Assembly (NCBI RefSeq): GCF_001678945.1
Contig: NZ_CP015124.1
Coordinates: 2,952,001-3,016,000, forward strand
Direction: 5' to 3'
Origin: Phaeobacter gallaeciensis
Lineage (GTDB): Bacteria; Pseudomonadota; Alphaproteobacteria; Rhodobacterales; Rhodobacteraceae
DNA length: 64,000 bases
A model generated the notes under the pieces. The model searched no databases and was not told the origin of the DNA. It saw only the letters and a program-made list of their open reading frames with translations. Shown here piece after piece: positions 1 through 64,000 of the stretch; position 1 is the stretch's first letter; the number at the start of each line of letters is the position of its first letter. Position numbers and translations under genes: made by a program.

Positions 1-19
1 GATTTGGGAGGAGAGGGCA

Positions 20-1519
20 ATGGAACGATGGCATGATTTACTGGCCGCTCAGGTGGCCGAGCGGCCGGAGGCTGCGGCCTTTTCCGACAGCGGCGGCACG
101 GCCTGGAGCTATGCCGAGCTTTCGACAGCCGTAGAGGCGGTGGCAGACAATCTGCGCAAGGTTGGCGTGCAGCCGCGTGACCGGGTCATGGTCTTGTCGG
201 AAAACTGCTGCGCGGCGGTGGCAGCGATGCTGGGCGCCTCGCGGATCGGGGCCATAGCCGTGCCGGTCAATGCAAGGATGAGCGCGGGGGAAGTGGACCG
301 GATCCTGTCCCACGCGCGCCCGGCGGCGGTGCTGTGCACCTCTGCAATTTCCCCCGAGGCTGCGGCCCATGCCGCGCGGCTTGAGGCACGCGAGATCAGT
401 GGCGCCTTTGGCACTCTGCATCTGGCCTGTCTCTATGCCTCAAATCCCGATGCACCGGAGGAGGTTGCGGTTCTGCTTTACACCACTGGCACCACGGGCG
501 CGCCAAAGGGGGTGATGCTGACCCATGCGAACCTGCTGTTTGGCGGCAAATCCTCGGCCGAGCTGCGCGATATGGGACCGGGAGATGTGATCTATGGCGT
601 GTTGCCGATGACCCATGTCTTTGGTCTGGCTTCAGTGATGACGGCGGCGATCCTGTCCGGGGCCGAGGTCTGGCTGGAGGTGCGTTTCTCGGCGGCGAAA
701 CTCTATGAGGCGCTGCGCCGGGGCGTAACGCGTCTGGCGGCGGTGCCGCAGATGCACGCGCTGGTGATGCAATACGCCAAGGAACAGGGGCTGGAACGGC
801 TTGGCAGCGAGGTCTTGCAGTACGTTTCCTCCGGGGCGGCGCCGCTGGATCCCGAATGGAAGCGCAAGGCCGAAGGGTTTTACGGGGTGGCCCTGCAGAA
901 TGGCTATGGAATGACCGAGACCACTGCCGGGGTCTGCGCCACCAAGAACAGCCAGTTGGGGGATCCTGACATTTCCACCGGTCCGCCGATGCCCGGGGTC
1001 GAGGTGCGCATCGATGAGAGCGTTCCGGGCGGTGGCGATGGGCTGGGAGAGGTTCTGGCGCGTGGGCCGAACATCATGCTGGGCTATTATCGCAACCCCG
1101 AGGAAACCGCCAAAGTTCTGGACGCAGAAGGCTGGATGCACACCGGTGACATGGGCCGTCTGGACGCGCGCGGGTTCCTGCATATCGAGGGGCGCTCGAA
1201 GGAGTTGATCATCCACGGTGGTTTCAATGTCTTCCCGCCCGAGGTGGAGGCGGCGCTGAATGCCCATCCGCAGGTGGTGCAATCTGCCGTGGTCGGGCGC
1301 AGGGTCAGCAGCGATGAAGAGGTTCTGGCCTTTGTGCAGGTGGTGCCGGGCGATGCGCCGGATCCGGCAGAGCTGATGGCATTCGTGCGCGGTCAGCTGG
1401 CCGGATACAAATGTCCGGCGCAGATCATCCTGGTCGAAGCCTTGCCTGCGGCCCCGACGGGCAAGATCCTGAAGCACAAATTGCTGGAGACTTTTGCGGA
1501 CCGGCTGCAAGAGGCGTGA
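20..1519 (+). CDS. acyl-CoA synthetase (class I adenylate-forming ligase)
   Basis: The 499-residue protein belongs to the ANL family, which activates a carboxylic acid with ATP and transfers the acyl group to CoA. The phosphate-binding loop TTGTTGAPKG lies near residue 155, the core motif GYGMTETT near 295, the hinge region HTGDMG near 375, and the C-terminal catalytic lysine sits in PTGKILKHK near 480. Length is normal for a medium/long-chain or aryl acyl-CoA ligase and there is no signal peptide. The ATG at 20 follows a good GGAGGAGAGGG ribosome site. The acyl substrate cannot be read from the sequence. The gene is followed by a hairpin-rich spacer rather than an operon partner, and its upstream context lies outside the window. 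Confidence 0.88.
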   Translation: MERWHDLLAAQVAERPEAAAFSDSGGTAWSYAELSTAVEAVADNLRKVGVQPRDRVMVLSENCCAAVAAMLGASRIGAIAVPVNARMSAGEVDRILSHARPAAVLCTSAISPEAAAHAARLEAREISGAFGTLHLACLYASNPDAPEEVAVLLYTTGTTGAPKGVMLTHANLLFGGKSSAELRDMGPGDVIYGVLPMTHVFGLASVMTAAILSGAEVWLEVRFSAAKLYEALRRGVTRLAAVPQMHALVMQYAKEQGLERLGSEVLQYVSSGAAPLDPEWKRKAEGFYGVALQNGYGMTETTAGVCATKNSQLGDPDISTGPPMPGVEVRIDESVPGGGDGLGEVLARGPNIMLGYYRNPEETAKVLDAEGWMHTGDMGRLDARGFLHIEGRSKELIIHGGFNVFPPEVEAALNAHPQVVQSAVVGRRVSSDEEVLAFVQVVPGDAPDPAELMAFVRGQLAGYKCPAQIILVEALPAAPTGKILKHKLLETFADRLQEA

Positions 1520-1521
1520 GC

Positions 1522-1602
1522 GGGGCGCTCCCGTCCCCGGACGGGCGGCCTGCGGGGCAGGCCTTGTGCGGGGTTGGGCGTGGCGCCGCTGCGCGGCGCA
1601 GG
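1522..1602 (+). repeat. intergenic structured repeat, copy 1
   Basis: This is one of three related intergenic blocks in the window (others at 7603-7684 and, inverted, 8940-9010). The shared parts are a GCTCCCG(C/T)CC block and a GGTTGGGC...GGCGCCGCTGCGCGGCGC block (here 1572-1599). Between them is a variable hairpin, here GGCCTGC/GCAGGCC at 1547-1563. It starts directly after the stop codon of the acyl-CoA ligase, so it could act as a 3'-end or REP-like element. Confidence 0.6.
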
Positions 1603-1771
1603 GAAAGATCTGCTGAGAGGCGTTTCAGGGGCAGGTCTGCCCTGAAAGCGCGACGCCCAGTGTTGGGCCAGGAGAGCGCCGCCTCAAGGGTAAACCGCGC
1701 CGTTGGCGCGGCTGCAGGCGCAGCCCTTGACCCGCCGCTCTCCCTCAGATGCCGTCTCCGATGGAGACGGC
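1603..1771. other. array of hairpins between ligase and rpe
   Basis: The spacer holds no credible gene but several inverted repeats. TTTCAGG/CCTGAAA lies at 1623-1647, GCCCA/TGGGC at 1655-1668, and CCGCGCC/GGCGCGG at 1695-1711 inside an outer TCAAGGG/CCCTTGA pair at 1684-1730. GCCGTCTCC/GGAGACGGC with a three-base loop lies at 1751-1771. The last one sits 20 bases beyond the rpe stop on the minus strand and may end rpe transcription, although no T-run follows. Confidence 0.55.
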
Positions 1772-1790
1772 GGCAGGAGGGGAGGTTCCC

Positions 1791-2480
1791 TCAGGTCCAG
1801 GTGCCTTCGGCGGCGGCGCGGATGGCGCGGATGTTTTCGCCATAGACGCCCGGGTTATCGACCGAGCCGCCGCGGAAGACCGCAGAGCCGGCCACCAGCA
1901 CATCGGCGCCGACCTTGGTCACCAGCGGTGCGGTGCTGGGATCAACACCGCCGTCGATTTCAATATGCACGGGACGGTCGCCGATCATCTGGCGCAGCGT
2001 CGCGATCTTGCCGGTCATGTCGATGAATTTCTGCCCTCCAAAGCCCGGATTTACCGTCATCACGCAGATCAGGTCGGTGAGGTCGAGAAGATGCGCCACA
2101 GCCTCGGCCGGGGTGCCGGGATTGAGTGCAACGCCTGCCTTCATGCCTGCCGCGCGAATGGCTTGCAGAGTGCGGTGAATATGCGGGCCTGCCTCGACAT
2201 GGGCGGTCAGAACATCGGCGCCCGCATCGGCATAGGCGTCGATATAGGGATCCACCGGCGCGATCATCAAATGCACATCCATCACCGTTTTCACATGCGG
2301 GCGGAAGGCTTTGACCGCTGCGGGGCCAAAGGTGAGGTTCGGCACGAAATGCCCGTCCATCACGTCCACATGGACCCAGTCGGCGCCTTCGGCCTCGATG
2401 GCCTGGATTTCCTGGCCGAAGTTGGCGAAATCGGCGGAGAGGATGGAGGGGGCGATCTTAACACTGCGGTCAAAGGACAT
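1791..2480 (-). CDS. rpe: ribulose-phosphate 3-epimerase
   Basis: The 229-residue TIM-barrel enzyme interconverts D-ribulose 5-phosphate and D-xylulose 5-phosphate in the pentose phosphate and Calvin-type pathways. Visible family signatures are the N-terminal KIAPSILSADFANFG, the DVMDGHFVPNLTFGP block carrying metal and catalytic residues, the MTVNPGFGGQKF loop and the C-terminal EIDGGVDPSTAP segment. Length matches the family. The reading frame is open further upstream, but the ATG at 2480 gives the conserved start and lies behind a GGAA purine stretch, so the longer version is rejected. It is transcribed away from the divergent phn operon. Confidence 0.95.
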   Translation of the reverse strand: MSFDRSVKIAPSILSADFANFGQEIQAIEAEGADWVHVDVMDGHFVPNLTFGPAAVKAFRPHVKTVMDVHLMIAPVDPYIDAYADAGADVLTAHVEAGPHIHRTLQAIRAAGMKAGVALNPGTPAEAVAHLLDLTDLICVMTVNPGFGGQKFIDMTGKIATLRQMIGDRPVHIEIDGGVDPSTAPLVTKVGADVLVAGSAVFRGGSVDNPGVYGENIRAIRAAAEGTWT

Positions 2481-2661
2481 GGGAGGGGTTCCTGCATACT
2501 GGGGCGCTGGTGGAGGGTCTTCTGCGCATATAGACTGGCGCGGGCGCGGTTTACAGGGGGCAGTTTGTCCTTGCCCGCTATTTCCCCCCGTTGCCCTGTG
2601 GCCCGTGGCCCTTGGTGCGCTCTGTGACGCGGGCATGACGGTTTTGGCACCGCGGGGCGGT

Positions 2662-2700
2662 CCGCGTTACAAATAATTCACCGCGATTACACAAATGATT
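2662..2700. promoter_or_regulatory. direct repeats upstream of phnC
   Basis: Two near-copies of CCGCG(A)TTAC(A)AAATnATT start at 2662 and 2681, in the AT-rich part of the rpe-phnC spacer 45-85 bases before phnC. Tandem direct repeats here fit a regulator site. A Pho box is expected for phosphonate uptake genes, but I cannot match its consensus convincingly. Confidence 0.35.
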
Positions 2701-2745
2701 TGAGGAGCACCGTTAGGCAGTCCCGGAAACGAACGGGGGCCGATT

Positions 2746-3570
2746 GTGCTGCGCATACAAAAACTCACCAAACGCTTTGGCGACAAGACCGCGGTGGATA
2801 CCGCGACTCTCGACATCGACAAGCCCTGCATGATCGGCATTATCGGCCGCTCCGGTGCGGGAAAATCGACCCTGCTGCGCATGATCAACCGTTTGGGCGA
2901 TGCCAGTGAAGGGCAGATCCTGTTCGAAGGGCGCGATGTGACCCGGCTGAAAGGGCGTGAGAAGCGCGCCTGGCAGTCGGACTGCGCGATGATCTTTCAG
3001 CAGTTCAACCTGGTGCCGCGCATGGATGTGGTGTCGAACGTGCTGCATGGCACGCTCAACCGCCGCTCGGCGCTGGCGACCATGTTCAACCTATATCCGA
3101 TGGAAGACATCCACCGGGCGATCGACATTCTGGACCGTCTGGGCATTGCCGAACACGCGGCCAAGCGGGCCGAGGCCTTGTCGGGCGGGCAGCAACAGCG
3201 CGTCGCCATCGCCCGCGCCCTGATGCAGGACCCGAAGATCATCCTGGCGGATGAACCCATTGCCTCACTCGATCCGATGAATGCCCAGACCGTGATGGAG
3301 GCGCTGCGCCGCATCCACGAAGAAGACGGGCGCACCGTCATCGCCAACCTCCACACGCTGGATACCGCGCGCCGCTATTGCGACCGGGTGGTGGGGATGC
3401 GGGACGGGCGCATCGTCTTTGACGGGCTACCCGAGCAGCTGACCACCGGCGTTGCCCGCGAGATCTACGGCGCCGGCGCCGATTTCTCAGAAGCCGCGAC
3501 ATCCACCGAGATCGAAACGCTGACGCGTACCGAAGGCCCCATCCGAGAGGCCGAGGCCGCCGCGCTCTGA
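2746..3570 (+). CDS. phnC: phosphonate ABC transporter, ATP-binding protein
   Basis: The 274-residue ATPase powers phosphonate import. Walker [10 protein letters not shown] is near residue 38, the Q-loop MIFQQFNLV near 85, the signature [15 protein letters not shown] near 145 and Walker [13 protein letters not shown] near 165. The start is GTG at 2746 behind a GGGGG stretch; no better start is in frame. It is the first gene of phnC-phnD-phnE-phnE-transferase, all on the plus strand with short spacing. A perfect 8-bp hairpin separates it from phnD. Confidence 0.93.
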
Positions 3571-3590
3571 TCTTCACCCTCTTTCATCAT

Positions 3591-3611
3591 CCCAAAGCAC
3601 GAGGCTTTGGG
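3591..3611 (+). other. intercistronic hairpin phnC-phnD
   Basis: CCCAAAGC and GCTTTGGG form a perfect 8-bp stem around a five-base loop between phnC and phnD. No T-run follows, so it is more likely an RNA processing or stabilising element than a terminator. Confidence 0.55.
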
Positions 3612-3638
3612 CCCAAACCAAACCGGAGTGACCTAGAG

Positions 3639-4541
3639 ATGAAAAAACTGATTGCTGCCGCCCTGATGACAACTGCCCTGACCACACCGGTCATGGCCGA
3701 GGACATTCAGGAATTCCGCATCGGCATCCTTGGCGGTGAAAACGCCCAGGACCGCATGAACAACAACGAGTGCCTGCGCGCCAAGACCGAAGATCTGCTG
3801 GGCGTCGAAACCAAGCTGTTCGCCCCCGCTGATTATAACGGCGTGATCCAGGGTCTGTTGGGCGGCACCATCGACATGGCCTGGCTGGGCGCCTCTGGCT
3901 ATGCCAAGACCTTCCTGTCCGACCCCGAAGCGGTTGAGCCGATCCTGGTGAAAGTGAACAACGACGGTGGCTACGGCTACTACTCGGTTGGTTTTGCCCG
4001 CAAGGACAGCGGCATCACCGCGCTGGAAGACGTCAAAGGCAAGGTCTTCGGCTTTGGCGATCCCAACTCCACCTCCGGCTTCCTGATCCCCTCGATCGAG
4101 ATCCCGCAGGCAACCGGCGCCAGCATGACCTCGGGCGACTACTTTGGTGAAGTGAAGTTCACCGGCGGTCACGAGCAGACCATCGTTGCGGTCAACAACG
4201 GCGATATCGACGCCGGTGTGACCTGGGCCGACGGCCTGGGCAACTGGGAAGACGGCTACAACTCCGGCGCCCTGCGCAAGGCGGTTGATGCCGGTCTCGT
4301 CGACATGAACGACCTGGTCAAAATCTGGCAGTCCAAGCCGATCCCGGAAGGCCCCGTTGTTCTGCGCAAGGACCTGCCTGAAAACGTCAAGGTCAAGATG
4401 ACCGGCCTGATGGCAAGCCTCAAATCCATGGATGCAGATTGCTTCTACGGTGTGGCCGCGGGTGAAGCCAAAGGCTTCATGCCGATCACCCACGATGCCT
4501 ACGAGGTGATCATCGAAGCACGCAAATTGAAGTCCAACTGA
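3639..4541 (+). CDS. phnD: phosphonate ABC transporter, substrate-binding protein
   Basis: The 300-residue periplasmic binding protein has a typical Sec signal peptide (MKKLIAAALMTTALTTPVMA, cleavage before EDIQEF). PhnD-family features include the segment MAWLGASGYAKTF and VKVNNDGGYGYYSVGF in the first lobe, FGDPNSTSGFLIPS (anion-binding turn) near 145, and AGVTWADGLGNW near 190. It delivers phosphonates to the PhnE permeases. Hairpins flank the gene on both sides, an arrangement often seen where the binding protein is made in excess over the membrane components. Confidence 0.94.
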   Translation: MKKLIAAALMTTALTTPVMAEDIQEFRIGILGGENAQDRMNNNECLRAKTEDLLGVETKLFAPADYNGVIQGLLGGTIDMAWLGASGYAKTFLSDPEAVEPILVKVNNDGGYGYYSVGFARKDSGITALEDVKGKVFGFGDPNSTSGFLIPSIEIPQATGASMTSGDYFGEVKFTGGHEQTIVAVNNGDIDAGVTWADGLGNWEDGYNSGALRKAVDAGLVDMNDLVKIWQSKPIPEGPVVLRKDLPENVKVKMTGLMASLKSMDADCFYGVAAGEAKGFMPITHDAYEVIIEARKLKSN

Positions 4542-4558
4542 TTTTAGGACCAACGCGG

Positions 4559-4586
4559 CGGGGTCCGGTCTTTGTGCCGGGCCCCG
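4559..4586 (+). other. intercistronic hairpin phnD-phnE
   Basis: CGGGGTCCGG and CCGGGCCCCG form a 10-bp stem (one G-U pair) with an eight-base loop just after phnD. No T-run follows. Its position after the binding-protein gene suggests partial termination or 3' protection of the phnD message. Confidence 0.6.
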
Positions 4587-4668
4587 TATTCCTCTGACGC
4601 GCGCCCTTGCAGGGGCGTCCCTGCGATCAGAGGCCCATCCGAACACCAATATATCCCCAGGAAACCCC

Positions 4669-5550
4669 ATGGCAGATCTGACAGCGGCCCCGCCTTCCGG
4701 TGCCTCCTCGACCGAGGCCATCCGCGCCGAATATGTCGACCTCACCCGGCGCAAGCGTCTTTACGGGTCGATCCTTCTGATCGTCTTTGTTGCCATGATG
4801 GTGGCGGGGTTCCGCACGGCAGATGACCGCAATGCCGGGTCGTTTGCCGACGGCTTCACCCGTATTTTCGACTACCCGGCCGAGGTGCTGAGCGAAGCTG
4901 CCGAGAAGGTGACAGAGCTGCCCGGCCAGGTGGTGCATTTCTTCCCGGCGCTGGTGGAGACGCTGAATATCGCGGCGGCCTCGACCCTGATCGGTGCCAT
5001 CTTCGGCACGCTTCTGTCGCTCTTGGCGACGCGGGGCATGGCGCTCTGGCCATCGCTGATCCCGGTCTTTCGCCGGGTGATGGATATCTGCCGGGCGATC
5101 CCGGAAATCGTCATCGCGCTGGTGCTGATCTTCCTCCTGGGTGGTGGCCCGGTGCCTGCCATGATCGCCATTGCCATCCACACGGCGGGGGCATTGGGCA
5201 AGCTGTTTTCCGAGGTGAACGAAAACGCCTCGCTGAAGCCGGTCGAAGGCCTGTCCTCGGTCGGGGCCACCTGGGCACAGCGCATGTGGCTTGGCGTCAT
5301 CCCGCAGGTGGGGCCGAACTATGTCAGCTATGCGCTGCTGCGGTTTGAAATCAACATTCGCGCGTCGGCGATCCTTGGCTTCGTCGGCGCGGGCGGCATC
5401 GGCTACGAGCTGAAGAACGCCATGTCCTGGGGCAAGGGCCGCTACGACGAGGCCGCAGCCATCTTTATCCTCCTGTTCGTCACCATCGTCGTGGTCGATC
5501 AGATCTCTGGCAAGCTGCGTGACCGGCTGATCAATGGAGCCAAACAATGA
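4669..5550 (+). CDS. phnE: phosphonate ABC transporter, permease PhnE (first)
   Basis: The 293-residue inner-membrane permease has one N-terminal membrane segment (LLIVFVAMMVAGF, near 40) and a BPD-type permease core from about residue 95 to 280. The coupling-helix region EGLSSVGATWAQRMWLGVIPQ near 200 is the usual EAA-like motif that contacts PhnC. It pairs with the next gene to form a heterodimeric channel. Its end overlaps the next start by four bases (ATGA), indicating translational coupling. Confidence 0.92.
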   Translation: MADLTAAPPSGASSTEAIRAEYVDLTRRKRLYGSILLIVFVAMMVAGFRTADDRNAGSFADGFTRIFDYPAEVLSEAAEKVTELPGQVVHFFPALVETLNIAAASTLIGAIFGTLLSLLATRGMALWPSLIPVFRRVMDICRAIPEIVIALVLIFLLGGGPVPAMIAIAIHTAGALGKLFSEVNENASLKPVEGLSSVGATWAQRMWLGVIPQVGPNYVSYALLRFEINIRASAILGFVGAGGIGYELKNAMSWGKGRYDEAAAIFILLFVTIVVVDQISGKLRDRLINGAKQ

Positions 5551-6944
5551 CGACTCTGGATGTGAACCCGGGTGCAGGCGCGCGCCGTGACGCCGCCGCG
5601 CTGAAGCAGGAGATGGCGGGGCTGTTCCGCACCAAGAAGCTGACGGCCTTTGCGGTGCCGCTGGTGGTGCTGGTCTATATGGCCTATGTCTTTTTCGCCT
5701 TCGACGTGCCGGGCCTGTGGGAGCGTGCCAGTCTTGAAAACGCCCGCACTCTTGTCAGCGACAGCTACAGCTACAAGACCCATGTGACGCGCGACAACCG
5801 CGATGCCTCTGTCTCGGTCGCTATCGAAGGTGAGCGTAAGGGCAGCTATCCCGAAGGCGAGGCGCCGGATTGGGTGAGCCTTGGCGAAACCACGGTGATC
5901 GATCTGGAAAACGGCCATACCGTGCGCTTTGGACCTGAAACCGTGGAATATGACATTCCCGGCTACGGCACCGTGCGCGCCACCCCCAGCCGAAGCGCCG
6001 GGGTGCAGGCCGAGTTTCCCGCGGGCGATGTACCGGACTGGATCAGCTCATCGAAGAACCGTCTGGCGATCAAGACCGACGCAGGCCGTCTGACAGTGAC
6101 CCGCAACCGCTCTGAAGTGTTCCGCTATTTCACCGGCTGGGAGCTGTTCTTCTTTACCCTCGACAGTCCCTATCACGGGATGAGCGCTTCGGCGCTGTTG
6201 GGCCGCGCAGTGTCGGGTGAAGCGGGCGCGATCTTCAACGACTTCTGGACCAACAAGATGTGGCGCCATCAGGATGTGGCCTGGGCCATTGGGGAAACCC
6301 TGCTGATGGCCTTCCTCGGCACCATCGGTGCAGGCATCGTGGCGTTGCCGCTTGCCTTCCTTGCAACCCGCAACTTTATGCCGATCCGCACCCTGCGGTT
6401 CGCCACCCGCCGCCTGTTCGATTTCGTGCGCGGGGTGGACAGCCTGATCTGGACCGTGGTTCTGGCACGCGCATTCGGACCCGGTCCGCTGACCGGTGCG
6501 CTGGCGATCCTGGTGACCGATACCGGCACCTTCGGCAAGATCTTCTCGGAGGCGCTGGAGAATGTCGATGAAAAGCAGATCGAAGGCGTGGCCTCGACCG
6601 GTGCCAAACCGGTGCAGCGCTATCGGTTCGGGGTAATCCCGCAGGTGACCCCGGTTCTGCTGTCGCAGCTGCTCTACTTCCTTGAATCCAACACCCGCAG
6701 CGCCACGATCATCGGCGCCATCACTGGCGGCGGTATCGGCCTTTTGCTGACCCAGGCGATCATCACCCAGAAGGACTGGGAAGAGGTGGCCTATTACATC
6801 GTGCTGATCATCGTGATGGTGATGCTGATGGACTGGTTCTCGGGCATGTTGCGCCGCCGCCTGATCCAGGGCGATCCCGGCAAGCCGCGCCGGGACAAGG
6901 CGAAGAAGGGCGAGAAGAAGAAGATGCCCTTCGTGCTGCCCTGA
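5547..6944 (+). CDS. phnE: phosphonate ABC transporter, permease PhnE (second, with extra domain)
   Basis: This 465-residue permease is much longer than the 293-residue partner. After an initial membrane helix (about residues 31-52) there is a hydrophilic region of roughly 150 residues before the permease core, which starts near 240. The core carries the EAA-like motif EGVASTGAKPVQRYRFGVIPQ near 348. The insert contains two PDW(V/I)S stretches (near 108 and 156), which suggests an internal duplication. By topology the insert should be periplasmic. The C-terminus is very basic (KPRRDKAKKGEKKK). It overlaps the first phnE by ATGA. Confidence 0.88.
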   Translation: MTTLDVNPGAGARRDAAALKQEMAGLFRTKKLTAFAVPLVVLVYMAYVFFAFDVPGLWERASLENARTLVSDSYSYKTHVTRDNRDASVSVAIEGERKGSYPEGEAPDWVSLGETTVIDLENGHTVRFGPETVEYDIPGYGTVRATPSRSAGVQAEFPAGDVPDWISSSKNRLAIKTDAGRLTVTRNRSEVFRYFTGWELFFFTLDSPYHGMSASALLGRAVSGEAGAIFNDFWTNKMWRHQDVAWAIGETLLMAFLGTIGAGIVALPLAFLATRNFMPIRTLRFATRRLFDFVRGVDSLIWTVVLARAFGPGPLTGALAILVTDTGTFGKIFSEALENVDEKQIEGVASTGAKPVQRYRFGVIPQVTPVLLSQLLYFLESNTRSATIIGAITGGGIGLLLTQAIITQKDWEEVAYYIVLIIVMVMLMDWFSGMLRRRLIQGDPGKPRRDKAKKGEKKKMPFVLP

Positions 6945-6946
6945 GT

Positions 6947-7591
6947 ATGCAAGAGACCGGAACAGGAAAACAGACCATGGCCCGCCTTCAGGCAGATCAG
7001 CCGTTCATCCATCCCGATTGCCAGATCACCGGTAGCCATTTCGGTGCCTATGTGGAGATCGGCGCAGGCAGCCGCATCGCGAACAGCCGCTTTGGCGACT
7101 ACAGCTATTGCGACCGCACCTGCGATATCGCCAATGCGGAGGTGGGGAAGTTTGCCAATATCGCCAGCTTCACCCGCATCGGGGCGACGGATCACCCGAT
7201 TGAGAAGGCGTCATTGCATCACTTCCTGTATCGGTCTGCCGACTATTGGGATGATGCCGGGGTCGATGAGGACTGGTTTGCCCATCGCGCCAGCCGCATG
7301 GCCCATATCGGCCACGACACCTGGATCGGCCACGGCGCGATGATCAAGCCCGAGGTCACCATCGGCCACGGCGCAGTTGTGGCGTCAGGTTCGGTCGTAA
7401 CCAAGGATGTTGCGCCCTACACCATCGTCGGCGGTAACACTGCCCGCCTGATCCGCCGTCGCTACCCTGAACCAGTGGCCGAAGCGATGATGGATCTTGC
7501 CTGGTGGGACTGGGACAATACCACCCTTAGGGCCGCTTTGCCCGATTTCCGCGCACTGCGGGCCGAAGAGTTCCTCGAAAAATACGCCTGA
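6947..7591 (+). CDS. phosphonate-cluster hexapeptide-repeat transferase
   Basis: The 214-residue protein is a left-handed beta-helix acyltransferase-like protein of the type found in phosphonate gene clusters. Isoleucine-rich hexapeptide turns run from about residue 25 to 75 (IGAGSRIANSRFGDYSY) and again near 125-165 (IGHDTWIGHGAMIKPEVTIG, VVASGSVVTKDVAPY). The C-terminal GGNTARLIRRRYP is typical of the XAT/CAT-like branch. It starts two bases after phnE, so it is co-transcribed. ATG codons at 6947 and 6977 are both possible; homologous folds favour the later one, but the first is kept. The exact acyl acceptor is unknown. Confidence 0.8.
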   Translation: MQETGTGKQTMARLQADQPFIHPDCQITGSHFGAYVEIGAGSRIANSRFGDYSYCDRTCDIANAEVGKFANIASFTRIGATDHPIEKASLHHFLYRSADYWDDAGVDEDWFAHRASRMAHIGHDTWIGHGAMIKPEVTIGHGAVVASGSVVTKDVAPYTIVGGNTARLIRRRYPEPVAEAMMDLAWWDWDNTTLRAALPDFRALRAEEFLEKYA

Positions 7592-7602
7592 TTTCAGATG
7601 CG

Positions 7603-7684
7603 CGGGGGTGCTCCCGCCCGTGTCTGGCCCTTCTGTGAGAAGGGCCGGCCCGGTTGGGCCGGGCGCCGCTTGCGCGGCGCCGGG
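7603..7684 (+). repeat. intergenic structured repeat, copy 2
   Basis: This copy of the three-copy element lies 12 bases after the last phn-operon gene. GCTCCCGCCC is at 7610-7619, the variable hairpin GGCCCTTCT/AGAAGGGCC (9 bp, GTG loop) at 7626-7646, and the conserved GGTTGGGC...GGCGC block at 7652-7680. Confidence 0.62.
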
Positions 7685-7771
7685 GATATTAGGGTGGCGT
7701 TGTAGGCGTTTGCAAAGTGTGTTGGGCGGGTTTGAGCACGGCGGAGATCACGATGCATACGGCACCGTTTT

Positions 7772-8362
7772 TCATGTGGATCGAAGAGACGCGATCAACG
7801 CGCTGACCATCTCGGATGCGTTGTGTTTCAAAGGGTCTCTCACACTGTCGGCAAGTCCGAACATGAGCAGCAATCCCAGGACCGCCGAGTGTATCGCCAG
7901 GGCTTCCTGACGCACGCCTTTTGCATCGCTGTCCAGCCTATCCGCAAGGGCGCCGTACATCCTGTCGGTCACAGGGTGAATCTTGTCTAGCAGCGCGGCA
8001 TCGTGAGAGGCTTTGACGCTTTGCTTGATGGTCTGCGGCAACAGATACATCATCCGAAATCGGTCGAGGTCCTCAAAATGAAATCCGGCGATGGCTCTGA
8101 CAAATGCCTCGACGGCCTCATCGCGCCTCGTGGTCCCGGACACCGACTGTATTGCGGTTTCCGCTTCAGCCTCAAGCCACGGAAGAAACATCGCGGCGAG
8201 CAGGTCATGCTTGCTTGGATACCAGTAGAGCACCGCTTGTTTCGTGCACCCCAGACGACGGGCTATCGCATCGAACGATACCGCCGCCAGACCTTCGGAT
8301 GCCAACAGGTCGCGAGCGGTTTCCAAAATCTGATCACTTGTATTCTTGTGCGGCATCGACAC
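7772..8362 (-). CDS. TetR family transcriptional regulator
   Basis: The 196-residue protein starts with a TetR DNA-binding domain (residues about 8-55). The recognition helix is in AIARRLGCTKQAVLYWYPSK, followed by an all-helical ligand-binding region. It is divergent from a MAPEG-family gene, and two copies of a CTTACCAATGGTAAG-type inverted repeat lie between them, so it very likely represses itself and that gene. The start is GTG at 8362 or ATG at 8356; the sequence does not decide. The ligand is unknown. Confidence 0.88.
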   Translation of the reverse strand: MSMPHKNTSDQILETARDLLASEGLAAVSFDAIARRLGCTKQAVLYWYPSKHDLLAAMFLPWLEAEAETAIQSVSGTTRRDEAVEAFVRAIAGFHFEDLDRFRMMYLLPQTIKQSVKASHDAALLDKIHPVTDRMYGALADRLDSDAKGVRQEALAIHSAVLGLLLMFGLADSVRDPLKHNASEMVSALIASLRST

Positions 8363-8374
8363 GATCCTTGACTG

Positions 8375-8412
8375 CTTACCAATGGTAAGATACTTTGTTT
8401 ACCAATGGTAAG
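8375..8412. promoter_or_regulatory. double TetR operator
   Basis: CTTACCAATGGTAAG at 8375-8389 and TTTACCAATGGTAAG at 8398-8412 are near-identical 15-bp inverted repeats, 23 bp apart centre to centre. They occupy the divergent spacer between the TetR gene and the MAPEG-like gene. The spacing puts both sites on roughly the same DNA face, consistent with binding of two dimers. Confidence 0.75.
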
Positions 8413-8461
8413 GCAGGGTGGTAACCTCTGCAACCAAAGGCGCCATACGGGGAGCCGAAAG

Positions 8462-8926
8462 ATGACCGCACTCACTTTGGAAAATCCGGTCTTCGTCACC
8501 TATGTGATTGCCGCTGCGCTCCTGGTGCTCAAGGTTATGGCACAGGGTTGGATGACAGTTCACCGAATGATGAAAGTCAGGGCGGGCTGGGCGAGTCCCG
8601 AAGACCTTCAAAAAGGGTTCCTCAATACAGCTCCCGATCCGTCGCAACTGGACGTCAATGAATACGTTGACCGATCCCGTCGGATGCACCGGAATGACCT
8701 GGAAAACATACCGGCCTTCTGGGCGGCAGGCCTTCTGTTTGTTGCAATCGGCCCTTCTGTCTGGCTGGCGCATGTCCTGATGTATGGTTTTGTTGCGGCG
8801 CGGCTGGCGCACTTCTGGGCCTATACGACGAAGCAATCCCATGAAATCCGGGCGACATTCTACACCGTCGGGTCCCTAATCGTCATTTACATGGCGTGCC
8901 ATGTGCTCTGGGTTGCGATCACGTAG
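8462..8926 (+). CDS. MAPEG family membrane protein
   Basis: The 154-residue protein has four hydrophobic helices (about 9-29, 82-99, 99-117, 130-150). It carries the microsomal glutathione S-transferase-1-like signature RMHRNDLENIP near 77-87. Family members conjugate or reduce hydrophobic electrophiles and peroxides with glutathione in the membrane. The ATG at 8462 follows the purine-rich GGGAGCCGAAAG. The upstream in-frame ATG at 8405 lies inside the operator and is rejected. It is probably repressed by the divergent TetR protein, which suggests a role in detoxifying a lipophilic inducer. Confidence 0.78.
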   Translation: MTALTLENPVFVTYVIAAALLVLKVMAQGWMTVHRMMKVRAGWASPEDLQKGFLNTAPDPSQLDVNEYVDRSRRMHRNDLENIPAFWAAGLLFVAIGPSVWLAHVLMYGFVAARLAHFWAYTTKQSHEIRATFYTVGSLIVIYMACHVLWVAIT

Positions 8927-8939
8927 GCACACGCGTTCA

Positions 8940-9010
8940 CCCGCGCCGCGTCAGCGGCGCCCGGCCCAACGGGAGCGGATCATACCCATGATCCGGCGCC
9001 GGGCGGGAGG
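8940..9010 (-). repeat. intergenic structured repeat, copy 3 (inverted)
   Basis: Read on the minus strand, this copy starts just after the stop of the 9019-9501 gene. It has the CTCCCGCCC block, a variable hairpin GGATCAT/ATGATCC at 8977-8994, and the GTTGGGCCGGGCGCCGCT block ending near 8943. As with the other two copies, it lies 3' of a gene in the same orientation. Confidence 0.58.
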
Positions 9011-9018
9011 GCTTCGCC

Positions 9019-9501
9019 TCAGCCCTCGATATCACCGTGGATGGCGAATTGCTCAAGGCCTGCCGATTGCGCTTCGATCATCCGGTAGCTTTCGCGCACG
9101 CCCGCATCGGTCAGCTCTCGCATCACGGTCAGCAGGGTGTTGGGCGCGTGATCGGCGCAGAGGTCGGCCATGTGGGCGATCTCCTCGGCCGCCACGGGGC
9201 GGGCGGCGGCCACATCCGGCGCGCCGTAGTAGCTGACAAAATGATGCGCCAGAAGGTCGGTCAGGGTTTCCAACTCGGCCTCTTCGATCTTGGTCACCGC
9301 GACGAAGGTCACCCGCCCGCCGGTTTCCAGCCCCATCCAGCCATTGGAAAAGGCCTGACGCTGCTTGCCGGTCAGATCCGCCTCGCCCCAGTTGGAAAAT
9401 TCAAAACCGCCCGAGATGCACCATTCGCCGGTGCGGGCCGGGCTGGCAAAGACGTTTTGATCGCTCTCGTCGAAATGGATGGCGCGGGCCAGTTGCATCA
9501 C
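9019..9501 (-). CDS. DUF6505-like hypothetical protein
   Basis: The 160-residue soluble protein has no signal peptide or membrane segment. The N-terminal half (LARAIHFDESDQNVF, EWCISGGFEFSNW) and the link to the biotin/lipoate ligase-like gene match what I recall of DUF6505 proteins in Rhodobacterales, but the family call is from memory. It overlaps the upstream gene by four bases, so the two are translationally coupled and probably work together. No enzymatic function can be assigned. Confidence 0.7.
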   Translation of the reverse strand: MMQLARAIHFDESDQNVFASPARTGEWCISGGFEFSNWGEADLTGKQRQAFSNGWMGLETGGRVTFVAVTKIEEAELETLTDLLAHHFVSYYGAPDVAAARPVAAEEIAHMADLCADHAPNTLLTVMRELTDAGVRESYRMIEAQSAGLEQFAIHGDIEG

Positions 9502-10214
9502 GGGGTCTCCAGAAGCGTTGTCAGGGGTATGAGATGGGTGGTGTCGCCGTCGCGCAGCAGCATGCCGAAATCCTCGTCAATGCCAAGGAAGGTGCCGCTG
9601 AGGTCATTCTGCCGGGTCTCTTCGCCGATACCATGGGCGAGGCCGCGCCATTCTTCGTGCAGCGGTTTGCTGCCGTCCTCTTCCCAGCGGGTGATCCAGT
9701 GCAAGCAGTGGCGGGCCCAGCTTTCGACCAGGGCAGGCGCCTCCACATCGGCGCAGCCTTCGGCATAAAGCGCGGTGTCCTCGGGCGCGGCGCCGCCGTC
9801 CTCGTCTTTGGGCCAGAGCGGCAGCTCCAGCCCGATCACCAGCCAGTCGGGTTCCTCGTTGGGGGCGGCTGTGCTGGCGGCGGCGCGCAAGCGGCCGCAG
9901 CGGGCACCGTTGATGCGGATCGCGCCGCCCCAGTCCAGATGCACCGCGACCTCGGGCGGGGCCAGCGCGCCAAGCGCGTTCTGAAAACCGACGCCGCAGG
10001 TGGGCAGCATCGCCATCGCGCGCGTGAGTGGCACTTCGGGGGCAAAGACCAGTGCTGCGCGCAGGGTGTCATGCGCCAGATTATAGACCACCAGACCGGC
10101 ATCACAGCCCAGGACCGCCCGTTTGCAGGCGGTCTCGAACGGGTCCTCAGGGCCGGTCACCGCCTCGCCGGACATCAGCGGTGGAAAGGACAGGGCAGGG
10201 GTGGCCTCGCTCAT
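9498..10214 (-). CDS. biotin/lipoate--protein ligase family protein (DUF4444-type)
   Basis: The 238-residue protein resembles a BPL/LplA-fold protein. A core region (GVGFQNALGALAPPEVAVHLDWGG and INGARCGRLR, about residues 70-110) corresponds to the lipoate/biotin ligase catalytic fold with its substrate lysine replaced by Arg/Cys. A C-terminal DUF4444-like domain (GTFLGIDEDFGMLLRDGD) follows. It overlaps mrp upstream by four bases and the DUF6505-like gene downstream. It may be a divergent cofactor ligase or a non-catalytic relative. Confidence 0.72.
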   Translation of the reverse strand: MSEATPALSFPPLMSGEAVTGPEDPFETACKRAVLGCDAGLVVYNLAHDTLRAALVFAPEVPLTRAMAMLPTCGVGFQNALGALAPPEVAVHLDWGGAIRINGARCGRLRAAASTAAPNEEPDWLVIGLELPLWPKDEDGGAAPEDTALYAEGCADVEAPALVESWARHCLHWITRWEEDGSKPLHEEWRGLAHGIGEETRQNDLSGTFLGIDEDFGMLLRDGDTTHLIPLTTLLETP

Positions 10215-11278
10215 GCGGCGCCCCGTTGGATGAGGCCGAGCGCCACCTCCTGGAATGCCTTGGCCTGCGGGCTGTCGGGTTTGCTGACCACCACCGGCGC
10301 GCCGCCATCAGCGGCAAGGCGCACGTCCAGATGCAGCGGGATCTCAGCCAGGAGCGGCACGTTCAGCTTCTTGGCTTCGGCGGCGACGCCCCCATGGCCA
10401 AAGATATGTTCCTCATGGCCGCAGTTGGAGCAGATATGGGTGGACATGTTCTCGATCAGCCCGACGATCGGCACGTGCAGCTGTTTGAACATGTCGATGC
10501 CCTTGCGCGCGTCGATCAGCGCAACGTCCTGCGGGGTGGAGACCACGATGGCGCCATCCACATGGGCCTTCTGCGCAAGGGTCATCTGCACATCGCCGGT
10601 GCCCGGCGGCAGGTCCACGATCAGCACATCCAGCGCGCCCCATTGCACCTGCATCATCATCTGCTGCAGCGCGCCCATCAGCATCGGACCGCGCCAGACC
10701 ACGGCCTGATCCTCGTTTGTCATCAGGCCGATGGACATCATGGTGACGCCGTGGTTGCGCATCGGCAGGATGGTCTTGCCATCGGGGCTGGCGGGACGGC
10801 CGGACACGCCCAGCATGCGCGGCTGCGAGGGGCCATAGACATCCGCATCCAGCAGACCGACACGGCGGCCTTCGGCAGCCAGCGCGCAGGCGAGGTTCGC
10901 CGAGACGGTGGATTTGCCAACGCCGCCCTTGCCCGAAGCGACCGCGATGATGCGATCCACGCCGGGGATCTTCTGCGGTCCCTGGGGCTGGGCGGCTTTC
11001 TTCGGTTTCAGATCCGGCGGCGGCGCCTTGGTGGAATGGGCGGTCAGCAGGGCCGAGACCTTTTCCACACCTGCAAGGGCGGTGACCTTCGCCTCTGCCG
11101 CGTCGCGCACGGGGGCATAGGCCTCGGCGCGGGCCGGGTCGACTTCCAGCACGAAACGCACGGCGCCGTCTTCGATATTCAGGGCCCGCACGATGCCGGC
11201 GGCGACGATATCGCTGCCGCTGACGGGGTCGGTGATGGTCTTCAGTGCCTCGAGGACAGTTTCACGGGTGAGGGACAC
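10211..11278 (-). CDS. mrp: Mrp/ApbC family Fe-S cluster carrier ATPase
   Basis: The 355-residue P-loop protein is a scaffold or carrier for [4Fe-4S] clusters. It has an N-terminal DUF59/MIP18-like domain (about residues 1-80), a deviant Walker A GKGGVGKST near 118, DADVYGPSQPRML near 143, Walker B VLIVDLPPGTGD near 220 and the metal-binding CSNCGHEEHIFG near 285. Length and motifs match Mrp. Placement beside a formate dehydrogenase region rich in Fe-S proteins fits a maturation role, although mrp is a general housekeeping gene. It starts a three-gene minus-strand operon. Confidence 0.93.
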   Translation of the reverse strand: MSLTRETVLEALKTITDPVSGSDIVAAGIVRALNIEDGAVRFVLEVDPARAEAYAPVRDAAEAKVTALAGVEKVSALLTAHSTKAPPPDLKPKKAAQPQGPQKIPGVDRIIAVASGKGGVGKSTVSANLACALAAEGRRVGLLDADVYGPSQPRMLGVSGRPASPDGKTILPMRNHGVTMMSIGLMTNEDQAVVWRGPMLMGALQQMMMQVQWGALDVLIVDLPPGTGDVQMTLAQKAHVDGAIVVSTPQDVALIDARKGIDMFKQLHVPIVGLIENMSTHICSNCGHEEHIFGHGGVAAEAKKLNVPLLAEIPLHLDVRLAADGGAPVVVSKPDSPQAKAFQEVALGLIQRGAA

Positions 11279-11361
11279 GCCGGTCTACTCCTTTGGTGGG
11301 TTCGTTTGCGTCTGTGTACGGAACACTTGACTGAAATGTAGGTTGATCCCTAGCATTTCGA

Positions 11362-12246
11362 ATGGTCCGTTTGTCTTTTCTCTATCCGATCCGGCCAGAG
11401 CGTGCAGCGCTCAATTTTACCGGGGTGCGTGCAGCGCTCAGTTTTGCAGGAGTGCCTGCATTGCTGCACTGGATCAGGACTGCGGCGGCGGGCCGGGCTG
11501 CGTTGATCCCGGTGCTTGTGCTCTGGCTGCTGACGGTCGGCAGTCCCGGTCAGGCCGAGGATCGGTTGGTCCGGCTGGCGGTGCCGCAGGCGCTGGTCGA
11601 AACCGGATTTCTGAAACATCTGCTGCCGCGGTTTTCCCTGAAAACGCAGGTGCGCATCGAACTCGTCACGCCCGGCGAGGCTGCCGAGGCCGCGTTTTCC
11701 GACGTGCCCAAGGGAACGCCGGTGTTTCAGGATGTGGCCGCGCTCTGGCACATGCAGGTGTTGGATGGCGCCCATCCGGGCACGGCGCGGTTTGTGGACT
11801 GGCTCGGCTCGGACGTCGGTGCGCGCACGATCACCGCCTATGCGCCGGATGGGGTGCAGATGTTCACCCTGCCGCAGATCACCACCGAGGTGGAGGAAGA
11901 GATCGTCTTCGAAGGCGACGCGATGAAAGGACAGGACCTGTCGCGCAGCAAATGCGGGCGTTGCCACGCGGTGGCCGAGGACATGCGCATGACCGATATC
12001 GGATCGACGCCGTCCTTTTTCGTGCTGCGGGCGCTGCCGGACTGGGATTACAGGTTCCAGGCCTTTTATGCGCTGAACCCGCACCCGTCCTTTACCCAGG
12101 TCGCCGATGTGACCGAGCCCTTCCCCGCGGACCGCCCGTCGCCCATCGTGCCCGTGGCCATGACGCTGGACGAGCTGGAGGCGATCCTGGCCTATGTGTC
12201 CAGCCTCACCCCGGCGGATCTGGGAGCCCCCTTGCAACATCAGTGA
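11362..12246 (+). CDS. c-type cytochrome with shortened solute-binding-like domain
   Basis: This is a 294-residue frame if started at the ATG at 11362. A TTG at 11461 preceded by AGGAG would give 262 residues and a better signal peptide (hydrophobic IPVLVLWLLTVG before QAED). The mature N-terminal part (about 67-170) looks like the two ends of a ModA/TupA-type anion-binding protein: RLAVPQALVETGFLKHLLP at the front and ARFVDWLGSDVGARTITAY at the back. The middle is missing. A mono-haem cytochrome c domain follows, with CGRCH at 198-202. It faces the 4Fe-4S protein gene and overlaps its stop by seven bases. The role is unknown; nearby formate dehydrogenase suggests periplasmic electron transfer. 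Confidence 0.7.
   Translation: MVRLSFLYPIRPERAALNFTGVRAALSFAGVPALLHWIRTAAAGRAALIPVLVLWLLTVGSPGQAEDRLVRLAVPQALVETGFLKHLLPRFSLKTQVRIELVTPGEAAEAAFSDVPKGTPVFQDVAALWHMQVLDGAHPGTARFVDWLGSDVGARTITAYAPDGVQMFTLPQITTEVEEEIVFEGDAMKGQDLSRSKCGRCHAVAEDMRMTDIGSTPSFFVLRALPDWDYRFQAFYALNPHPSFTQVADVTEPFPADRPSPIVPVAMTLDELEAILAYVSSLTPADLGAPLQHQ
11401..11454 (+). repeat. 27-bp tandem direct repeat
   Basis: Two 27-base units beginning CGTGCAGCGCTCA lie at 11401-11427 and 11428-11454, differing at a few positions. If the cytochrome gene begins at TTG 11461 they form its upstream region. If it begins at 11362 they encode a duplicated nonapeptide. Confidence 0.6.
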
Positions 12247-14186
12247 TCGCGGCGCTTGCTGAGGTAATCGGCCGTGGTGCGTACGCGCGGGCGCTCCTTG
12301 CCTTCGAAGGGATTGTTTTCCTGATGGAACTGCGCGTTGACCCGGCAATCGTCGCACATCTGGATCATCCGTGCCGCATCCGAGGTGGCGAACATCGCGT
12401 GTTTTCCGGCCAGTTTTTCGGTGATCCGTTCGATGGTGGATTTCACCCCGAACAGCGTGCCGCACTCGACGCAGGCAAAGGGTTCTTCTTCGTGCACCAC
12501 CACCTGGCTTAGCGCTTCGGGTTGGAGGTTCAGGCGCGGTTCATAGCTGATCGCCTGTTCAGGGCAGACATTGGCGCAGAGGCCGCATCGCAGGCAGGCG
12601 TCCTCTTGGAACCGCAGCTGTGGCAGGTCGGGATTGTCCCCCAGCGCGCCGGAGGGGCAAAGGGAGACGCAGGACAGGCACAGGGTGCAGCTGTCGGTAT
12701 CGACCAGCACTGCGCCATAGGGCGCATCATCCGGCAGGGGCAGCATGTCGGCCTCAGGCGCCAGCGCGCGAGCGGCCTGACGGGTGATCTGGCGGCGGGT
12801 GCCCATGGGGCGCAACGGCTCATTTATCGGCGCGGGCACTTCGGCGCCAAACAGCGCATCGCTCAGCGCGTCAGGGTCGTTCAGGTCCAGCAGCGTGGCC
12901 TTGTCGCCCGCGATGGCCTGGGCCAGGGTCAGCTCACGCTCCTGCACTGCGCGGTCCACCTTGGGCGACATCAGCAGCGACACATGGGCAAATCCGGCGG
13001 CCAGTGCCGCGAGGATTTCGGCATGACCAAAGGTATTCATCGCTTCCAGCTCCAGCGGCAGCACATCGGCAGGCAGCCCGCGTCCGAACCGGGCCGCAAG
13101 GCGGATCATCTCGGCGCCGTGTTCGTTCACCACCAAGAGGCGCGGGGCGCTGCCCCCGGCATCGAGATAGGCCTTTGCCAGCACCTGAATGCGGCGCATC
13201 AGCGTATCGGTGGGCGGCGCGTCATAGGTGATCGAGCCAGAGGGACAAAGCGAGGCACAGGCGCCGCAGCCGGCGCAGATCATCGGGTCGATGCTGACGT
13301 GATCGCCATTGGGGCTGATGGCGCCGGTAGGGCAGACATCAAGACAATTGGTGCAGCCGGTCTGGCTGGCACGTGAATGGGCGCAGAGCAGCGGTTCGCT
13401 GCGCACGTAGAGCGGTTTTTCGAAGGTGCCGACCAGTTGGCTGGCCTCCAGCACTGCATCGGCCACCGCCTGCACGCCCTTGGGGTCGGCACGCAGGTAT
13501 CCTTCGCGTTTTTCATGGGCCGGGAACAGCGGCGTGCCGCCGGTCAGGTCCAGAATGATATCGCATTCCGAGCGACCACCATCGCGGGGGGCTGTCCAGC
13601 TCCAGCTGCGGCCGGTGGTGTCGAGCTGCTGCAAGGCGTCGATGGTGACCTGAAACTGGCCAAGCGCGCCAGAGGCCTGCCGCAGCTGTCCCCGCACCAC
13701 GTCGAAGTCGCGGCTCATCGGCGGTTCGTCGTCACCGGTCAGCAGCACCGTCACGGCCAGACTTTCCTGCAACCGTTTGGCGGCGGCCAGCGCCACATCG
13801 CCCGAGCCGACGATCAGGCACAGGCCCTCGGACACCACATCGACGGTCTTGGCCGCCGAGGTATCTAGCGCCGCCTCGGCCACGAGGGCGGACATTTTGG
13901 GTAGCAAATCGCCCTCATCGGCGGTCCATCCGGCCCTGTCCCTGAGGTCGAGGAAGGCCGGAGAGGGGGCACCGATCTCGCCCGCGATCTCCTCGAAAAG
14001 GCGCTGTTCCTGAGTGCAGCAAATGACCGCGTCTCCGGCACCGATTGCAGCGGCAGCGCTGTCGGTCTGGCTGGTGCAAAGGGCCGAATGCATCTTTGAA
14101 CATGACAATCCCGTGACGTCGGAAAGTCGCTCCGAATCGATCTCCTGAGATCCGGAACAATCGCATAGAATCAACTGCTTGGCCAT
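12240..14186 (-). CDS. multi-cluster 4Fe-4S binding protein of formate dehydrogenase locus
   Basis: The 648-residue cytoplasmic-type protein has four ferredoxin-like cysteine groups. CTNCLDVCP and CAGCGACASLCP form one pair (about 275-320). CTLCLSCVSLCP and CLRCGLCANVCP form a second pair (about 510-560). C-terminal CVEC and CDDC pairs probably bind another metal. An N-terminal segment CDCSGSQEI and a central region lack obvious motifs. The start at ATG 14186 follows GGAAAGA; an upstream extension is rejected. It is divergent from the DUF3305-fdh operon, where such proteins commonly occur in Rhodobacterales, and may relay electrons or assist assembly. Confidence 0.82.
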   Translation of the reverse strand: MAKQLILCDCSGSQEIDSERLSDVTGLSCSKMHSALCTSQTDSAAAAIGAGDAVICCTQEQRLFEEIAGEIGAPSPAFLDLRDRAGWTADEGDLLPKMSALVAEAALDTSAAKTVDVVSEGLCLIVGSGDVALAAAKRLQESLAVTVLLTGDDEPPMSRDFDVVRGQLRQASGALGQFQVTIDALQQLDTTGRSWSWTAPRDGGRSECDIILDLTGGTPLFPAHEKREGYLRADPKGVQAVADAVLEASQLVGTFEKPLYVRSEPLLCAHSRASQTGCTNCLDVCPTGAISPNGDHVSIDPMICAGCGACASLCPSGSITYDAPPTDTLMRRIQVLAKAYLDAGGSAPRLLVVNEHGAEMIRLAARFGRGLPADVLPLELEAMNTFGHAEILAALAAGFAHVSLLMSPKVDRAVQERELTLAQAIAGDKATLLDLNDPDALSDALFGAEVPAPINEPLRPMGTRRQITRQAARALAPEADMLPLPDDAPYGAVLVDTDSCTLCLSCVSLCPSGALGDNPDLPQLRFQEDACLRCGLCANVCPEQAISYEPRLNLQPEALSQVVVHEEEPFACVECGTLFGVKSTIERITEKLAGKHAMFATSDAARMIQMCDDCRVNAQFHQENNPFEGKERPRVRTTADYLSKRRDH

Positions 14187-14530
14187 TCTTTCCTCGCTTG
14201 CATCAGGGCTGGCGTGACGGGCGGATAACCGCCATCCGGGCCACAGATTAGGCATGATTCTGAAGCCACGTAAACCGGTTTGCACCCCGCAGCAGGCCCC
14301 GGATGGGGCGCAAAATACCGGGGTGATTCGCGCGGTTTTGTGTACAGCGGTATTCCGATTATTTTTGTCGACATAGACAATTCGACCAAGGCGGAACTCT
14401 ACCCCCCTGCGTCTGCCCCAATTTGTCCGGGTTGCGGGAAATTTGCAGATCGGGTGCAGAGCAGGCTTTCACGAAGGCGTGACCTTGCGGCACACTTGTC
14501 CGACGCAGGGAGATGTAGGGTGCGCAACCA
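14187..14530. promoter_or_regulatory. divergent control region of the formate dehydrogenase locus
   Basis: The 344-base spacer between the divergent 4Fe-4S and DUF3305 genes holds no convincing gene. An AT-rich stretch near 14336-14385 includes the inverted repeat TTGTC-N6-GACAA (14365-14380) overlapping the palindrome TGTCGACA (14366-14373). This is a plausible regulator site. I could not recognise a known riboswitch in the remainder. Confidence 0.4.
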
Positions 14531-15100
14531 GTGAGCCGTAGTTTGGACAAGACCGACGTGATGCCGCTTGGCATCGTACTTCGCCGGACCCCGGGGGTGA
14601 CCCGCTGGGCACGATGGTCTTGGAAGGTGGCAGGCGTCTTGCCCGCAGCCCGGTCCGCAGACTGGCAATTGCTGCGCGAGGAAGACGGCGCCAGCGAATT
14701 CCACGCCGCGACACTGCCGCTGGAACTGCACCGCGCCGATGCCGAAGCCTATATGCACGGGCTGACCGCCGAACCGCCCTGTGTCTACGTTGTGATGCGT
14801 GAAAGCGATGATGCCGACCGCCCGCTGGAAATGACGCTGGTCACCGCCTCTCCTTACGAGGCGCAGGACTATGCCGACAGCGGCGAGGAACTTGTGGAGA
14901 AGGTGCCGATGCCCTCTGGTCTTGTGGCCTGGGTGCGGGAATTCGCGCTGGCGCATTTCAAGGAAGAGGAATTCAAGAAACGCCGCCGTGACAAGCGCAC
15001 CGTGGGGGAGGCCGAGGATGGCATTGGCGATCCGCGCATCGCGCAGCTGACCGACGTGTACCGCTCGCCCGCCCTGGTCAAGAAGGGGCGCCTGCAATGA
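14531..15100 (+). CDS. DUF3305 family protein
   Basis: The 189-residue soluble protein begins its conserved region with MPLGIVLRRTPGVTRWARW, typical of DUF3305, and ends in a charged segment. DUF3305 and DUF3306 genes occur next to each other in formate dehydrogenase operons of alpha- and betaproteobacteria; their biochemical role is not established. The frame opens with GTG at 14531, without a strong ribosome site. An ATG at 14561 directly before the conserved block is an equally possible start. It overlaps the next gene by four bases. Confidence 0.8.
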   Translation: MSRSLDKTDVMPLGIVLRRTPGVTRWARWSWKVAGVLPAARSADWQLLREEDGASEFHAATLPLELHRADAEAYMHGLTAEPPCVYVVMRESDDADRPLEMTLVTASPYEAQDYADSGEELVEKVPMPSGLVAWVREFALAHFKEEEFKKRRRDKRTVGEAEDGIGDPRIAQLTDVYRSPALVKKGRLQ

Positions 15101-15786
15101 GCCGCGATTTCTGGTCCCGCCGCAAGGCCGCCGTAGAGGCCGAAGCCGCAGCCGAAGCCCGCGCAGAGGCTGCTGTTGAGGCAGCAGAACGCGACGCGGC
15201 GCTGGAGGAAAAGAGCGACGCCGAGATACTGGCTGAGCTGGAATTGCCCGATCCCGACACGCTGGAGGAAGGCGACGATTTCAAGGTCTTCCTGCGTGAC
15301 GTGGTTCCGGCCCGCATTCGCACCCGCGCCCTGCGCCGCCTGTGGCGTCTGAACCCGGTGCTGGCCAATATCGACGGGCTGGTCGATTACGGTGAGGATT
15401 TCACCGACAGCGCCATGGTCGTGGAGGGCATGCAGACCGCCTATCAGGTGGGCAAGGGCATGACCAAACACGTCGAGGAACTGGCCCGTCAGGCAGCAGA
15501 AAAGGCCGAGGCCGAAGCGGCAGTCGCCGCTGCACCCGCCGAAGGCGCACCCGAAGAGGGCGCAGAAAGCGAAGAGCAGGGCACAGACATCGTTGCGGAG
15601 ACCTCTGAGGTCGTCGCTGCCGGGCCTGCACAGACCGCCGACGACTGGAACGCCACCCGGCAAGAGCCGCAGACCGAGGCTGACCCGAGCGGGGATTCCG
15701 GTGATACTGCCCCCGGGAACATGATGCCGCGCCGGATGCGCTTTTCCTTTGATGGAAGCCAGAGCCAGATCCGGGGCACGGCATGA
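15097..15786 (+). CDS. DUF3306 family protein
   Basis: The 229-residue protein opens with SRDFWSRRKAAV and then a long Ala/Glu-rich, probably coiled-coil stretch (about 10-45). A conserved DUF3306 block RRLWRLNPVLANIDGLVDYGEDFTD follows near 80-105. The C-terminal third is low-complexity (Ala/Glu/Pro-rich) and probably disordered. It overlaps DUF3305 before it and the chaperone after it by four bases each, so the three are translationally coupled accessory genes for formate dehydrogenase. Confidence 0.82.
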   Translation: MSRDFWSRRKAAVEAEAAAEARAEAAVEAAERDAALEEKSDAEILAELELPDPDTLEEGDDFKVFLRDVVPARIRTRALRRLWRLNPVLANIDGLVDYGEDFTDSAMVVEGMQTAYQVGKGMTKHVEELARQAAEKAEAEAAVAAAPAEGAPEEGAESEEQGTDIVAETSEVVAAGPAQTADDWNATRQEPQTEADPSGDSGDTAPGNMMPRRMRFSFDGSQSQIRGTA

Positions 15787-16424
15787 ACAAGGAGCAAGAC
15801 ATGACAGCCACCGCTGATGCCGCAGCGCCGTTGGTAAGCGAAGAGGACCGCCTGCGCGCGGATCTGTATAATTTCCTGGGTCTCATCCTGGCGTCGCCGC
15901 CGGATGAGTTCCTGCTGGGGCAGACCGCTGGTCTGCAGGGGGATGACACCGATCTGGGCGTGGCGATCAACGCGCTGGCCAAGATCGCCAAACTGTCGAA
16001 GCCGCCCGCGGTAGAGCGTGAGTTCAACAAGCTGTTCATCGGCCTCGGCCGGGGCGAGCTGCTGCCCTATGCCAGCTACTACCTGACCGGGTTCCTGAAT
16101 GAAAAACCGCTGGCGCAGCTGCGCCGGGACATGGCAGCGCGGGGCATGACCCGGGCGCAGAACGTCTATGAGCCCGAAGACAATATCGCCTCGCTGATGG
16201 AAATGATGGGGGCACTGATCGCGGGCCGCTTTGGCGAACCTGCCTCGCTGGCCGATCAGAAGACCTTCTTCAACACCCATATCGGCCCCTGGGCCGGTCA
16301 CTTCTTTTCGGATCTCGAGAAGGCAAAGAACTCGGTTCTCTATGCCTCGGTCGGCGCTGTCGGCCGGGTGTTCATGGAGATCGAGGCCGAAGGGTTCCGG
16401 ATGAGCGCGGAGAAATCCGCATGA
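15783..16424 (+). CDS. TorD/DmsD-type molecular chaperone
   Basis: The 213-residue helical protein resembles the TorD family, cytoplasmic chaperones that bind Tat signal peptides of molybdoenzymes and assist cofactor insertion. The conserved region LFIGLGRGELLPYASYYLTGFLNEKPLAQLR (described by positions about 80-112) contains the family's PYxSxYL-like motif, and EPEDNIASLMEMMGAL follows near 130. Its place directly before two Tat-signal genes, including fdhA, supports a role as the formate dehydrogenase-specific chaperone. Confidence 0.87.
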   Translation: MNKEQDMTATADAAAPLVSEEDRLRADLYNFLGLILASPPDEFLLGQTAGLQGDDTDLGVAINALAKIAKLSKPPAVEREFNKLFIGLGRGELLPYASYYLTGFLNEKPLAQLRRDMAARGMTRAQNVYEPEDNIASLMEMMGALIAGRFGEPASLADQKTFFNTHIGPWAGHFFSDLEKAKNSVLYASVGAVGRVFMEIEAEGFRMSAEKSA

Positions 16425-16483
16425 GCCGGGGCGGCAAGGTCCGCCCCACAACCGTGAGCGATCACCAAGGAGGAGAGACTCAC

Positions 16484-16675
16484 ATGACCAAGAAAGCAGA
16501 GGCAGCATCGAGCCGCCGCGACTTTCTGAAGATCGCCGCAACCACGGCGCCGCTGGCAGCGGTGGCGGTTGCGACGACCGGGGGCGAGGCCGAGGCCGCC
16601 GCACCCGATCTTGCAAAGGAGACGATGCAGGATACCGCGCATACCCGCGCCTATTACGAAAGCGTCCGGTTCTAA
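16484..16675 (+). CDS. small Tat-signal protein of formate dehydrogenase region
   Basis: The 63-residue protein starts with a twin-arginine signal (SSRRDFLKIAATTAPLAAVAV) and has only about 30 residues after it. It belongs to the short 'formate dehydrogenase region Tat target' proteins that precede fdhA in many proteobacteria. The ATG at 16484 has a very strong AAGGAGGAGAG site. The function is unknown; it may be a membrane-anchored or periplasmic subunit, or it may occupy the chaperone. Confidence 0.85.
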   Translation: MTKKAEAASSRRDFLKIAATTAPLAAVAVATTGGEAEAAAPDLAKETMQDTAHTRAYYESVRF

Positions 16676-16790
16676 CGCGCCGCATGCATCCCATGACCGA
16701 CGGCAACTGGTTGCGTGACGCCCGACCGCCAGAGGTTTTTCGTTAACCCAGCGCGCTTTCTGAGGAGGAAGCAAGCAAGGGAGGTTCTAA

Positions 16791-19685
16791 ATGCTTAGGA
16801 AAAAGACCAACGGGGTTGCGAGACGCCCCCAGCGGACCAGTATCCTGTCCAACGTCGCGGAAACATCCGTCGACCGCCGCGCCTTTCTGCGCGGCTCCGG
16901 CCTGGCCATCGGCGGCCTGGCTGCCATCAGCGCCACCGGCGGGTCGGTGACCCAGGCCAATGCGGCCACCGCTGCGGCGGGCGCTGTTGAAACCGTAAAA
17001 TCCGTCTGCACCCACTGCTCGGTCGGCTGTACCGTCGTAGCAGAAGTTCAGAACGGTGTCTGGGTCGGGCAGGAACCCGGCTGGGACAGCCCGTTCAACC
17101 TCGGCGCCCATTGCGCCAAGGGTGCATCGGTGCGCGAGCACGCCCATGGCGAGCGTCGTCTCAAGTACCCGATGAAGAAAGAGAACGGCGAGTGGAAGCG
17201 CATCAGCTGGGATCAGGCCATCAACGAGATCGGCGACGGCATGATGCAGATCCGCGAGGAAAGCGGACCTGACAGCGTCTACTGGCTCGGCTCGGCCAAG
17301 CATAACAACGAACAGGCCTACCTGTTCCGCAAGTTCGCCGCCTATTGGGGCACGAACAACGTGGATCACCAGGCACGGATCTGTCACTCCACCACCGTTG
17401 CGGGTGTTGCAAACACATGGGGCTACGGCGCCATGACCAACAGCTACAACGATATCCATAACTCCAAGGCGATCTTCATCATCGGCGGCAACCCGGCCGA
17501 GGCGCACCCCGTCTCGCTGTTGCACGTGCTGAAGGCCAAGGAGCAGAACAACGCGCCGCTGATCGTCTGCGATCCGCGTTTCACCCGTACCGCGGCCCAT
17601 GCCGACGAATATGTGCGCTTCCGTCCCGGCACCGATGTGGCGCTTGTCTGGGGCATCCTGTGGCACATCTTCGAAAACGGCTGGGAAGACAAAGAGTTCA
17701 TCCGCACCCGTGTCTGGGGCATGGACCAGATCCGCGAGGAAGTGGCCAAGTGGACCCCCGAAGAGGTCGAGCGCGTCACCGGCACGCCCGGCAGTCAGCT
17801 GCGCCGGGTTGCGCGCACCATGGCCAACAACCGTCCCGGCACCGTGATCTGGTGTATGGGCGGCACCCAGCACACCACCGGTAACAACAACACCCGCGCA
17901 TACTGCGTGCTTCAGCTTGCGCTGGGCAACATGGGTGCATCGGGTGGCGGCACCAATATCTTCCGCGGCCATGACAACGTGCAGGGTGCAACCGACCTTG
18001 GCGTTCTGTCGCACACGCTGCCGGGCTACTATGGCCTGTCCAAAGGCGCCTGGGCGCATTGGGCGCGGGTCTGGGAAGAAGATCCCGAATGGCTGGCAGG
18101 CCAGTTCGACACGCTGAAAGGCGCGGACGGCAAGGACAAGAGCCTGCAGAACCTGACGGGTATTCCGGTCAGCCGCTGGATCGATGGTATCCTTGAAGAC
18201 AAGGAAAACATGGATCAGCCGAACAACGTTCGGGCCATGGTTCTGTGGGGCCACGCGCCCAACTCGCAGACCCGGATGACGGAAATGAAGACGGCGATGG
18301 AAAAGCTGGACATGCTGGTCGTTGTCGACCCGTATCCCACCGTTTCCGCCGTGCTGCATGACCGCGAAGACGGTGTCTACCTGCTGCCGGCCTGTACCCA
18401 GTTCGAAACCCGCGGTTCCGTGACCGCGTCGAACCGGTCGTTCCAGTGGCGCGACAAGGTGGTGGATCCGCTGTTCGAAAGCCTGCCCGATCACGTGATC
18501 ATGGCGAAATTCGCCAACAAGTTCGGCTGGGCGGATCGGCTGTTCCGCAATATCGAGATGGAAGACGCGGAAACGCCGAACATCGAGAGCATCACCCGCG
18601 AGTTCAACAAGGGTCTGTGGACCATCGGCTATACCGGTCAAAGCCCGGAACGGCTGAAGAAGCACATGGCCAACCAGCACACCTTTGACCGCACCACGCT
18701 GCGCGCGGTGGGTGGCCCGGCCGATGGCGACTACTACGGTTTGCCCTGGCCCTGCTGGGGAACGCCTGAGATGAACCACCCGGGCACGCCGAACCTTTAT
18801 GACATGTCCAAACCGGTCTCCGAAGGTGGTCTCACCTTCCGCGCCCGTTTCGGCGTGGAGCGGGACGGTGACAACCTGCTGGCCGAAGGCGTCTATTCCG
18901 TGGGCTCTGAAATCCAGGACGGCTATCCTGAATTCACCATGCAGATGCTGATGGATCTCGGCTGGGACAGCGACCTGACCGACGAGGAACGCGCTGCGAT
19001 TGATGCTGTGGCGGGTCCCAAGACCAACTGGAAAACCGACCTTTCCGGCGGCATCCAGCGGGTCGCGATCAAGCACGAATGCGCGCCCTTCGGCAACGCC
19101 AAGGCCCGTGCCGTCGTGTGGACCTTCCCGGATCCGGTGCCGGTTCACCGCGAACCGCTCTATACCAACCGCCGGGATCTGGTTGCGGATTATCCGACCT
19201 ACGAGGATCGCAAATTCTATCGTCTGCCGACGATGTATGCCTCGATCCAGAAGAAGGATGTCTCGCAGGACTTCCCGATCATTCTCACATCCGGCCGTCT
19301 GGTCGAATACGAGGGTGGCGGCGACGAGACCCGCTCCAACCCCTGGCTGGCCGAGCTTCAGCAGGACATGTTCGTGGAAATCAACCCGCGCGATGCCAAT
19401 AACCTTGGCGTGCGGGATGGCGAACAGTGCTGGGTCGAAGGTCCCGAGGGCGGCAAGGTCAAGGTCATGGCCATGGTCACCGAACGGGTCGGCGAGGGCG
19501 TTGCCTTCATGCCGTTCCACTTTGGCGGTCATTTCCAGGGCGAGGACCAGCGGCACAAATATCCCGACGGCGCTGATCCATATGTGCTGGGCGAAAGCAC
19601 CAACACGGCTCAGACCTACGGGTATGACAGTGTGACCCAGATGCAGGAGACCAAGTGTACTCTCTGCAAAATCATGCCAGCGTAA
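16791..19685 (+). CDS. fdhA: formate dehydrogenase, major (molybdopterin) subunit
   Basis: The 964-residue FdnG/FdoG-type catalytic subunit oxidises formate to CO2. A Tat signal (DRRAFLRGSG, Arg29-Arg30) directs it to the periplasm. A [4Fe-4S] motif uses Cys73, Cys76, Cys80 and Cys108. The metal ligand and proton-accepting His form ARICHS with Cys198, so this is the cysteine version and not selenocysteine; the codon is TGT. Bis-MGD-binding signatures include FIIGGNPAEAHP near 225 and the C-terminal molydop-binding domain beginning near 840. A GGAGGTT site precedes the ATG. Confidence 0.95.
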   Translation: MLRKKTNGVARRPQRTSILSNVAETSVDRRAFLRGSGLAIGGLAAISATGGSVTQANAATAAAGAVETVKSVCTHCSVGCTVVAEVQNGVWVGQEPGWDSPFNLGAHCAKGASVREHAHGERRLKYPMKKENGEWKRISWDQAINEIGDGMMQIREESGPDSVYWLGSAKHNNEQAYLFRKFAAYWGTNNVDHQARICHSTTVAGVANTWGYGAMTNSYNDIHNSKAIFIIGGNPAEAHPVSLLHVLKAKEQNNAPLIVCDPRFTRTAAHADEYVRFRPGTDVALVWGILWHIFENGWEDKEFIRTRVWGMDQIREEVAKWTPEEVERVTGTPGSQLRRVARTMANNRPGTVIWCMGGTQHTTGNNNTRAYCVLQLALGNMGASGGGTNIFRGHDNVQGATDLGVLSHTLPGYYGLSKGAWAHWARVWEEDPEWLAGQFDTLKGADGKDKSLQNLTGIPVSRWIDGILEDKENMDQPNNVRAMVLWGHAPNSQTRMTEMKTAMEKLDMLVVVDPYPTVSAVLHDREDGVYLLPACTQFETRGSVTASNRSFQWRDKVVDPLFESLPDHVIMAKFANKFGWADRLFRNIEMEDAETPNIESITREFNKGLWTIGYTGQSPERLKKHMANQHTFDRTTLRAVGGPADGDYYGLPWPCWGTPEMNHPGTPNLYDMSKPVSEGGLTFRARFGVERDGDNLLAEGVYSVGSEIQDGYPEFTMQMLMDLGWDSDLTDEERAAIDAVAGPKTNWKTDLSGGIQRVAIKHECAPFGNAKARAVVWTFPDPVPVHREPLYTNRRDLVADYPTYEDRKFYRLPTMYASIQKKDVSQDFPIILTSGRLVEYEGGGDETRSNPWLAELQQDMFVEINPRDANNLGVRDGEQCWVEGPEGGKVKVMAMVTERVGEGVAFMPFHFGGHFQGEDQRHKYPDGADPYVLGESTNTAQTYGYDSVTQMQETKCTLCKIMPA

Positions 19686-19697
19686 GGAGATAGAGTA

Positions 19698-20291
19698 ATG
19701 GCAAGAGCGAAGTTTCTCTGCGATGCCGAACGCTGCATCGAATGTAACGCCTGTGTCACCGCCTGTAAGAACGAGCATGAGGTGCCCTGGGGTATCAACC
19801 GCCGCCGCGTTGTGACCATCAATGATGGCAAGCCCGGCGAACGGTCGATCTCGGTCGCCTGTATGCATTGTTCGGACGCGCCCTGTATGGCCGTTTGCCC
19901 AGTGGACTGCTTCTACCAGAACGAGGAAGGGGTGGTTCTGCACTCCAAGGACCTCTGCATCGGTTGTGGTTACTGCTTCTACGCGTGCCCCTTTGGCGCG
20001 CCGCAGTACCCGCAGGCAGGCAACTTTGGCAGCCGTGGCAAGATGGACAAATGCACCTTCTGCGCCGGTGGCCCGGAGGAGAACCACTCCAACGCGGAGT
20101 TCTCCAAATACGGCCGCAACCGGATCGCCGAGGGCAAGCTGCCCATCTGCGCCGAAATGTGCTCGACCAAGGCGCTGCTCGCCGGTGACGGCGACGTGGT
20201 GTCTGCCGTCTACCGCGAACGCGTCGTGGCGCGCGGATTCGGCTCGGGTGCTTGGGGCTGGGGCACGGCTTACGAGCAAAAGGGCGGCTAA
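19698..20291 (+). CDS. fdhB: formate dehydrogenase, iron-sulfur subunit
   Basis: The 197-residue electron-transfer subunit has four ferredoxin-type cysteine groups: CIECNACVTACKNE, CMHCSDAPCMAVCPVDC, CIGCGYCFYACPFG and CTFC followed by a final Cys. It should carry four [4Fe-4S] clusters linking the molybdenum centre to the cytochrome b subunit. It lacks the C-terminal membrane helix of E. coli FdnH, so it relies on FdhC for anchoring, as in soluble-arm FDH complexes. It lies 12 bases after fdhA with a TAAGGAG ribosome site. Confidence 0.94.
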   Translation: MARAKFLCDAERCIECNACVTACKNEHEVPWGINRRRVVTINDGKPGERSISVACMHCSDAPCMAVCPVDCFYQNEEGVVLHSKDLCIGCGYCFYACPFGAPQYPQAGNFGSRGKMDKCTFCAGGPEENHSNAEFSKYGRNRIAEGKLPICAEMCSTKALLAGDGDVVSAVYRERVVARGFGSGAWGWGTAYEQKGG

Positions 20292-20316
20292 ACCCGTCTT
20301 TTCAGCGTAAAGCTGG

Positions 20317-20343
20317 GGATGGCCTGCCGTGCGCGGGCCATCC
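20317..20343 (+). other. intercistronic hairpin fdhB-fdhC
   Basis: GGATGGCC (20317-20324) and GGCCATCC (20336-20343) form a perfect 8-bp stem between fdhB and fdhC without a following T-run. It may set different message levels for the catalytic and membrane subunits. Confidence 0.5.
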
Positions 20344-20388
20344 TGACCTATCTGTTATACATACGACAAACCCGAAGGAGTGTGGCAC

Positions 20389-21609
20389 ATGCTGCGCATG
20401 GCTTTCGCATTTGTTCTGCAACTTACGCTGCTGGTTGGCGCGGTGCAGGCCCAGGAGGCGGCTGTACCAGCGCCTGCGGACCGCAGCGCCACAGGTGGTG
20501 CGCAGACGCTTGAAGATATCCTCGCCCGGCAACGCGGCGAGAAACTGGATGACTCCTTCCGCCGCGACGCAACCGGAGACCCGGATGCGGCGGCAGGGAT
20601 TTCCCAACAACTTGGCACCCTTGGCGGTGTCTCTGATCCCGAGGTCTGGCGCCAGGTGCGCTATGGTTCGGCCGAGGTTACCGTCTCTGCCGGGGGCGAG
20701 GTCGCCAGCGTCCTGATGCAGGATGGCGGCATGACCTGGCTCTCCTTCCGCGAGGGGCCGCTGCGCCAATACGGCGGCTGGCTGCTGCTGGGCACCCTTG
20801 GGGCGCTGGTGGTGTTCTACCTGCTGCGCGGACGTATCCCCGTCGACGGAGAGCTGACCGGCCGCACCGTCACGCGATTCAAATTCATCGAACGGATGGC
20901 GCATTGGACATTGGCCGGATCCTTCATCCTGCTGGGGATCACCGGCCTTCTGACCCTGTTTGGCCGCGCCTTCATCGCGCCTTATCTGGGCAAGGATCTG
21001 AACTCCTTCCTGCTGATCTATGGCAAATGGCTGCACAACTCGGTCGCCTGGGCCTTCATGGTGGCGCTGGTATTGGTCTTCGTGATGTGGGTGATGCACA
21101 ATATTCCCAACCGCACCGATCTGGTCTGGATCCGTCAGTTCGGCGGCATCATCGGCAACAAGCACCCGCCCGCGAAGAAATTCAACGCAGGCCAAAAGGT
21201 GATCTTCTGGTCGGTGATCCTGTTCGGCGCCTCGATTTCGGTCTCGGGTCTGTCGCTGCTGTTCCCCTATGAGCTGCCGCTTTTTGCCAAGACATTTGCG
21301 GTGCTGAACGACATCGGTCTGCCGCAGTGGGTCGGGCTTGGCACCCTGCCGGAGCAGTTGTCTCCGCAAGAGGAAATGCAGTTCGCCCAAGCCTGGCACG
21401 CGATCATGGCCTTTGTGCTTATGGCGATCATCATCGCGCATATCTACATCGGCTCGGTCGGGATGGAAGGCGCCTATGATGCCATGGGATCAGGTGAGGT
21501 GGATGAGGCTTGGGCTCATCAGCACCATTCGATCTGGCTGGACGAGGTGCTGGAGGAAGAAAAGGCCAAGAATGCCGGACGCGCCAAGGGCGCCACACCG
21601 GCGGAATAG
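20389..21609 (+). CDS. fdhC: formate dehydrogenase, cytochrome b556 (gamma) subunit
   Basis: The 406-residue membrane subunit has an N-terminal signal-like helix (LRMAFAFVLQLTLLVGAVQAQ), about 100 periplasmic residues, and then a membrane helix near 130-147. The cytochrome b domain follows from about residue 165. Haem-ligand histidines are likely in ERMAHWTLAG, YGKWLHNSVAW, and the late QAWHAIMAF/IIAHIYIG. It passes electrons from FdhB to quinone. ATG 20389 is chosen because the GAAGGAG site (20374-20380) is correctly spaced from it, whereas the GTG at 20380 overlaps that site. The extra N-terminal region is longer than in E. coli FdnI. Confidence 0.9.
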   Translation: MLRMAFAFVLQLTLLVGAVQAQEAAVPAPADRSATGGAQTLEDILARQRGEKLDDSFRRDATGDPDAAAGISQQLGTLGGVSDPEVWRQVRYGSAEVTVSAGGEVASVLMQDGGMTWLSFREGPLRQYGGWLLLGTLGALVVFYLLRGRIPVDGELTGRTVTRFKFIERMAHWTLAGSFILLGITGLLTLFGRAFIAPYLGKDLNSFLLIYGKWLHNSVAWAFMVALVLVFVMWVMHNIPNRTDLVWIRQFGGIIGNKHPPAKKFNAGQKVIFWSVILFGASISVSGLSLLFPYELPLFAKTFAVLNDIGLPQWVGLGTLPEQLSPQEEMQFAQAWHAIMAFVLMAIIIAHIYIGSVGMEGAYDAMGSGEVDEAWAHQHHSIWLDEVLEEEKAKNAGRAKGATPAE

Positions 21610-21630
21610 CCTCTGGGGAGCTGCGGCACC

Positions 21631-22932
21631 ATGCGTTTCCTTGCCAGCCTGAGCCTTGTTGCAAGTCTTTGCGCCGGAGCGGTTTCGGCGCAGGGCTTCA
21701 CCACGCTCAAAGGCCACGGCGGCCCCGTGATGGGGCTGGCGACCGCGCCCTCGGGGCAGGTGGCCAGTGTCAGTTTCGACAATTCCGCGGCCCTGTGGCA
21801 GGACCGGCAGCCGCTGTGGCTCGAAGGTCATGATGCGGCGGTGACGGCGGTGGCCTTTGCCGGGGCAGGGCGTCTGGTGACGGGCAGCGATGATTTCACA
21901 GTCCGCCTGTGGGAGCCGGATGGCGGTGTGCGCCTGTTAGGCACGCACAGGGGCAAGGTGCGCGGTCTGGCGATTTCGCCTGACGGGCGATCTGTCGCCT
22001 CGGCGAGTTGGGACGGCAGCGTCGGGATCTGGCCGCTGGTAGGCGGTGCGGGGCGCAGCCTCAAAGTTGGCAGTGGTGTGAATGACGTAGCCTTTGGCCC
22101 CGAGGGCAGCCTCTTTGCCGCCACCATGGATGGCGGGGTGTTGCGGTTCGATGCAGAGCCGGGCACAGCGCCGCGCCCGCTGGTGCAGCAGGGGTTTGGT
22201 GTCAACCGGCTGATCGTCGACGCTCGGGCAGGCTGGCTGGCCTATGGCGCGGTGGACGGGGCGACCCGCATCATCGACATGGAGAGCGGCGCCCCGATTG
22301 CCGATTTTACCCTCGACCGTCGCCCGATCCTGGCGATGGCCTATCACGCCTCCACCCGCCAATTGGCGGTGGGGGATGGTCATGGCTACATCATGATGAT
22401 CGACACTGGCAGTGATGGGAACGGCTGGCGCATCGCCCGCGATTTCCGTGCCACGCGGCAGGGGCCGGTCTGGGCCCTTGCCTTTTCGCCGGATGGCAAC
22501 ACCATTTGGGCGGGAGGACTTGATGATGTGGTCTATGGCTGGCCGGTGGCGCTGATGAATGAATTTGACCCCGCGATGGGGCAAGAGCGTACATTCCTGC
22601 GTCCGGCCGACAGCATGCCCAACGGCGAGCGGCAGTTCATGCGCAAATGCTCGATCTGCCACGCGCTGACTGGCGGGGAGAGCCGCAAGGCCGGACCCAG
22701 CCTGCACGGGCTGTTCGGACGCCGCGCCGGAACGCTGCCGGGATACCGGTATTCGCCGGTGCTGCAGGGTTCTGATATCATCTGGAACGACGACACGATC
22801 GATGCGCTGTTCGATCTGGGACCGGACCACTACATTCCGGGGTCGAAAATGCCGATGCAGCGCATCACCACCGCCGAGGACCGCAAGGACCTGGTGGGTT
22901 TTCTGAAACACGCAACGCAACCGGAGAAGTGA
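21631..22932 (+). CDS. WD40 beta-propeller fused to cytochrome c
   Basis: The 433-residue protein has a Sec signal peptide (MRFLASLSLVASLCAGAVSA). Repeated WD40-like blades follow from about 25 to 310 (FDNSAALW, SDDFTVRLW, SWDGSVGIW and ISPDGRSVAS-type strands). A C-terminal class-I cytochrome c domain has CSICH near residue 346 and a Met ligand in GSKMPMQ near 408. It is therefore periplasmic with one covalent haem. It lies 21 bases after fdhC in the same operon, so it may accept electrons or dock a partner at the periplasmic face of formate dehydrogenase. Confidence 0.85.
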   Translation: MRFLASLSLVASLCAGAVSAQGFTTLKGHGGPVMGLATAPSGQVASVSFDNSAALWQDRQPLWLEGHDAAVTAVAFAGAGRLVTGSDDFTVRLWEPDGGVRLLGTHRGKVRGLAISPDGRSVASASWDGSVGIWPLVGGAGRSLKVGSGVNDVAFGPEGSLFAATMDGGVLRFDAEPGTAPRPLVQQGFGVNRLIVDARAGWLAYGAVDGATRIIDMESGAPIADFTLDRRPILAMAYHASTRQLAVGDGHGYIMMIDTGSDGNGWRIARDFRATRQGPVWALAFSPDGNTIWAGGLDDVVYGWPVALMNEFDPAMGQERTFLRPADSMPNGERQFMRKCSICHALTGGESRKAGPSLHGLFGRRAGTLPGYRYSPVLQGSDIIWNDDTIDALFDLGPDHYIPGSKMPMQRITTAEDRKDLVGFLKHATQPEK

Positions 22933-22936
22933 CAGG

Positions 22937-23062
22937 ATGAAAGCGATGTTTGCAGGCTTTGCGGCGATTGCCGTGATCGCCGTAGGAGCGGATCTGGCTC
23001 TGGATCGCGCAGGATTTGCCGCGGATGAGAAATTCGCAGGCCAAGCGGTGCGCCTGGATTGA
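22937..23062 (+). CDS. small hydrophobic peptide in fdh operon
   Basis: The 41-residue frame (ATG 22937) begins MKAMFAGFAAIAVIAVGADLAL, a single membrane or signal segment, and ends in a short polar tail. It starts four bases after the WD40-cytochrome gene with GTGACAGG before it, and its TGA overlaps the TTG start of the response regulator. The tight packing argues for a real, co-translated peptide. The sequence is too short for a family call. Confidence 0.6.
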   Translation: MKAMFAGFAAIAVIAVGADLALDRAGFAADEKFAGQAVRLD

Positions 23063-24420
23063 ACCAGCCCGTCATCTCTGCCGTCCCGCGCGATGAATAC
23101 GGCGAAAACCTTGCCGGTGCTTCGATCCTGGTGATCGATGACGAACCGGGTATGCGCAATTTCATGACCAAGATCCTCAGCCCGCGTTGCAAGCGGGTCG
23201 AGCAGGCGGCATCGGCGGCGGAAGCCTCCGCAATCCTCGATCAGTCGCATTTCGATCTGGTGATCCTCGACAATATCATGCCGGGCAAGACCGGGCTGGA
23301 ATGGGTGCAGGAACAGCGCCGGGTGGGGCTGTTTGCCGATACCATTCTGGTCACCGCCTATGCGGATCTGGAAACCGCGATCATGGCGCTCCGGGCCGGG
23401 GTGGCCGATTTCGTGCTGAAGCCGTTCCGGGCCAATCAGATCCTGAATTCGGTGGCGCGGGCGCTGGACCGCAAATACCTGCGCCGGGAAAACTACCTGC
23501 TGAAACACGAGTTGTCGGCCGAAGGGTCTGCGGCGCGCGGGCGGTTGCTGGGCAAATCGGCTGCCATCACCCAGGCGCGCGAGATGCTGACCCGGCTGGC
23601 GCCCCTGCCAACGCCGGTGTTGTTCACCGGCGCCAGCGGCACCGGCAAGGAAATCGCAGCGCGCACGATGCATTCGCTGTCGGATCGGGCGCAGAAGCCG
23701 TTTGTAGCTGTCAATTGCGCCGCCATCGCCCCGGACCGGATCGCGCATGAGCTGTTCGGCGTTCTGGACGACCAGGACCGGCGCCGAGACGGGTTGTTCC
23801 TGCACGCGGATGGCGGCACGCTGTTCCTTGATGAGGTGGCGCAAATGCCCGATCAGGTGCAGGCGGCGCTGTTGCGGGTGCTTGAGGACCAGCGGGTGCG
23901 CCCCGTCGGCGCCGAACGGGACATCCCGCTGAACTTGCGGTTCCTTTTTGCCACCAACGCGGACCTTGAGGCTGCGGTGGCCGAGGGCCGGTTCCGCGCC
24001 GATCTTTATCATCGCATCAACGTGGTGAAGATCGAGATGCCCCCGCTGCGCGAGCGGATCGAGGATATCATCGAACTGGCAGCGCTGTTCATGGAGCAAT
24101 TCTCGGCGACGCTTGGCATGCCCGCGCTCGAGCTGAACGAGGAAACCTTGCTGAAGTTTTCCCGCTATGACTGGCCCGGCAACGTGCGTGAGCTGCGCAA
24201 CCTGATCGAACGCTCGGTCATTCTGGGGGAGTTCCCGGAAGAATTCTCTGGCAAGGGATCGGTCACCGGCCCGGCAGCAATTGAAACGCTGGATCTGGTG
24301 ACCCAGCGCCACATCATGCACATGCTGGACGCCTGCGATGGCAACCGCGCCGAAGCCGCCCGTCGCCTGGGCGTATCGCGCAAGACCATCGACCGCAAAT
24401 GCGCCTCCTGGGGGGTGTAA
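23059..24420 (+). CDS. NtrC-family response regulator lacking GAFTGA loop
   Basis: The 453-residue regulator has a receiver domain (phospho-acceptor Asp71 in VILDNIMPG, Lys121), an AAA+ domain (Walker A GASGTGKE 191-198; Walker B GTLFLDEV 253-260) and a Fis-type helix-turn-helix at the end (NRAEAARRLGVSRKTIDRK). Between ELFG (231-234) and the next helix the GAFTGA loop that contacts sigma-54 is absent, replaced by VLDDQDRRRD. The start is a TTG at 23059 that overlaps the previous stop; no other start precedes the receiver domain. The partner is probably the convergent kinase downstream, and the likely target is the fdh operon itself. Confidence 0.87.
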   Translation: MNQPVISAVPRDEYGENLAGASILVIDDEPGMRNFMTKILSPRCKRVEQAASAAEASAILDQSHFDLVILDNIMPGKTGLEWVQEQRRVGLFADTILVTAYADLETAIMALRAGVADFVLKPFRANQILNSVARALDRKYLRRENYLLKHELSAEGSAARGRLLGKSAAITQAREMLTRLAPLPTPVLFTGASGTGKEIAARTMHSLSDRAQKPFVAVNCAAIAPDRIAHELFGVLDDQDRRRDGLFLHADGGTLFLDEVAQMPDQVQAALLRVLEDQRVRPVGAERDIPLNLRFLFATNADLEAAVAEGRFRADLYHRINVVKIEMPPLRERIEDIIELAALFMEQFSATLGMPALELNEETLLKFSRYDWPGNVRELRNLIERSVILGEFPEEFSGKGSVTGPAAIETLDLVTQRHIMHMLDACDGNRAEAARRLGVSRKTIDRKCASWGV

Positions 24421-24453
24421 AGAGGTTCAAGGACTGGCCGGGGAAGCGCCGTT

Positions 24454-26406
24454 TCAGTCGCGGCGCTCCGGCAGCCAGATCGCAAAGGCGGCGCCGCCTT
24501 CCTCGCGGTTTCGCACCGTGATGATCCCGCCTGCGTGCTGGATCAGGGTCTGGCTGATCGACAGGCCCAGCCCGGTGCCTTCGCCCGGTTTGGTGGTGTA
24601 AAACGGGTTGAACACCTCTGAAATGTGATCCTCGCTGATGCCCGGGCCGCTATCGGCCACTGTCAGGCAAGCCCCCGGCGTGCCATCGCGCTCTTCTGCC
24701 TTGAGTGTCAGGGTCAGCGTGCCGGTTTCCTTCATCGCCTGCGCCGCATTGATCACCAGATTGATGATCACCTGCTGCAACTCACCGGGATCAATACGCA
24801 CCGCCGGGGCGACATCGAAATGACCATCGACCACGATGTTATGCTTGCTGAGCACGTGATCCACCAGCACCAGGCAATCGGTGACCACATTGGCGATATC
24901 GACGCTTTCCTTGAATGTGCCGAATTCCGAAGGCCGGGCGAATTGCAAGAGCTTGCTGACGATGGCGCCGATCCGCATGACCTGATTGTCGATGAGATCC
25001 AGCTCGGTCTTCACCTCTGCGGCGCCCGGTCCCAGCGTCATCCGCATCACGTCGACATTGCCCTGGATCACCGCGACCGGGTTGTTGATTTCATGCGCGA
25101 CCCCGGCGGTGATTTCCCCGATCGAGGCCAGCTTTTCGCTCATCACCAGCTGTTTGTAGGTGTCTTCCAGTTTCTGGTTCGCGGCCCGCAGTTCCGCGGT
25201 GCGCTGATCGACGCGGGCGTTCAGCTCTCCGGCCCATTCGCGCAGCTTCTGATCGCGGTCCTGCAACTGATCCAGCAGGGTATCAAGGTGCGATGCCACC
25301 TGTCCGATCTCGTCGCGGCTGCCCACATCGCCGTTGCGCGCGGTCAGATCGCCGCGCTCCACCCGTTTCATGGTCACGGTCATCCGCTCCAGCGGTGAAA
25401 AGATGCCCTTGGCCAGCCACAGGAACAGCGGCGCCGACAGGGCCAGAACCATCAGGAAGGCGCCGACAATGGTCCAGTACGCCTCGGATTTGGCCGCCAT
25501 ATAGGGCGCTTCGAGGAAGCCGACATAAAGCATCCCGACCCGTTCTCCGAAACTGTCGGTCAGCGGCAGATAGCCCGAGATATACCAGTCGTTGACCACA
25601 AAGGCGCGGTTCAGCCAGGTGCGGCCCTCCTCCAGAACCACGCGGCGCACCACCGCCGAGACCCTTGTGCCAAGGGCGCGCACGTCTTCGAACAGGCGCA
25701 CATTGGTCGACACCCGCGTGTCCTCAAGAAACAGGGTGGCGGTGCCCTGCCGGTTGCCGCCGTCCTCGTCGCTGAGATAGACCAGCGCGTTCAGCGTATC
25801 GATGAAATCGAGGTTGCGGTTCAGCAGGAGCCCGCCGCGCAGCACCCCGTTATGGCCGGGCATGATCACCGGGGCGGCAGTGTGCACCACCATGCCGCGA
25901 TCCTCGACCTTGCGGGTGGTCGGCGCGGCGGCTTCTGTTTCGATCAGGGTGATATTGGCGCGTTCCTGCAGGGCAGGGGAGAGAAGGGACAGATCATCAG
26001 AGGAGAAAATGTCGATCTCCGAGGCCAGCTGCCCGGTGGCAGCCGTGCGGATCACTGGCCATTTCTGCTGTGGCCCTTCCAGTTCGGCAAGCGGCAGATA
26101 TTCGAGGAAATCGAGCTGCAGTTGTTGTCTGCGACTTTCAAGAAGACGGTTCACCGCCTCGGAGCCATCGTTCAGCGCGGCCTGAAAGGCGGTGGATTGC
26201 GCCAGGTTCAGCATGCTGTTGGCGGTGCCGGTCTGCAGGTGGCCCAGATATTGCTCGGCGATGCGCAGGTCGCTGTCGACCTTGGCAATCAGGACGGCAT
26301 CGTAGTCGGCATTCCAGCGGGTCATTGCCAGAATAAGCATCAGCGGCATCAGCACGCTGAGCGGTAACAGCGCCAGCAGCAACAGGCGTAGCCGAACGGA
26401 TTTCAA
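24454..26406 (-). CDS. membrane sensor histidine kinase with periplasmic Cache-like domain
   Basis: The 650-residue kinase has a first membrane helix near 8-28, a large periplasmic region (about 29-305, probably Cache-type) and a second helix near 307-330. A HAMP domain (SPLERMTVTMKRVERGDL) and a coiled coil follow. The dimerisation domain contains the phospho-accepting His in GVAHEINNPVAV near 437, and the C-terminal HATPase has DSGPGISEDH and GTGLGLSISQ. It converges with the NtrC-like regulator across a 33-base gap and is its likely partner. The signal is unknown; position suggests formate or a related C1 compound. Confidence 0.87.
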   Translation of the reverse strand: MKSVRLRLLLLALLPLSVLMPLMLILAMTRWNADYDAVLIAKVDSDLRIAEQYLGHLQTGTANSMLNLAQSTAFQAALNDGSEAVNRLLESRRQQLQLDFLEYLPLAELEGPQQKWPVIRTAATGQLASEIDIFSSDDLSLLSPALQERANITLIETEAAAPTTRKVEDRGMVVHTAAPVIMPGHNGVLRGGLLLNRNLDFIDTLNALVYLSDEDGGNRQGTATLFLEDTRVSTNVRLFEDVRALGTRVSAVVRRVVLEEGRTWLNRAFVVNDWYISGYLPLTDSFGERVGMLYVGFLEAPYMAAKSEAYWTIVGAFLMVLALSAPLFLWLAKGIFSPLERMTVTMKRVERGDLTARNGDVGSRDEIGQVASHLDTLLDQLQDRDQKLREWAGELNARVDQRTAELRAANQKLEDTYKQLVMSEKLASIGEITAGVAHEINNPVAVIQGNVDVMRMTLGPGAAEVKTELDLIDNQVMRIGAIVSKLLQFARPSEFGTFKESVDIANVVTDCLVLVDHVLSKHNIVVDGHFDVAPAVRIDPGELQQVIINLVINAAQAMKETGTLTLTLKAEERDGTPGACLTVADSGPGISEDHISEVFNPFYTTKPGEGTGLGLSISQTLIQHAGGIITVRNREEGGAAFAIWLPERRD

Positions 26407-26553
26407 AGTATGCCCCTCCCATGCCGTGCCATTGCTGCCCGGATCATGCTCGCATCACTGTGGCACCTCACGGGTCAGCGGGGCAAGGGGGGCTTGGCAG
26501 GTTGCGGAGGTTCCTCACAACCCGGTGATCCGTTCAGGCATCGGGCCGTGCCT

Positions 26554-27285
26554 TCAGGCCGGGACAGGTTTTCCGGCCCAGTCAAAAACCATGCCGCTGT
26601 TCTCGGGTGACAGCCCCGCGATAACCCCGGCCAGACAATCCGCAGCATAGGCGGGGGTGAACAGCTTGCCTTCGGGCACCGCGCGGCTGAAGGGGCGGGA
26701 CAGATCAGTGTCTACGGTGCCGGGATGCAGGCCTGCACAGACGAAATCGGGATTGAGCCGCGCCATTTCGATGGCGTAGTTGCGCAGCAGCATGTTCAGC
26801 GCCGCCTTGGAGGCGCGATAGGCGTGCCAGCCGCCCAGCCCGTTGTCAGAGATCGAGCCGACCCGCGCCGACAGCGCCGTGAAGATGGTGCGCCGGTCCC
26901 GTGGCATGCGCGGGATCAGGTGACACGCTGCCATCGCCGGACCAAAGGTATTGACGGCAAAGACCTGTTCAAAGGCAGGCAGGCTTTGCTGTTTCAGGGA
27001 TTTTTCGGGCCTGAGCGCGGTTCCGTCCGACAGGATCCCAGTGGCCAGAATGATCAGATCGGGCGCCTCCAGCGCGTCGGCCAGCGCGATCAGGCTGGCC
27101 TCGTCTGTGATATCGGCGGCATGGGGCACCACCGACCCGGCGGCGGGTGTGTCCCCTCGACGGGATACGGCGTGCACGGTTTCGACATCGGGCTGGGCGG
27201 CGTAATGCTGCACCAGCGCCGCGCCGATGCCGCCACTGGCGCCAAGGATCACAACCTGTTTCGGGGGCGTGTGTGTGGGCATCAA
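26554..27285 (-). CDS. SDR family NAD(P)-dependent oxidoreductase
   Basis: The 243-residue Rossmann-fold enzyme has the cofactor motif GASGGIGAALV near residue 15, an NTFGPAM segment, and the catalytic tetrad in the region LSARVGS...YRASKAAL (Tyr-x3-Lys). It resembles C-factor-type SDRs. It is the last gene of the minus-strand lipid operon, with seven bases separating it from the next SDR. The substrate is unknown. Confidence 0.85.
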   Translation of the reverse strand: MMPTHTPPKQVVILGASGGIGAALVQHYAAQPDVETVHAVSRRGDTPAAGSVVPHAADITDEASLIALADALEAPDLIILATGILSDGTALRPEKSLKQQSLPAFEQVFAVNTFGPAMAACHLIPRMPRDRRTIFTALSARVGSISDNGLGGWHAYRASKAALNMLLRNYAIEMARLNPDFVCAGLHPGTVDTDLSRPFSRAVPEGKLFTPAYAADCLAGVIAGLSPENSGMVFDWAGKPVPA

Positions 27286-27292
27286 TCCCTCG

Positions 27293-28012
27293 CTACATCA
27301 GTTTCAGGAACAGGCGGCGCGGCAGCAAGCGGCCAAGGGTGAAGACCCAGGAAAACGGCGCCGGAAAGCTGGTGCTGAAGCGCCCCCCCTGCATGGCGCG
27401 CAGGCAGCGCCGGGCGGCGTCTTCGGGCTCAAGGATCTGCGGCATCTTGAATTGGTTCTTCTGCGTCAGCCGGGTGCGGATAAAGCCGGGGTTGATCACC
27501 TGCACCCGCACGCCGCTGCCGCGCAGATCGGCCTGCAGGTTTTCCCCCAGATGCATCAGCGCCGCCTTGGAGGCGCCATATCCGATGGCGCCCGGCAGGC
27601 CGGTGAACCCGGCGAGCGAACCGATCAGCACGATATGGCCACTGTCCCGGCGGCAAAACTGCGGTACGATCTGCCCCAGTACCCGCAGCGCGCCGGTGAA
27701 ATTGACCGCGCACATGGTCTCGATTGCCTCCGGCTGCCAGTCCTGCGCGCTGAGCGGATCATAGGCCCCGGCGCAGTAGACCACACCGTCCACAGGCCCC
27801 AGATCTGCAATGGCGCGGATCACATCATCCGGGTCCGTCACATCCATAGGCAGCGCCCGGGCATTGGACAGGCCGTCGCAAAGGTGCTGCAGCCGCCCGG
27901 CATTGCGGGCGGACAGGATCAGCCGGGCGCCCGCGCCGTCCATCTCCTTGGCCAAGGCCCGGCCCAGCCCTTCGCTGGCGCCGACGATCCACCAGGTCTG
28001 CCCTTCGAACAT
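27293..28012 (-). CDS. SDR family NAD(P)-dependent oxidoreductase
   Basis: The 239-residue classical SDR has GASEGLGRALAKEM near residue 11 for cofactor binding, VYCAGAYD in the NAG-like position, and active-site residues in LIGSLAGF...YGASKAAL (Ser, Tyr, Lys). It is separated from DUF3833 by a single base. The pairing of two SDRs at the end of the RpoE-type operon suggests they process a lipid aldehyde, ketone or alcohol, which is inference. Confidence 0.87.
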   Translation of the reverse strand: MFEGQTWWIVGASEGLGRALAKEMDGAGARLILSARNAGRLQHLCDGLSNARALPMDVTDPDDVIRAIADLGPVDGVVYCAGAYDPLSAQDWQPEAIETMCAVNFTGALRVLGQIVPQFCRRDSGHIVLIGSLAGFTGLPGAIGYGASKAALMHLGENLQADLRGSGVRVQVINPGFIRTRLTQKNQFKMPQILEPEDAARRCLRAMQGGRFSTSFPAPFSWVFTLGRLLPRRLFLKLM

Positions 28013-28013
28013 C

Positions 28014-28562
28014 TCAGCCCTCCGCCGGGCGCATGGTGGCGATCAGCTCGGCGACCTTGATGCCGAACTTGCGCATTTCCGAGCGGTTCAGAATGGTGCC
28101 GTTGTCCATCAGGTACATCCAGTCGGTGACGTCCAGCACGTGGCCTCCGGCATCTTCGGGCAGACGGATGCGATAGGTGAGCCGCACGGTGGCGCCCATC
28201 TGCTGCCCCTTGCCCTCGCCGATGATATCGTCGGCCGTGGCGGTGAAATGCCCGTCCTCGCCCATGGTTAGATACCATTTGCGCGCCTGGGTGCTGCCAT
28301 TGGCATAGGCGAAATCCTCGCTCAGCGTGCCGGTGGCGCCGTCCCATTCCCCGTTCATCCGCGCAACAAAGCGCGACACAACGCGTCCGCGCGGCCCGTA
28401 GATCATGCCTTCGGAGATCAGTGTGCCGGAAAGGCGTTCCTGAATGTCAAAGGCGGGGCCGGTGTCTGCGTAATGCGCCAGCCGCTGGGCGCGAAAGCCA
28501 AATCCGGGCCGCCAGAGGGCGAGCACAAGCACGGCAACAAGAAGCAGGAGAACCAGTTTCAT
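28014..28562 (-). CDS. DUF3833 family protein
   Basis: The 182-residue protein has an N-terminal membrane anchor (LVLLLLVAVLVLALW) and a lipocalin-like beta-rich remainder with LSGTLISEGMIYGPRGRVV and DWMYLMDNGTILNRSEMRKFG, recognisable as DUF3833. It overlaps the MFS gene by four bases. DUF3833 genes co-occur with cyclopropane-synthase-like and DUF1365 genes in RpoE/ChrR-controlled clusters. A role in handling modified lipids is inferred. Confidence 0.82.
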   Translation of the reverse strand: MKLVLLLLVAVLVLALWRPGFGFRAQRLAHYADTGPAFDIQERLSGTLISEGMIYGPRGRVVSRFVARMNGEWDGATGTLSEDFAYANGSTQARKWYLTMGEDGHFTATADDIIGEGKGQQMGATVRLTYRIRLPEDAGGHVLDVTDWMYLMDNGTILNRSEMRKFGIKVAELIATMRPAEG

Positions 28563-29782
28563 GACAAGGAGACCTCTCGCGGCAGGCGCATCACCAGGGC
28601 GATCGCCAGCAGTTTGATAAGACAGGGCAAAACGGCATAGGCCAGGGTCAGCGCCATCAGGGCGCTGGCACCATTGGGGCCGCCGGGTTCAAATCCGCTC
28701 AGTTGCAGCGCGGGCAGCAGGATCACTGCCGCGGCGGCTAGGGACAGTTTGGCGGCGAATGTCCAAAGGCCAAAGGCCTGCCCGCCGCGTAGCCCGGCCC
28801 GCGCCAGCGCCGTCGAGAACAACACCGGCAGGATCACCATATCCGCGCCAAGGGCGGCCCCCGATCCGATGCAGATCGCGGCAAAAGCCCAGGCCGCGCC
28901 TGCGGGCAGGAGTGCTGCCCCGCTGAACGACAGGATGGCCAGCGCCATGGCCGGAACCAGTACCTGCCGGGCGCCATAGGCAGCGCTGGCCCGGGTCCAG
29001 ATTGGCACCGATAGGCCCGCCGCCAGAAAGAACAGGATCAGGAACGGTCCGGCGAGGTCCGGCAGCGCAAGTTTCTCATCGACAAAGAACAGAAACAGGG
29101 TCGAAGTCATCGCCACAGGCAGGCTGTTGACCAGGGCAAGCACCAGAAGGCGCAGGCCTCCGGCGCGGCGCAGGGCGGCCCAAGTGACCGGCGCCTCGGG
29201 GCTGCTGGGAATCTGCCACAGCGGGCGGGTCAATGCCCAGACGCCAACGCAGATCAGGGCCAGCAGGATACCAAAGGCGGCATAGCCGCCACCATTGGCC
29301 CCGGCCTGCTGCAACAGCGATGGCGCCAGCGCGGCGAGGATGATCCCGGCGAGCGTGCCGCCCTCGCGCCAGCCTGCCAGCCGGATCAGTGCTTCAGGCG
29401 ATCCCGCCAGGCTGGTGCTGTGGCCATAAAACAGGATGGTCCCCAGGCTGTAGGCGCTGAACAGCAGCACCAGTGCGGCGATGAGCCAGACCAACCCTCC
29501 CGCGGCGGGTATCAGGGTGTAGAGCATCAGGAACCCCGCTGCCATGCCAAGGCAGGCGAGGGCGGCAAAGGCGCCGCGCGCATGCTCATACCGGTCAATC
29601 AGCCAACCAAGCGCTGGATCCTGCACGAAATCCACCACCCGGATCACCGCCAGAATGGCGCCAAGGGTGGCAAGGCTCATCCCCAGCTCTGCCGAGGCAT
29701 AGCGCGGCAAATGGATATAGAGCGGCAACCCCGCTGCCGCCAGCATGAGCGCAAAAAGACTGATCCGGGCTGCGTGCATCAA
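28559..29782 (-). CDS. MFS (GPH-like) transporter
   Basis: The 407-residue protein has about twelve membrane helices. The loop between helices 2 and 3 reads DFVQDPALGWLIDRYEHARG, the glycoside-pentoside-hexuronide signature seen in melibiose-type symporters. It is the transporter of the RpoE-associated operon, comparable with the symporter encoded in the Rhodobacter sphaeroides RpoE regulon. The substrate is unknown. It overlaps its neighbours on both sides by four bases. Confidence 0.85.
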   Translation of the reverse strand: MMHAARISLFALMLAAAGLPLYIHLPRYASAELGMSLATLGAILAVIRVVDFVQDPALGWLIDRYEHARGAFAALACLGMAAGFLMLYTLIPAAGGLVWLIAALVLLFSAYSLGTILFYGHSTSLAGSPEALIRLAGWREGGTLAGIILAALAPSLLQQAGANGGGYAAFGILLALICVGVWALTRPLWQIPSSPEAPVTWAALRRAGGLRLLVLALVNSLPVAMTSTLFLFFVDEKLALPDLAGPFLILFFLAAGLSVPIWTRASAAYGARQVLVPAMALAILSFSGAALLPAGAAWAFAAICIGSGAALGADMVILPVLFSTALARAGLRGGQAFGLWTFAAKLSLAAAAVILLPALQLSGFEPGGPNGASALMALTLAYAVLPCLIKLLAIALVMRLPREVSLS

Positions 29783-30306
29783 TCGCCTCGCAGCCGCGCC
29801 GACAGCCGCGCCGAGCGGCTGTTGTCCGAAAGCCAGATGCCAAGGAAGCGTTTGCGCAGGTCTGGGTGGCGGATGGCGCAGGTCTGCTGCCCGTTGAGAT
29901 GCAGAACCAGACTGTCTGGCTGGGTTGAAACAGCCGTGAATACATCACCGCGCGCCACATCGCGGAAACAGCTGGCAAGTTTTTGCATCATCGCGGCCTG
30001 ATCCGCGCGCGGCCCTTCGATCCGCTGGATCTCGACGCGGGTGGATTTGGTCAGATCGTCCTGCGAGATGCTGCGGAAATATTCGATCTGCAAGGCCAGC
30101 GGCTGGCGCCAGCCAAACCGGGACTCCCCCTCTGTGTGCAGGCTGGCGCGGTAGATCGGCAGACCCAGCCAGCGGACCATGACGGTGCCCAGCTCAACCG
30201 GCTGCGACAGGCCAAAGCCGCGCAGGTTTGCCGCTGCCGCGCCGGGCAGCAGCAGCGCCGCGATCAACAGCGCGGCGGCCAGAGGCGGGAACCGGTGCTC
30301 AGGCAT
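29779..30306 (-). CDS. chalcone isomerase-like periplasmic protein
   Basis: The 175-residue protein has a signal peptide (PLAAALLIAALLLPGAAAA) and a chalcone-isomerase-like core: MVRWLGLPIYRASLHTEG, ALQIEYFRSISQDDLTKST and LRKRFLGIWLS. Bacterial members of this fold occur next to cyclopropane-fatty-acid-synthase-like genes. It overlaps that gene by eight bases. It could bind a fatty acid in the periplasm; catalysis is not implied. Confidence 0.78.
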   Translation of the reverse strand: MPEHRFPPLAAALLIAALLLPGAAAANLRGFGLSQPVELGTVMVRWLGLPIYRASLHTEGESRFGWRQPLALQIEYFRSISQDDLTKSTRVEIQRIEGPRADQAAMMQKLASCFRDVARGDVFTAVSTQPDSLVLHLNGQQTCAIRHPDLRKRFLGIWLSDNSRSARLSARLRGD

Positions 30307-31456
30307 GGGTCAGCTCAACCTGCACTACATCGGTCTGGCCCACGGCAAAGGAGCCGGCGCAGATCTCCAGATAATAGCGCCAGTTGCGCAGGAAGGCCGC
30401 GTCATAGCCCAGCTCCATGATCCGGGGCGCCCGTTTCGCCAGCTGCTCGGCCCATGTCCGGCAGGTGCGGGCATAATCCTGCCCAAAGGCGAAGGAGTTC
30501 GTCACCTGCAGACCCGCCTGCCGCGCCTGATGGGCAATCACCGCATCCGACAGCAGCATGCCACCGGGGAAAGTGTACTGGCGGATATAATCCGAGGAGT
30601 TGCGGTAGATGTCGAAATAGCTGTCCTGCACGGTGATCGCCTGAATGACTGCCTTGCCGCCCTCTGCCAGACGTGCCTTGACGGTCTGGAAATAGCTGGG
30701 CCAGTAGCGCTCGCCCACGGCCTCGATCATCTCGATCGAGACGATATTGTCGTAGGTGCCGGTGGATTTGCGGTAATCGCACAGCTCGATCGAGGCGCGC
30801 CCGTCCAGCCGCGCGTCGGCATAGCCGTGCTGACTGGGCGAGATGGTCAGCCCAGTGACATCGCGCCCGGCATCGGCGGCGCGTTCGGCGAAACCGCCCC
30901 AGCCGCAGCCGATTTCCAGCACCCGCTCGCCCCGTGTCAGCCGGTTCAGCACCCGGTCGTATTTGCGGTTCTGGGCGCGCTCCAGATCATTGTCGCCGGG
31001 GGCAAACAGCGCCGAGGAATAGGTCATGCCGCTATCGAGCCAAAGTTGGTAGAACTCGTTCCCGACGTCGTAATGCGCCTTGATGTTGCGGGCCGAACCA
31101 CGGATCGAATTGGCGCGCAGGATCTTGTCGACGGCGCGGAACTTCAGCCCGCTCCAGAAGCTCGGGTAGGCAAAATCGCCAAAATAATCGAGGTTCAGGA
31201 TCGCCACCTGGATCAGGGTTTCGATGCTGGAGGTCTCCCACATGCCTTCGATGTAGGTTTCGCCCAGCCCGATATCACCGCGCGCGGCCATGGCGGTGAC
31301 GGCGGCCCAGTCGAACAGCACCATGTCTGCCGCCGGGGCGCCGCTGCCGAAATCATGCACTTCGCCTTCCGGGGTGGTCAGGCGCAGGCTGCCCTTGCGG
31401 ATCTGGGCGCAGCTGTCGAGAAAATCGCGTTTTACACGGTTGGTAATGAAAAGCAT
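30299..31456 (-). CDS. cyclopropane-fatty-acyl-phospholipid synthase-like methyltransferase
   Basis: The 385-residue SAM-dependent enzyme acts on phospholipid acyl chains. The SAM-binding motif VLEIGCGWGGFAERA is near residue 170, the family segment HYDVGNEFYQLWLD near 113, and FPGGMLLSD near 300. The ATG at 31456 overlaps the TGA of DUF1365, so the longer frame upstream is rejected. In Rhodobacter sphaeroides, RpoE-controlled genes of this type belong to the cyclopropane and furan fatty acid systems. Whether this copy makes cyclopropane, methylated or furan lipids cannot be decided here. Confidence 0.87.
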   Translation of the reverse strand: MLFITNRVKRDFLDSCAQIRKGSLRLTTPEGEVHDFGSGAPAADMVLFDWAAVTAMAARGDIGLGETYIEGMWETSSIETLIQVAILNLDYFGDFAYPSFWSGLKFRAVDKILRANSIRGSARNIKAHYDVGNEFYQLWLDSGMTYSSALFAPGDNDLERAQNRKYDRVLNRLTRGERVLEIGCGWGGFAERAADAGRDVTGLTISPSQHGYADARLDGRASIELCDYRKSTGTYDNIVSIEMIEAVGERYWPSYFQTVKARLAEGGKAVIQAITVQDSYFDIYRNSSDYIRQYTFPGGMLLSDAVIAHQARQAGLQVTNSFAFGQDYARTCRTWAEQLAKRAPRIMELGYDAAFLRNWRYYLEICAGSFAVGQTDVVQVELTHA

Positions 31457-32223
31457 CAGCTGACCTCCTGCTTTGGGGGGAGGGGGCGGGATCTGTATGG
31501 CGCCCCTTTGAGTTTCAGTTTCAGGGCCTGCCAATGGATCAGGGCGATGGTGCGGAACGCGCCAAAGGGCCGCCGTAGGGCCGCCCGAAGGATCGAGCCG
31601 TTGCTGAGCTGTCGCCGCCGCCCGGTCAGGGTGGCAATCACGCCTTCAGCGCCATGTTCCAGCGCAATGCGGATGGCGATCCGGTCCGGGCGGATATCGT
31701 AGTGGAACCGGTAGTCCCCCGCGATCTGCTGGAAGGGCGAGACGTGAAAGATCTTGCTGGCGGTGATTTCGTCACCGGCCGTAATCGGCGCAAACCCGTC
31801 AAGATGGCACAGGTAGCTGTGACGGTCGCCAAAGGTGTTGGAGACCTCGGCAATCACCGCCCGCAGCGTGTCACCCTCCATCGCCAGCCAGAAGCTGACT
31901 GGGTTGAAAGTGTACCACAGGAATCCCGGTTGCGTCAGCAGCAGAATCTGAAGGCCGTCCAGCTCCAGACCGGCCCCGGCAAAGACCTCTTGCGCCCAAG
32001 GCAGGCCGCGCCCGGCGCCCGGCGCGCCGCCATGGTTGCGGTCATTGACCGAAGACAGGTTGAAACCATTGCGCGAGAACAGCCCTGGCCGCGCCTCTGA
32101 CAGCGGGTCGATCAGCACGTAATCGACACCATAGCGGAAGGCATTGCGGATGCCGCCGCGGCGCGCGTGGCTGGTGTGGCCCGCGATATGGTCGGGCCAG
32201 AGGGGAGCGGGGCTGTCGCTCAT
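31456..32223 (-). CDS. DUF1365 family protein
   Basis: The 255-residue protein contains the DUF1365 signature: HARRGGIRNAFRYGVDYVL near the start, LLTQPGFLWYTFNPVSFW near 95-112 and KIFHVSPFQQI near 160. DUF1365 is nearly always adjacent to a flavin amine oxidase-like gene and a CFA-synthase-like gene, as here. The biochemical role is unknown. It overlaps both neighbours by one to four bases. Confidence 0.88.
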   Translation of the reverse strand: MSDSPAPLWPDHIAGHTSHARRGGIRNAFRYGVDYVLIDPLSEARPGLFSRNGFNLSSVNDRNHGGAPGAGRGLPWAQEVFAGAGLELDGLQILLLTQPGFLWYTFNPVSFWLAMEGDTLRAVIAEVSNTFGDRHSYLCHLDGFAPITAGDEITASKIFHVSPFQQIAGDYRFHYDIRPDRIAIRIALEHGAEGVIATLTGRRRQLSNGSILRAALRRPFGAFRTIALIHWQALKLKLKGAPYRSRPLPPKQEVS

Positions 32224-33515
32224 GCCAGCACCTGCGCCAGGCTGCGGGCGTCGATGCCGCGGGCGACTCGCACCGCGCTGGCAAATCCGTCCTCGTGGAA
32301 CCCGTGGCGCAGATATGCGCCCGCGAACCAGGTGTTGTTGTCGCCCTGGATGTCGTGGATCTGTTTCTGGGCGCGGATGGCGGCCTGATCGAACACCGGA
32401 TGGCGGAAGGTGTTGGTGTCATAGATCGTCTCGTCACGCACCGGCCTGACTGGGTTCAGCGAGATGAACAGCGGATCACTCTCTGGAATGTTCTGTAGCC
32501 GGTTCATCCAGTAGGTCACGCCGATCGCCGGGCGGCTGTCCTGCGCCGCCGCCTTGTAGACCCAGGAGGACCAGCAGGCGCGCCGTTTCGGCATTTGCCC
32601 GGCGTCGCGGTGCAGGATCACCTCGTTATCCTGATACCGCATATTGCCGAGGATCATCTCTTCCTGCGCGGTGGGAGAGGACAGCAGCCGCAGCGCATCG
32701 TCGGAATGGCAGGCCATGATGACCTGATCGAACTCCTGCGTTTCGCCATAAGGCAAGCGGATGGTGACGCCTGCCTCGGTGCGATCCACCGCCTGCACCG
32801 GCGTGCCGGGGCGCAGGGTGCAGCCATTGGCCTTCAGATGCGCCTCCAGCCTGCGGACGTATTCGATGCTGCCACCCTTTACCGTCCACCACTGGTGCTG
32901 CCCCGTGGCGCTGAGCAAGGCGTGATTGCGGAAGAACTGCACCAGCGACCGGGCCGGAAAGCCACGGATCTCCTCCATCGGGGTGGACCAGATCGCGCCG
33001 CAGATCGGCATCAGGTAATAGCGCTGGAACCAGTCGCCAAGGCGAAGCTCGTCCATCAGCTGACCGATGGTGACATCGTCACTGCGGGCGGTTTCGACCG
33101 CGCGGGCGTTAAAGCGCAGGATGTCGCGCACCATGCCGTGAAAGGCCGGGCGGGCCACGTTACGGCGCTGGCCGAACAGGGATGTAAGGCTTTTCAGCCC
33201 GTATTCGACGGCGCCGTCGTCAATGCTGGCGCCAAAGGTCATATCGCTTTTGATGATGGGCACATCCAGATCGCGGAACATCGCGGTCAGATGCGGATAA
33301 TTGACAAAGTTGAACACGATAAAGCCGGTATCGACCGGCTGGGTCCCATGCATCCCCGCCTGGACGGTGCGCGCGTGTCCGCCAAGGCGCGGCGCGGCTT
33401 CGAACAGGGTCACGTCATGGCCGGGTGCCAGACGATAGGCGGCGGCGAGACCAGAAATGCCACCGCCAACAATAGCAATGCGCTGGCGACGTAGGGGTGG
33501 GACATCAAATGACAT
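32220..33515 (-). CDS. FAD-dependent amine oxidase-like protein
   Basis: The 431-residue flavoprotein begins RQRIAIVGGGISGLAAAYRL, an FAD-binding Rossmann motif, followed by LGGHARTV. The protoporphyrinogen/amine oxidase-type domain continues with PICGAIWSTPMEEI and ends with FAGAYLRHGFHEDG. It is the first gene of the eight-gene operon; the ATG at 33515 has GGAG before it and lies about 15 bases after the predicted RpoE transcript start. Homologues in this position are annotated as cyclopropane or unsaturated fatty acid-modifying oxidoreductases, but the reaction is not proved. Confidence 0.87.
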   Translation of the reverse strand: MSFDVPPLRRQRIAIVGGGISGLAAAYRLAPGHDVTLFEAAPRLGGHARTVQAGMHGTQPVDTGFIVFNFVNYPHLTAMFRDLDVPIIKSDMTFGASIDDGAVEYGLKSLTSLFGQRRNVARPAFHGMVRDILRFNARAVETARSDDVTIGQLMDELRLGDWFQRYYLMPICGAIWSTPMEEIRGFPARSLVQFFRNHALLSATGQHQWWTVKGGSIEYVRRLEAHLKANGCTLRPGTPVQAVDRTEAGVTIRLPYGETQEFDQVIMACHSDDALRLLSSPTAQEEMILGNMRYQDNEVILHRDAGQMPKRRACWSSWVYKAAAQDSRPAIGVTYWMNRLQNIPESDPLFISLNPVRPVRDETIYDTNTFRHPVFDQAAIRAQKQIHDIQGDNNTWFAGAYLRHGFHEDGFASAVRVARGIDARSLAQVLA

Positions 33516-33536
33516 GTGTTCTCCGTTTCTTTTCAG

Positions 33537-33566
33537 GGAGTACGCCGCCATTCCCGGGCCGGATCA
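33537..33566 (-). promoter_or_regulatory. candidate RpoE promoter for the lipid operon
   Basis: On the minus strand TGATCC (33566-33561) is followed after 18 bases by TACTCC (33542-33537), 22 bases before the first start codon. The -35 element is the TGATCC of Rhodobacter RpoE promoters, and the same element with the same spacer faces rpoE on the other strand. Confidence 0.65.
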
Positions 33567-33633
33567 AAAGTTTTCGCCTTCTTGGGATGAAATCGAAGCG
33601 ATGCGTTCGCGCAGAAAAAATTCTGGTGGCTTT

Positions 33634-33663
33634 TGATCCAGTCGCAGCGGCGCCACGTAACAC
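33634..33663 (+). promoter_or_regulatory. candidate RpoE autoregulatory promoter
   Basis: TGATCC (33634-33639), an 18-base spacer and TAACAC (33658-33663) match the ECF group RpoE/ChrR promoter pattern. Transcription would begin near 33670, which argues that translation starts at GTG 33761 and not at the ATG at 33668. Confidence 0.68.
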
Positions 33664-33760
33664 TGGCATGTTGGAACTTGATGCAGATCCCGCTCTTGAT
33701 GCGCCCGAGCTACCGGTTACGGTAGGTGAGGTGACCGCCGATGCGCGGGAAAGGAAACAA

Positions 33761-34318
33761 GTGGATACCAACAGCTTTTCTGAGCAGACCCTCTGGATGC
33801 TTGCGGTGCGGGACCAGCGGGACCGGGCCGCCTTTGGCTTGCTGTTCGACCACTTTGCGCCGCGGCTCAAAGGGGTGATCTGCCGCTCGGGCATTTCACA
33901 GGGTCAGGCCGAGGATATCGTGCAGGACGTGATGCTGACGGTCTGGCGCAAGGCACACCTGTTCGACCCGCAGCGGGCGCAGGTGTCGTCCTGGATTTAC
34001 CAAATCGCGCGAAATCGTCAGATCGATGTGATCCGAAAGGAACGTCGCCCCGTACCCGAAGAGCTGAAGCAACCCGAAGAGGTGCAGGAAGACGCGGCGC
34101 AGATCGTTGCCCTGGAGCAAGAGACGTCGCGCCTGAGGGAGGCCTTGAAGCGGCTGAAACCCGCACAACGCGAGATGGTGGAAAAGGCTTACCTCGGGGA
34201 GCTGAGCCATTCGGACATCCGCGCTGAAACGGGTCTGCCGCTTGGCACGATAAAATCCCGCATCCGGCTTGGACTGGAACGGTTGCGGCACGAATTGAAG
34301 GGAACTGAAACCTCATGA
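33761..34318 (+). CDS. rpoE: ECF sigma factor RpoE (ChrR-associated)
   Basis: The 185-residue ECF sigma factor directs transcription of the singlet-oxygen response. Region 2 is visible as FGLLFDHFAPRLKGVI, EDIVQDVMLTVWRKAH and SSWIYQIARNRQIDVIRK. Region 4 is EMVEKAYLGELSHSDIRAETGLPLGTIKSRIRLGLERLR (about 135-175). The frame extends to 33497, but GTG 33761 has AAAGGAAAC at the right distance, lies after the predicted promoter and gives the usual family length. It is coupled to chrR by an ATGA overlap. Confidence 0.92.
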   Translation: MDTNSFSEQTLWMLAVRDQRDRAAFGLLFDHFAPRLKGVICRSGISQGQAEDIVQDVMLTVWRKAHLFDPQRAQVSSWIYQIARNRQIDVIRKERRPVPEELKQPEEVQEDAAQIVALEQETSRLREALKRLKPAQREMVEKAYLGELSHSDIRAETGLPLGTIKSRIRLGLERLRHELKGTETS

Positions 34319-34965
34319 GCAGCATCACCCATCATATCCCTGATGAGCTGCTGATCGCCTATGCCTCGGGGAGCCTGGAACAGGCTTTCTCGCTGGTGCT
34401 GGCGGCGCATATCTCTATGTGCGACGAGTGCCGCGCCCGGCTGGGCGCGCATGAGGCGGTTGGCGGCGCCATGCTTGAAAATGCTTGCGGCACCGAAGCC
34501 GGAATGGCCGTGTCGGCGGATCTGAAGGCGCGGCTTCTGGATGCGCTGGACGATCCTGTTGAGCCCGCGCCCCCGGCCTATCACCGCTCCGGTGTGTTTC
34601 CCGGACCGGTGATGGAGGCGCTGGGCGGGCTGCCCCCGAAGTGGAAACCGCTCGGCATGGGCGTGCGCCAGTCGATCCTGTCCCATGGCAAGGGCGGCAG
34701 CGTGCGGCTGCTATATATCCCCTCGGGGCAGGCGGTGCCGGACCATGGTCACAACGGGCTGGAGCTGACGCTGGTGCTGCAGGGCGCGTTCCACGATGAA
34801 ACCGGACGTTTTGGCGTCGGCGATGTAGAGATTGCCGGCAGCGATCTGGAGCATACCCCGGTGGCCGAAGAGGGCGCAGCCTGTATCTGCCTGGCTGCCA
34901 CTGACGCGGCGCTGCGGTTCCGTTCCTTCATCCCGCGTCTGCTGCAACCGGTGTTCCGGATCTAG
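34315..34965 (+). CDS. chrR: anti-sigma factor ChrR (zinc, cupin)
   Basis: The 216-residue protein inhibits RpoE until singlet oxygen or organic hydroperoxide appears. The N-terminal anti-sigma domain has zinc ligands His6 or His7, His32, Cys36 and Cys39 (HISMCDECRARLG). The C-terminal cupin carries HGHNGLE near 142-148 and a further His in SDLEHTP near 182, the second zinc site in ChrR. Length and both metal sites match Rhodobacter ChrR. It is followed by a strong intrinsic terminator. Confidence 0.93.
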   Translation: MSSITHHIPDELLIAYASGSLEQAFSLVLAAHISMCDECRARLGAHEAVGGAMLENACGTEAGMAVSADLKARLLDALDDPVEPAPPAYHRSGVFPGPVMEALGGLPPKWKPLGMGVRQSILSHGKGGSVRLLYIPSGQAVPDHGHNGLELTLVLQGAFHDETGRFGVGDVEIAGSDLEHTPVAEEGAACICLAATDAALRFRSFIPRLLQPVFRI

Positions 34966-35010
34966 ACGGGCAGATCAGATATCTCCGCTCGGTTGGGCGG
35001 ATTGAGGCAA

Positions 35011-35036
35011 GGGCCGCGCATCGCGTGGCCCTTTTT
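35011..35036 (+). terminator. intrinsic terminator after chrR
   Basis: GGGCCGCGC-ATC-GCGTGGCCC forms a nine-pair stem with one G-U pair (35011-35031), followed directly by five T residues. It ends the rpoE-chrR transcript. Confidence 0.82.
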
Positions 35037-35110
35037 GCGTGTACCAGTCAGGGCGACGCATATTGTTGTGAAGGTACACCTCTGGACTTTGATTTTGATA
35101 TTTCATATAT

Positions 35111-35139
35111 CACTATACCTATATGGAATTCCCATAGTG
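35111..35139. promoter_or_regulatory. candidate operator for XRE-SulP pair
   Basis: CACTAT (35111-35116) and ATAGTG (35134-35139) form an inverted repeat with a 17-base spacer in an AT-rich promoter-like stretch just before the XRE gene. It may be an autoregulatory site. Confidence 0.35.
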
Positions 35140-35157
35140 TAATTTCAGGTATGCTTC

Positions 35158-35418
35158 ATGATTACCGGCCCCCAGATGCGCGCGGCGCGTGCCCTTCTTG
35201 GTATTGATCAGAAAACCCTCGCGGAACGCGCCGGGCTTTCGGTGCCGACGATCCAGCGCATGGAGGCCAGCGCCGGCAACGTCCGGGGCGTGGTCGACAG
35301 CCTGACCAAGGTGGTCACTGCGCTGGAACAGTCGGGTATCGAGCTGATCGCCGAAGGCGTGCCCAGCACGGCGGGCGGGCGCGGTGTGCGCCTGAAATCT
35401 CCACCCCAGACCCCTTAA
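35158..35418 (+). CDS. small XRE-type helix-turn-helix protein
   Basis: The 86-residue protein is mostly a Cro/CI-like HTH: MRAARALLGIDQKTLAERAGLSVPTIQRME covers helices 1-4 (about 7-36). Short HTH proteins of this kind precede SulP transporter genes in Roseobacter-group genomes, which suggests control of the downstream sulP gene 75 bases on. No toxin partner is visible. The ATG at 35158 is taken as start. Confidence 0.82.
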   Translation: MITGPQMRAARALLGIDQKTLAERAGLSVPTIQRMEASAGNVRGVVDSLTKVVTALEQSGIELIAEGVPSTAGGRGVRLKSPPQTP

Positions 35419-35493
35419 GATCCAAATCCGCGACGGCGACCGCCGACGTTATGCCGACGATCCCGCCGCACACCAACCAAAGGTGCGGCCCAG

Positions 35494-37215
35494 ATGAAAG
35501 ACCAGACCAGCAGTGCGCATGAAGCGCCAAGCTTTGCAGAGCTGTTTACCCCGAAACTGATTACCGTGTTGCGCGAAGGCTACGGTCTGGCGCGGCTGCG
35601 CGGCGATACCATTGCCGGGCTGACGGTCGCCATCGTGGCGCTGCCCCTGTCGATGGCCATCGCCATCGCCTCGGGGGCGACCCCGGCGCAGGGTCTTTAT
35701 ACGGCGATTGTCGGCGGATTTCTGGTCTCGCTGCTCGGAGGGTCGCGGTTCCAGATCGGCGGCCCGGCGGGTGCCTTTATCGTTCTGGTCGCCGCAACGG
35801 TGGCGCAGCACGGGATCGAAGGGTTGGTGCTGGCGACCTTCCTGTCGGGGCTGATGCTGCTGGCGGTGGGGTTCCTGCGGCTGGGCACCTTTATCAAGTT
35901 CATTCCCTTTCCGGTCACCGTGGGCTTCACGGCGGGGATCGCGGTGATCATCTTTGCCAGCCAGATCAAAGAGCTGTTCGGGCTGTCCCTGCCTCATGAA
36001 CCGGGAGAGCTGCTGGAAAAACTCCCGGCGCTTTGGGAGGTGAGGGGCAGCATCACCCCGGCGGCGCTGGGCCTGTCGATTGTAACCGTTGCGGTGATCC
36101 TTGGCCTCAAACGCTGGCGCCCGCATTGGCCCGGCATGCTGATCGCAGTGGCGCTGGCGGCGACGGCCACGGCATTTCTGGCACTGCCGGTGCAGACCAT
36201 CGGCACCAAATTCGGCGGCATTCCCGCCTCGTTGCCTGCGCCGCGCCTGCCGGATCTATCGCTGGATCACATTCTGGCGGTGCTGCCCTCTGCGGTGTCC
36301 TTTACCCTGCTGGGGGCCATTGAATCGCTGCTGTCGGCAGTTGTGGCCGATGGCATGACCGGGCGCCGTCACCGCTCTAATTGCGAGTTGGTGGCGCAAG
36401 GGGCGGCAAATATAGGTTCCTCCCTGTTCGGTGGCTTCTGCGTGACGGGCACCATTGCCCGCACTGCGACCAACGTGCGCGCCGGGGCGCATGGTCCCAT
36501 CGCGGGGATGTTGCACGCGGTCTTCCTGCTGCTGTTCATGCTGATCGCGGCGCCGCTGGCCTCCTACATTCCGCTGGCGGGGCTGGCCGGGGTGTTGGCC
36601 GTGGTGGCGTGGAACATGATCGAACGGCCTGCGATCGCTATCCTGCTGCGCTCGGGCTGGGGTGAGGCGACGGTTCTGGCCGCGACCTTCTTCCTGACCA
36701 TTTTCCGCGATCTGACCGAGGCCATCGTTGTCGGTCTTGCCTTGGGATCGGTGCTGTTCATCCAGCGGATGAGCCGGGCAACGGCGGTGTCGCGGCATAC
36801 GCCACTGGTCGGGCGGGACGAGGCCGATAGCGCCGATGGGCGCGGCGAATACCACGAAGAGCAGGCGGCGAACCCGGATGTCGTGGTCTACCGCATCACC
36901 GGGGCACTGTTCTTTGGTGCCACCGCCTCGATCGGGTCGGTGCTGGACCGCATTCAGGATAGCCACAAGGCGCTGATCGTTGATTTCTCGGCGGTGCCGT
37001 TTCTGGATTCAACCGGCGCCAATATGATCGAAGGTCTGGCGCATAAGGCCCAAAAGCAAGGCGTCGCCCTGTGGCTGACAGGGGCGGGGCTGGATATCCG
37101 GCGCGTCTTTGCCACCCATGGGCTGAGCCACCCGCTGATCCATGACGCGGTCAGCGTGGAGGCGGCGCTGGCCACGATCACAGGCGCCGCCGACGAGGCC
37201 CGCAAGGCCGGGTGA
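35494..37215 (+). CDS. SulP family inorganic anion transporter with STAS domain
   Basis: The 573-residue SLC26/SulP protein has about 12-14 membrane helices and a C-terminal STAS domain. The first membrane segments hold the family pattern LPLSMAIAIASGATPAQGLYTAI (about 50-72). The transport core has GGPAGAFIVLVAATV and GFTAGIAVIIF. The STAS domain (about 465-560) includes VPFLDSTGANMIEG. Substrates in the family are sulfate, bicarbonate or dicarboxylates; none can be chosen here because no carbonic anhydrase or sulfur gene is adjacent. Confidence 0.9.
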   Translation: MKDQTSSAHEAPSFAELFTPKLITVLREGYGLARLRGDTIAGLTVAIVALPLSMAIAIASGATPAQGLYTAIVGGFLVSLLGGSRFQIGGPAGAFIVLVAATVAQHGIEGLVLATFLSGLMLLAVGFLRLGTFIKFIPFPVTVGFTAGIAVIIFASQIKELFGLSLPHEPGELLEKLPALWEVRGSITPAALGLSIVTVAVILGLKRWRPHWPGMLIAVALAATATAFLALPVQTIGTKFGGIPASLPAPRLPDLSLDHILAVLPSAVSFTLLGAIESLLSAVVADGMTGRRHRSNCELVAQGAANIGSSLFGGFCVTGTIARTATNVRAGAHGPIAGMLHAVFLLLFMLIAAPLASYIPLAGLAGVLAVVAWNMIERPAIAILLRSGWGEATVLAATFFLTIFRDLTEAIVVGLALGSVLFIQRMSRATAVSRHTPLVGRDEADSADGRGEYHEEQAANPDVVVYRITGALFFGATASIGSVLDRIQDSHKALIVDFSAVPFLDSTGANMIEGLAHKAQKQGVALWLTGAGLDIRRVFATHGLSHPLIHDAVSVEAALATITGAADEARKAG

Positions 37216-37235
37216 TCTGCGGTTTATATGGCACG

Positions 37236-37261
37236 AAAAAGGGGCCGCTGCGTGCGGCCCC
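37236..37261 (-). terminator. intrinsic terminator of gap (and of sulP region)
   Basis: The stem GGGGCCGC/GCGGCCCC (37241-37261) with a TGCGT loop is followed on the minus strand by TTTTT (37240-37236). It lies 61 bases after the GAPDH stop and probably ends that transcript. From the plus strand it lacks a T-run but may slow sulP read-through. Confidence 0.78.
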
Positions 37262-37321
37262 CGTGCAATCCCACCCGCCATGATCTGCCGCGTGGGTCAG
37301 TGATTGCTTGGTCTTATGCGC

Positions 37322-38350
37322 TCAGCTGGCGAGCGCCATCTCTTCTGGCTTCATCAGGCGGCCCATGTGGCGGCCGGTGTCCAGCATGCGGTTAGAAAAG
37401 CCCCATTCGTTGTCATACCAGCTGACCACCCGCACCAGCCCTTCGCTGGTGACAGCGGTCTGCGCAGCGGCAAAACAGGAGGAATGCGGGTCGTGGTTGA
37501 AATCGACCGAGACCATCGGATCTTCTTCATAGGCCAGAATGCCTGACAGCCCGTTCTCCGAGGCTGCGCGCACGGCGTCATTCACCTCTTCGACCGTGGC
37601 GGCGCGTTCGGGCACAAAGCTGAGATCGACAACCGAGACATTCGGTGTCGGCACCCGGATGGCGGAGCCTTCCAGCCGTCCTTTCAGATGCGGCAGCACC
37701 TCGGCGATGGCGCGGGCGGCGCCGGTGGAGGTCGGGATCATCGACAGGGCTGCGGCGCGGGCGCGATAGGGGTCCTTGTGCGGGCTGTCGTGGGTCGGCT
37801 GGTCGCCGGTATAGGCGTGAATGGTGGTCATGTAGCCAGTCTTGATGCCAAAGGCCTGATCCAGCACCTGCGCCACCGGCGCCAGGCAGTTGGTGGTGCA
37901 GGAGGCGTTGGAGACCACCAGATCGTCCGCGGTCAGATCCATGTGGTTGACGCCATAGACCACGGTGCGGTCGACCTCTTTGCCGGGGGCGGAGATCAGG
38001 ACGCGCTTCGAACCATTGCCCAAATGCGCGGCCGCCGCATCGCGGCTGGTGAACAGGCCGGTGCATTCATAGGCGATGTCGACGCCTTCCCAAGGCAGAT
38101 CCGCCGGGTTGCGCTCGGCGCTGAGCCGGATGGTGTGGCGACCCACCCGCAGGGTCCCGTCCGCGAGAGAGGCAGGTGCGCGCAGGCGACCATGCACGGA
38201 ATCGTATTTCAGCAGATGCAGCAGGGTTTCGGCGGGTGCCAGATCGTTGATCGCCACCACGTCGATGTCGGTGTCGCCGCGTTCCAGCAGGGCGCGCAGG
38301 ACGCCACGGCCGATGCGGCCAAATCCGTTGATTGCGATCTTGAGGGTCAT
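37322..38350 (-). CDS. gap: glyceraldehyde-3-phosphate dehydrogenase, type I
   Basis: The 342-residue phosphorylating GAPDH has GFGRIGRG at 9-16, Asp36 (NAD preference), the active-site SNASCTTNC with Cys151, His178 in TTIHAYTGDQ, and the C-terminal WYDNEWGFSNRM. ATG 38350 gives the conserved start; the longer upstream frame is rejected. It is divergent from a LacI-family gene with palindromic sites between, so it may be sugar- or gluconate-regulated rather than the constitutive glycolytic copy. Confidence 0.94.
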   Translation of the reverse strand: MTLKIAINGFGRIGRGVLRALLERGDTDIDVVAINDLAPAETLLHLLKYDSVHGRLRAPASLADGTLRVGRHTIRLSAERNPADLPWEGVDIAYECTGLFTSRDAAAAHLGNGSKRVLISAPGKEVDRTVVYGVNHMDLTADDLVVSNASCTTNCLAPVAQVLDQAFGIKTGYMTTIHAYTGDQPTHDSPHKDPYRARAAALSMIPTSTGAARAIAEVLPHLKGRLEGSAIRVPTPNVSVVDLSFVPERAATVEEVNDAVRAASENGLSGILAYEEDPMVSVDFNHDPHSSCFAAAQTAVTSEGLVRVVSWYDNEWGFSNRMLDTGRHMGRLMKPEEMALAS

Positions 38351-38399
38351 GGCATCTGTCTCCGTGCAGTGGGCGTGTTTGGAATCGCCCCTTGGTTGC

Positions 38400-38449
38400 G
38401 GTATCGATAGCGGTGGCGCTAACATTTGTGTATTCGTTATCGATAACGA
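38400..38449. promoter_or_regulatory. LacI-type operators between gap and lacI-family gene
   Basis: A perfect 16-bp palindrome TCGTTATCGATAACGA lies at 38434-38449. A second, imperfect site with GTATCGATAG (38401-38410) and GGCGCTAACA (38415-38424) lies upstream. The half-site GTTA(T/G)CG fits GntR/IdnR-like members of the LacI family. Confidence 0.68.
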
Positions 38450-38537
38450 TCAAGTAAATCAACCCTGCCTGAAAACATCGGCCAATCCCGGCCCGCTGCC
38501 TCTTGCGGCTGGGCGCGAAGTGCTGGACCATGCGCGC

Positions 38538-39542
38538 ATGACAAAGAAGCTGCTGCTCAAGGACGTCGCCCGTCTGGCCGGGGTCAGTGAAATGACCGCC
38601 TCTCGCGCGTTGCGCGGGACCACGGATGTGTCCAAGGCAACCCGCGCGCGGGTCGAGGAAATCGCCCGTGCCCACGGCTATGTGCCCAATCGCATCGCCG
38701 GATCGTTGTCCTCGCAATCGGTCAATCTGGTTGCGGTGGTGGTGCCGTCGCTGAACAGTTTTGTCTTTCCAGAGGTGCTGTCGGGGATTTCCCACGTGCT
38801 GAAGGAAACGCAGTTGAAACCGGTGGTTGGCGTATCGGGCTATGAGCTCGATGAAGAAGAGGCCGTGATTCGCGAAATGCTGAGCTGGCGTCCCTCGGGG
38901 CTGATCGTGGCGGGGCTGGAGCACACTGAGGCCACCCGGCGCATGCTCGAGCAGGCGGATTGCCCGGTGGTGGAGGTGATGGATGTGGATGGCACCCCGG
39001 TGCGCCACTGCGTCGGCATTTCCCATCTGCAGGCGGGACGCGACATGGCGGCGCAGATCCTGTCGCAGGGTTATCGGCAGATCGGCTTTATCGGCACGAA
39101 GATGCCGCAGGATTTCCGCGCCCGTAAACGTTTTGACGGCTTTGTCGAAGGATTGGCAGAGCAGGGTGTCACGCTGATGGACCGGGAACATTATGCCGGA
39201 GAAAGCTCGATCCAGACCGGGCGTCAGCTGACCGCGCAGATGCTGGAGCGCACGCCGGAACTGGAGTGCATCTATTATTCCAGCGACGTGATGAGCGTCG
39301 GCGGTCTGATGCATTGCCAGGCCGAGGGGCTTTCGGTGCCCGGCGACGTGGCGCTGGCGGGGTTCAATAACCTGCAGATCCTGCAAGGACTTCCGCAGGA
39401 ACTGGCCACCACTGATGCCTGCCGCCGCGAGATCGGCGAACGCGCCGCGCGCATCGTGCTTGAGACGCGGGAGGCGGATCAGCCAACGCCGCCCGTTTGC
39501 GTGCAGTTGAGCCCGACCATCAGCCTGGGGCGGTCGCTCTAG
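38538..39542 (+). CDS. LacI family transcriptional regulator
   Basis: The 334-residue repressor has the N-terminal LacI HTH and hinge helix (LLKDVARLAGVSEMTASRAL, residues about 5-24; NRIAGSLSS hinge near 54). A periplasmic-binding-protein-like sensor domain follows from about 62. Similar proteins control gluconate or hexonate use, and the GTTATCGATAAC-like operator upstream supports that branch. ATG 38538 puts the HTH at the usual distance. It probably regulates itself and gap. Confidence 0.9.
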   Translation: MTKKLLLKDVARLAGVSEMTASRALRGTTDVSKATRARVEEIARAHGYVPNRIAGSLSSQSVNLVAVVVPSLNSFVFPEVLSGISHVLKETQLKPVVGVSGYELDEEEAVIREMLSWRPSGLIVAGLEHTEATRRMLEQADCPVVEVMDVDGTPVRHCVGISHLQAGRDMAAQILSQGYRQIGFIGTKMPQDFRARKRFDGFVEGLAEQGVTLMDREHYAGESSIQTGRQLTAQMLERTPELECIYYSSDVMSVGGLMHCQAEGLSVPGDVALAGFNNLQILQGLPQELATTDACRREIGERAARIVLETREADQPTPPVCVQLSPTISLGRSL

Positions 39543-39551
39543 CTCTGCCTA

Positions 39552-40211
39552 TCAGCCTTGGGACTGGCCGGGGTTCGCTGTCAGGATCGCCTCCATTCCG
39601 GCGGTGCAAAAGGCGATCAGCTGGTCGACCTGCGCTTCGGCGGCGCCGGGGCTCAGAGCCTCGATCCGCCAGCCGGTGTTGAGAAAGGCGAGCATCGCAG
39701 CCACGGAATAAACCTGACCGGTGGCGGCGGCCTGACGTTCAGCCTGCGGATAAAGCGCCAGAATCTCCTCGATAAACCGGTTGGCTGTGGGGTCGAAACA
39801 CTGCGCCGCCAGCGGCCGCCAGCGCGGATCAGCGGACACATGCGCCACCAGGCGGCCATAGTGCTGCCAATGGGGGCCGCCGGTGCGTGCCAGCGTCACA
39901 TAGGCCCGCATGAAGACATCCAGGAGCCCCCGCAGCGACAGGGCACCCTCGGCCCTGAGGCGCTCCAGCCCTGCCAGACGCACGTCGGCCAGTTCATCGG
40001 CACGGCGGGTGACGGTCTGGTGAAACAGCTCTTCCTTGCCGCCACCGTGATGGTGCACCAGCCCGACCTGTACCCCGGCCAGCGCTGCGATATCGCGCAG
40101 CGAAGCGCCTTCGAATCCGCGCTCAGCAAAAAGCGCTTCGGCGGCGTCCAGGATCCGCGCCTTGGTCTGCAGTGACCGCGCCGAAGGGGCGCGTTTGCGT
40201 TGTTTTTCCAC
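39552..40211 (-). CDS. TetR family transcriptional regulator
   Basis: The 219-residue regulator has an N-terminal TetR domain (ARILDAAEALFAERGFEGASLRDIAALAGVQVGLVHHH, positions about 18-55) and a C-terminal domain with the TetR_C-like region PHWQHYGRLVAHVSADPRW. It is divergent from the monooxygenase-BASS cassette, and the TTGAAC-N4-GTTCAA site between them is its likely operator. Confidence 0.88.
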   Translation of the reverse strand: MEKQRKRAPSARSLQTKARILDAAEALFAERGFEGASLRDIAALAGVQVGLVHHHGGGKEELFHQTVTRRADELADVRLAGLERLRAEGALSLRGLLDVFMRAYVTLARTGGPHWQHYGRLVAHVSADPRWRPLAAQCFDPTANRFIEEILALYPQAERQAAATGQVYSVAAMLAFLNTGWRIEALSPGAAEAQVDQLIAFCTAGMEAILTANPGQSQG

Positions 40212-40247
40212 GAAAAACTCCCGTTGGTGAAAATATCTTGCCTTATT

Positions 40248-40263
40248 TTGAACGTTTGTTCAA
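40248..40263. promoter_or_regulatory. TetR operator
   Basis: TTGAAC (40248-40253) and GTTCAA (40258-40263) form a perfect inverted repeat with a four-base centre, in the divergent spacer 28 bases before the flavin monooxygenase start. Confidence 0.65.
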
Positions 40264-40290
40264 TCTAAAGTCGGAGGACAGGGAGGAATT

Positions 40291-41607
40291 ATGACGGAAA
40301 CGCGCGGGCGCTATGCCCTCATCGGCGCCGGGCCGATGGGGCTGGCCATGGCCAAGGTATTGGTCGAACAAGGCATTCCCTTTCAGGGGTTTGAATTGCA
40401 TTCGGATGTGGGCGGTTTGTGGGACATCGAGGGGCCGAACTCCACGATGTACGAAAGCGCCCATTTGATCTCATCCAAGCGGATGACGGAATTTGCGGAT
40501 TTCCCGATGAAGGACGAGGTGGCCGAATACCCCTCGCATCGGGAGCTGAAAAACTATTTCCACGATTTCGCGGATCATTTCGGCCTGCGGGAGCGGTATC
40601 ACTTCAACGCCGAGGTCCTGAAGACCGAACCATTGGGCGGTCCGGGCGAGGGCTGGCGCGTCACCTGGCGCGATCCGGAGGGCGAGCACAGCGCCGAATT
40701 TGCCGGTGTGCTGATCGCCAATGGCACCCTGTCAGAGCCGAACATGCCGACATTCCCAGGCGACTTCACGGGCGAGCTGATCCATTCCAGCCAATACCGC
40801 AAGGCCGAGCAGTTCGGCGGCAAGCGCGTGCTGGTGGTGGGCGCGGGCAATTCGGGCTGCGACATCGCGGTGGATGCGATCCACCATGGCAACAGCTGCG
40901 ATCTGTCGATGCGGCGCGGCTACTACTTCGTACCCAAATACGTCTTTGGCAAACCGGCAGACACCATGGGCGGGCTGATCCAGCTGCCGATGTGGCTGAA
41001 GCGGCGCATCGATGGTCTGATCCTGAAATGGTTTGTGGGCGATCCGCAAAAGTATGGCTTCCCGAAACCCGATTACCAACTTTACGAAAGCCATCCCGTG
41101 GTGAATTCGCTGGTGCTCTATCACGCGGGCCACGGCGATCTAAAGATCCGCCCCGATATTGACCGGATAGACGGCAAGGTGGTGTATTTCACCGATGGCA
41201 GCAGCAGCGAGTATGACATGATCCTCGCTGCGACGGGCTACAAGCTGCACTATCCCTTTATCGATAAGGAGTTGCTGAACTGGCAGGGCGATGCACCGCA
41301 TCTGTATCTCAACGCGATGCACCCTGCGCGCGACGATTTGTTCGTTCTCGGCATGGTCGAGGCCAGCGGCCTTGGCTGGCAGGGACGGCACGAGCAGGCC
41401 GAGATGGTCGCGCGCTATATCAAGGGGCTTGAGACCGGCAATGCCGGGGCCAAGGCCCTGAAGGCGGAAAAGGCCGCGGGATTTGAACGCGCAACCGGCG
41501 GTATGGCCTATCTGAAACTGGCGCGGATGGCCTACTACGTGGACAAGGCGACCTATCGCAAGGCGGTCACGGGCTGGATCAAGCGGCTCTCCGGGGCGGG
41601 CGCATGA
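40291..41607 (+). CDS. flavin-containing monooxygenase (FMO/BVMO-like)
   Basis: The 438-residue enzyme has an FAD motif GAGPMG at 12-17, GGLWDIE for flavin contact near 36, an FMO-type fingerprint FTGELIHSSQYRK near 160 (in place of FxGxxxHxxxW), an NADPH motif GAGNSG near 185 and the ATGY motif near 315. It should insert one oxygen atom into a carbonyl, sulfur or nitrogen compound. It is first in a tightly overlapping four-gene operon (FMO, BASS transporter, epimerase-like SDR, SDR) opposite a TetR gene. Confidence 0.88.
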   Translation: MTETRGRYALIGAGPMGLAMAKVLVEQGIPFQGFELHSDVGGLWDIEGPNSTMYESAHLISSKRMTEFADFPMKDEVAEYPSHRELKNYFHDFADHFGLRERYHFNAEVLKTEPLGGPGEGWRVTWRDPEGEHSAEFAGVLIANGTLSEPNMPTFPGDFTGELIHSSQYRKAEQFGGKRVLVVGAGNSGCDIAVDAIHHGNSCDLSMRRGYYFVPKYVFGKPADTMGGLIQLPMWLKRRIDGLILKWFVGDPQKYGFPKPDYQLYESHPVVNSLVLYHAGHGDLKIRPDIDRIDGKVVYFTDGSSSEYDMILAATGYKLHYPFIDKELLNWQGDAPHLYLNAMHPARDDLFVLGMVEASGLGWQGRHEQAEMVARYIKGLETGNAGAKALKAEKAAGFERATGGMAYLKLARMAYYVDKATYRKAVTGWIKRLSGAGA

Positions 41608-42506
41608 GCGGGATTGATGAGATCACGCTGAATTTCAGCCCCGCCTCTCTGACGCTTCTGAATGGGATCCTCGCGGTGGTGATGTTCTCCATCGCCATCG
41701 ATCTGAAGCCTTCTGATTTTCACCAGTTACGCCGCGCGCCCAAACCGCTGATCGTCGGGCTGCTATCGCAGTTCATCGTGCTGCCGGTGCTGACCTTTGC
41801 GCTGGTCTGGCTGACCGCGCCGCGTCCCTCGATTGCGCTGGGGCTCATTCTGGTGGCGGCCTGCCCGGGCGGTAATATCTCCAACTTCATCACCCATCGC
41901 GCGGGCGGCAATTCCGCCCTGTCTGTGTCGATGACGGGGTTTGCCACCGTGGGGGCGATCCTGTTGACACCGGTCAATATCGGACTCTGGGGTGGGCTTT
42001 ACCCTCCAACGCGGGCGATCCTGCAGCAGACCGAGATCGACCCGGTGCAGATCGCCATCACCGTCGGTCTGATGCTGATCCTGCCCCTTGTGTTGGGGGT
42101 GCAGCTCAATATGCGGGCGCCCGATCTGACGGCACGCATCCGGCGGCCCCTGCAATGGCTGTCGATGGGGATCTTCGTTGCTTTTATCGTGCTGGCGCTG
42201 GCGGCCAACTGGGGCTTCTTCCTGCAATTCGCAGGCGCGGTCGCCGGGCTGGTGATCCTGCACAATACGGTGGCGCTTGGCGGGGGCTGGATCACCGCGA
42301 CGCTGGCGCGGCTGTCGCCTTATGACCGGCGCGCGGTGACGATAGAGACCGGCATCCAGAACTCGGGCCTGGGTCTGGTGCTGATCTTTGCCTTCTTCGG
42401 GGGCTTGGGCGGCATGGCCGTCGCGGCAGCCTTCTGGGGGATCTGGCATGCCATATCGGGGTTAGCACTGGCCGCTCTGATGTCCCGGACGGAGGCAGCG
42501 CGATGA
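41604..42506 (+). CDS. bile acid:sodium symporter (BASS) family transporter
   Basis: The 300-residue protein has about nine hydrophobic segments. The BASS signature AACPGGNISNFITHRAGGN (near 88-106) marks the sodium-binding crossover region. Bacterial BASS proteins move bile acids, pantoate, keto acids or other organic anions. Its start overlaps the FMO stop by four bases and its end overlaps the next gene by four, so the substrate is presumably handled by these enzymes. Confidence 0.88.
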   Translation: MSGIDEITLNFSPASLTLLNGILAVVMFSIAIDLKPSDFHQLRRAPKPLIVGLLSQFIVLPVLTFALVWLTAPRPSIALGLILVAACPGGNISNFITHRAGGNSALSVSMTGFATVGAILLTPVNIGLWGGLYPPTRAILQQTEIDPVQIAITVGLMLILPLVLGVQLNMRAPDLTARIRRPLQWLSMGIFVAFIVLALAANWGFFLQFAGAVAGLVILHNTVALGGGWITATLARLSPYDRRAVTIETGIQNSGLGLVLIFAFFGGLGGMAVAAAFWGIWHAISGLALAALMSRTEAAR

Positions 42507-43453
42507 CCGAGGATGCAAAGACCAAAACCGTTCTGATCACCGGCGCTGCTGGCATGGTGGGCCGTGCCCTGCTGTGGGAGCTGCCCGCCTGCCGGGTGAT
42601 CGCCTCGGATCTGGCGCCGCCTGCGGATCTGCCCAAGGGCGGAGAGTTCTGCCGCATGGATGTCACAACCGATGATCCCGCCCGGGTCATCGGCGAATAT
42701 AAGCCCGACGTGATTGTGCATCTGGCCTCCATCGTGACCCCGCCCAAGGGCAGCAGCCGCGATTTCGCTTATGCCGTTGATGTCGCGGGCACGCGCAAGG
42801 TGCTGGAGGCCGCCGTGGCGCATGGGGTGGAACGTATCATCGTGACCTCCTCTGGTGCGGCCTATGGCTATCACGCGGACAACCCGCAGCCGCTGCGCGA
42901 GAACGACAGCCTGCGCGGCAATCCGGAGTTCGCCTATTCCGACCACAAGCGTCAGGTCGAGGAAATGCTGGCCGAATACCGCCGTTCGGCGCCGCAGCTG
43001 CAGCAGGTGATCCTGCGCGTTGGCACGGTGCTGGGGGCGGGCACGGAAAACCAGATCACCGCCCTGTTCCGCCGTCCGCGCCTGCTGGCGGTGACGGGCA
43101 GCGAAAGCCCCTTTGTCTTTATCTGGACCCGCGATCTGGCCCGCATTCTGGCCCGCGCGGCAACCGATGGACCAGAAGGAGTCTTCAACGTCGCCGGGGA
43201 TGGCGCCATGGGCGTCACCGATCTGGCGCAGGCGCTGGGCAAACCGGTTCTGCGCCTGCCGGCCTGGGTGCTGAAGGCGGCGCTGGCGCTCGCGAAACCT
43301 CTTGGTCTCAGCCAATACGGGCCGGAACAGGTGCGGTTCCTGCAATACCGGCCGGTACTGGACAACAGCGCCCTGAAACGGGACTTCGGCTATACGCCCG
43401 AGCTGACCAGCGCCGAGGTGTTCGATCTGTGGAGGCAGCAGGCAGGCCTATGA
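42503..43453 (+). CDS. NAD-dependent epimerase/dehydratase family protein (extended SDR)
   Basis: The 316-residue extended SDR has GAAGMVGRAL near residue 13, VIVHLASIVTPP near 73, and the catalytic pair in SSGAAYGYH and YSDHKRQVE (Tyr-x3-Lys). Substrate could be a sugar nucleotide or a hydroxylated lipid or terpenoid; the FMO/BASS context favours the second, as inference. It ends in an ATGA overlap with the following SDR. Confidence 0.86.
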   Translation: MTEDAKTKTVLITGAAGMVGRALLWELPACRVIASDLAPPADLPKGGEFCRMDVTTDDPARVIGEYKPDVIVHLASIVTPPKGSSRDFAYAVDVAGTRKVLEAAVAHGVERIIVTSSGAAYGYHADNPQPLRENDSLRGNPEFAYSDHKRQVEEMLAEYRRSAPQLQQVILRVGTVLGAGTENQITALFRRPRLLAVTGSESPFVFIWTRDLARILARAATDGPEGVFNVAGDGAMGVTDLAQALGKPVLRLPAWVLKAALALAKPLGLSQYGPEQVRFLQYRPVLDNSALKRDFGYTPELTSAEVFDLWRQQAGL

Positions 43454-44223
43454 CGAAGAAGAAAACAGCAGTCATTTCCGGCGGCGCCGGTGGGCTTGGC
43501 CGGGCCTTGTCCATGGCGCTGCAGGCGCGGGGCTGGCGGGTGGTCCTGCTGGATCTGGATGTCTCGGGGTTGGACAGCAGCGAGACCCAGATCCCGATCC
43601 GCTGCGATCTGACCGATTCGACCCAGTTGCGCAGCAAGGCCGAGCAAATCGAGCAGCAGTATCCGGTGATTGATTTGGTCATCTACAACGCTGGTATCAC
43701 CCAGATCGGGGGCTTTGATACCATCGACGAGGCCAGTCACCGGAGGGTGTTCGACATCAACTATTTTGCTGCCGTCGCCATGGCCGGGCATTTTCTGGCG
43801 GCGGTCCGGCGGGCATCGGGGACGCATATCGCGGTGTCTTCTGTGGCGGGGTTTACGCCGCTTTATCATCGTACCTCTTATGCGGCGTCCAAACACGCGC
43901 TGGAGGGGTTCTTCAAATCCCTGCGCTCGGAAGAGCGGCCCTATGGCGTCGATGTGCTGATCGCGGCGCCGTCTTTCGTGGCCACCAATATCGGCAACGA
44001 CCAGCGTCAGATCGACGGCATCGCGCGGCCGGGATCGGCCGCAGATGGGATGGATTACATGACGCCCGAGGCTGCTGCCGAGGAGATCCTGCGCGGGCTT
44101 GGCCGACGGCAGCCGATGATCCCGGTGGGACGGGTGGCGCGGCTGGCCTGGTGGGTGAACAGCTTGGCGCCGCGCCTTTACCAGCGGTTGATGGAGCGGC
44201 AGATCGGCGGCCACGAGGGCTAG
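43450..44223 (+). CDS. SDR family oxidoreductase
   Basis: The 257-residue classical SDR has GGAGGLGRALSMAL near residue 11, IYNAGITQIGG (NAG motif) near 78, and the active-site Ser and YAASKHAL near 140. ATG 43450 overlaps the previous stop and is the natural start. It is the last gene of the FMO cassette and overlaps the convergent Lrp gene by four bases. Confidence 0.87.
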   Translation: MTKKKTAVISGGAGGLGRALSMALQARGWRVVLLDLDVSGLDSSETQIPIRCDLTDSTQLRSKAEQIEQQYPVIDLVIYNAGITQIGGFDTIDEASHRRVFDINYFAAVAMAGHFLAAVRRASGTHIAVSSVAGFTPLYHRTSYAASKHALEGFFKSLRSEERPYGVDVLIAAPSFVATNIGNDQRQIDGIARPGSAADGMDYMTPEAAAEEILRGLGRRQPMIPVGRVARLAWWVNSLAPRLYQRLMERQIGGHEG

Positions 44224-44705
44224 GCGCCGTCGCCCTCTGTGTCCGCGTCCGGCAGGATCGGCAGCGAGAAGCCTGTTTTCACCCGGTTCATCACGACGGA
44301 GGTACGGAACCGGGTGATATTTTCTTCGTCAAAGAAATGCCGCCGGGTGAAGGCTTCGAAATCGGGCATGTCGCGGGCGGTCAGGATGACGATGAAATCG
44401 GCATTGCCGGTCACATAATAGCACTGCATGACCTCGGGCGCCTCGACCATACGGCGGCGGAAGCGATCGATATCCTCGGCGCGCTCGCTGTGCAGGGTGA
44501 CCTCGACGATCAGCATCAGTCCACGGCCCAGTTTTTCAGGATTGAGCATCGCGATATCGGCATCGATATAGCCCTGCGCGCGCAGCCGGGTCAGCCGCTT
44601 GCGGCAGGCATCGGGGGACAGCCCGGCGATATGCGACAGGGCCTCGGCTGTCAGCCGGTTGTTGTCCTGGATCGCGGCAAGGATGAGCTGGTCGAATCTG
44701 TCCAT
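44220..44705 (-). CDS. Lrp/AsnC family transcriptional regulator
   Basis: The 161-residue regulator has an N-terminal winged HTH (FDQLILAAIQDNNRLTAEAL then SHIAGLSPDACRKRLTRLRAQG) and a C-terminal ligand-binding RAM domain (GRGLMLIVEVTL, YVTGNADFIVILTARDM). ATG 44705 follows AAGGAGGCG. It is divergent from a three-gene amino acid-type catabolic set, a layout like asnC beside the ectoine genes, so it probably senses an intermediate of that pathway. Confidence 0.9.
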   Translation of the reverse strand: MDRFDQLILAAIQDNNRLTAEALSHIAGLSPDACRKRLTRLRAQGYIDADIAMLNPEKLGRGLMLIVEVTLHSERAEDIDRFRRRMVEAPEVMQCYYVTGNADFIVILTARDMPDFEAFTRRHFFDEENITRFRTSVVMNRVKTGFSLPILPDADTEGDGA

Positions 44706-44908
44706 ATCACGCCTCCTTAGGGCTGCAAGTTTGTCCGTTTTTCCGTGACTTGCACAGCCGGAGTGCTGCCATTGTCCGGTATTCTGCATCAAATGTGAAA
44801 AGTCATCAGAAAATCGGCCTGCAGGGCGGCGAAATTTCCGAGAAACCGATGGCGGTGCAGATTAGGTTGGGCAAAAATCGAACAACAAAAAGAAGAGGAG
44901 GTCGATCC

Positions 44909-46000
44909 ATGGATGGGGCGTTGAGCAAGACACTCGATAACATGTGGCGGGGCGGCGCGTTGCCGGTCGCGGGAACTGAGCCTCAGCTTTATCCCAGCGT
45001 TGCCGCCGATGCGGTGGCCAAGCTGCTGACACTATGTCCGCGCCACGCGATCACACCGCTGATCGAGGCGGATGAACTGGCAAAAAAAGCCGGGGTGGCC
45101 AGGATCTGGATCAAGGACGAGCGCGCCCGCATGGGGCTGGGCAGTTTCAAGGCGCTGGGCGCGGCCTACTGCATTGCCAGCGCAGCGGCCGATGCATTGA
45201 AGGACAAGATCGGCGCCTCTCAGGTCTGGGAAACGGCCCTGCACGGACAAACTTATGCCACGGCAAGCGCCGGCAATCACGGGCTGTCCGTTGCGGCTGG
45301 GGCGCGGATTTTCGGGGCCGAGGCGGTGATCTACCTGTCGCGGGCGGTGCCCGAGGCCTTTGCCCAGCGGCTGCGCGACAAGGGCGCCCGGGTTGTACGC
45401 GCCGGTGATAATTACGAGGCCAGCATGGCCGCTGCTGCGGCGGATGCCGAAGAGAACGGTTGGACGCTGCTCTCCGACAGCTCATGGCCCGGCTACAGCG
45501 CCCCGGCCATCGCGGTGATGGAGGGCTATTTGCAACTGGCCGCCGAGGCTGTCGCCCAGATCGACGGGGTGCCGACGCATATCTTCCTGCAGGCCGGTGT
45601 CGGCGGTCTGGCGGCTGCGGTGGCCGCCTATGCGCGGCAGGTCTGGGGCAACACGCCGCAGATCATCGTGGTGGAACCGGACGCGGCGCCTGCGCTGATC
45701 GAGAGCATCCGCAGCGGCGAATTGCAGGACACGCAGGGGCCGGTCTCTTCCATGGGGCGGCTCGATTGCAAGACCCCGTCGATGGTGGCGCTGAACGGGC
45801 TGGCGCGCGATGCCGATGTCTTTGCCACCATATCCGAGGAAGAAGCTGCCGCAGGGGTCCGGACCCTTGCCGAATATGGCTATGCAACGACGCCATCGGG
45901 CGGCGCCGGTCTGGCAGCGCTTCTGGCGGGGCGTGTGAAGGATCTGGGACCCGATGCGCGGGTGCTGGCGATCCTCAGCGAAGGGCCGGAAGATGGCTGA
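44909..46000 (+). CDS. PLP-dependent ammonia-lyase (diaminopropionate ammonia-lyase/EutB-like)
   Basis: The 363-residue fold-type II PLP enzyme has the cofactor lysine Lys81 in MGLGSFKALGAAY, a phosphate-loop ASAGNHGLSVAAG near 125, WPGYSAP near 193 and LQAGVGGLAAAVAAY near 230. These details match diaminopropionate ammonia-lyase (YgeX) and the related EutB proteins more than threonine deaminase. A strong AGGAGG site precedes ATG 44909. It is the first gene of the trio and its end overlaps the M24 gene by eight bases. Confidence 0.82.
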   Translation: MDGALSKTLDNMWRGGALPVAGTEPQLYPSVAADAVAKLLTLCPRHAITPLIEADELAKKAGVARIWIKDERARMGLGSFKALGAAYCIASAAADALKDKIGASQVWETALHGQTYATASAGNHGLSVAAGARIFGAEAVIYLSRAVPEAFAQRLRDKGARVVRAGDNYEASMAAAAADAEENGWTLLSDSSWPGYSAPAIAVMEGYLQLAAEAVAQIDGVPTHIFLQAGVGGLAAAVAAYARQVWGNTPQIIVVEPDAAPALIESIRSGELQDTQGPVSSMGRLDCKTPSMVALNGLARDADVFATISEEEAAAGVRTLAEYGYATTPSGGAGLAALLAGRVKDLGPDARVLAILSEGPEDG

Positions 46001-47156
46001 TCCCGCCCGCGGCTTTGACCGGGGTGAGTTCCTGCGGCGGCGTGATGCCCTGCAGGCGGGCATGGCGGCAGCGGGCATGGAGGCACTGCTGCTGACCACG
46101 GCGGCGGATATCTTCTATGTCACGGGGTTCCTGACGCGGTTCTGGGAAAGCCCGGCGCGTCCCTGGTTTGTGGTGGTTCCGGCCAAAGGTGACCCTGTTG
46201 CAGTGATCCCCGCCATTGGCGTGGATCTGATGCGGCAAAGCTGGATTTCCGACATCCGCTGTTGGGATGCGCCGGATCCGAAGGATGATGGCGTCAGCCT
46301 GCTGGCGGCGACCCTTGGCGATCTGGTGCCGGAAACCGGAGCCATCGGCACGCCGATGGGGCTGGAGACGCAATTGCGTATGGCGCTTGGCGATTACATG
46401 GCGCTGACCGCGCGGCTGGCACCGCGCCGCATGGTGGATGCCACGGATGTGGTGCAGCGGGTGCGAGAGATAAAGTCAGATGCCGAAGTATCCAAGATCC
46501 GCGCCGCCTGCGCGGTGGCGGATCGTACATTTGCCCGGGTGCCGGAGTTCGCAGGCCCCGGCAGGCCGCTTGATGCGGTGTTCCGTGATTTTCAGCGGGT
46601 GCTGCTGGAAGAGGGCGCCGATTGGGTCAGCTACACGGCTGGGGGTGCCGGGCCGGGCGGCTACGGTGATGTGATCTCTCCGGCGACGCCGCAGCCGTTG
46701 GCGGTAGGCGATGTGCTGATGCTGGACACCGGCGCGGTGCGCGATGGCTATTTCTGCGACTTCGACCGCAATTACGCCATCGGTCCGGTCGCGCCTGAGA
46801 CCGCTCAGGCGCATGCGTCGCTTTATGCGGCCACGGATCTGGCGCTGGAGAAGCTGCGCCCCGGCATGACTGCCGCGGATGCGCACCGGATTCTCTGCGA
46901 GGGGCTGCGTGCCCATGGCGCCACGCCCGGCGGCGGGCGGCTTGGCCATGGACTGGGGGTGACGCTGACCGAATGGCCTTCGTTTACGCCCAAGGATCAG
47001 ACGGTGCTGCGCGCCGGGATGGTGCTGACGCTGGAACCGGGCGCCGAGATCGCCCCTGGCCGCATTCTGGTGCACGAGGAAAACATCGTCCTGCGCGACA
47101 GCGGCCCCGAGCTTTTGTCCACCCGTGCCCCGGCAGAGCTGCCGGTTCTGGAGTAG
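45993..47156 (+). CDS. M24 family hydrolase (Xaa-Pro peptidase/ectoine hydrolase-like)
   Basis: The 387-residue pita-bread-fold protein has a creatinase-type N-terminal domain (about 1-135) and a C-terminal M24 domain. The five usual metal ligands are present: Asp in LMLDTGAV, Asp in YFCDFDR, His in LGHGLG, Glu in LTLEPGAE and Glu in HEENIV. In Roseobacter ectoine operons the related EutD/DoeA opens the ectoine ring. Here the neighbouring ectoine-specific genes are missing, so another amide or cyclic amidine substrate is equally possible. Confidence 0.84.
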   Translation: MADPARGFDRGEFLRRRDALQAGMAAAGMEALLLTTAADIFYVTGFLTRFWESPARPWFVVVPAKGDPVAVIPAIGVDLMRQSWISDIRCWDAPDPKDDGVSLLAATLGDLVPETGAIGTPMGLETQLRMALGDYMALTARLAPRRMVDATDVVQRVREIKSDAEVSKIRAACAVADRTFARVPEFAGPGRPLDAVFRDFQRVLLEEGADWVSYTAGGAGPGGYGDVISPATPQPLAVGDVLMLDTGAVRDGYFCDFDRNYAIGPVAPETAQAHASLYAATDLALEKLRPGMTAADAHRILCEGLRAHGATPGGGRLGHGLGVTLTEWPSFTPKDQTVLRAGMVLTLEPGAEIAPGRILVHEENIVLRDSGPELLSTRAPAELPVLE

Positions 47157-47159
47157 ATC

Positions 47160-47900
47160 ATGCAGAATTTCCCCTATGAGCTGACTGGCCCGATCGGCAG
47201 CCGCGCAACCTTTGGCCATATCGTACTGCAGGTGGATGAGACGCTGGAGCAGGACATGCGCCGTCTGTTGCCGGGAGGAGAGGTCGCCCATCATGTCAGC
47301 CGTATTCCCAGCGGCGATGAGCTGACCCCGGATACCATTGCCACCATGAAAGAGACGCTGCCAGCGGCTGCCGCGCTGTTGCCCCCGGCGGCGGAATTCG
47401 ACGTGATCGGCTATTGCTGCACTTCGGGCACCACCCTGATCGGCGCGGACCGGGTCGCGGATCTGGTACGGCAGGGCGCCGCCGCGACCCATGTCACCGA
47501 TCCTCTGACTGCGGCTCTGGCAGCGCTTGCGACGCTGGAGGTCCGGTCGCTGGCCCTGGTGTCGCCTTATGTGGAAAGCGTCAGCGACCCGGTCCGACAG
47601 GCTTTTGCGGCGCGGGGGTATGATGTCAGCGGCACCGTGTCGTTCGGGGAAGAGGTGGAGGCGCGGGTGGCGCGGATCGATCCGGCCTCGATCCACGCGG
47701 CGGCCCTTTCCGTGGCTGGGGACGCCGATGCGGTGTTCCTGTCCTGCACCAACCTGCGCACGCTTGATATCATAGACGATCTTGAGGCGCGTCTAGGCAG
47801 GCCAGTGCTGAGCAGCAATCAGGTGCTTGCCTGGCATATGGCGCAGTTGGCGGGGGCGCCGAAACAGTGCAAGGGCCCGGGGCGCCTGCTCGGGATCTGA
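47160..47900 (+). CDS. Asp/Glu racemase superfamily protein (EutA/maleate isomerase-like)
   Basis: The 246-residue protein has two catalytic-type cysteine positions, YCCTSGT (Cys86/87) and FLSCTNLR (Cys196), as in arylmalonate decarboxylase, maleate isomerase and EutA. It lies three bases after the M24 gene and completes the trio. Its role may be racemisation or isomerisation of an intermediate; it is not a standard glutamate racemase, which has different motifs. Confidence 0.82.
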   Translation: MQNFPYELTGPIGSRATFGHIVLQVDETLEQDMRRLLPGGEVAHHVSRIPSGDELTPDTIATMKETLPAAAALLPPAAEFDVIGYCCTSGTTLIGADRVADLVRQGAAATHVTDPLTAALAALATLEVRSLALVSPYVESVSDPVRQAFAARGYDVSGTVSFGEEVEARVARIDPASIHAAALSVAGDADAVFLSCTNLRTLDIIDDLEARLGRPVLSSNQVLAWHMAQLAGAPKQCKGPGRLLGI

Positions 47901-48617
47901 GCAGGGACCAGGGGGCGAGGGGGGATTGCGTTGGGGGCGTGTTGGAGAAACCAAGAGCTGCCCAAACGGATCCGATTCGTCTGACGGAAGCATCGGTCAC
48001 TTAGGATGTGATCCTGCCCGAACGTCTTGGCGGCGAGCTGGTGGCACAAGGCCCGGAGGTTGTGCCGAGGTCGTTAGATATGCCTCAGATGAGGCGCGGA
48101 ATGGATCTGGTGAAGATGTCGTCTGACCGTGAAATGAGCGGTGCGTATATCGTGGCAGAAGCCTTTCTGGAACAGGCGGGCGCGACTGGTGTTAGCTTAA
48201 GTAGTTTTTATATATCAGGTGCTTAGTTTGCTATTATGACTGATCTGACGCGTTGTGCTGCTGCGTAAATCACGGGTCCTTCAACCGTGGCGTGCACCCC
48301 TTTCCGACTCCATACTAAATTATGTTTTAGGGTTTAATATTTTAATCTTGAAACAAAACAGAGAAGCCGCCTAGAGTTTTGAGGTCAGCCACCAGGCGGT
48401 GGGCCTGCCGGATGCGGCAGCCTTGCCCCGGGCGGCGGATAAAACGTCAGGATGTGAAATCCACCACTGCACGGCAAACGGCAGAAGGTGTCCCCGTCAG
48501 AGGGAAAAGGCGATCAAGGACTGGCGCCACCCGCGTGAAGCGGAAATAGTGGGGTCACAGGAATAACCGCGGCCAACGCGGATCCGGTCGATAACTGCAA
48601 TAGGGAGACTATAGGAA
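47901..48617 (+). promoter_or_regulatory. long leader before the HAAT transporter
   Basis: No convincing gene is present in these 717 bases. The part 48190-48360 is AT-rich and promoter-like. From 48381 to 48617 there are several stems (CCACC/GGTGG 48389-48402; CTGCCG/CGGCAG 48405-48420; CCGCG/CGCGG 48567-48581), so the transporter message probably has a structured leader of over 200 bases. I do not recognise a known riboswitch class. Confidence 0.4.
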
Positions 48618-49754
48618 ATGAAAGCAATCAAAACACTGGCGCTGGCGACAGCGGTGTCCGCTCTGGCCGTTGCGGCGCAGGCCGAGACCAAGATCGGCAT
48701 GATCACCACCCTGTCCGGCGGCGGCGCCAGCCTTGGCGTGGATACCCGCGACGGGTTCATGCTGGCGATGGAAAACGCCGGGCGCGATGACGTCGAAGTG
48801 GTGATCGAGGACGATCAGCGCAAACCTGCAACCGCAGTCCAGATCGCCGATCAGATGATCCAGTCCGAAAAGGTGGATATCCTGACCGGTATCGTGTGGT
48901 CGAACCTGGCCATGGCGGTGGTGCCCTCGGCGACCGGGCAGGGGCTGTTCTACCTGTCGACCAATGCCGCGCCGGCACAGCTGGCGGGCAAGGGCTGCAA
49001 CCCGAACTATTTCTCGGTCTCCTACCAGAACGACAACCTGCACGAAGCGGCCGGTGCCTACGCCACCAGCGCCGATTTCAAGAAGACCTTCATCATGGCG
49101 CCGAACTATCCGGCCGGGAAGGATTCCCTCAACGGGTTCAAGCGCTTCTACAAGGGTGAACTGGCGGGTGAGATCTACACCAAGCTGGGCCAGACTGATT
49201 ATGCCGCCGAACTGGCGCAGGTCCGTGCCAGCGGCGCCGACTCGGTCTTCTTCTTCCTGCCCGGCGGAATGGGGATCTCCTTCCTCAAGCAATACGCCGC
49301 CAGCGGTATCGATCTGCCCGTAGTGGGCCCGGCCTTCTCTTTTGATCAGGGCATCCTGCAGGCGGTGGGCGATGCGGCGCTGGGGGTAAAGAACACCTCG
49401 CAGTGGAACAAGGATCTGGACAATGCGGCCAACGCCGAATTCGTCTCTGGTTTCCAGGAAAAATACGGCCGCCTGCCGTCGCTTTATGCGGCGCAGGGCT
49501 ATGACACCGCCAACCTGATCCTGAGCGCGCTGGACAAGGCCGACGTGTCGGACAAAGACGCCTTCCGCGCTGCCCTGAAAGAAGCCGATTTCGCATCGGT
49601 GCGGGGTAAGTTCAGCTTTGGTCCGAACCAGCACCCGATCCAGGACATTTACGTCCGCGAGGTCATCAAGGAAGGTGATATCTTCACCAATAAGATCATC
49701 GGCACCAGTCTGACAGATCATTCCGACGCCTACGCGGCCGAGTGCAAGATGTAA
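48618..49754 (+). CDS. HAAT-type ABC transporter, substrate-binding protein
   Basis: The 378-residue periplasmic protein has a Sec signal (MKAIKTLALATAVSALAVAAQA) and a LivK-type fold: IGMITTLSGGGASLGVDTRDGF near the start, QKP-like ADQMIQSEKVDILTG near 80 and YAAQGYDTANLIL near 295. Such proteins bind branched-chain amino acids, amides, urea or aromatic acids. It is the first gene of a complete five-gene transporter behind the lyase/M24/racemase trio, so it probably imports that pathway's substrate. Confidence 0.92.
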   Translation: MKAIKTLALATAVSALAVAAQAETKIGMITTLSGGGASLGVDTRDGFMLAMENAGRDDVEVVIEDDQRKPATAVQIADQMIQSEKVDILTGIVWSNLAMAVVPSATGQGLFYLSTNAAPAQLAGKGCNPNYFSVSYQNDNLHEAAGAYATSADFKKTFIMAPNYPAGKDSLNGFKRFYKGELAGEIYTKLGQTDYAAELAQVRASGADSVFFFLPGGMGISFLKQYAASGIDLPVVGPAFSFDQGILQAVGDAALGVKNTSQWNKDLDNAANAEFVSGFQEKYGRLPSLYAAQGYDTANLILSALDKADVSDKDAFRAALKEADFASVRGKFSFGPNQHPIQDIYVREVIKEGDIFTNKIIGTSLTDHSDAYAAECKM

Positions 49755-49768
49755 TCTGATCCTCCCTG

Positions 49769-49793
49769 CGGGGGCGCCGCATTGGCGCCCCCG
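49769..49793 (+). other. intercistronic hairpin after binding-protein gene
   Basis: CGGGGGCGCC and GGCGCCCCCG form a perfect 10-bp stem around GCATT between the binding-protein and first permease genes. No T-run follows. Its place parallels the phnD-phnE hairpin. Confidence 0.65.
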
Positions 49794-49811
49794 TCAGAAC
49801 GGAAATCTCCC

Positions 49812-50732
49812 ATGTCCATTGTTCTCATTCTTGAGCAGATCCTGAACGGATTGCAGTTCGGGGTCATGCTGTTTCTCATGGCTGCGGGCCTGACGCTGGT
49901 TTTTGGCGTTATGGGCCTGATCAACCTCGCCCATGGTGCGCTTTACATGGTTGGGGCCTTCGCGGCGGCGGCAGTGGCCGGGCTGACCGGTTCCTTCCTG
50001 CTGGCGCTGATTGCCAGTTTGGCTGCGGCGGCTGCGGCCGGGGCTGTGGTCGAGATCGCGGTGATCCGGCGGCTTTATGACCGCGATCACCTTGATCAGG
50101 TCCTGGCGACCTTTGCGCTGATCCTGATTTTCTCCGAAGGCACTCGCTGGATTTTCGGCTCCTTTCCACTGTTTCTGGATGTGCCTGCCGCATTGGCCGG
50201 GCCGCTCAGCTTGCCGGGCGGTATCGAATACCCGGCCTACCGCCTTGCCATTATCGGCATCGGGCTGGTGGTGGCAGCGCTGCTGTTCTGGCTGATCGCC
50301 CGCACCCGTATCGGGATCCAGATCCGGGCCGGTGAAGCCGACCGCGAGATGATCGCAGCGCTGGGGGTGGATATTTCCCGGCTGTATACGCTGGTCTTTG
50401 CCCTTGGCGCCGCGCTGGCGGGGCTTGCCGGTGCCTTGGTCGGAGCCATTCAGTCGGTTCAGGTCGGCATGGGAGAGCCGGTTCTGATCCTGGCCTTTGT
50501 GGTGATTGTCATCGGTGGTATCGGCTCGATCAAGGGCGCGCTGGTCGGCGCGCTGCTGGTGGGGCTAACGGATACGCTGGGCAAGGTCTTCCTGCCGCAA
50601 TTCTTTGGTCTGTTCCTGGAACCGGCAAGTGCTGCCTCGGTCGGGGCCTCGCTGGCGTCGATGTTGATCTACATCCTGATGGCGGCGGTTCTGCTGGTGC
50701 GCCCCTCGGGACTTTATGGGGGGAGCGCATGA
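49812..50732 (+). CDS. HAAT ABC transporter permease (LivH-like)
   Basis: The 306-residue inner-membrane protein has about eight hydrophobic helices. LivH features include LNGLQFGVMLFLMAAGLTLVFG near the start, GLINLAHGALYMVGA near 40 and the coupling region REMIAALGVDISRLYTLVF near 185. ATG 49812 is used, since the upstream in-frame ATG lies in the hairpin. It overlaps the LivM-like gene by ATGA. Confidence 0.9.
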   Translation: MSIVLILEQILNGLQFGVMLFLMAAGLTLVFGVMGLINLAHGALYMVGAFAAAAVAGLTGSFLLALIASLAAAAAAGAVVEIAVIRRLYDRDHLDQVLATFALILIFSEGTRWIFGSFPLFLDVPAALAGPLSLPGGIEYPAYRLAIIGIGLVVAALLFWLIARTRIGIQIRAGEADREMIAALGVDISRLYTLVFALGAALAGLAGALVGAIQSVQVGMGEPVLILAFVVIVIGGIGSIKGALVGALLVGLTDTLGKVFLPQFFGLFLEPASAASVGASLASMLIYILMAAVLLVRPSGLYGGSA

Positions 50733-51718
50733 GCATGACCCGTGAAAACCTGTTCAACTGGGCGCTGGCGCTGGCGCTGCTGGCGGTGCCGCTCTGGGCC
50801 AATGCCATGGACGAGCCCTTTGTCATTACCCTCGCTACCAAGGTCGCGATCCTGGCGCTGGCCGGTGTCGGCCTCAATATCGCGCTGGGGATCGGCGGGC
50901 TGGTGAGCCTTGGCCATGCGGCGTTCTTTGGGATCGGCGGCTATGCCATGGGCATTCTGGCCGCCCATGCCCAGAACTATGAGCCGCTGATGCAGGTGCC
51001 GTTTCTGATCGAAGGCACCAATCAGATGCCGGTGATCTGGCTGGTGGCCACCGTGGCCAGCGCGCTGGTGGCGCTGGTGATCGGGGCGCTGTCGCTGCGC
51101 ACCTCGGGCGTCTATTTCATCATGATCACGCTGGCCTTTGGTCAGATGCTCTACTATTTCGCGATCTCCTGGTCCGCCTATGGCGGCGAGGACGGGTTGT
51201 CGATCTGGGTGCGCAACGAATTTCCCGGCCTCAACACGCTGGACCCGATCCAGTTCTTCATGATCGCCTATGTCATCCTCTGCCTGGTACTGGTCTTCTC
51301 TGCCCGGCTGGGTCGCTCGCCCTTTGGCCTAGCGCTGGCGGCCGCCCGCCAGACCGAAGAGCGGGTGATGACCGTGGGGCTGACGCCCTTTCATCTGCGG
51401 CTTGTGGCCTTTGTCATCTCGGGCGCGATCACCGGTCTTGCCGGCGCGCTTTATGCCGATCTCAACCGTTTTGTCAGCCCGACCATGCTGAGCTGGCACA
51501 CCAGCGGTGAAATCATGGTCTTTGTCATTATCGGCGGGGTGGGGCGGCTGTTCGGCCCTGTTGTAGGCGCTGCCGTCTATATCCTGCTGGAGCATCTCCT
51601 GGGCGGGATCAGTGAATACTGGCAGATCTTCCTCGGGCTATTGCTGCTCCTGATGGTGCTGTTTGCCCGCGGCGGCCTGATCGGCGCCCTGACAGGACGT
51701 GAGGTGGCCCATGACTGA
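50729..51718 (+). CDS. HAAT ABC transporter permease (LivM-like)
   Basis: The 329-residue permease carries the LivM signature GLNIALGIGGLVSLGHAAFFGIGGYA (around residues 48-73) and QTEERVMTVGLTPFHLRLVAFVISG near 210, the segment that contacts the ATPases. It pairs with the preceding LivH-like permease. It overlaps both neighbours by a few bases. Confidence 0.9.
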   Translation: MSMTRENLFNWALALALLAVPLWANAMDEPFVITLATKVAILALAGVGLNIALGIGGLVSLGHAAFFGIGGYAMGILAAHAQNYEPLMQVPFLIEGTNQMPVIWLVATVASALVALVIGALSLRTSGVYFIMITLAFGQMLYYFAISWSAYGGEDGLSIWVRNEFPGLNTLDPIQFFMIAYVILCLVLVFSARLGRSPFGLALAAARQTEERVMTVGLTPFHLRLVAFVISGAITGLAGALYADLNRFVSPTMLSWHTSGEIMVFVIIGGVGRLFGPVVGAAVYILLEHLLGGISEYWQIFLGLLLLLMVLFARGGLIGALTGREVAHD

Positions 51719-52478
51719 TCCGCATACAAACCCGGTGCTGAAGGTCGAAGGCATCAGCAAAAGCTTTGGCGCGCTCAAGGCCAGCGACAATGTCAGCATC
51801 GACCTGCGCCCCGGTGAAATCCACGCCCTGATCGGCCCCAATGGCGCGGGCAAATCCACCCTGATCAAGCAGATCTCGGGTAGCTTGCGTCCCGACACCG
51901 GCCGGATCGAGGTTCTGGGCCGCGATGTCACCGACCTTGATACCGTGGCGCGGGCGCGGCTGGGGCTGGGGCGGACGTTCCAGATCTCCTCGCTCGCGAT
52001 GGAGTTCACCGTGCTGCAGAACGTGGTGCTGGGCGCGCTTGGTGCGCAGGGCCGGGTGTTTTCCTTCTTCCGCAACGTGATGAAGGACAAGACCCTGCTG
52101 GAGCCTGCCCGCCGCGCCTTGGAACGCGTCGGTCTGCAGGATGAGGCGCAGCGGCGCACCGCCGATCTGTCGCATGGCCAGCGCCGTCAGCTGGAGGTCG
52201 CGGTGGCACTCACGCTCAATCCCAAACTGTTCCTGATGGATGAACCCATGGCCGGTCTTGGTGCCAGCGGCTCCAAGGTTCTGACCGGGTTTCTGGACGA
52301 GCTGCGTCACGAGGCGCCGATCCTGCTGGTGGAACACGATATGGACGCGGTCTTTGCCCTTGCTGACCGGATCAGCGTGCTGGTCTATGGCGCGGTGATC
52401 GCCACCGGCACCGCCGATGAAATCCGCGCAAATCCCGAGGTGCGACGTGCTTACCTCGGAGAGGAGGACGCCGCATGA
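51711..52478 (+). CDS. HAAT ABC transporter ATP-binding protein (LivG-like)
   Basis: The 255-residue ATPase has Walker A GPNGAGKST near 45, the LivG-type Q-loop GRTFQISSL near 92, signature LSHGQRRQLEVAVAL near 150 and Walker B LFLMDEPMAGL near 173. The LSHGQ signature is usual for this branch. ATG 51711 overlaps the permease stop. It acts with the following LivF-like subunit. Confidence 0.9.
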   Translation: MTDPHTNPVLKVEGISKSFGALKASDNVSIDLRPGEIHALIGPNGAGKSTLIKQISGSLRPDTGRIEVLGRDVTDLDTVARARLGLGRTFQISSLAMEFTVLQNVVLGALGAQGRVFSFFRNVMKDKTLLEPARRALERVGLQDEAQRRTADLSHGQRRQLEVAVALTLNPKLFLMDEPMAGLGASGSKVLTGFLDELRHEAPILLVEHDMDAVFALADRISVLVYGAVIATGTADEIRANPEVRRAYLGEEDAA

Positions 52479-53164
52479 GCCTGTTGTCCCTGAACAAAGT
52501 CGAGGCCTCCTACGGCCCCTCGCAGGCGCTGTTCGGCGTCTCGCTGGATCTGGCCGAAGGCGAGGTCGTCGCCCTGATGGGCCGCAACGGCATGGGCAAG
52601 ACCACCACCATCAAATCGATCTGCGGCATGGTGCATCCCTCTGCGGGCGATGTGCGGTTCGACGGGCACGATCTGCGGCAATTGCCCTCGCACAAGATCG
52701 CGCGGCTGGGGATTGGTCTGGTGCCCGAGGGGCGCCGCTGTTTCGGCCCGCTGACGGTGGAGGAAAATCTGACCGCCGCCGCCCGCCCGGGCCCCTGGGA
52801 TTTTGAGCGCGTCGCCGGGCTGTTTCCACGGCTCAAGGAACGGCGCGATCAGACCGCAAGTTCCCTGTCGGGCGGCGAGCAGCAGATGCTGGCCATTGGC
52901 CGCGCCCTGATGACCAACCCGCGCCTGCTGATCCTGGATGAGGCAACCGAGGGGCTGGCCCCCGTGGTGCGACAGGAAATCTGGGCGGCGATTGCCCAGC
53001 TAAAGCGTGAGGCGGGCTTGTCGATCCTGGTGGTGGACAAGACGCTGAAGGAACTCGCCCAGATCGCCGATCACGCGGTGATCCTGAACCGCGGCCAAAG
53101 CGTCTGGACCGGACGCATGGAGGACCTCACCCCGGATCTGACGGACCAGTATCTGGGGGTCTAG
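52475..53164 (+). CDS. HAAT ABC transporter ATP-binding protein (LivF-like)
   Basis: The 229-residue ATPase has Walker A GRNGMGKTT near 36, Q-loop-region GLVPEGRRCF near 87, signature LSGGEQQMLAIGRALM near 130 and Walker B LLILDEATEGLAP near 150. It is the last gene of the HAAT operon; the DNA after it becomes markedly AT-richer. Confidence 0.92.
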   Translation: MSLLSLNKVEASYGPSQALFGVSLDLAEGEVVALMGRNGMGKTTTIKSICGMVHPSAGDVRFDGHDLRQLPSHKIARLGIGLVPEGRRCFGPLTVEENLTAAARPGPWDFERVAGLFPRLKERRDQTASSLSGGEQQMLAIGRALMTNPRLLILDEATEGLAPVVRQEIWAAIAQLKREAGLSILVVDKTLKELAQIADHAVILNRGQSVWTGRMEDLTPDLTDQYLGV

Positions 53165-53201
53165 GCGTGTCTTGTGGTGAAAGTGCAAGAGGAGCTGTAA
53201 G

Positions 53202-53408
53202 GTGATTTGGAAACCTTTGGTGCCCAAATTTTTTATTGCAACTATTTTTCATCTGTTGTTGGCGTACGGAGTGATCTTCGATCCATGGGATTTCACTTCG
53301 GGAAAATTGTGGCTGATGTTTGTTTTGTTTCTTTTCTTTTGGCCGCCATTGTTCTTTGTTGAGATTGTTTTCGTGGTGCGCCGATGGGAGGAACAGCGTG
53401 CGCAGTGA
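53202..53408 (+). CDS. small two-helix membrane protein, unknown
   Basis: The 68-residue frame starts with GTG 53202 after AGGAGCTGTAAGG and holds two strongly hydrophobic segments (about 8-26 and 35-58) followed by RRWEEQRAQ. Base composition is much lower in GC than the neighbouring operons. I do not recognise a family. A further tiny frame overlaps its end. Confidence 0.45.
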   Translation: MIWKPLVPKFFIATIFHLLLAYGVIFDPWDFTSGKLWLMFVLFLFFWPPLFFVEIVFVVRRWEEQRAQ

Positions 53409-53460
53409 CGAGTTCATCAGAGCGAAAAAAGTTGTGCATGACATTGAGCTGAAACGGTAA
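53398..53460 (+). CDS. possible 20-residue peptide overlapping the small membrane protein
   Basis: A GTG at 53398, seven bases after GGGAGG, opens a 20-codon frame (MRSDEFIRAKKVVHDIELKR) that overlaps the preceding gene by 11 bases. It is basic and helical. The good ribosome site is the only support, and it could be chance. Confidence 0.2.
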   Translation: MRSDEFIRAKKVVHDIELKR

Positions 53461-53669
53461 AGGCTTCTGATCACCGGCTTCTATATCGCTCCGGTTTTTT
53501 GAATGCGGAAAGTTGACAATCTTGGGGCGAGTTGCGGCTTGTAGATCGCCTTAAAACCACGTAACCTTCCAAAGAATGAGTTTCACTGTTTTCGTAGCCT
53601 TTTTTTGTGGGTGCAGGTTTCTAATCTGAGATAGAGTTTGCTTTCCTAAAAGCCAGTTAGGTCCAGAGA
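53461..53669. other. AT-rich spacer
   Basis: Low-GC DNA with several T-runs and no recognisable gene or repeat. It separates the two unknown genes of the islet. Confidence 0.5.
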
Positions 53670-54257
53670 ATGAGAAAACAATTCAATTCTAGGCTCGTCG
53701 CCATCACAATCCTCGTGTCTTCTTTTCCTTGTATAGCTTACTCGATGGACTCGTTTGAACGAAAATTGCATGCTTCAATGAGGCTTTTGGAAAATTCACA
53801 GGTTCAATTTGAGGAATGCACCATTGAGGTTGTGAATCAGAGTCCGTATCCGTGTACTCATGTCGAACAGTACAAGAGTCACGAGTTAAGGATTGATTTG
53901 AGGGAAGTAGAGCATATCGTCCTGCGCGGCTCTTCAGATCGACAATTTTTAGAATTTAAATACTCTCAAAATATTCGTGAAGTTCTAGAGCGCGCGTACA
54001 ATAGCCTGATGGATCGTACTTTCGATCATATTCTTGGAGATTTTAATGGAACTCCTCTGAGAAGATACGCAACTGCGGAGAAGATCTTGAGTGAAAATGG
54101 AGTTAGGTCTGGCAGTAGGTCGGTTCAATGTAATGGACTTAAAACCCGTTCGATCTCATCTTCTCTGAACGAATATGTGGTATTTGGAGGTGATTCTCGG
54201 TATGAAGTCCTGCAACAGTTGCGCGCAGAATTGGATATGTGTCGAGTAGGAATGTAG
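53670..54257 (+). CDS. hypothetical secreted protein in low-GC islet
   Basis: The 195-residue protein has a plausible signal peptide (LVAITILVSSFPCIAYS) and a mostly polar mature part with several cysteines (ECTIEV, YPCTHV, VQCNGL, DMCRVGM), suggesting periplasmic disulfides. Codon use is AT-rich and unlike the rest of the window, a sign of recent acquisition. No family is recognised. It is isolated between the HAAT operon and the convergent deaminase gene. Confidence 0.6.
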   Translation: MRKQFNSRLVAITILVSSFPCIAYSMDSFERKLHASMRLLENSQVQFEECTIEVVNQSPYPCTHVEQYKSHELRIDLREVEHIVLRGSSDRQFLEFKYSQNIREVLERAYNSLMDRTFDHILGDFNGTPLRRYATAEKILSENGVRSGSRSVQCNGLKTRSISSSLNEYVVFGGDSRYEVLQQLRAELDMCRVGM

Positions 54258-54393
54258 GCGAGGTAATTCAGCTTCGAAATTTTGGCGTCACAATGACAAG
54301 CATGACTTATGTGCATTTTTGCCCTGTGGTTTCCGTTTTGCGGGTCAAAAGTTCTTATGAGATTGCCAGTCTGCTCAGGTGATCAAGCTCCCT

Positions 54394-55674
54394 CTACCCC
54401 GCTTCATGCCGTCGCCGTACAGTTTCGGGCCGTCCCGGCAGCATAAGGCGCGCGTCCCCACGGGCGCTGCGGGCAATCACTTTGCCCTTGGCGACCACTG
54501 CCAGGCGGGCGGGGCGCAGGCGGACGGCTTCGGTGGGGGTGCTGGCATCCAGAACCACGAGGGAGGCATCGCTGCCAACTTTCAGGCCATAGTCCTGTAG
54601 CCCGATGATCTGAGCGTTGACCTCGGTCACCATGGTGAAACAGCGGCCCATTTCGTCCGGGTGGCTCATCTGCGCCACGTGCAGACCCATGAAGGCGACG
54701 TCCAGCATGTCTCCGGTGCCCAATGAATACCAGGGATCCAGCACGCAGTCCTGCCCCCAGCCCACGGGGATGCCCATCGCCTGCATTTCCTTCACCCGGG
54801 TGAGACCCCGGCGTTTGGGGAAGGTATCGTGCCGTCCCTGCAGCATGATGTTAATCAGCGGGTTGGGGATGGCGGAAATCCCGGCCTCGGCGATCAGCGG
54901 CAGCAGTTTGCTGACGTAGTAATTGTCCATCGAATGCATCGAGGTCAGGTGACTGCCCGCAACGCGGCCCTCTAGGCCCAGCCGCTGGGTCTCATAGGCC
55001 AGCGCCTCGATATGGCGGGACAGGGGATCGTCGGTCTCATCGCAGTGGATGTCGACCATCAGGCCACGTTCGGCGGCGATCTCGCACAGATCGCGCATCG
55101 ACTGCGCGCCATCTGCCATGGTGCGCTCAAAGTGAGGGATGCCGCCCACCACATCAACGCCCATATCCAGCGCGCGGATCACGTTCTCGCGCCCCGTTTT
55201 GGTGCGGTAAAGACCATCCTGTGGAAAGGCGACCAGTTGCAGGTCGATGTAGTCTTTGACCTTCTCCTTCACCTCCAGCATGGCGGTAACGGTGTTGAGG
55301 TGATCGGGTGTGGTGTCCACATGGGAGCGGATCGCCAGCGTTCCCATTGAGGCGGCCCAGTCGCAATAGGTGAGGGCGCGCTCGACCATCTCATCCACCG
55401 TGGCGATGTCGCGCAGCTCCCCCCAAAGGGAGATCCCTTCCAGCAGCGTGCCCGAGGCGTTGAGCCGGGGTTTGCCATACGACAGCGTCGCATCCATGTG
55501 GAAATGCGGATCGACGAAAGGCGGCGCCACCAGATCGCCGCTTGCGTCGATGACCTCAGCCGCTTCGGCATCGAGACGGGCTTCGATGGCGGTGATCTTG
55601 CCGCCTGTAATGCCGATATCGGCGGTTGTTCCATCGGGCAGGGTGCCGCCCTTGACGATCAGGTCGAACATCAT
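54394..55674 (-). CDS. cytosine deaminase family amidohydrolase, predicted 5-methylcytosine deaminase
   Basis: The 426-residue protein aligns by eye with E. coli CodA. Metal ligands are His56 and His58 (HFHMD), His in DIHCDE and Asp308; the catalytic Glu of HCDE, the later His of GSHLTSMHS and the Gln of AFPQDG are also present (numbered from the second Met). CodA's GHDDVFDPW reads GQDCVLDPW, so Asp314 of CodA is replaced by Cys309 and Phe316 by Leu. Loss of that Asp marks enzymes shown to deaminate 5-methylcytosine. ATGs at 55674 and 55671 are both possible starts. It overlaps the last permease gene of the BmpA-type transporter. Confidence 0.87.
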   Translation of the reverse strand: MMFDLIVKGGTLPDGTTADIGITGGKITAIEARLDAEAAEVIDASGDLVAPPFVDPHFHMDATLSYGKPRLNASGTLLEGISLWGELRDIATVDEMVERALTYCDWAASMGTLAIRSHVDTTPDHLNTVTAMLEVKEKVKDYIDLQLVAFPQDGLYRTKTGRENVIRALDMGVDVVGGIPHFERTMADGAQSMRDLCEIAAERGLMVDIHCDETDDPLSRHIEALAYETQRLGLEGRVAGSHLTSMHSMDNYYVSKLLPLIAEAGISAIPNPLINIMLQGRHDTFPKRRGLTRVKEMQAMGIPVGWGQDCVLDPWYSLGTGDMLDVAFMGLHVAQMSHPDEMGRCFTMVTEVNAQIIGLQDYGLKVGSDASLVVLDASTPTEAVRLRPARLAVVAKGKVIARSARGDARLMLPGRPETVRRRHEAG

Positions 55675-56615
55675 CTTTCCCCCTTGTTAAAGGGCACCAT
55701 CAGCGCCGCCGGGATCTCGGCGCGGCGGGACATCACCACCAGCGCCAGAATGGACAGGATATAGGGCATCATCAGGAAGACCTGATAGGGCACCACCGCG
55801 CCGATGCCGGTTTGTTGCAGTCGGATCTGCAGGGCGTCAAAGGCGGCAAACAGCACCGCGCCCAGCACCGCCTTGCCCGGTTTCCAGGCGCCAAAGACGA
55901 CCAGCGCGATACAAATCCAGCCGCGCCCGTTCACCATGTCGAAGAAGAAGCTGTCAAAGGCCGACAGCGTCAGGAAGGCACCGCCGATAGCCATGAAGCC
56001 CGAGCCGACCACCACCGCGCCCATGCGGATCGCGGTGACCGACAGGCCCTGCGCCGCTACGGCTTGCGGGTTTTCCCCGGCCGCCCGCACCGCAAGGCCC
56101 AAGGGCGTCCGGTAAAGGACCAGCGCCGTCAGCCCCGCCAGCACAAAGGCGGCATAGGTCAGCGGCGTTTGCGAGAACAGCGCAGGGCCTACGAGGGGCA
56201 GATCTGACAGAAGCGGGATCTCATAGGGCTGAAAGGCGGTGATTTTCGGCGGCGAAGACACCTCGGGCAGGATCACCCGGTAGGTATAGAAGGTCAGCGA
56301 GGTCGCCAACAGCGTTAGCCCGACCCCGACCACGTGTTGCGACAGGCCAAAGGGCACTGAGAATACCGAATGCACCAGCCCCAGCATCATGCCGGTCAGC
56401 ATGGCCACCGCGACCCCGCCCCAAAGCGGCAGGCCGCCCCAGACCGCGATCCAGCCTGCAAATGCGCCCGCGACCATGATGCCTTCGATGCCGAGGTTCA
56501 GAACGCCCGCGCGTTCGCAGATCAGCTCTCCGATGGTGGCAAAGATCAGCGGCGATGCGATGCGGATGGCTGCAGCCCAGAAACTGGCCGACAGCAGGAT
56601 GTCGATGAGATCCAT
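55671..56615 (-). CDS. nucleoside/nucleobase-type ABC transporter permease
   Basis: The 314-residue permease has about eight to nine helices and the YufQ/NupQ-like pattern FATIGELICERAGVLNLGIEG near residues 25-45 and AAGENPQAVAAQGLSV near 180 (coupling region). It pairs with the next permease. It overlaps the deaminase by about four bases, linking transport and deamination. Confidence 0.88.
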   Translation of the reverse strand: MDLIDILLSASFWAAAIRIASPLIFATIGELICERAGVLNLGIEGIMVAGAFAGWIAVWGGLPLWGGVAVAMLTGMMLGLVHSVFSVPFGLSQHVVGVGLTLLATSLTFYTYRVILPEVSSPPKITAFQPYEIPLLSDLPLVGPALFSQTPLTYAAFVLAGLTALVLYRTPLGLAVRAAGENPQAVAAQGLSVTAIRMGAVVVGSGFMAIGGAFLTLSAFDSFFFDMVNGRGWICIALVVFGAWKPGKAVLGAVLFAAFDALQIRLQQTGIGAVVPYQVFLMMPYILSILALVVMSRRAEIPAALMVPFNKGER

Positions 56616-56616
56616 G

Positions 56617-57666
56617 TCAGTCCCTCCGCAGGCGGAATTTAGTGAGAAGGATCGCTAGCACCATGAACAACAGGGCCGAGGCGAGCATGATATCGGCAAG
56701 GTAACTTGGTACGCCTGCGGCGCGGCTCATGCTGTCGGCGCCGACGAAAATGGCGGCCACGAACAGCGCCGCGACAACCACGCCCAGCGGGTGCAGCAGC
56801 GCCAGCATGGCGACCACGATGCCGGTGTAGCCAAAGCCGGGGCTGAGATCGAGCGTCAGCGATCCCTTGAGGCCGGAGACCTCGGAAAAGCCCGCAAGAC
56901 CGGCAAGGCCACCGGACAGCAGCGCGGTTTTGAGGATCACCTTGGTGACCGGGATGCCGGCGAAACCGGCGGCCTCGGCGTTCTGGCCGACGGCGCGCAT
57001 TTCATAGCCCAGCGTGGTGCGGGTGTTGATCACCCAGACGGCAAGTGCCGCGATCAGCGCCAGCGCAAAGCCCCAGTGCAGGCGCAGCCCTTCGACGATG
57101 CGGGGCAGGCGGGCCTCGGGCAATAGCCGCGCGGATTTGGGCCAGCCCATGCCCATGGGATCCTTCAGCGGTCCTTCGAGCAGGTAGCTGACAAACAGCA
57201 GGAAAATGAAGTTGAGGAGCAGCGTCGTCACCACTTCATCGACGCCCAGCCGGGTTTTCAGGAGGGCAGGACCCAAGAGGAGCAGCGCCCCGGCCAGCAT
57301 CGCAGCGATGGCGCAAAGCGCCAGCATCAGCGGCGCAGGCAGCGACAGGGCACCGGTGCCCAGAACCACGGTGATCACCGCCCCGGCATAGAGTTGCGCC
57401 TCGGCGCCGATGTTCCACAGCTTGGCCCGGAACGCCACCGCGATGGCCAGCCCGGTAAAGATCAGCGGTGTTGCGCTGTTCAGCGTCTCCAGGATGGCGA
57501 ATTTCGATCCAAACGCGCCTTCTAGGATCAGGCCAAAGACGGCAAAGGGGTTGCCGCCCGCGATCATCGCCAGCAGGGCCGCCACCACAAAGGTCGCGGC
57601 GATGGCCAGCGCTGGCGGCAGCACACGCCGCCCAAGGGAGGGCGCTGCAATCGGTTCAAGCCGCAT
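56617..57666 (-). CDS. nucleoside/nucleobase-type ABC transporter permease
   Basis: The 349-residue YufP/NupP-like permease has GNPFAVFGLILEGAFGSK near residue 38, LIFTGLAIAVAFRAKLWNIGAEAQ near 70-93 and the coupling region MRAVGQNAEAAGFAGIPV near 223. About nine helices are visible. It overlaps the ATPase gene by 11 bases and precedes the second permease by one base. Confidence 0.88.
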   Translation of the reverse strand: MRLEPIAAPSLGRRVLPPALAIAATFVVAALLAMIAGGNPFAVFGLILEGAFGSKFAILETLNSATPLIFTGLAIAVAFRAKLWNIGAEAQLYAGAVITVVLGTGALSLPAPLMLALCAIAAMLAGALLLLGPALLKTRLGVDEVVTTLLLNFIFLLFVSYLLEGPLKDPMGMGWPKSARLLPEARLPRIVEGLRLHWGFALALIAALAVWVINTRTTLGYEMRAVGQNAEAAGFAGIPVTKVILKTALLSGGLAGLAGFSEVSGLKGSLTLDLSPGFGYTGIVVAMLALLHPLGVVVAALFVAAIFVGADSMSRAAGVPSYLADIMLASALLFMVLAILLTKFRLRRD

Positions 57667-59200
57667 CGGTCATGTCCTTGTCAAAGCCTTCGCCCGCCAT
57701 CCAGCGGCCCAGATCCTCGGGGCGCATGGTGCCACGGGCAAATTCCGGGCTGAGCCGCCCTTCGGAAATCACGTGGATCACATCCGACAGGCGCATGATT
57801 TCATCGAGGTCCTCTGAGATCAGCAGAACGGCGGCGCCCCGATCGCGGGCCTTGGCCAGTTGTTCATGCACGTAGTTCACCGCGCCGATGTCCAATCCTC
57901 GTACCGGCTGGTTGGCGAGGATGATATCCGGTGCGCCTTCGAGCACCCGGCCGAGGATCAGTTTCTGCATATTGCCGCCCGACAGCAGGCGGATGCGGAT
58001 ATCGGGCCCCGGGCAGCGGATGTCGTAGCCCTTGATCAGGCCTTCGGCAAAGGCGCGGGCCTTTTTCCAGTTCATCCAGCCGCGCTGGCTGAACCGGGTG
58101 GCGTAGGTTTCGAGGATCGCGTTCTCGGTCAGGTCGAAATCGGCGATGGTGCCGGTCTTGTGCCGGTCCTCGGGAATGCGGGCGACGCCATTTGCGATGG
58201 CGCTGCGCGGCGACCAGCCTTTAGGGGCTTGTCCATGCAGCTCCATGCTACCGCTGGACGGGGCGATGAGGCCCGAGATCAGATCGGACAGCGCCGCCTG
58301 CCCGTTGCCGGACACCCCGGCAAGCCCGGTGATCTGGCCCGCACGCAGCTCCAGCGCCACTCGTGCCAGTCCCGGCGCCGATCCGGCGCCTGGCGTGGTG
58401 ACTCCGCGCAATGACAGCAGCGGTGCGCCGGGGGTAGCGGGTGCGATGCTTGGCGCGCTGACCTCAGCGCCGACCATCAGCGCGGCGAGTTCCTCGCCAT
58501 TGGTGTCTGCGGTGGCGCGCTCGGCCACAAGGCGGCCATGGCGCAGCACCAGCACGCGGTCGGAAATCGCCATGACTTCGTGCAATTTATGGGAAATGAA
58601 GATCACAGACAGCCCCGAGGCAATCGCCTCGCGCAGAGTGGCGAACAGCGCGTCGGCCTCTTGCGGGGTCAGAACCGCGGTGGGCTCGTCCAGGATCAAG
58701 ATCTTTGCATCGCGGTAAAGCGCCTTCAGGATCTCGACCCGCTGGCGTTCGCCCACGGTCAGACGGCCGACCTTGGCGTCGGGATCGACCTTCAGGTGAA
58801 AGCGTTCCGACAGGTCGCGGATGCGCGCCTTGGCGGCGGCGGGCCTCAGGCTGGCAGCGCTAAGGGCATCAACGCCCAGCACGATGTTTTCCCAAACCGT
58901 CAGGTTCCCCGCGAGGGTGAAATGCTGATGCACCATGCCGACACCAGCATCCAGCGCCGCGCGCGGATTGCCCGCGGGCAGGGGCTGGCCGAACAGCTCG
59001 ACTGATCCTTCATCGGCGGTGTACTGGCCGAACAGGATGTTCATCAGCGTGGTCTTGCCCGCGCCGTTTTCCCCCAAAAGCGCGATCACCTCACCCCGGT
59101 GCAGGGAAAAGCTGACGTCTTCGTTGGCGGTGACGGGACCGAACCGTTTCGTAATGTTCTGAAGGCGCAGGACAACCTGCGCCTTGTCTGTTTCTGTCAT
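57656..59200 (-). CDS. ABC transporter, duplicated ATP-binding protein (YufO/NupO-like)
   Basis: The 514-residue protein contains two ABC domains, as in nucleoside and simple-sugar importers. The first has Walker A GENGAGKTT, signature LTVGERQRVEIL and Walker B ILILDEPTAVL. The second is degenerate, with GVSGNGQAALS in the Walker A position and LSGGNMQKLILGRV as signature. ATG 59200 follows GGCCTTTCGGCT and gives the conserved TETDKAQVVLRLQNITKRFG start. It lies 16 bases after the binding-protein gene. Confidence 0.9.
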   Translation of the reverse strand: MTETDKAQVVLRLQNITKRFGPVTANEDVSFSLHRGEVIALLGENGAGKTTLMNILFGQYTADEGSVELFGQPLPAGNPRAALDAGVGMVHQHFTLAGNLTVWENIVLGVDALSAASLRPAAAKARIRDLSERFHLKVDPDAKVGRLTVGERQRVEILKALYRDAKILILDEPTAVLTPQEADALFATLREAIASGLSVIFISHKLHEVMAISDRVLVLRHGRLVAERATADTNGEELAALMVGAEVSAPSIAPATPGAPLLSLRGVTTPGAGSAPGLARVALELRAGQITGLAGVSGNGQAALSDLISGLIAPSSGSMELHGQAPKGWSPRSAIANGVARIPEDRHKTGTIADFDLTENAILETYATRFSQRGWMNWKKARAFAEGLIKGYDIRCPGPDIRIRLLSGGNMQKLILGRVLEGAPDIILANQPVRGLDIGAVNYVHEQLAKARDRGAAVLLISEDLDEIMRLSDVIHVISEGRLSPEFARGTMRPEDLGRWMAGEGFDKDMTDAA

Positions 59201-59216
59201 AGCCGAAAGGCCCGTA

Positions 59217-60242
59217 TCAGGAGGATTTGGGTTCTTCGTCGTTGATCGCAACGGTGAAGGAACCGTCCTTGATCGCGGCGGTGCGGGAGGCAACCAGATC
59301 CAGCGCCTCTTGCGGGATCTTGCCTTCGAAGGTGCCATAGGGCGCCAGCGAACAGCCGCCTTCCTTCATGAAGGAATACATGCCGTAGTCAGCGGCGGTA
59401 AAGCTGCCGCCCTTGACCGCTGCGATGGCCGCATCCAGCGTCGGTTCGAAATGCCAGATCGCCGAGGCCACCACGGTTTCGGGGTAATCCGACTGGGTGT
59501 CGATGACGTTGCCGATGGCCAGAAGGCCCTTTTCCTTGGCTGCGTCTGACACGCCAAAGCGTTCGGCGTAAAGGATGTCGGCGCCGTTCTCGACCATGGC
59601 AAAGGCGGTTTCCTTGGCCTTCGGCGGATCGAACCAGGAACCGATGAAGGAGACCTGGAACTTCATCTCGGGGTTCATCTCCCGCGCACCGGCCATGAAG
59701 GCGTGCATCAGGCGGTTTACTTCCGGGATCGGGAAGCCGCCGACCATGCCGATATTGCCGGATTTCGACATTGCACCCGCGATAATGCCTGAAAGATAGG
59801 AGGCATCCTGAATGTAGTTGTCAAAAACGGACAGGTTCGGGATTGCCGGGTCTTCTTTGAAGGAGGAGCCCATCAGGAAGGCCACATCGGGGTACTCGGC
59901 GGCAACTTCGCGCGCTTCGGCTTCGACACCGAAGATTTCACCGATGATCAGTTGGTAGCCTTGTTCGGCATATTCGCGCATCACGCGGGAATAGTCCGAG
60001 TTCGAGGTGTTCTCGGAATAGGTATAGCTGATGTCGCCGCGGTCCTGCGCGGTCAGGGCGGCCACATGGATACGGCTTACCCATTGCTGTTCGACCGGCA
60101 CGGTATATATGCCCGCGACTTTCAGCGGCTCAGAGGCCATCAGGCGGCTAGGCGCAGCAACGGCGCCTGCGGTCAGGGCCGCAGCCGCGCTGGTGGCCAG
60201 GAACTGGCGGCGCGATACGGCGCCCTTGAATTCATTTGTCAT
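59217..60242 (-). CDS. BmpA-family substrate-binding protein (Tat-exported)
   Basis: The 341-residue protein belongs to the BMP/PnrA purine-nucleoside-binding family, which feeds nucleosides or nucleobases to YufOPQ-type importers. It has a twin-arginine signal SRRQFLATSAAAALTAGAVA at 10-29, so it is exported folded, which is unusual for this family. Conserved segments include EQGYQLIIGEIFGVE, GNIGMVGGFPIPEVNRLM near 165 and FTAADYGMYSFMKEGG near 285. ATG 60242 has GGGGGATTGTTCC upstream. It is the first gene of a five-gene operon ending in the deaminase. Confidence 0.9.
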   Translation of the reverse strand: MTNEFKGAVSRRQFLATSAAAALTAGAVAAPSRLMASEPLKVAGIYTVPVEQQWVSRIHVAALTAQDRGDISYTYSENTSNSDYSRVMREYAEQGYQLIIGEIFGVEAEAREVAAEYPDVAFLMGSSFKEDPAIPNLSVFDNYIQDASYLSGIIAGAMSKSGNIGMVGGFPIPEVNRLMHAFMAGAREMNPEMKFQVSFIGSWFDPPKAKETAFAMVENGADILYAERFGVSDAAKEKGLLAIGNVIDTQSDYPETVVASAIWHFEPTLDAAIAAVKGGSFTAADYGMYSFMKEGGCSLAPYGTFEGKIPQEALDLVASRTAAIKDGSFTVAINDEEPKSS

Positions 60243-60475
60243 GGAACAATCCCCCTGTTGAATAAGCCCCTGAAACACGGGACAATTGTCCAATCGGTAG
60301 AAACACCGCGCCGATCAGGCAAGCGGTCATATGTTGGACATGTATCCTTCTGAGCCTTCGCCTAATTTGTGGGCAAAGGCAAGAATTTTCGCCACTCAAA
60401 GCGTCAGATGGAGGATGCGGATGGGGGGCGCCCCGCCCGTGCTCGGGGCGGGGTCTGGGGGCCTGGATCTACTGG
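60243..60475. promoter_or_regulatory. spacer with promoter of the nucleobase operon and a hairpin
   Basis: The 233-base spacer should hold the promoter of the BmpA operon (minus strand). CGCCCCG/CGGGGCG with an eight-base loop at 60429-60450 lies 26 bases after the acyl-CoA ligase stop and may reduce read-through, although no T-run follows. Confidence 0.35.
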
Positions 60476-62083
60476 TCAGGCACTCTCTTCTTCAAAGACG
60501 CCCGCGTATGCGATGCGCAGGTCGCGCTTCAGGATCTTGCCGCTGGCGTTCTTGGGCAGCGCCTCGACCAGGGCGATATGCTTGGGGCTTTTGAAATGGG
60601 CCAGGTTTTCACGGCAATAGTCCATCAGCGCCTCAATGCTGGTGTCTTCGCCGGGTTTGGCCACCACCACGGCGGTTACCGCCTCGATCCATTTGGGGTG
60701 CGGAATACCAAAGACCGCGACCTCGGCCACGGCGGGGTGGTGAAAGATGCATTCCTCCACCTCGCGGCTGGCGACGTTTTCGCCCCCCGTTTTGATCATG
60801 TCCTTCTTGCGGTCGACCACATAAAGGTATCCTTCCTCGTCAAAACGGCCCAGATCGCCGGAATGGAACCAGCCGCCCTGAAAGGCTTCGGCGGTCTTGG
60901 CGGGGTCCTTGTAGTAACCAAGGATCAGATGCGGGCTGCGGTGCACGATTTCGCCGACTTCGCCAACGGGCAGGTCGTTGCCATCGTCATCGACCACGCG
61001 GGTTTCGACGTTCAGCGCGGGCCGACCGGCCGAGCCGAGCTTGCTCAGCTGTTCATGCGGCAGAAGGATGGTGGCGACAGGGGCCATTTCCGTCTGGCCG
61101 TAGAAATTGAACAGGCGCAGGTTCGGCAGGCGGCTGGTCAGCTCCTCGATGATTGCCGTGGGCATGATCGAGGCACCGTAATAGCCCTTGCGCAGGGAAC
61201 TGAGGTCGGTCTTGTCGAAATCCGGGTGGCGCAGCAGCGCGATCCAGACGGTGGGGGGGCAGAACAGTTTGGTGACGCCCTCGGCGGCGATGGCTTCCAG
61301 CATCTTGCCCGGATCGGCGGCCTCCATCAGAATGCTGGTTGCGCCCAGATACATGTCGGGTGTCAGGAAACAGTCCAGCTGCGCGCAGTGGAACAGCGGC
61401 AGGCAGTGCAGCTCGATGTCGTCGGCAGCCATCTCTCCATCGCTGATGCAGCTGCCGTATTGCGCATAAAGCGCGTCCGAGGAAAGCAGCGCGCCCTTGG
61501 GCCGGGATTCCGTGCCGCTGGTATACATCATCTGGATAGGATCATCGTCGGCGATCTCCACATACGGCGCGCTGTCGTTGGCATCCTCCAGCACGGTCTC
61601 GGCGGCTTCCCAGCCTGCGGGAACCGCGTCGGCGGCATGGGCAATCGACAGGCGGAACAGCATCGGTTGATCCAGCTGGGCGAGCGCCGCATCGGCAGTG
61701 GCACAGAGCGCGTCCTCGGCGATGATGGCACGTGCGCCGGAGTGATCCAGGATATAGGCCACGTCTTCGGCGTTCAGCATGAAGTTGACCGGCGTCGTCA
61801 CCGCCCCCAGCCGCGCCAGTGCCAGTCGGAACACCACGAAGGCGCGGTTGTTGTGGGACAGGAGCGCCACCCGGTCGCCCTTGGTGATGCCGCGCGCGGC
61901 CAGACCGTTGGCAGCGCGGTTCACCGCTGCATCGAGTTCGGCAAAGCTGTCGCGCTGCCCACGAAACACCAGCGCGGTCTTTTGCGGCGTGCGGGCGGCG
62001 CTGCGGCGCAAGAGATCGCCCAACTGCTGGCTGCGGGCGCGGGCGATGGTGGCGGTAAGCTCCGCTTCGGTCTGTGTTGTCAT
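60476..62083 (-). CDS. acyl-CoA synthetase (class I adenylate-forming ligase)
   Basis: The 535-residue enzyme has the phosphate loop YTSGTESRPKGALLS near 170, the core motif NFYGQTEMAPV near 335, FHSGDLGRFDEEGYLYVVDRKKDMI with the hinge near 415-440, and the C-terminal catalytic Lys in NASGKILKRDL near 520. The closest-looking families are crotonobetaine/carnitine-CoA and fatty acyl-CoA ligases; the phosphate loop has Glu in place of the usual Gly/Thr. It is separately transcribed from the BmpA operon. Confidence 0.88.
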   Translation of the reverse strand: MTTQTEAELTATIARARSQQLGDLLRRSAARTPQKTALVFRGQRDSFAELDAAVNRAANGLAARGITKGDRVALLSHNNRAFVVFRLALARLGAVTTPVNFMLNAEDVAYILDHSGARAIIAEDALCATADAALAQLDQPMLFRLSIAHAADAVPAGWEAAETVLEDANDSAPYVEIADDDPIQMMYTSGTESRPKGALLSSDALYAQYGSCISDGEMAADDIELHCLPLFHCAQLDCFLTPDMYLGATSILMEAADPGKMLEAIAAEGVTKLFCPPTVWIALLRHPDFDKTDLSSLRKGYYGASIMPTAIIEELTSRLPNLRLFNFYGQTEMAPVATILLPHEQLSKLGSAGRPALNVETRVVDDDGNDLPVGEVGEIVHRSPHLILGYYKDPAKTAEAFQGGWFHSGDLGRFDEEGYLYVVDRKKDMIKTGGENVASREVEECIFHHPAVAEVAVFGIPHPKWIEAVTAVVVAKPGEDTSIEALMDYCRENLAHFKSPKHIALVEALPKNASGKILKRDLRIAYAGVFEEESA

Positions 62084-62307
62084 TCTGTCCTCCCTGGTTC
62101 TGGCGAGATCCTGCCCGATGTCGCCGGGGCGTCAAGCCTTTGGACGGGCAGAACCCTCCGTCACGTTGCGTGCCTTTTGCAGGGCTAGGGGGGGCGTTGT
62201 GGCTGCAACGGTAGGGGGCCCATCTGCCGGGGCTTTGTATTCGGGGTTGAGCCATGTCAAAGTTCAGGGCGCGCCGTGCCCCTATCGATGGGGGCCAAGA
62301 GGTGAAC

Positions 62308-63015
62308 ATGCCCGACGTCGTCTTCAGAACCAAGGACCTGACCAAGGTCTATGATACCGGCCAGCAAAAGGTGCATGCGCTGGCGGGGGTCGATCTTGAA
62401 CTATACGCTGGTGAGCTGGTGGTGCTGCTGGGGCCGTCAGGCAGTGGCAAATCCACGCTGCTGAACATTCTTGGCGGGCTGGATCACGCCACTGACGGCC
62501 GCGTCTGGTTCCGCGATCAGGAACTGACGGGCATGGGCGACCGGGGGCTGACCCGGTTCCGGCGCGATCACGTCGGTTTTGTCTTTCAATTCTACAATCT
62601 GGTGCCCAGTCTGACCGCCTGGGAAAACGTGCAGCTGGTGACGGACGTGGCGCGCGACCCGATGCCGCCCGAAGAGGCGCTGAAAGAGGTCGGTTTGGGC
62701 AGCCGCATGGATCACTTCCCGGCGGAAATGTCCGGCGGCGAGCAGCAGCGCGTCGCCATTGCCCGCGCCATCGCCAAACGCCCCGAGATCCTGTTGTGCG
62801 ATGAACCCACTGGGGCGCTCGACAGCAAGACCGGGGTGCAGGTGCTGGAGGCGCTGCGCCGCATCAACGAGAGCACCGGAACCACCACCGTGGTGATCAC
62901 CCACAATGCCGCGATCCGGCAGATGGCGCATCGGGTGATCTGGTTCCAGGATGGCAAGATCCGTCTGGTGGAGGAAAACGCCACCCGGCTCGCCCCTGCC
63001 GAGATCGAGTGGTAG
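62308..63015 (+). CDS. ABC transporter ATP-binding protein (LolD/MacB-like)
   Basis: The 235-residue ATPase has Walker [10 protein letters not shown] near 42, Q-loop [14 protein letters not shown] near 90, signature [15 protein letters not shown] near 140 and Walker [13 protein letters not shown] near 160, typical of the LolD/FtsE/MacB class that works with FtsX-like permeases. ATG 62308 follows AAGAGGTG; the longer frame from 62254 is rejected. The FtsX-like partner starts four bases later. Confidence 0.9.
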
Positions 63016-63019
63016 GGCG

Positions 63020-64000
63020 ATGCAGGCGCTGGATCTCAAACTCTTGCGCAGTTTCCGCCGTCTTTGGGCGCAGGCGCTGGCCATTGCACTGGTGCTGGCC
63101 TGCGGGGTTTCAATCCTGCTGATGGCCTTTGGCATGGAGCGGGCTCTGGATGACACCCGCGCCGCCTATTACGAGCGAAACCGCTTCGCCGATGTCTTTG
63201 CCCGCGCAACGCGGGTGCCGGATCACGAGATGGGACGGGTGCAGGCCATCGACGGTGTGCGCGCTGCCGAGGCGCGGGTCGAACACTACGCCATCCTCGA
63301 TCTGCCGGAGAAGGTCGAGACGGTGACGGGGCTGGTGCTGTCGCTGCCCGGCAACGGCGGGCCGTTGCTGAACGTGCCACTCCTGCGGAGCGGGCGCCTG
63401 CCGGATGCGGATGCCTCGGACGAGGTGGCGATCAATGATCCTTTTGCCCGCGCCAACGGGCTGCGCCCCGGCGACCGGTTCAGTGCCAACCTGAACGGCC
63501 AGCGGCGCGACCTGCGGGTGACTGGCACGGTGCTGTCGCCGGAATTCATCTATACTCTGGGGCCGGGTGCGCTGCTGCCGGACAATGAAACCTTTGGCAT
63601 TATCTGGCTGCCGGAACGGGTGGCCGAAGCGGCGTTTGATATGAAGGGCGCCTTCAACAGCCTGTCGGTCAAGCTCAACCCCGCCGCCCGGCAGGATGAG
63701 GTGATCGACCGGATCGACGATATTCTGGCGCCCTATGGCGGGCTTGGCGCGCATGGCCGCGATCTGCAACTGTCGGATCAGTTCATCGACGCCGAGCTGA
63801 GCGAGCTGCGCAATACCGCGCTGATCCTGCCGCCGATCTTCTTTGGGATCACCGCCTTTCTGGTGAATATGGTGGTGGGGCGGATCGTGCTGCTGGAGCG
63901 CAGTGAGATCGGCCTTCTGAAGGCGCTGGGCTATTCCAACTATGAGGTCTGCCTGCATTATCTGCTGCTGGCTGGTCTGATCGCCTGCCTTGGGGTGCTC
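63020..64000 (+). CDS. FtsX-like ABC permease, 5' part (runs off window)
   Basis: An open frame from ATG 63020 continues past the end of the window (327 codons visible). It has an N-terminal membrane helix (WAQALAIALVLACGVSILLM, about 16-35) and a periplasmic MacB-type domain. A FtsX core begins near residue 270 with LILPPIFFGITAFLVNMVVG, followed by ERSEIGLLKALGYSN, the classic FtsX-family coupling motif. With the LolD-like ATPase it should form an exporter or lipoprotein/lipid-handling mechanotransmitter. No substrate can be named. Confidence 0.87.
   Translation, partial: MQALDLKLLRSFRRLWAQALAIALVLACGVSILLMAFGMERALDDTRAAYYERNRFADVFARATRVPDHEMGRVQAIDGVRAAEARVEHYAILDLPEKVETVTGLVLSLPGNGGPLLNVPLLRSGRLPDADASDEVAINDPFARANGLRPGDRFSANLNGQRRDLRVTGTVLSPEFIYTLGPGALLPDNETFGIIWLPERVAEAAFDMKGAFNSLSVKLNPAARQDEVIDRIDDILAPYGGLGAHGRDLQLSDQFIDAELSELRNTALILPPIFFGITAFLVNMVVGRIVLLERSEIGLLKALGYSNYEVCLHYLLLAGLIACLGVL

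What the first reader, a model, noticed from the sequence alone, without database searches (positions are those of the whole stretch)
54740..54755. CodA-like deaminase with Asp314-to-Cys change: predicted 5-methylcytosine deaminase
Seen: the deaminase keeps the CodA metal and catalytic residues, but GHDDVFDPW is replaced by GQDCVLDPW, so the residue matching CodA Asp314 is Cys (codon at 54745-54747) and Phe316 is Leu. Established: Asp314 has been described as the residue that discriminates against the 5-methyl group, and homologues lacking it, including one from Rhodobacter sphaeroides, deaminate 5-methylcytosine to thymine. Inference: this gene gives the host a route to salvage methylated cytosine.
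Basis: partly seen in the sequence, partly recalled or inferred. Interest (0 to 1): 0.68.

Follow-up and report, generated by a model that had tools for sequence, protein, structure and literature searches.

The report
Known-type 5-methylcytosine deaminase with transporter operon
The gene is a close relative of a Rhodobacter sphaeroides enzyme that, as recalled from the literature, turns 5-methylcytosine into thymine; the amino-acid difference that drew attention is shared by nearly every relative examined, so the finding is correct but not new.

Summary
The 426-aa gene at 54394-55674 (-) is a CodA-type deaminase; codon 54745-54747 is Cys310 (309 if Met2 starts) and aligns without gaps to CodA Asp314. 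The difference is not peculiar to this gene: it fits NCBIfam NF005748 (753 bits, cut-off 438), and of 138 aligned rows 135 have Cys there, 2 Ser and 1 Asp, the Asp row lying below the family cut-off. The family is in 131 of 394 genomes of the host's family. A genome matched to R. sphaeroides through plasmid DNA has one CodA homologue, 78% identical, with the same motif and operon; by exclusion it should be Rsp0341, which I recall as deaminating 5-methylcytosine. The Klebsiella 5-methylcytosine deaminase has Ser here. So 5-methylcytosine activity is likely, by orthology, and not new. Less obvious is the operon: a Bmp/AtzT-like ABC importer precedes the gene, and its binding protein has a conserved pocket unlike AtzT's. 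Whether the cell salvages 5-methylcytosine is untested. New member of a known kind; low interest.

The parts
54394..55674 (-). CodA-type deaminase, 426 aa, NCBIfam NF005748 (PRK07572, 'cytosine deaminase'), Cys-type
   Evidence: 753 bits against a cut-off of 438; PF07969; AlphaFold2 model mean pLDDT 84, Foldseek best 1k6w, 1r9x, 4r7w
54745..54747 (-). Cys310 codon (TGC), position of CodA Asp314
54748..54750 (-). Asp309 codon, position of CodA Asp313 (metal ligand)
   Evidence: Asp in 138 of 138 rows
54739..54741 (-). Leu312 codon, position of CodA Phe316 (Leu 80, Met 48, Arg 8, Lys 1, Asn 1 of 138 rows)
55671..56615 (-). ABC permease (BPD_transp_2); its end overlaps the deaminase start by 4 bases
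56617..57666 (-). ABC permease (BPD_transp_2)
57656..59200 (-). ABC ATPase with two ATP-binding stretches; start placed by me at Met47 of the longest ORF (which reaches 59338), just before the family matches begin
59217..60242 (-). Substrate-binding protein of the Bmp/PnrA family with a twin-arginine-like leader; start placed by me at Met18 of the longest ORF (to 60293)
   Evidence: PF02608 129 bits; best solved relatives AtzT 6pi5 and 3s99

Best explanation
The gene encodes an orthologue of the R. sphaeroides CodA-like deaminase. It is a metal-dependent amidohydrolase that removes the 4-amino group of cytosine and, because Cys stands where E. coli CodA has the Asp that keeps out a 5-methyl group, also that of 5-methylcytosine, giving uracil or thymine plus ammonia. 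It is the last gene of an apparent operon with a Bmp/AtzT-like ABC importer, which most likely brings the base into the cell. Shown here: close homology with the same operon in R. sphaeroides, active-site residues, Cys in nearly all relatives. Inferred from published work on homologues: activity on 5-methylcytosine. Inferred only: the importer's ligand, and use of the products through uracil phosphoribosyltransferase and the reductive pyrimidine pathway.
For: Subfamily fit. Active site kept and Cys at the Asp314 position. Genome G171 is Cereibacter (Rhodobacter) sphaeroides: 100% over 3765 bases to plasmid NZ_CP030273 of strain 2.4.1. It has one CodA homologue at E <= 1e-10, 78% identical, motif GQDCVLDPWYSLG, same five-gene order. 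The solved Klebsiella 5-methylcytosine deaminase 4r7w has Ser here. CodA with Ala here gains 5-methylcytosine activity (PMC6186785 passages). Fold match to 1k6w and 4r7w, TM 0.87. All four transporter genes found in 56 of 81 loci examined. The host has upp and a dihydropyrimidinase/hydantoinase above cut-off, and no match to the CodB-type permease family PF02133.
Against: No assay. Hitchcock 2014 was not held, so its kinetics and the name Rsp0341 are recalled, and that the R. sphaeroides gene is Rsp0341 rests on its being the only CodA homologue. I recall that Rsp0341 was also active on 5-fluorocytosine, so it may not be specialised for the 5-methyl group. AtzT, the nearest solved relative of the binding protein, prefers guanine and binds cytosine at 800 uM. 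One or more transporter genes were not found in 25 of 81 loci. R. sphaeroides, unlike the host, also has a PF02133 permease. The structure model is weak in loops near the active site (pLDDT 44 for 281-290, 62 for 311-320) and supports the fold only.
Confidence: 0.82

Rival explanations
1. Natural substrate is plain cytosine (uracil salvage or nitrogen), with 5-methylcytosine only a side activity allowed by Cys. This is about the role in the cell and does not exclude the in-vitro activity of the best explanation.
For: NCBIfam names the family 'cytosine deaminase'; the CodA catalytic residues are kept; the host has upp to use uracil, and this is its only CodA homologue at E <= 1e-10.
Against: In the rows aligned, all but L036 (below the family cut-off) have Cys or Ser, while the six rows 71-82% identical to CodA keep Asp; this suggests selection at the position.
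Confidence: 0.5
2. The natural substrate is another base or ring compound (5-hydroxymethylcytosine, a purine such as isoguanine, or a creatinine- or triazine-like ring) taken up by the adjacent importer.
For: Nearest solved relatives of the binding protein carry guanine (AtzT) or a modelled adenine (3s99). Enzymes of the CodA cluster convert many compounds (PMC12828455 passages).
Against: Side chains that contact guanine in AtzT differ (Ser97 to Ile, Asn218 to Glu, Asn220 to Phe), and the R. sphaeroides orthologue is recalled to act on 5-methylcytosine.
Confidence: 0.15

Closest known systems
R. sphaeroides CodA-like deaminase (Rsp0341 by inference; tag and activity recalled)
   Same: 78% identity, identical GQDCVLDPWYSLG motif, same binding protein-ATPase-permease-permease-deaminase order
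   Different: No difference in the motif; ordinary divergence elsewhere
Klebsiella 5-methylcytosine deaminase (4r7w, 4r85, 4r88)
   Same: CodA fold, no Asp at the 314 position, Gln directly before the metal Asp where CodA has His
   Different: Ser instead of Cys. Not itself in my tree; L168, which scores best against 4r7w, lies on the CodA side, outside the Cys subfamily
E. coli cytosine deaminase CodA (1k6w)
   Same: Fold, metal and catalytic residues
   Different: Asp at 314 and Phe at 316; 43% identity; lies next to the permease gene codB
AtzC, N-isopropylammelide isopropylaminohydrolase
   Same: Amidohydrolase with a similar fold (TM 0.80-0.81)
   Different: 28-30% identity

Membership tests
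NCBIfam NF005748 / PRK07572 'cytosine deaminase' | Score above curated cut-off | tested here: met
   753.4 bits against 438
5-methylcytosine deaminase (CodA type lacking Asp314) | CodA metal and catalytic residues present | tested here: met
5-methylcytosine deaminase (CodA type lacking Asp314) | Residue other than Asp at the CodA 314 position | tested here: met
   Cys310, ungapped alignment
5-methylcytosine deaminase (CodA type lacking Asp314) | Catalyses 5-methylcytosine to thymine | not testable with these tools
   Needs an assay; supported by homology only
Classical CodA (NF006685 / PRK09230) | Score above curated cut-off | tested here: not met
   405.9 bits against 483
AtzT-type guanine-binding protein (for the operon's binding protein) | Guanine-contacting side chains Tyr45, Ser97, Glu165, Trp194, Asn218, Asn220 | tested here: not met
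   Of these six only Glu165 and Trp194 are kept; read by eye from the alignment, with a numbering offset of 5 that I inferred; counts

The most novel reading that the evidence does not exclude
The five-gene operon is a dedicated uptake-and-deamination system for 5-methylcytosine (or other free C5-modified cytosines), with a Bmp-family binding protein whose pocket, identical at six of eight examined positions in all 56 operon copies compared and unlike that of AtzT, defines a new ligand class for that family.
Probability: 0.25. Interest if true: 0.5.

Novelty: new member of a known kind. Interest (0 to 1): 0.2.

Why it matters
The enzyme activity is already described for homologues, so the finding mainly extends an annotation: NF005748 members now called 'cytosine deaminase' may well also act on 5-methylcytosine (inference). 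The recurrent operon gives a testable link between a free base and an ABC importer in Alphaproteobacteria.

Tried and rejected
Rejected: that the Asp-to-Cys difference is unique to this gene. In the tree the Cys rows sit with two Ser rows (L025, L033) on one side of a branch with 100/99 support; Ser is also the state of a separate group on the CodA side. That Ser arose more than once is one tree's reading, with long branches flagged, and I hold it loosely. Rejected: that the binding protein can be called a guanine binder from AtzT (pocket differs). Rejected, not firmly: that the liv-type ABC operon at 48618-53164 belongs to this system. It lies on the other strand, converging on the deaminase gene, and its binding protein was found in 0 of 81 related loci; but L037, the closest named relative, has a LivF match of 95% identity downstream, and the other liv genes were not tallied. 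Led nowhere: SPO2802-2805 of Ruegeria pomeroyi, a nucleoside ABC transporter enriched in co-culture with Micromonas; I could not show that it is this operon. Ten paper searches were made; their lists were capped and none named the Cys. No listed title or abstract start was about a Cys-type enzyme, which is weak evidence of absence. Papers: PMC6186785, PMC13054789, PMC12828455, PMC13325309, PMC9870897, PMC10130141, PMC10041152 and PMC6834077 were seen as passages found by term. Hitchcock 2014 was not seen; its content is recalled.

Full report
What is there. The minus strand of the window from 55674 to 54394 encodes a 426-residue protein. It scores 753 bits with NCBIfam NF005748 (PRK07572, cytosine deaminase; cut-off 438) and falls below the cut-off of the classical CodA model NF006685 (405.9 against 483). 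Pfam gives Amidohydro_3 and, weaker, Amidohydro_1. Its relatives of known structure are E. coli CodA, the Klebsiella enzyme 4r7w and, further off, AtzC. An AlphaFold2 model on an 11-sequence alignment has mean pLDDT 84 (the five models range from 84 to 56), with weak loops near the active site (281-290 at 44, 311-320 at 62). It matches 1k6w and 4r7w at TM 0.87; among the matches are solved CodA mutants D314G, D314S and D314A, so the position has been studied before. The model supports the fold, not the pocket.

The residue. Codon 54745-54747 is TGC on the minus strand, Cys310. It aligns without gaps to CodA Asp314, and Leu312 to Phe316; the window protein has the CodA residue at the metal and catalytic positions examined.

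It is a subfamily trait. They were not de-duplicated; L032 is the window's own gene, L029 equals L009 and L031 equals L010. At the 314 position 135 have Cys, 2 Ser (L025, L033) and 1 Asp (L036, which is below the family cut-off). In a phylum search with CodA, 43 of 249 genomes matched and 30 loci were fetched. Of these, 7 have Asp (six with 71-82% identity to CodA, and L172), 12 Ser (47-60%) and 11 Cys, all of the last closer to the window protein than to CodA; L177 and L179 are genes already met as L027 and L021. A 56-row tree sets 33 Cys and 2 Ser rows apart from the CodA side with 100/99 support; the CodA side holds an Asp group and a Ser group. L036, L171, L172 and L011 have long branches and their places are unsure. 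The family is common: above cut-off in 131 of 394 genomes of the host's family and in 15 of 115 of its class. Among 14 well-known control genomes, 3 match at E <= 1e-80 (E. coli, C. glutamicum, S. acidocaldarius), one of them above cut-off, and none at 1e-150. A tblastn search found it or relatives in 510 of 72,556 plasmid records.

Comparison with characterised enzymes. PMC6186785 (passages) states that the Klebsiella 5-methylcytosine deaminase has Ser where CodA has this Asp (315 in its numbering), and that Ala in its place gives CodA activity on 5-methylcytosine. The alignment of 4r7w printed (query L168) shows AQDSIQDPWY, Ser included. I recall from the abstract of Hitchcock et al. 2014, which was not held, that enzymes from Klebsiella, R. 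sphaeroides (Rsp0341) and Corynebacterium glutamicum deaminate 5-methylcytosine. To test the R. sphaeroides case, DNA of the named plasmid NZ_CP030273 of strain 2.4.1 was searched in 394 genomes of the family; one, G171, matched at 100% over all 3765 bases, the next best at 74-78% over parts. G171 has a single CodA homologue at E <= 1e-10. That protein is 78% identical to the window's and carries GQDCVLDPWYSLG. By exclusion it should be Rsp0341.

Surroundings. Upstream on the same strand lie two ABC permeases, an ATPase and a Bmp-family binding protein. The deaminase start overlaps the permease end by four bases (55671-55674). In 81 related loci a permease of this type lies directly upstream in 58, and all four transporter genes are found in 56, the R. 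sphaeroides one included. Twenty-three lack the adjacent permease, among them 16 of the 17 loci titled Mesorhizobium; some are short (L063 has 25 bases upstream), and 70 of 81 pass the script's test for more than 5.5 kb on that side. The closest solved relatives of the binding protein are AtzT (6pi5) and 3s99. AtzT binds guanine at 0.11 uM, adenine at 2.5 uM and cytosine at 800 uM, and 3s99 has a modelled adenine (PMC6834077 passages). At the AtzT contact positions the window protein keeps Glu165, Trp194 and Phe98, but has Val for Tyr45 (with a Trp just before it), Ile for Ser97, Glu for Asn218 and Phe for Asn220 (read by eye, numbering offset inferred). In 56 binding proteins (the window's and 55 from the 81 loci) six of the eight positions examined never vary, the Tyr45 position is Val in 55 and Ile in 1, and the Ser97 position is Val 27, Ile 26, Ala 3. 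Four more distant Bmp proteins, two in the window's genome and two in G171, share the Phe and the Trp194 position, and two of them the Glu165 position, but differ at the Ser97, Asn218 and Asn220 positions; two are not aligned at the Tyr45 position. The importer thus probably carries a flat ring compound other than AtzT's ligand; that it is cytosine or 5-methylcytosine is inference from the operon. Bmp-family proteins elsewhere bind nucleosides (PMC13325309 passages), and a Bmp-type system of R. pomeroyi takes up thymidine (nupABC, PMC10130141 passages; that it is Bmp-type is my recollection), so a nucleoside ligand is not excluded.

Host pathway. The window's genome has no match to the CodB-type family PF02133, while G171 has one. 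Both have uracil phosphoribosyltransferase above cut-off, a dihydropyrimidinase/hydantoinase above cut-off and one match to the C5-methylase family PF00145. These fit use of uracil and thymine but do not prove it.

Judgement. Ordinary, correctly spotted. I put 0.82 on activity towards 5-methylcytosine along with cytosine, and about even odds that cytosine is the main natural substrate. The dedicated 5-methylcytosine import-and-deamination reading (0.25) is the part worth an experiment.

Noticed in passing
53670-54257 (+): 195-aa ORF with a signal-peptide-like start and third-position GC of 0.40, where the ten neighbouring ABC and deaminase genes have 0.74-0.84; no Pfam or NCBIfam match at E <= 0.001. 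Looks like a foreign or orphan gene between two ABC operons.
   Followed up: no
48618-53164 (+): Complete liv-type ABC importer (binding protein, two permeases, two ATPases) converging on the deaminase operon; its binding protein was found in 0 of 81 related loci, though L037 has a LivF match of 95% nearby.
   Followed up: partly
59217-60242 (-): Bmp-family binding protein with pocket positions Trp, Val, Ile/Val, Phe, Glu, Trp, Glu, Phe nearly constant in 56 operon copies and partly different from AtzT and from four more distant Bmp proteins.
   Followed up: yes
L025, L033: Two NF005748 members with Ser instead of Cys at the 314 position, the residue of the Klebsiella enzyme.
   Followed up: partly
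window 54394-55674 against plasmid records: Relatives occur in 510 of 72,556 plasmid records, most often in Rhizobium and Sinorhizobium, so the gene often travels on large replicons.
   Followed up: no
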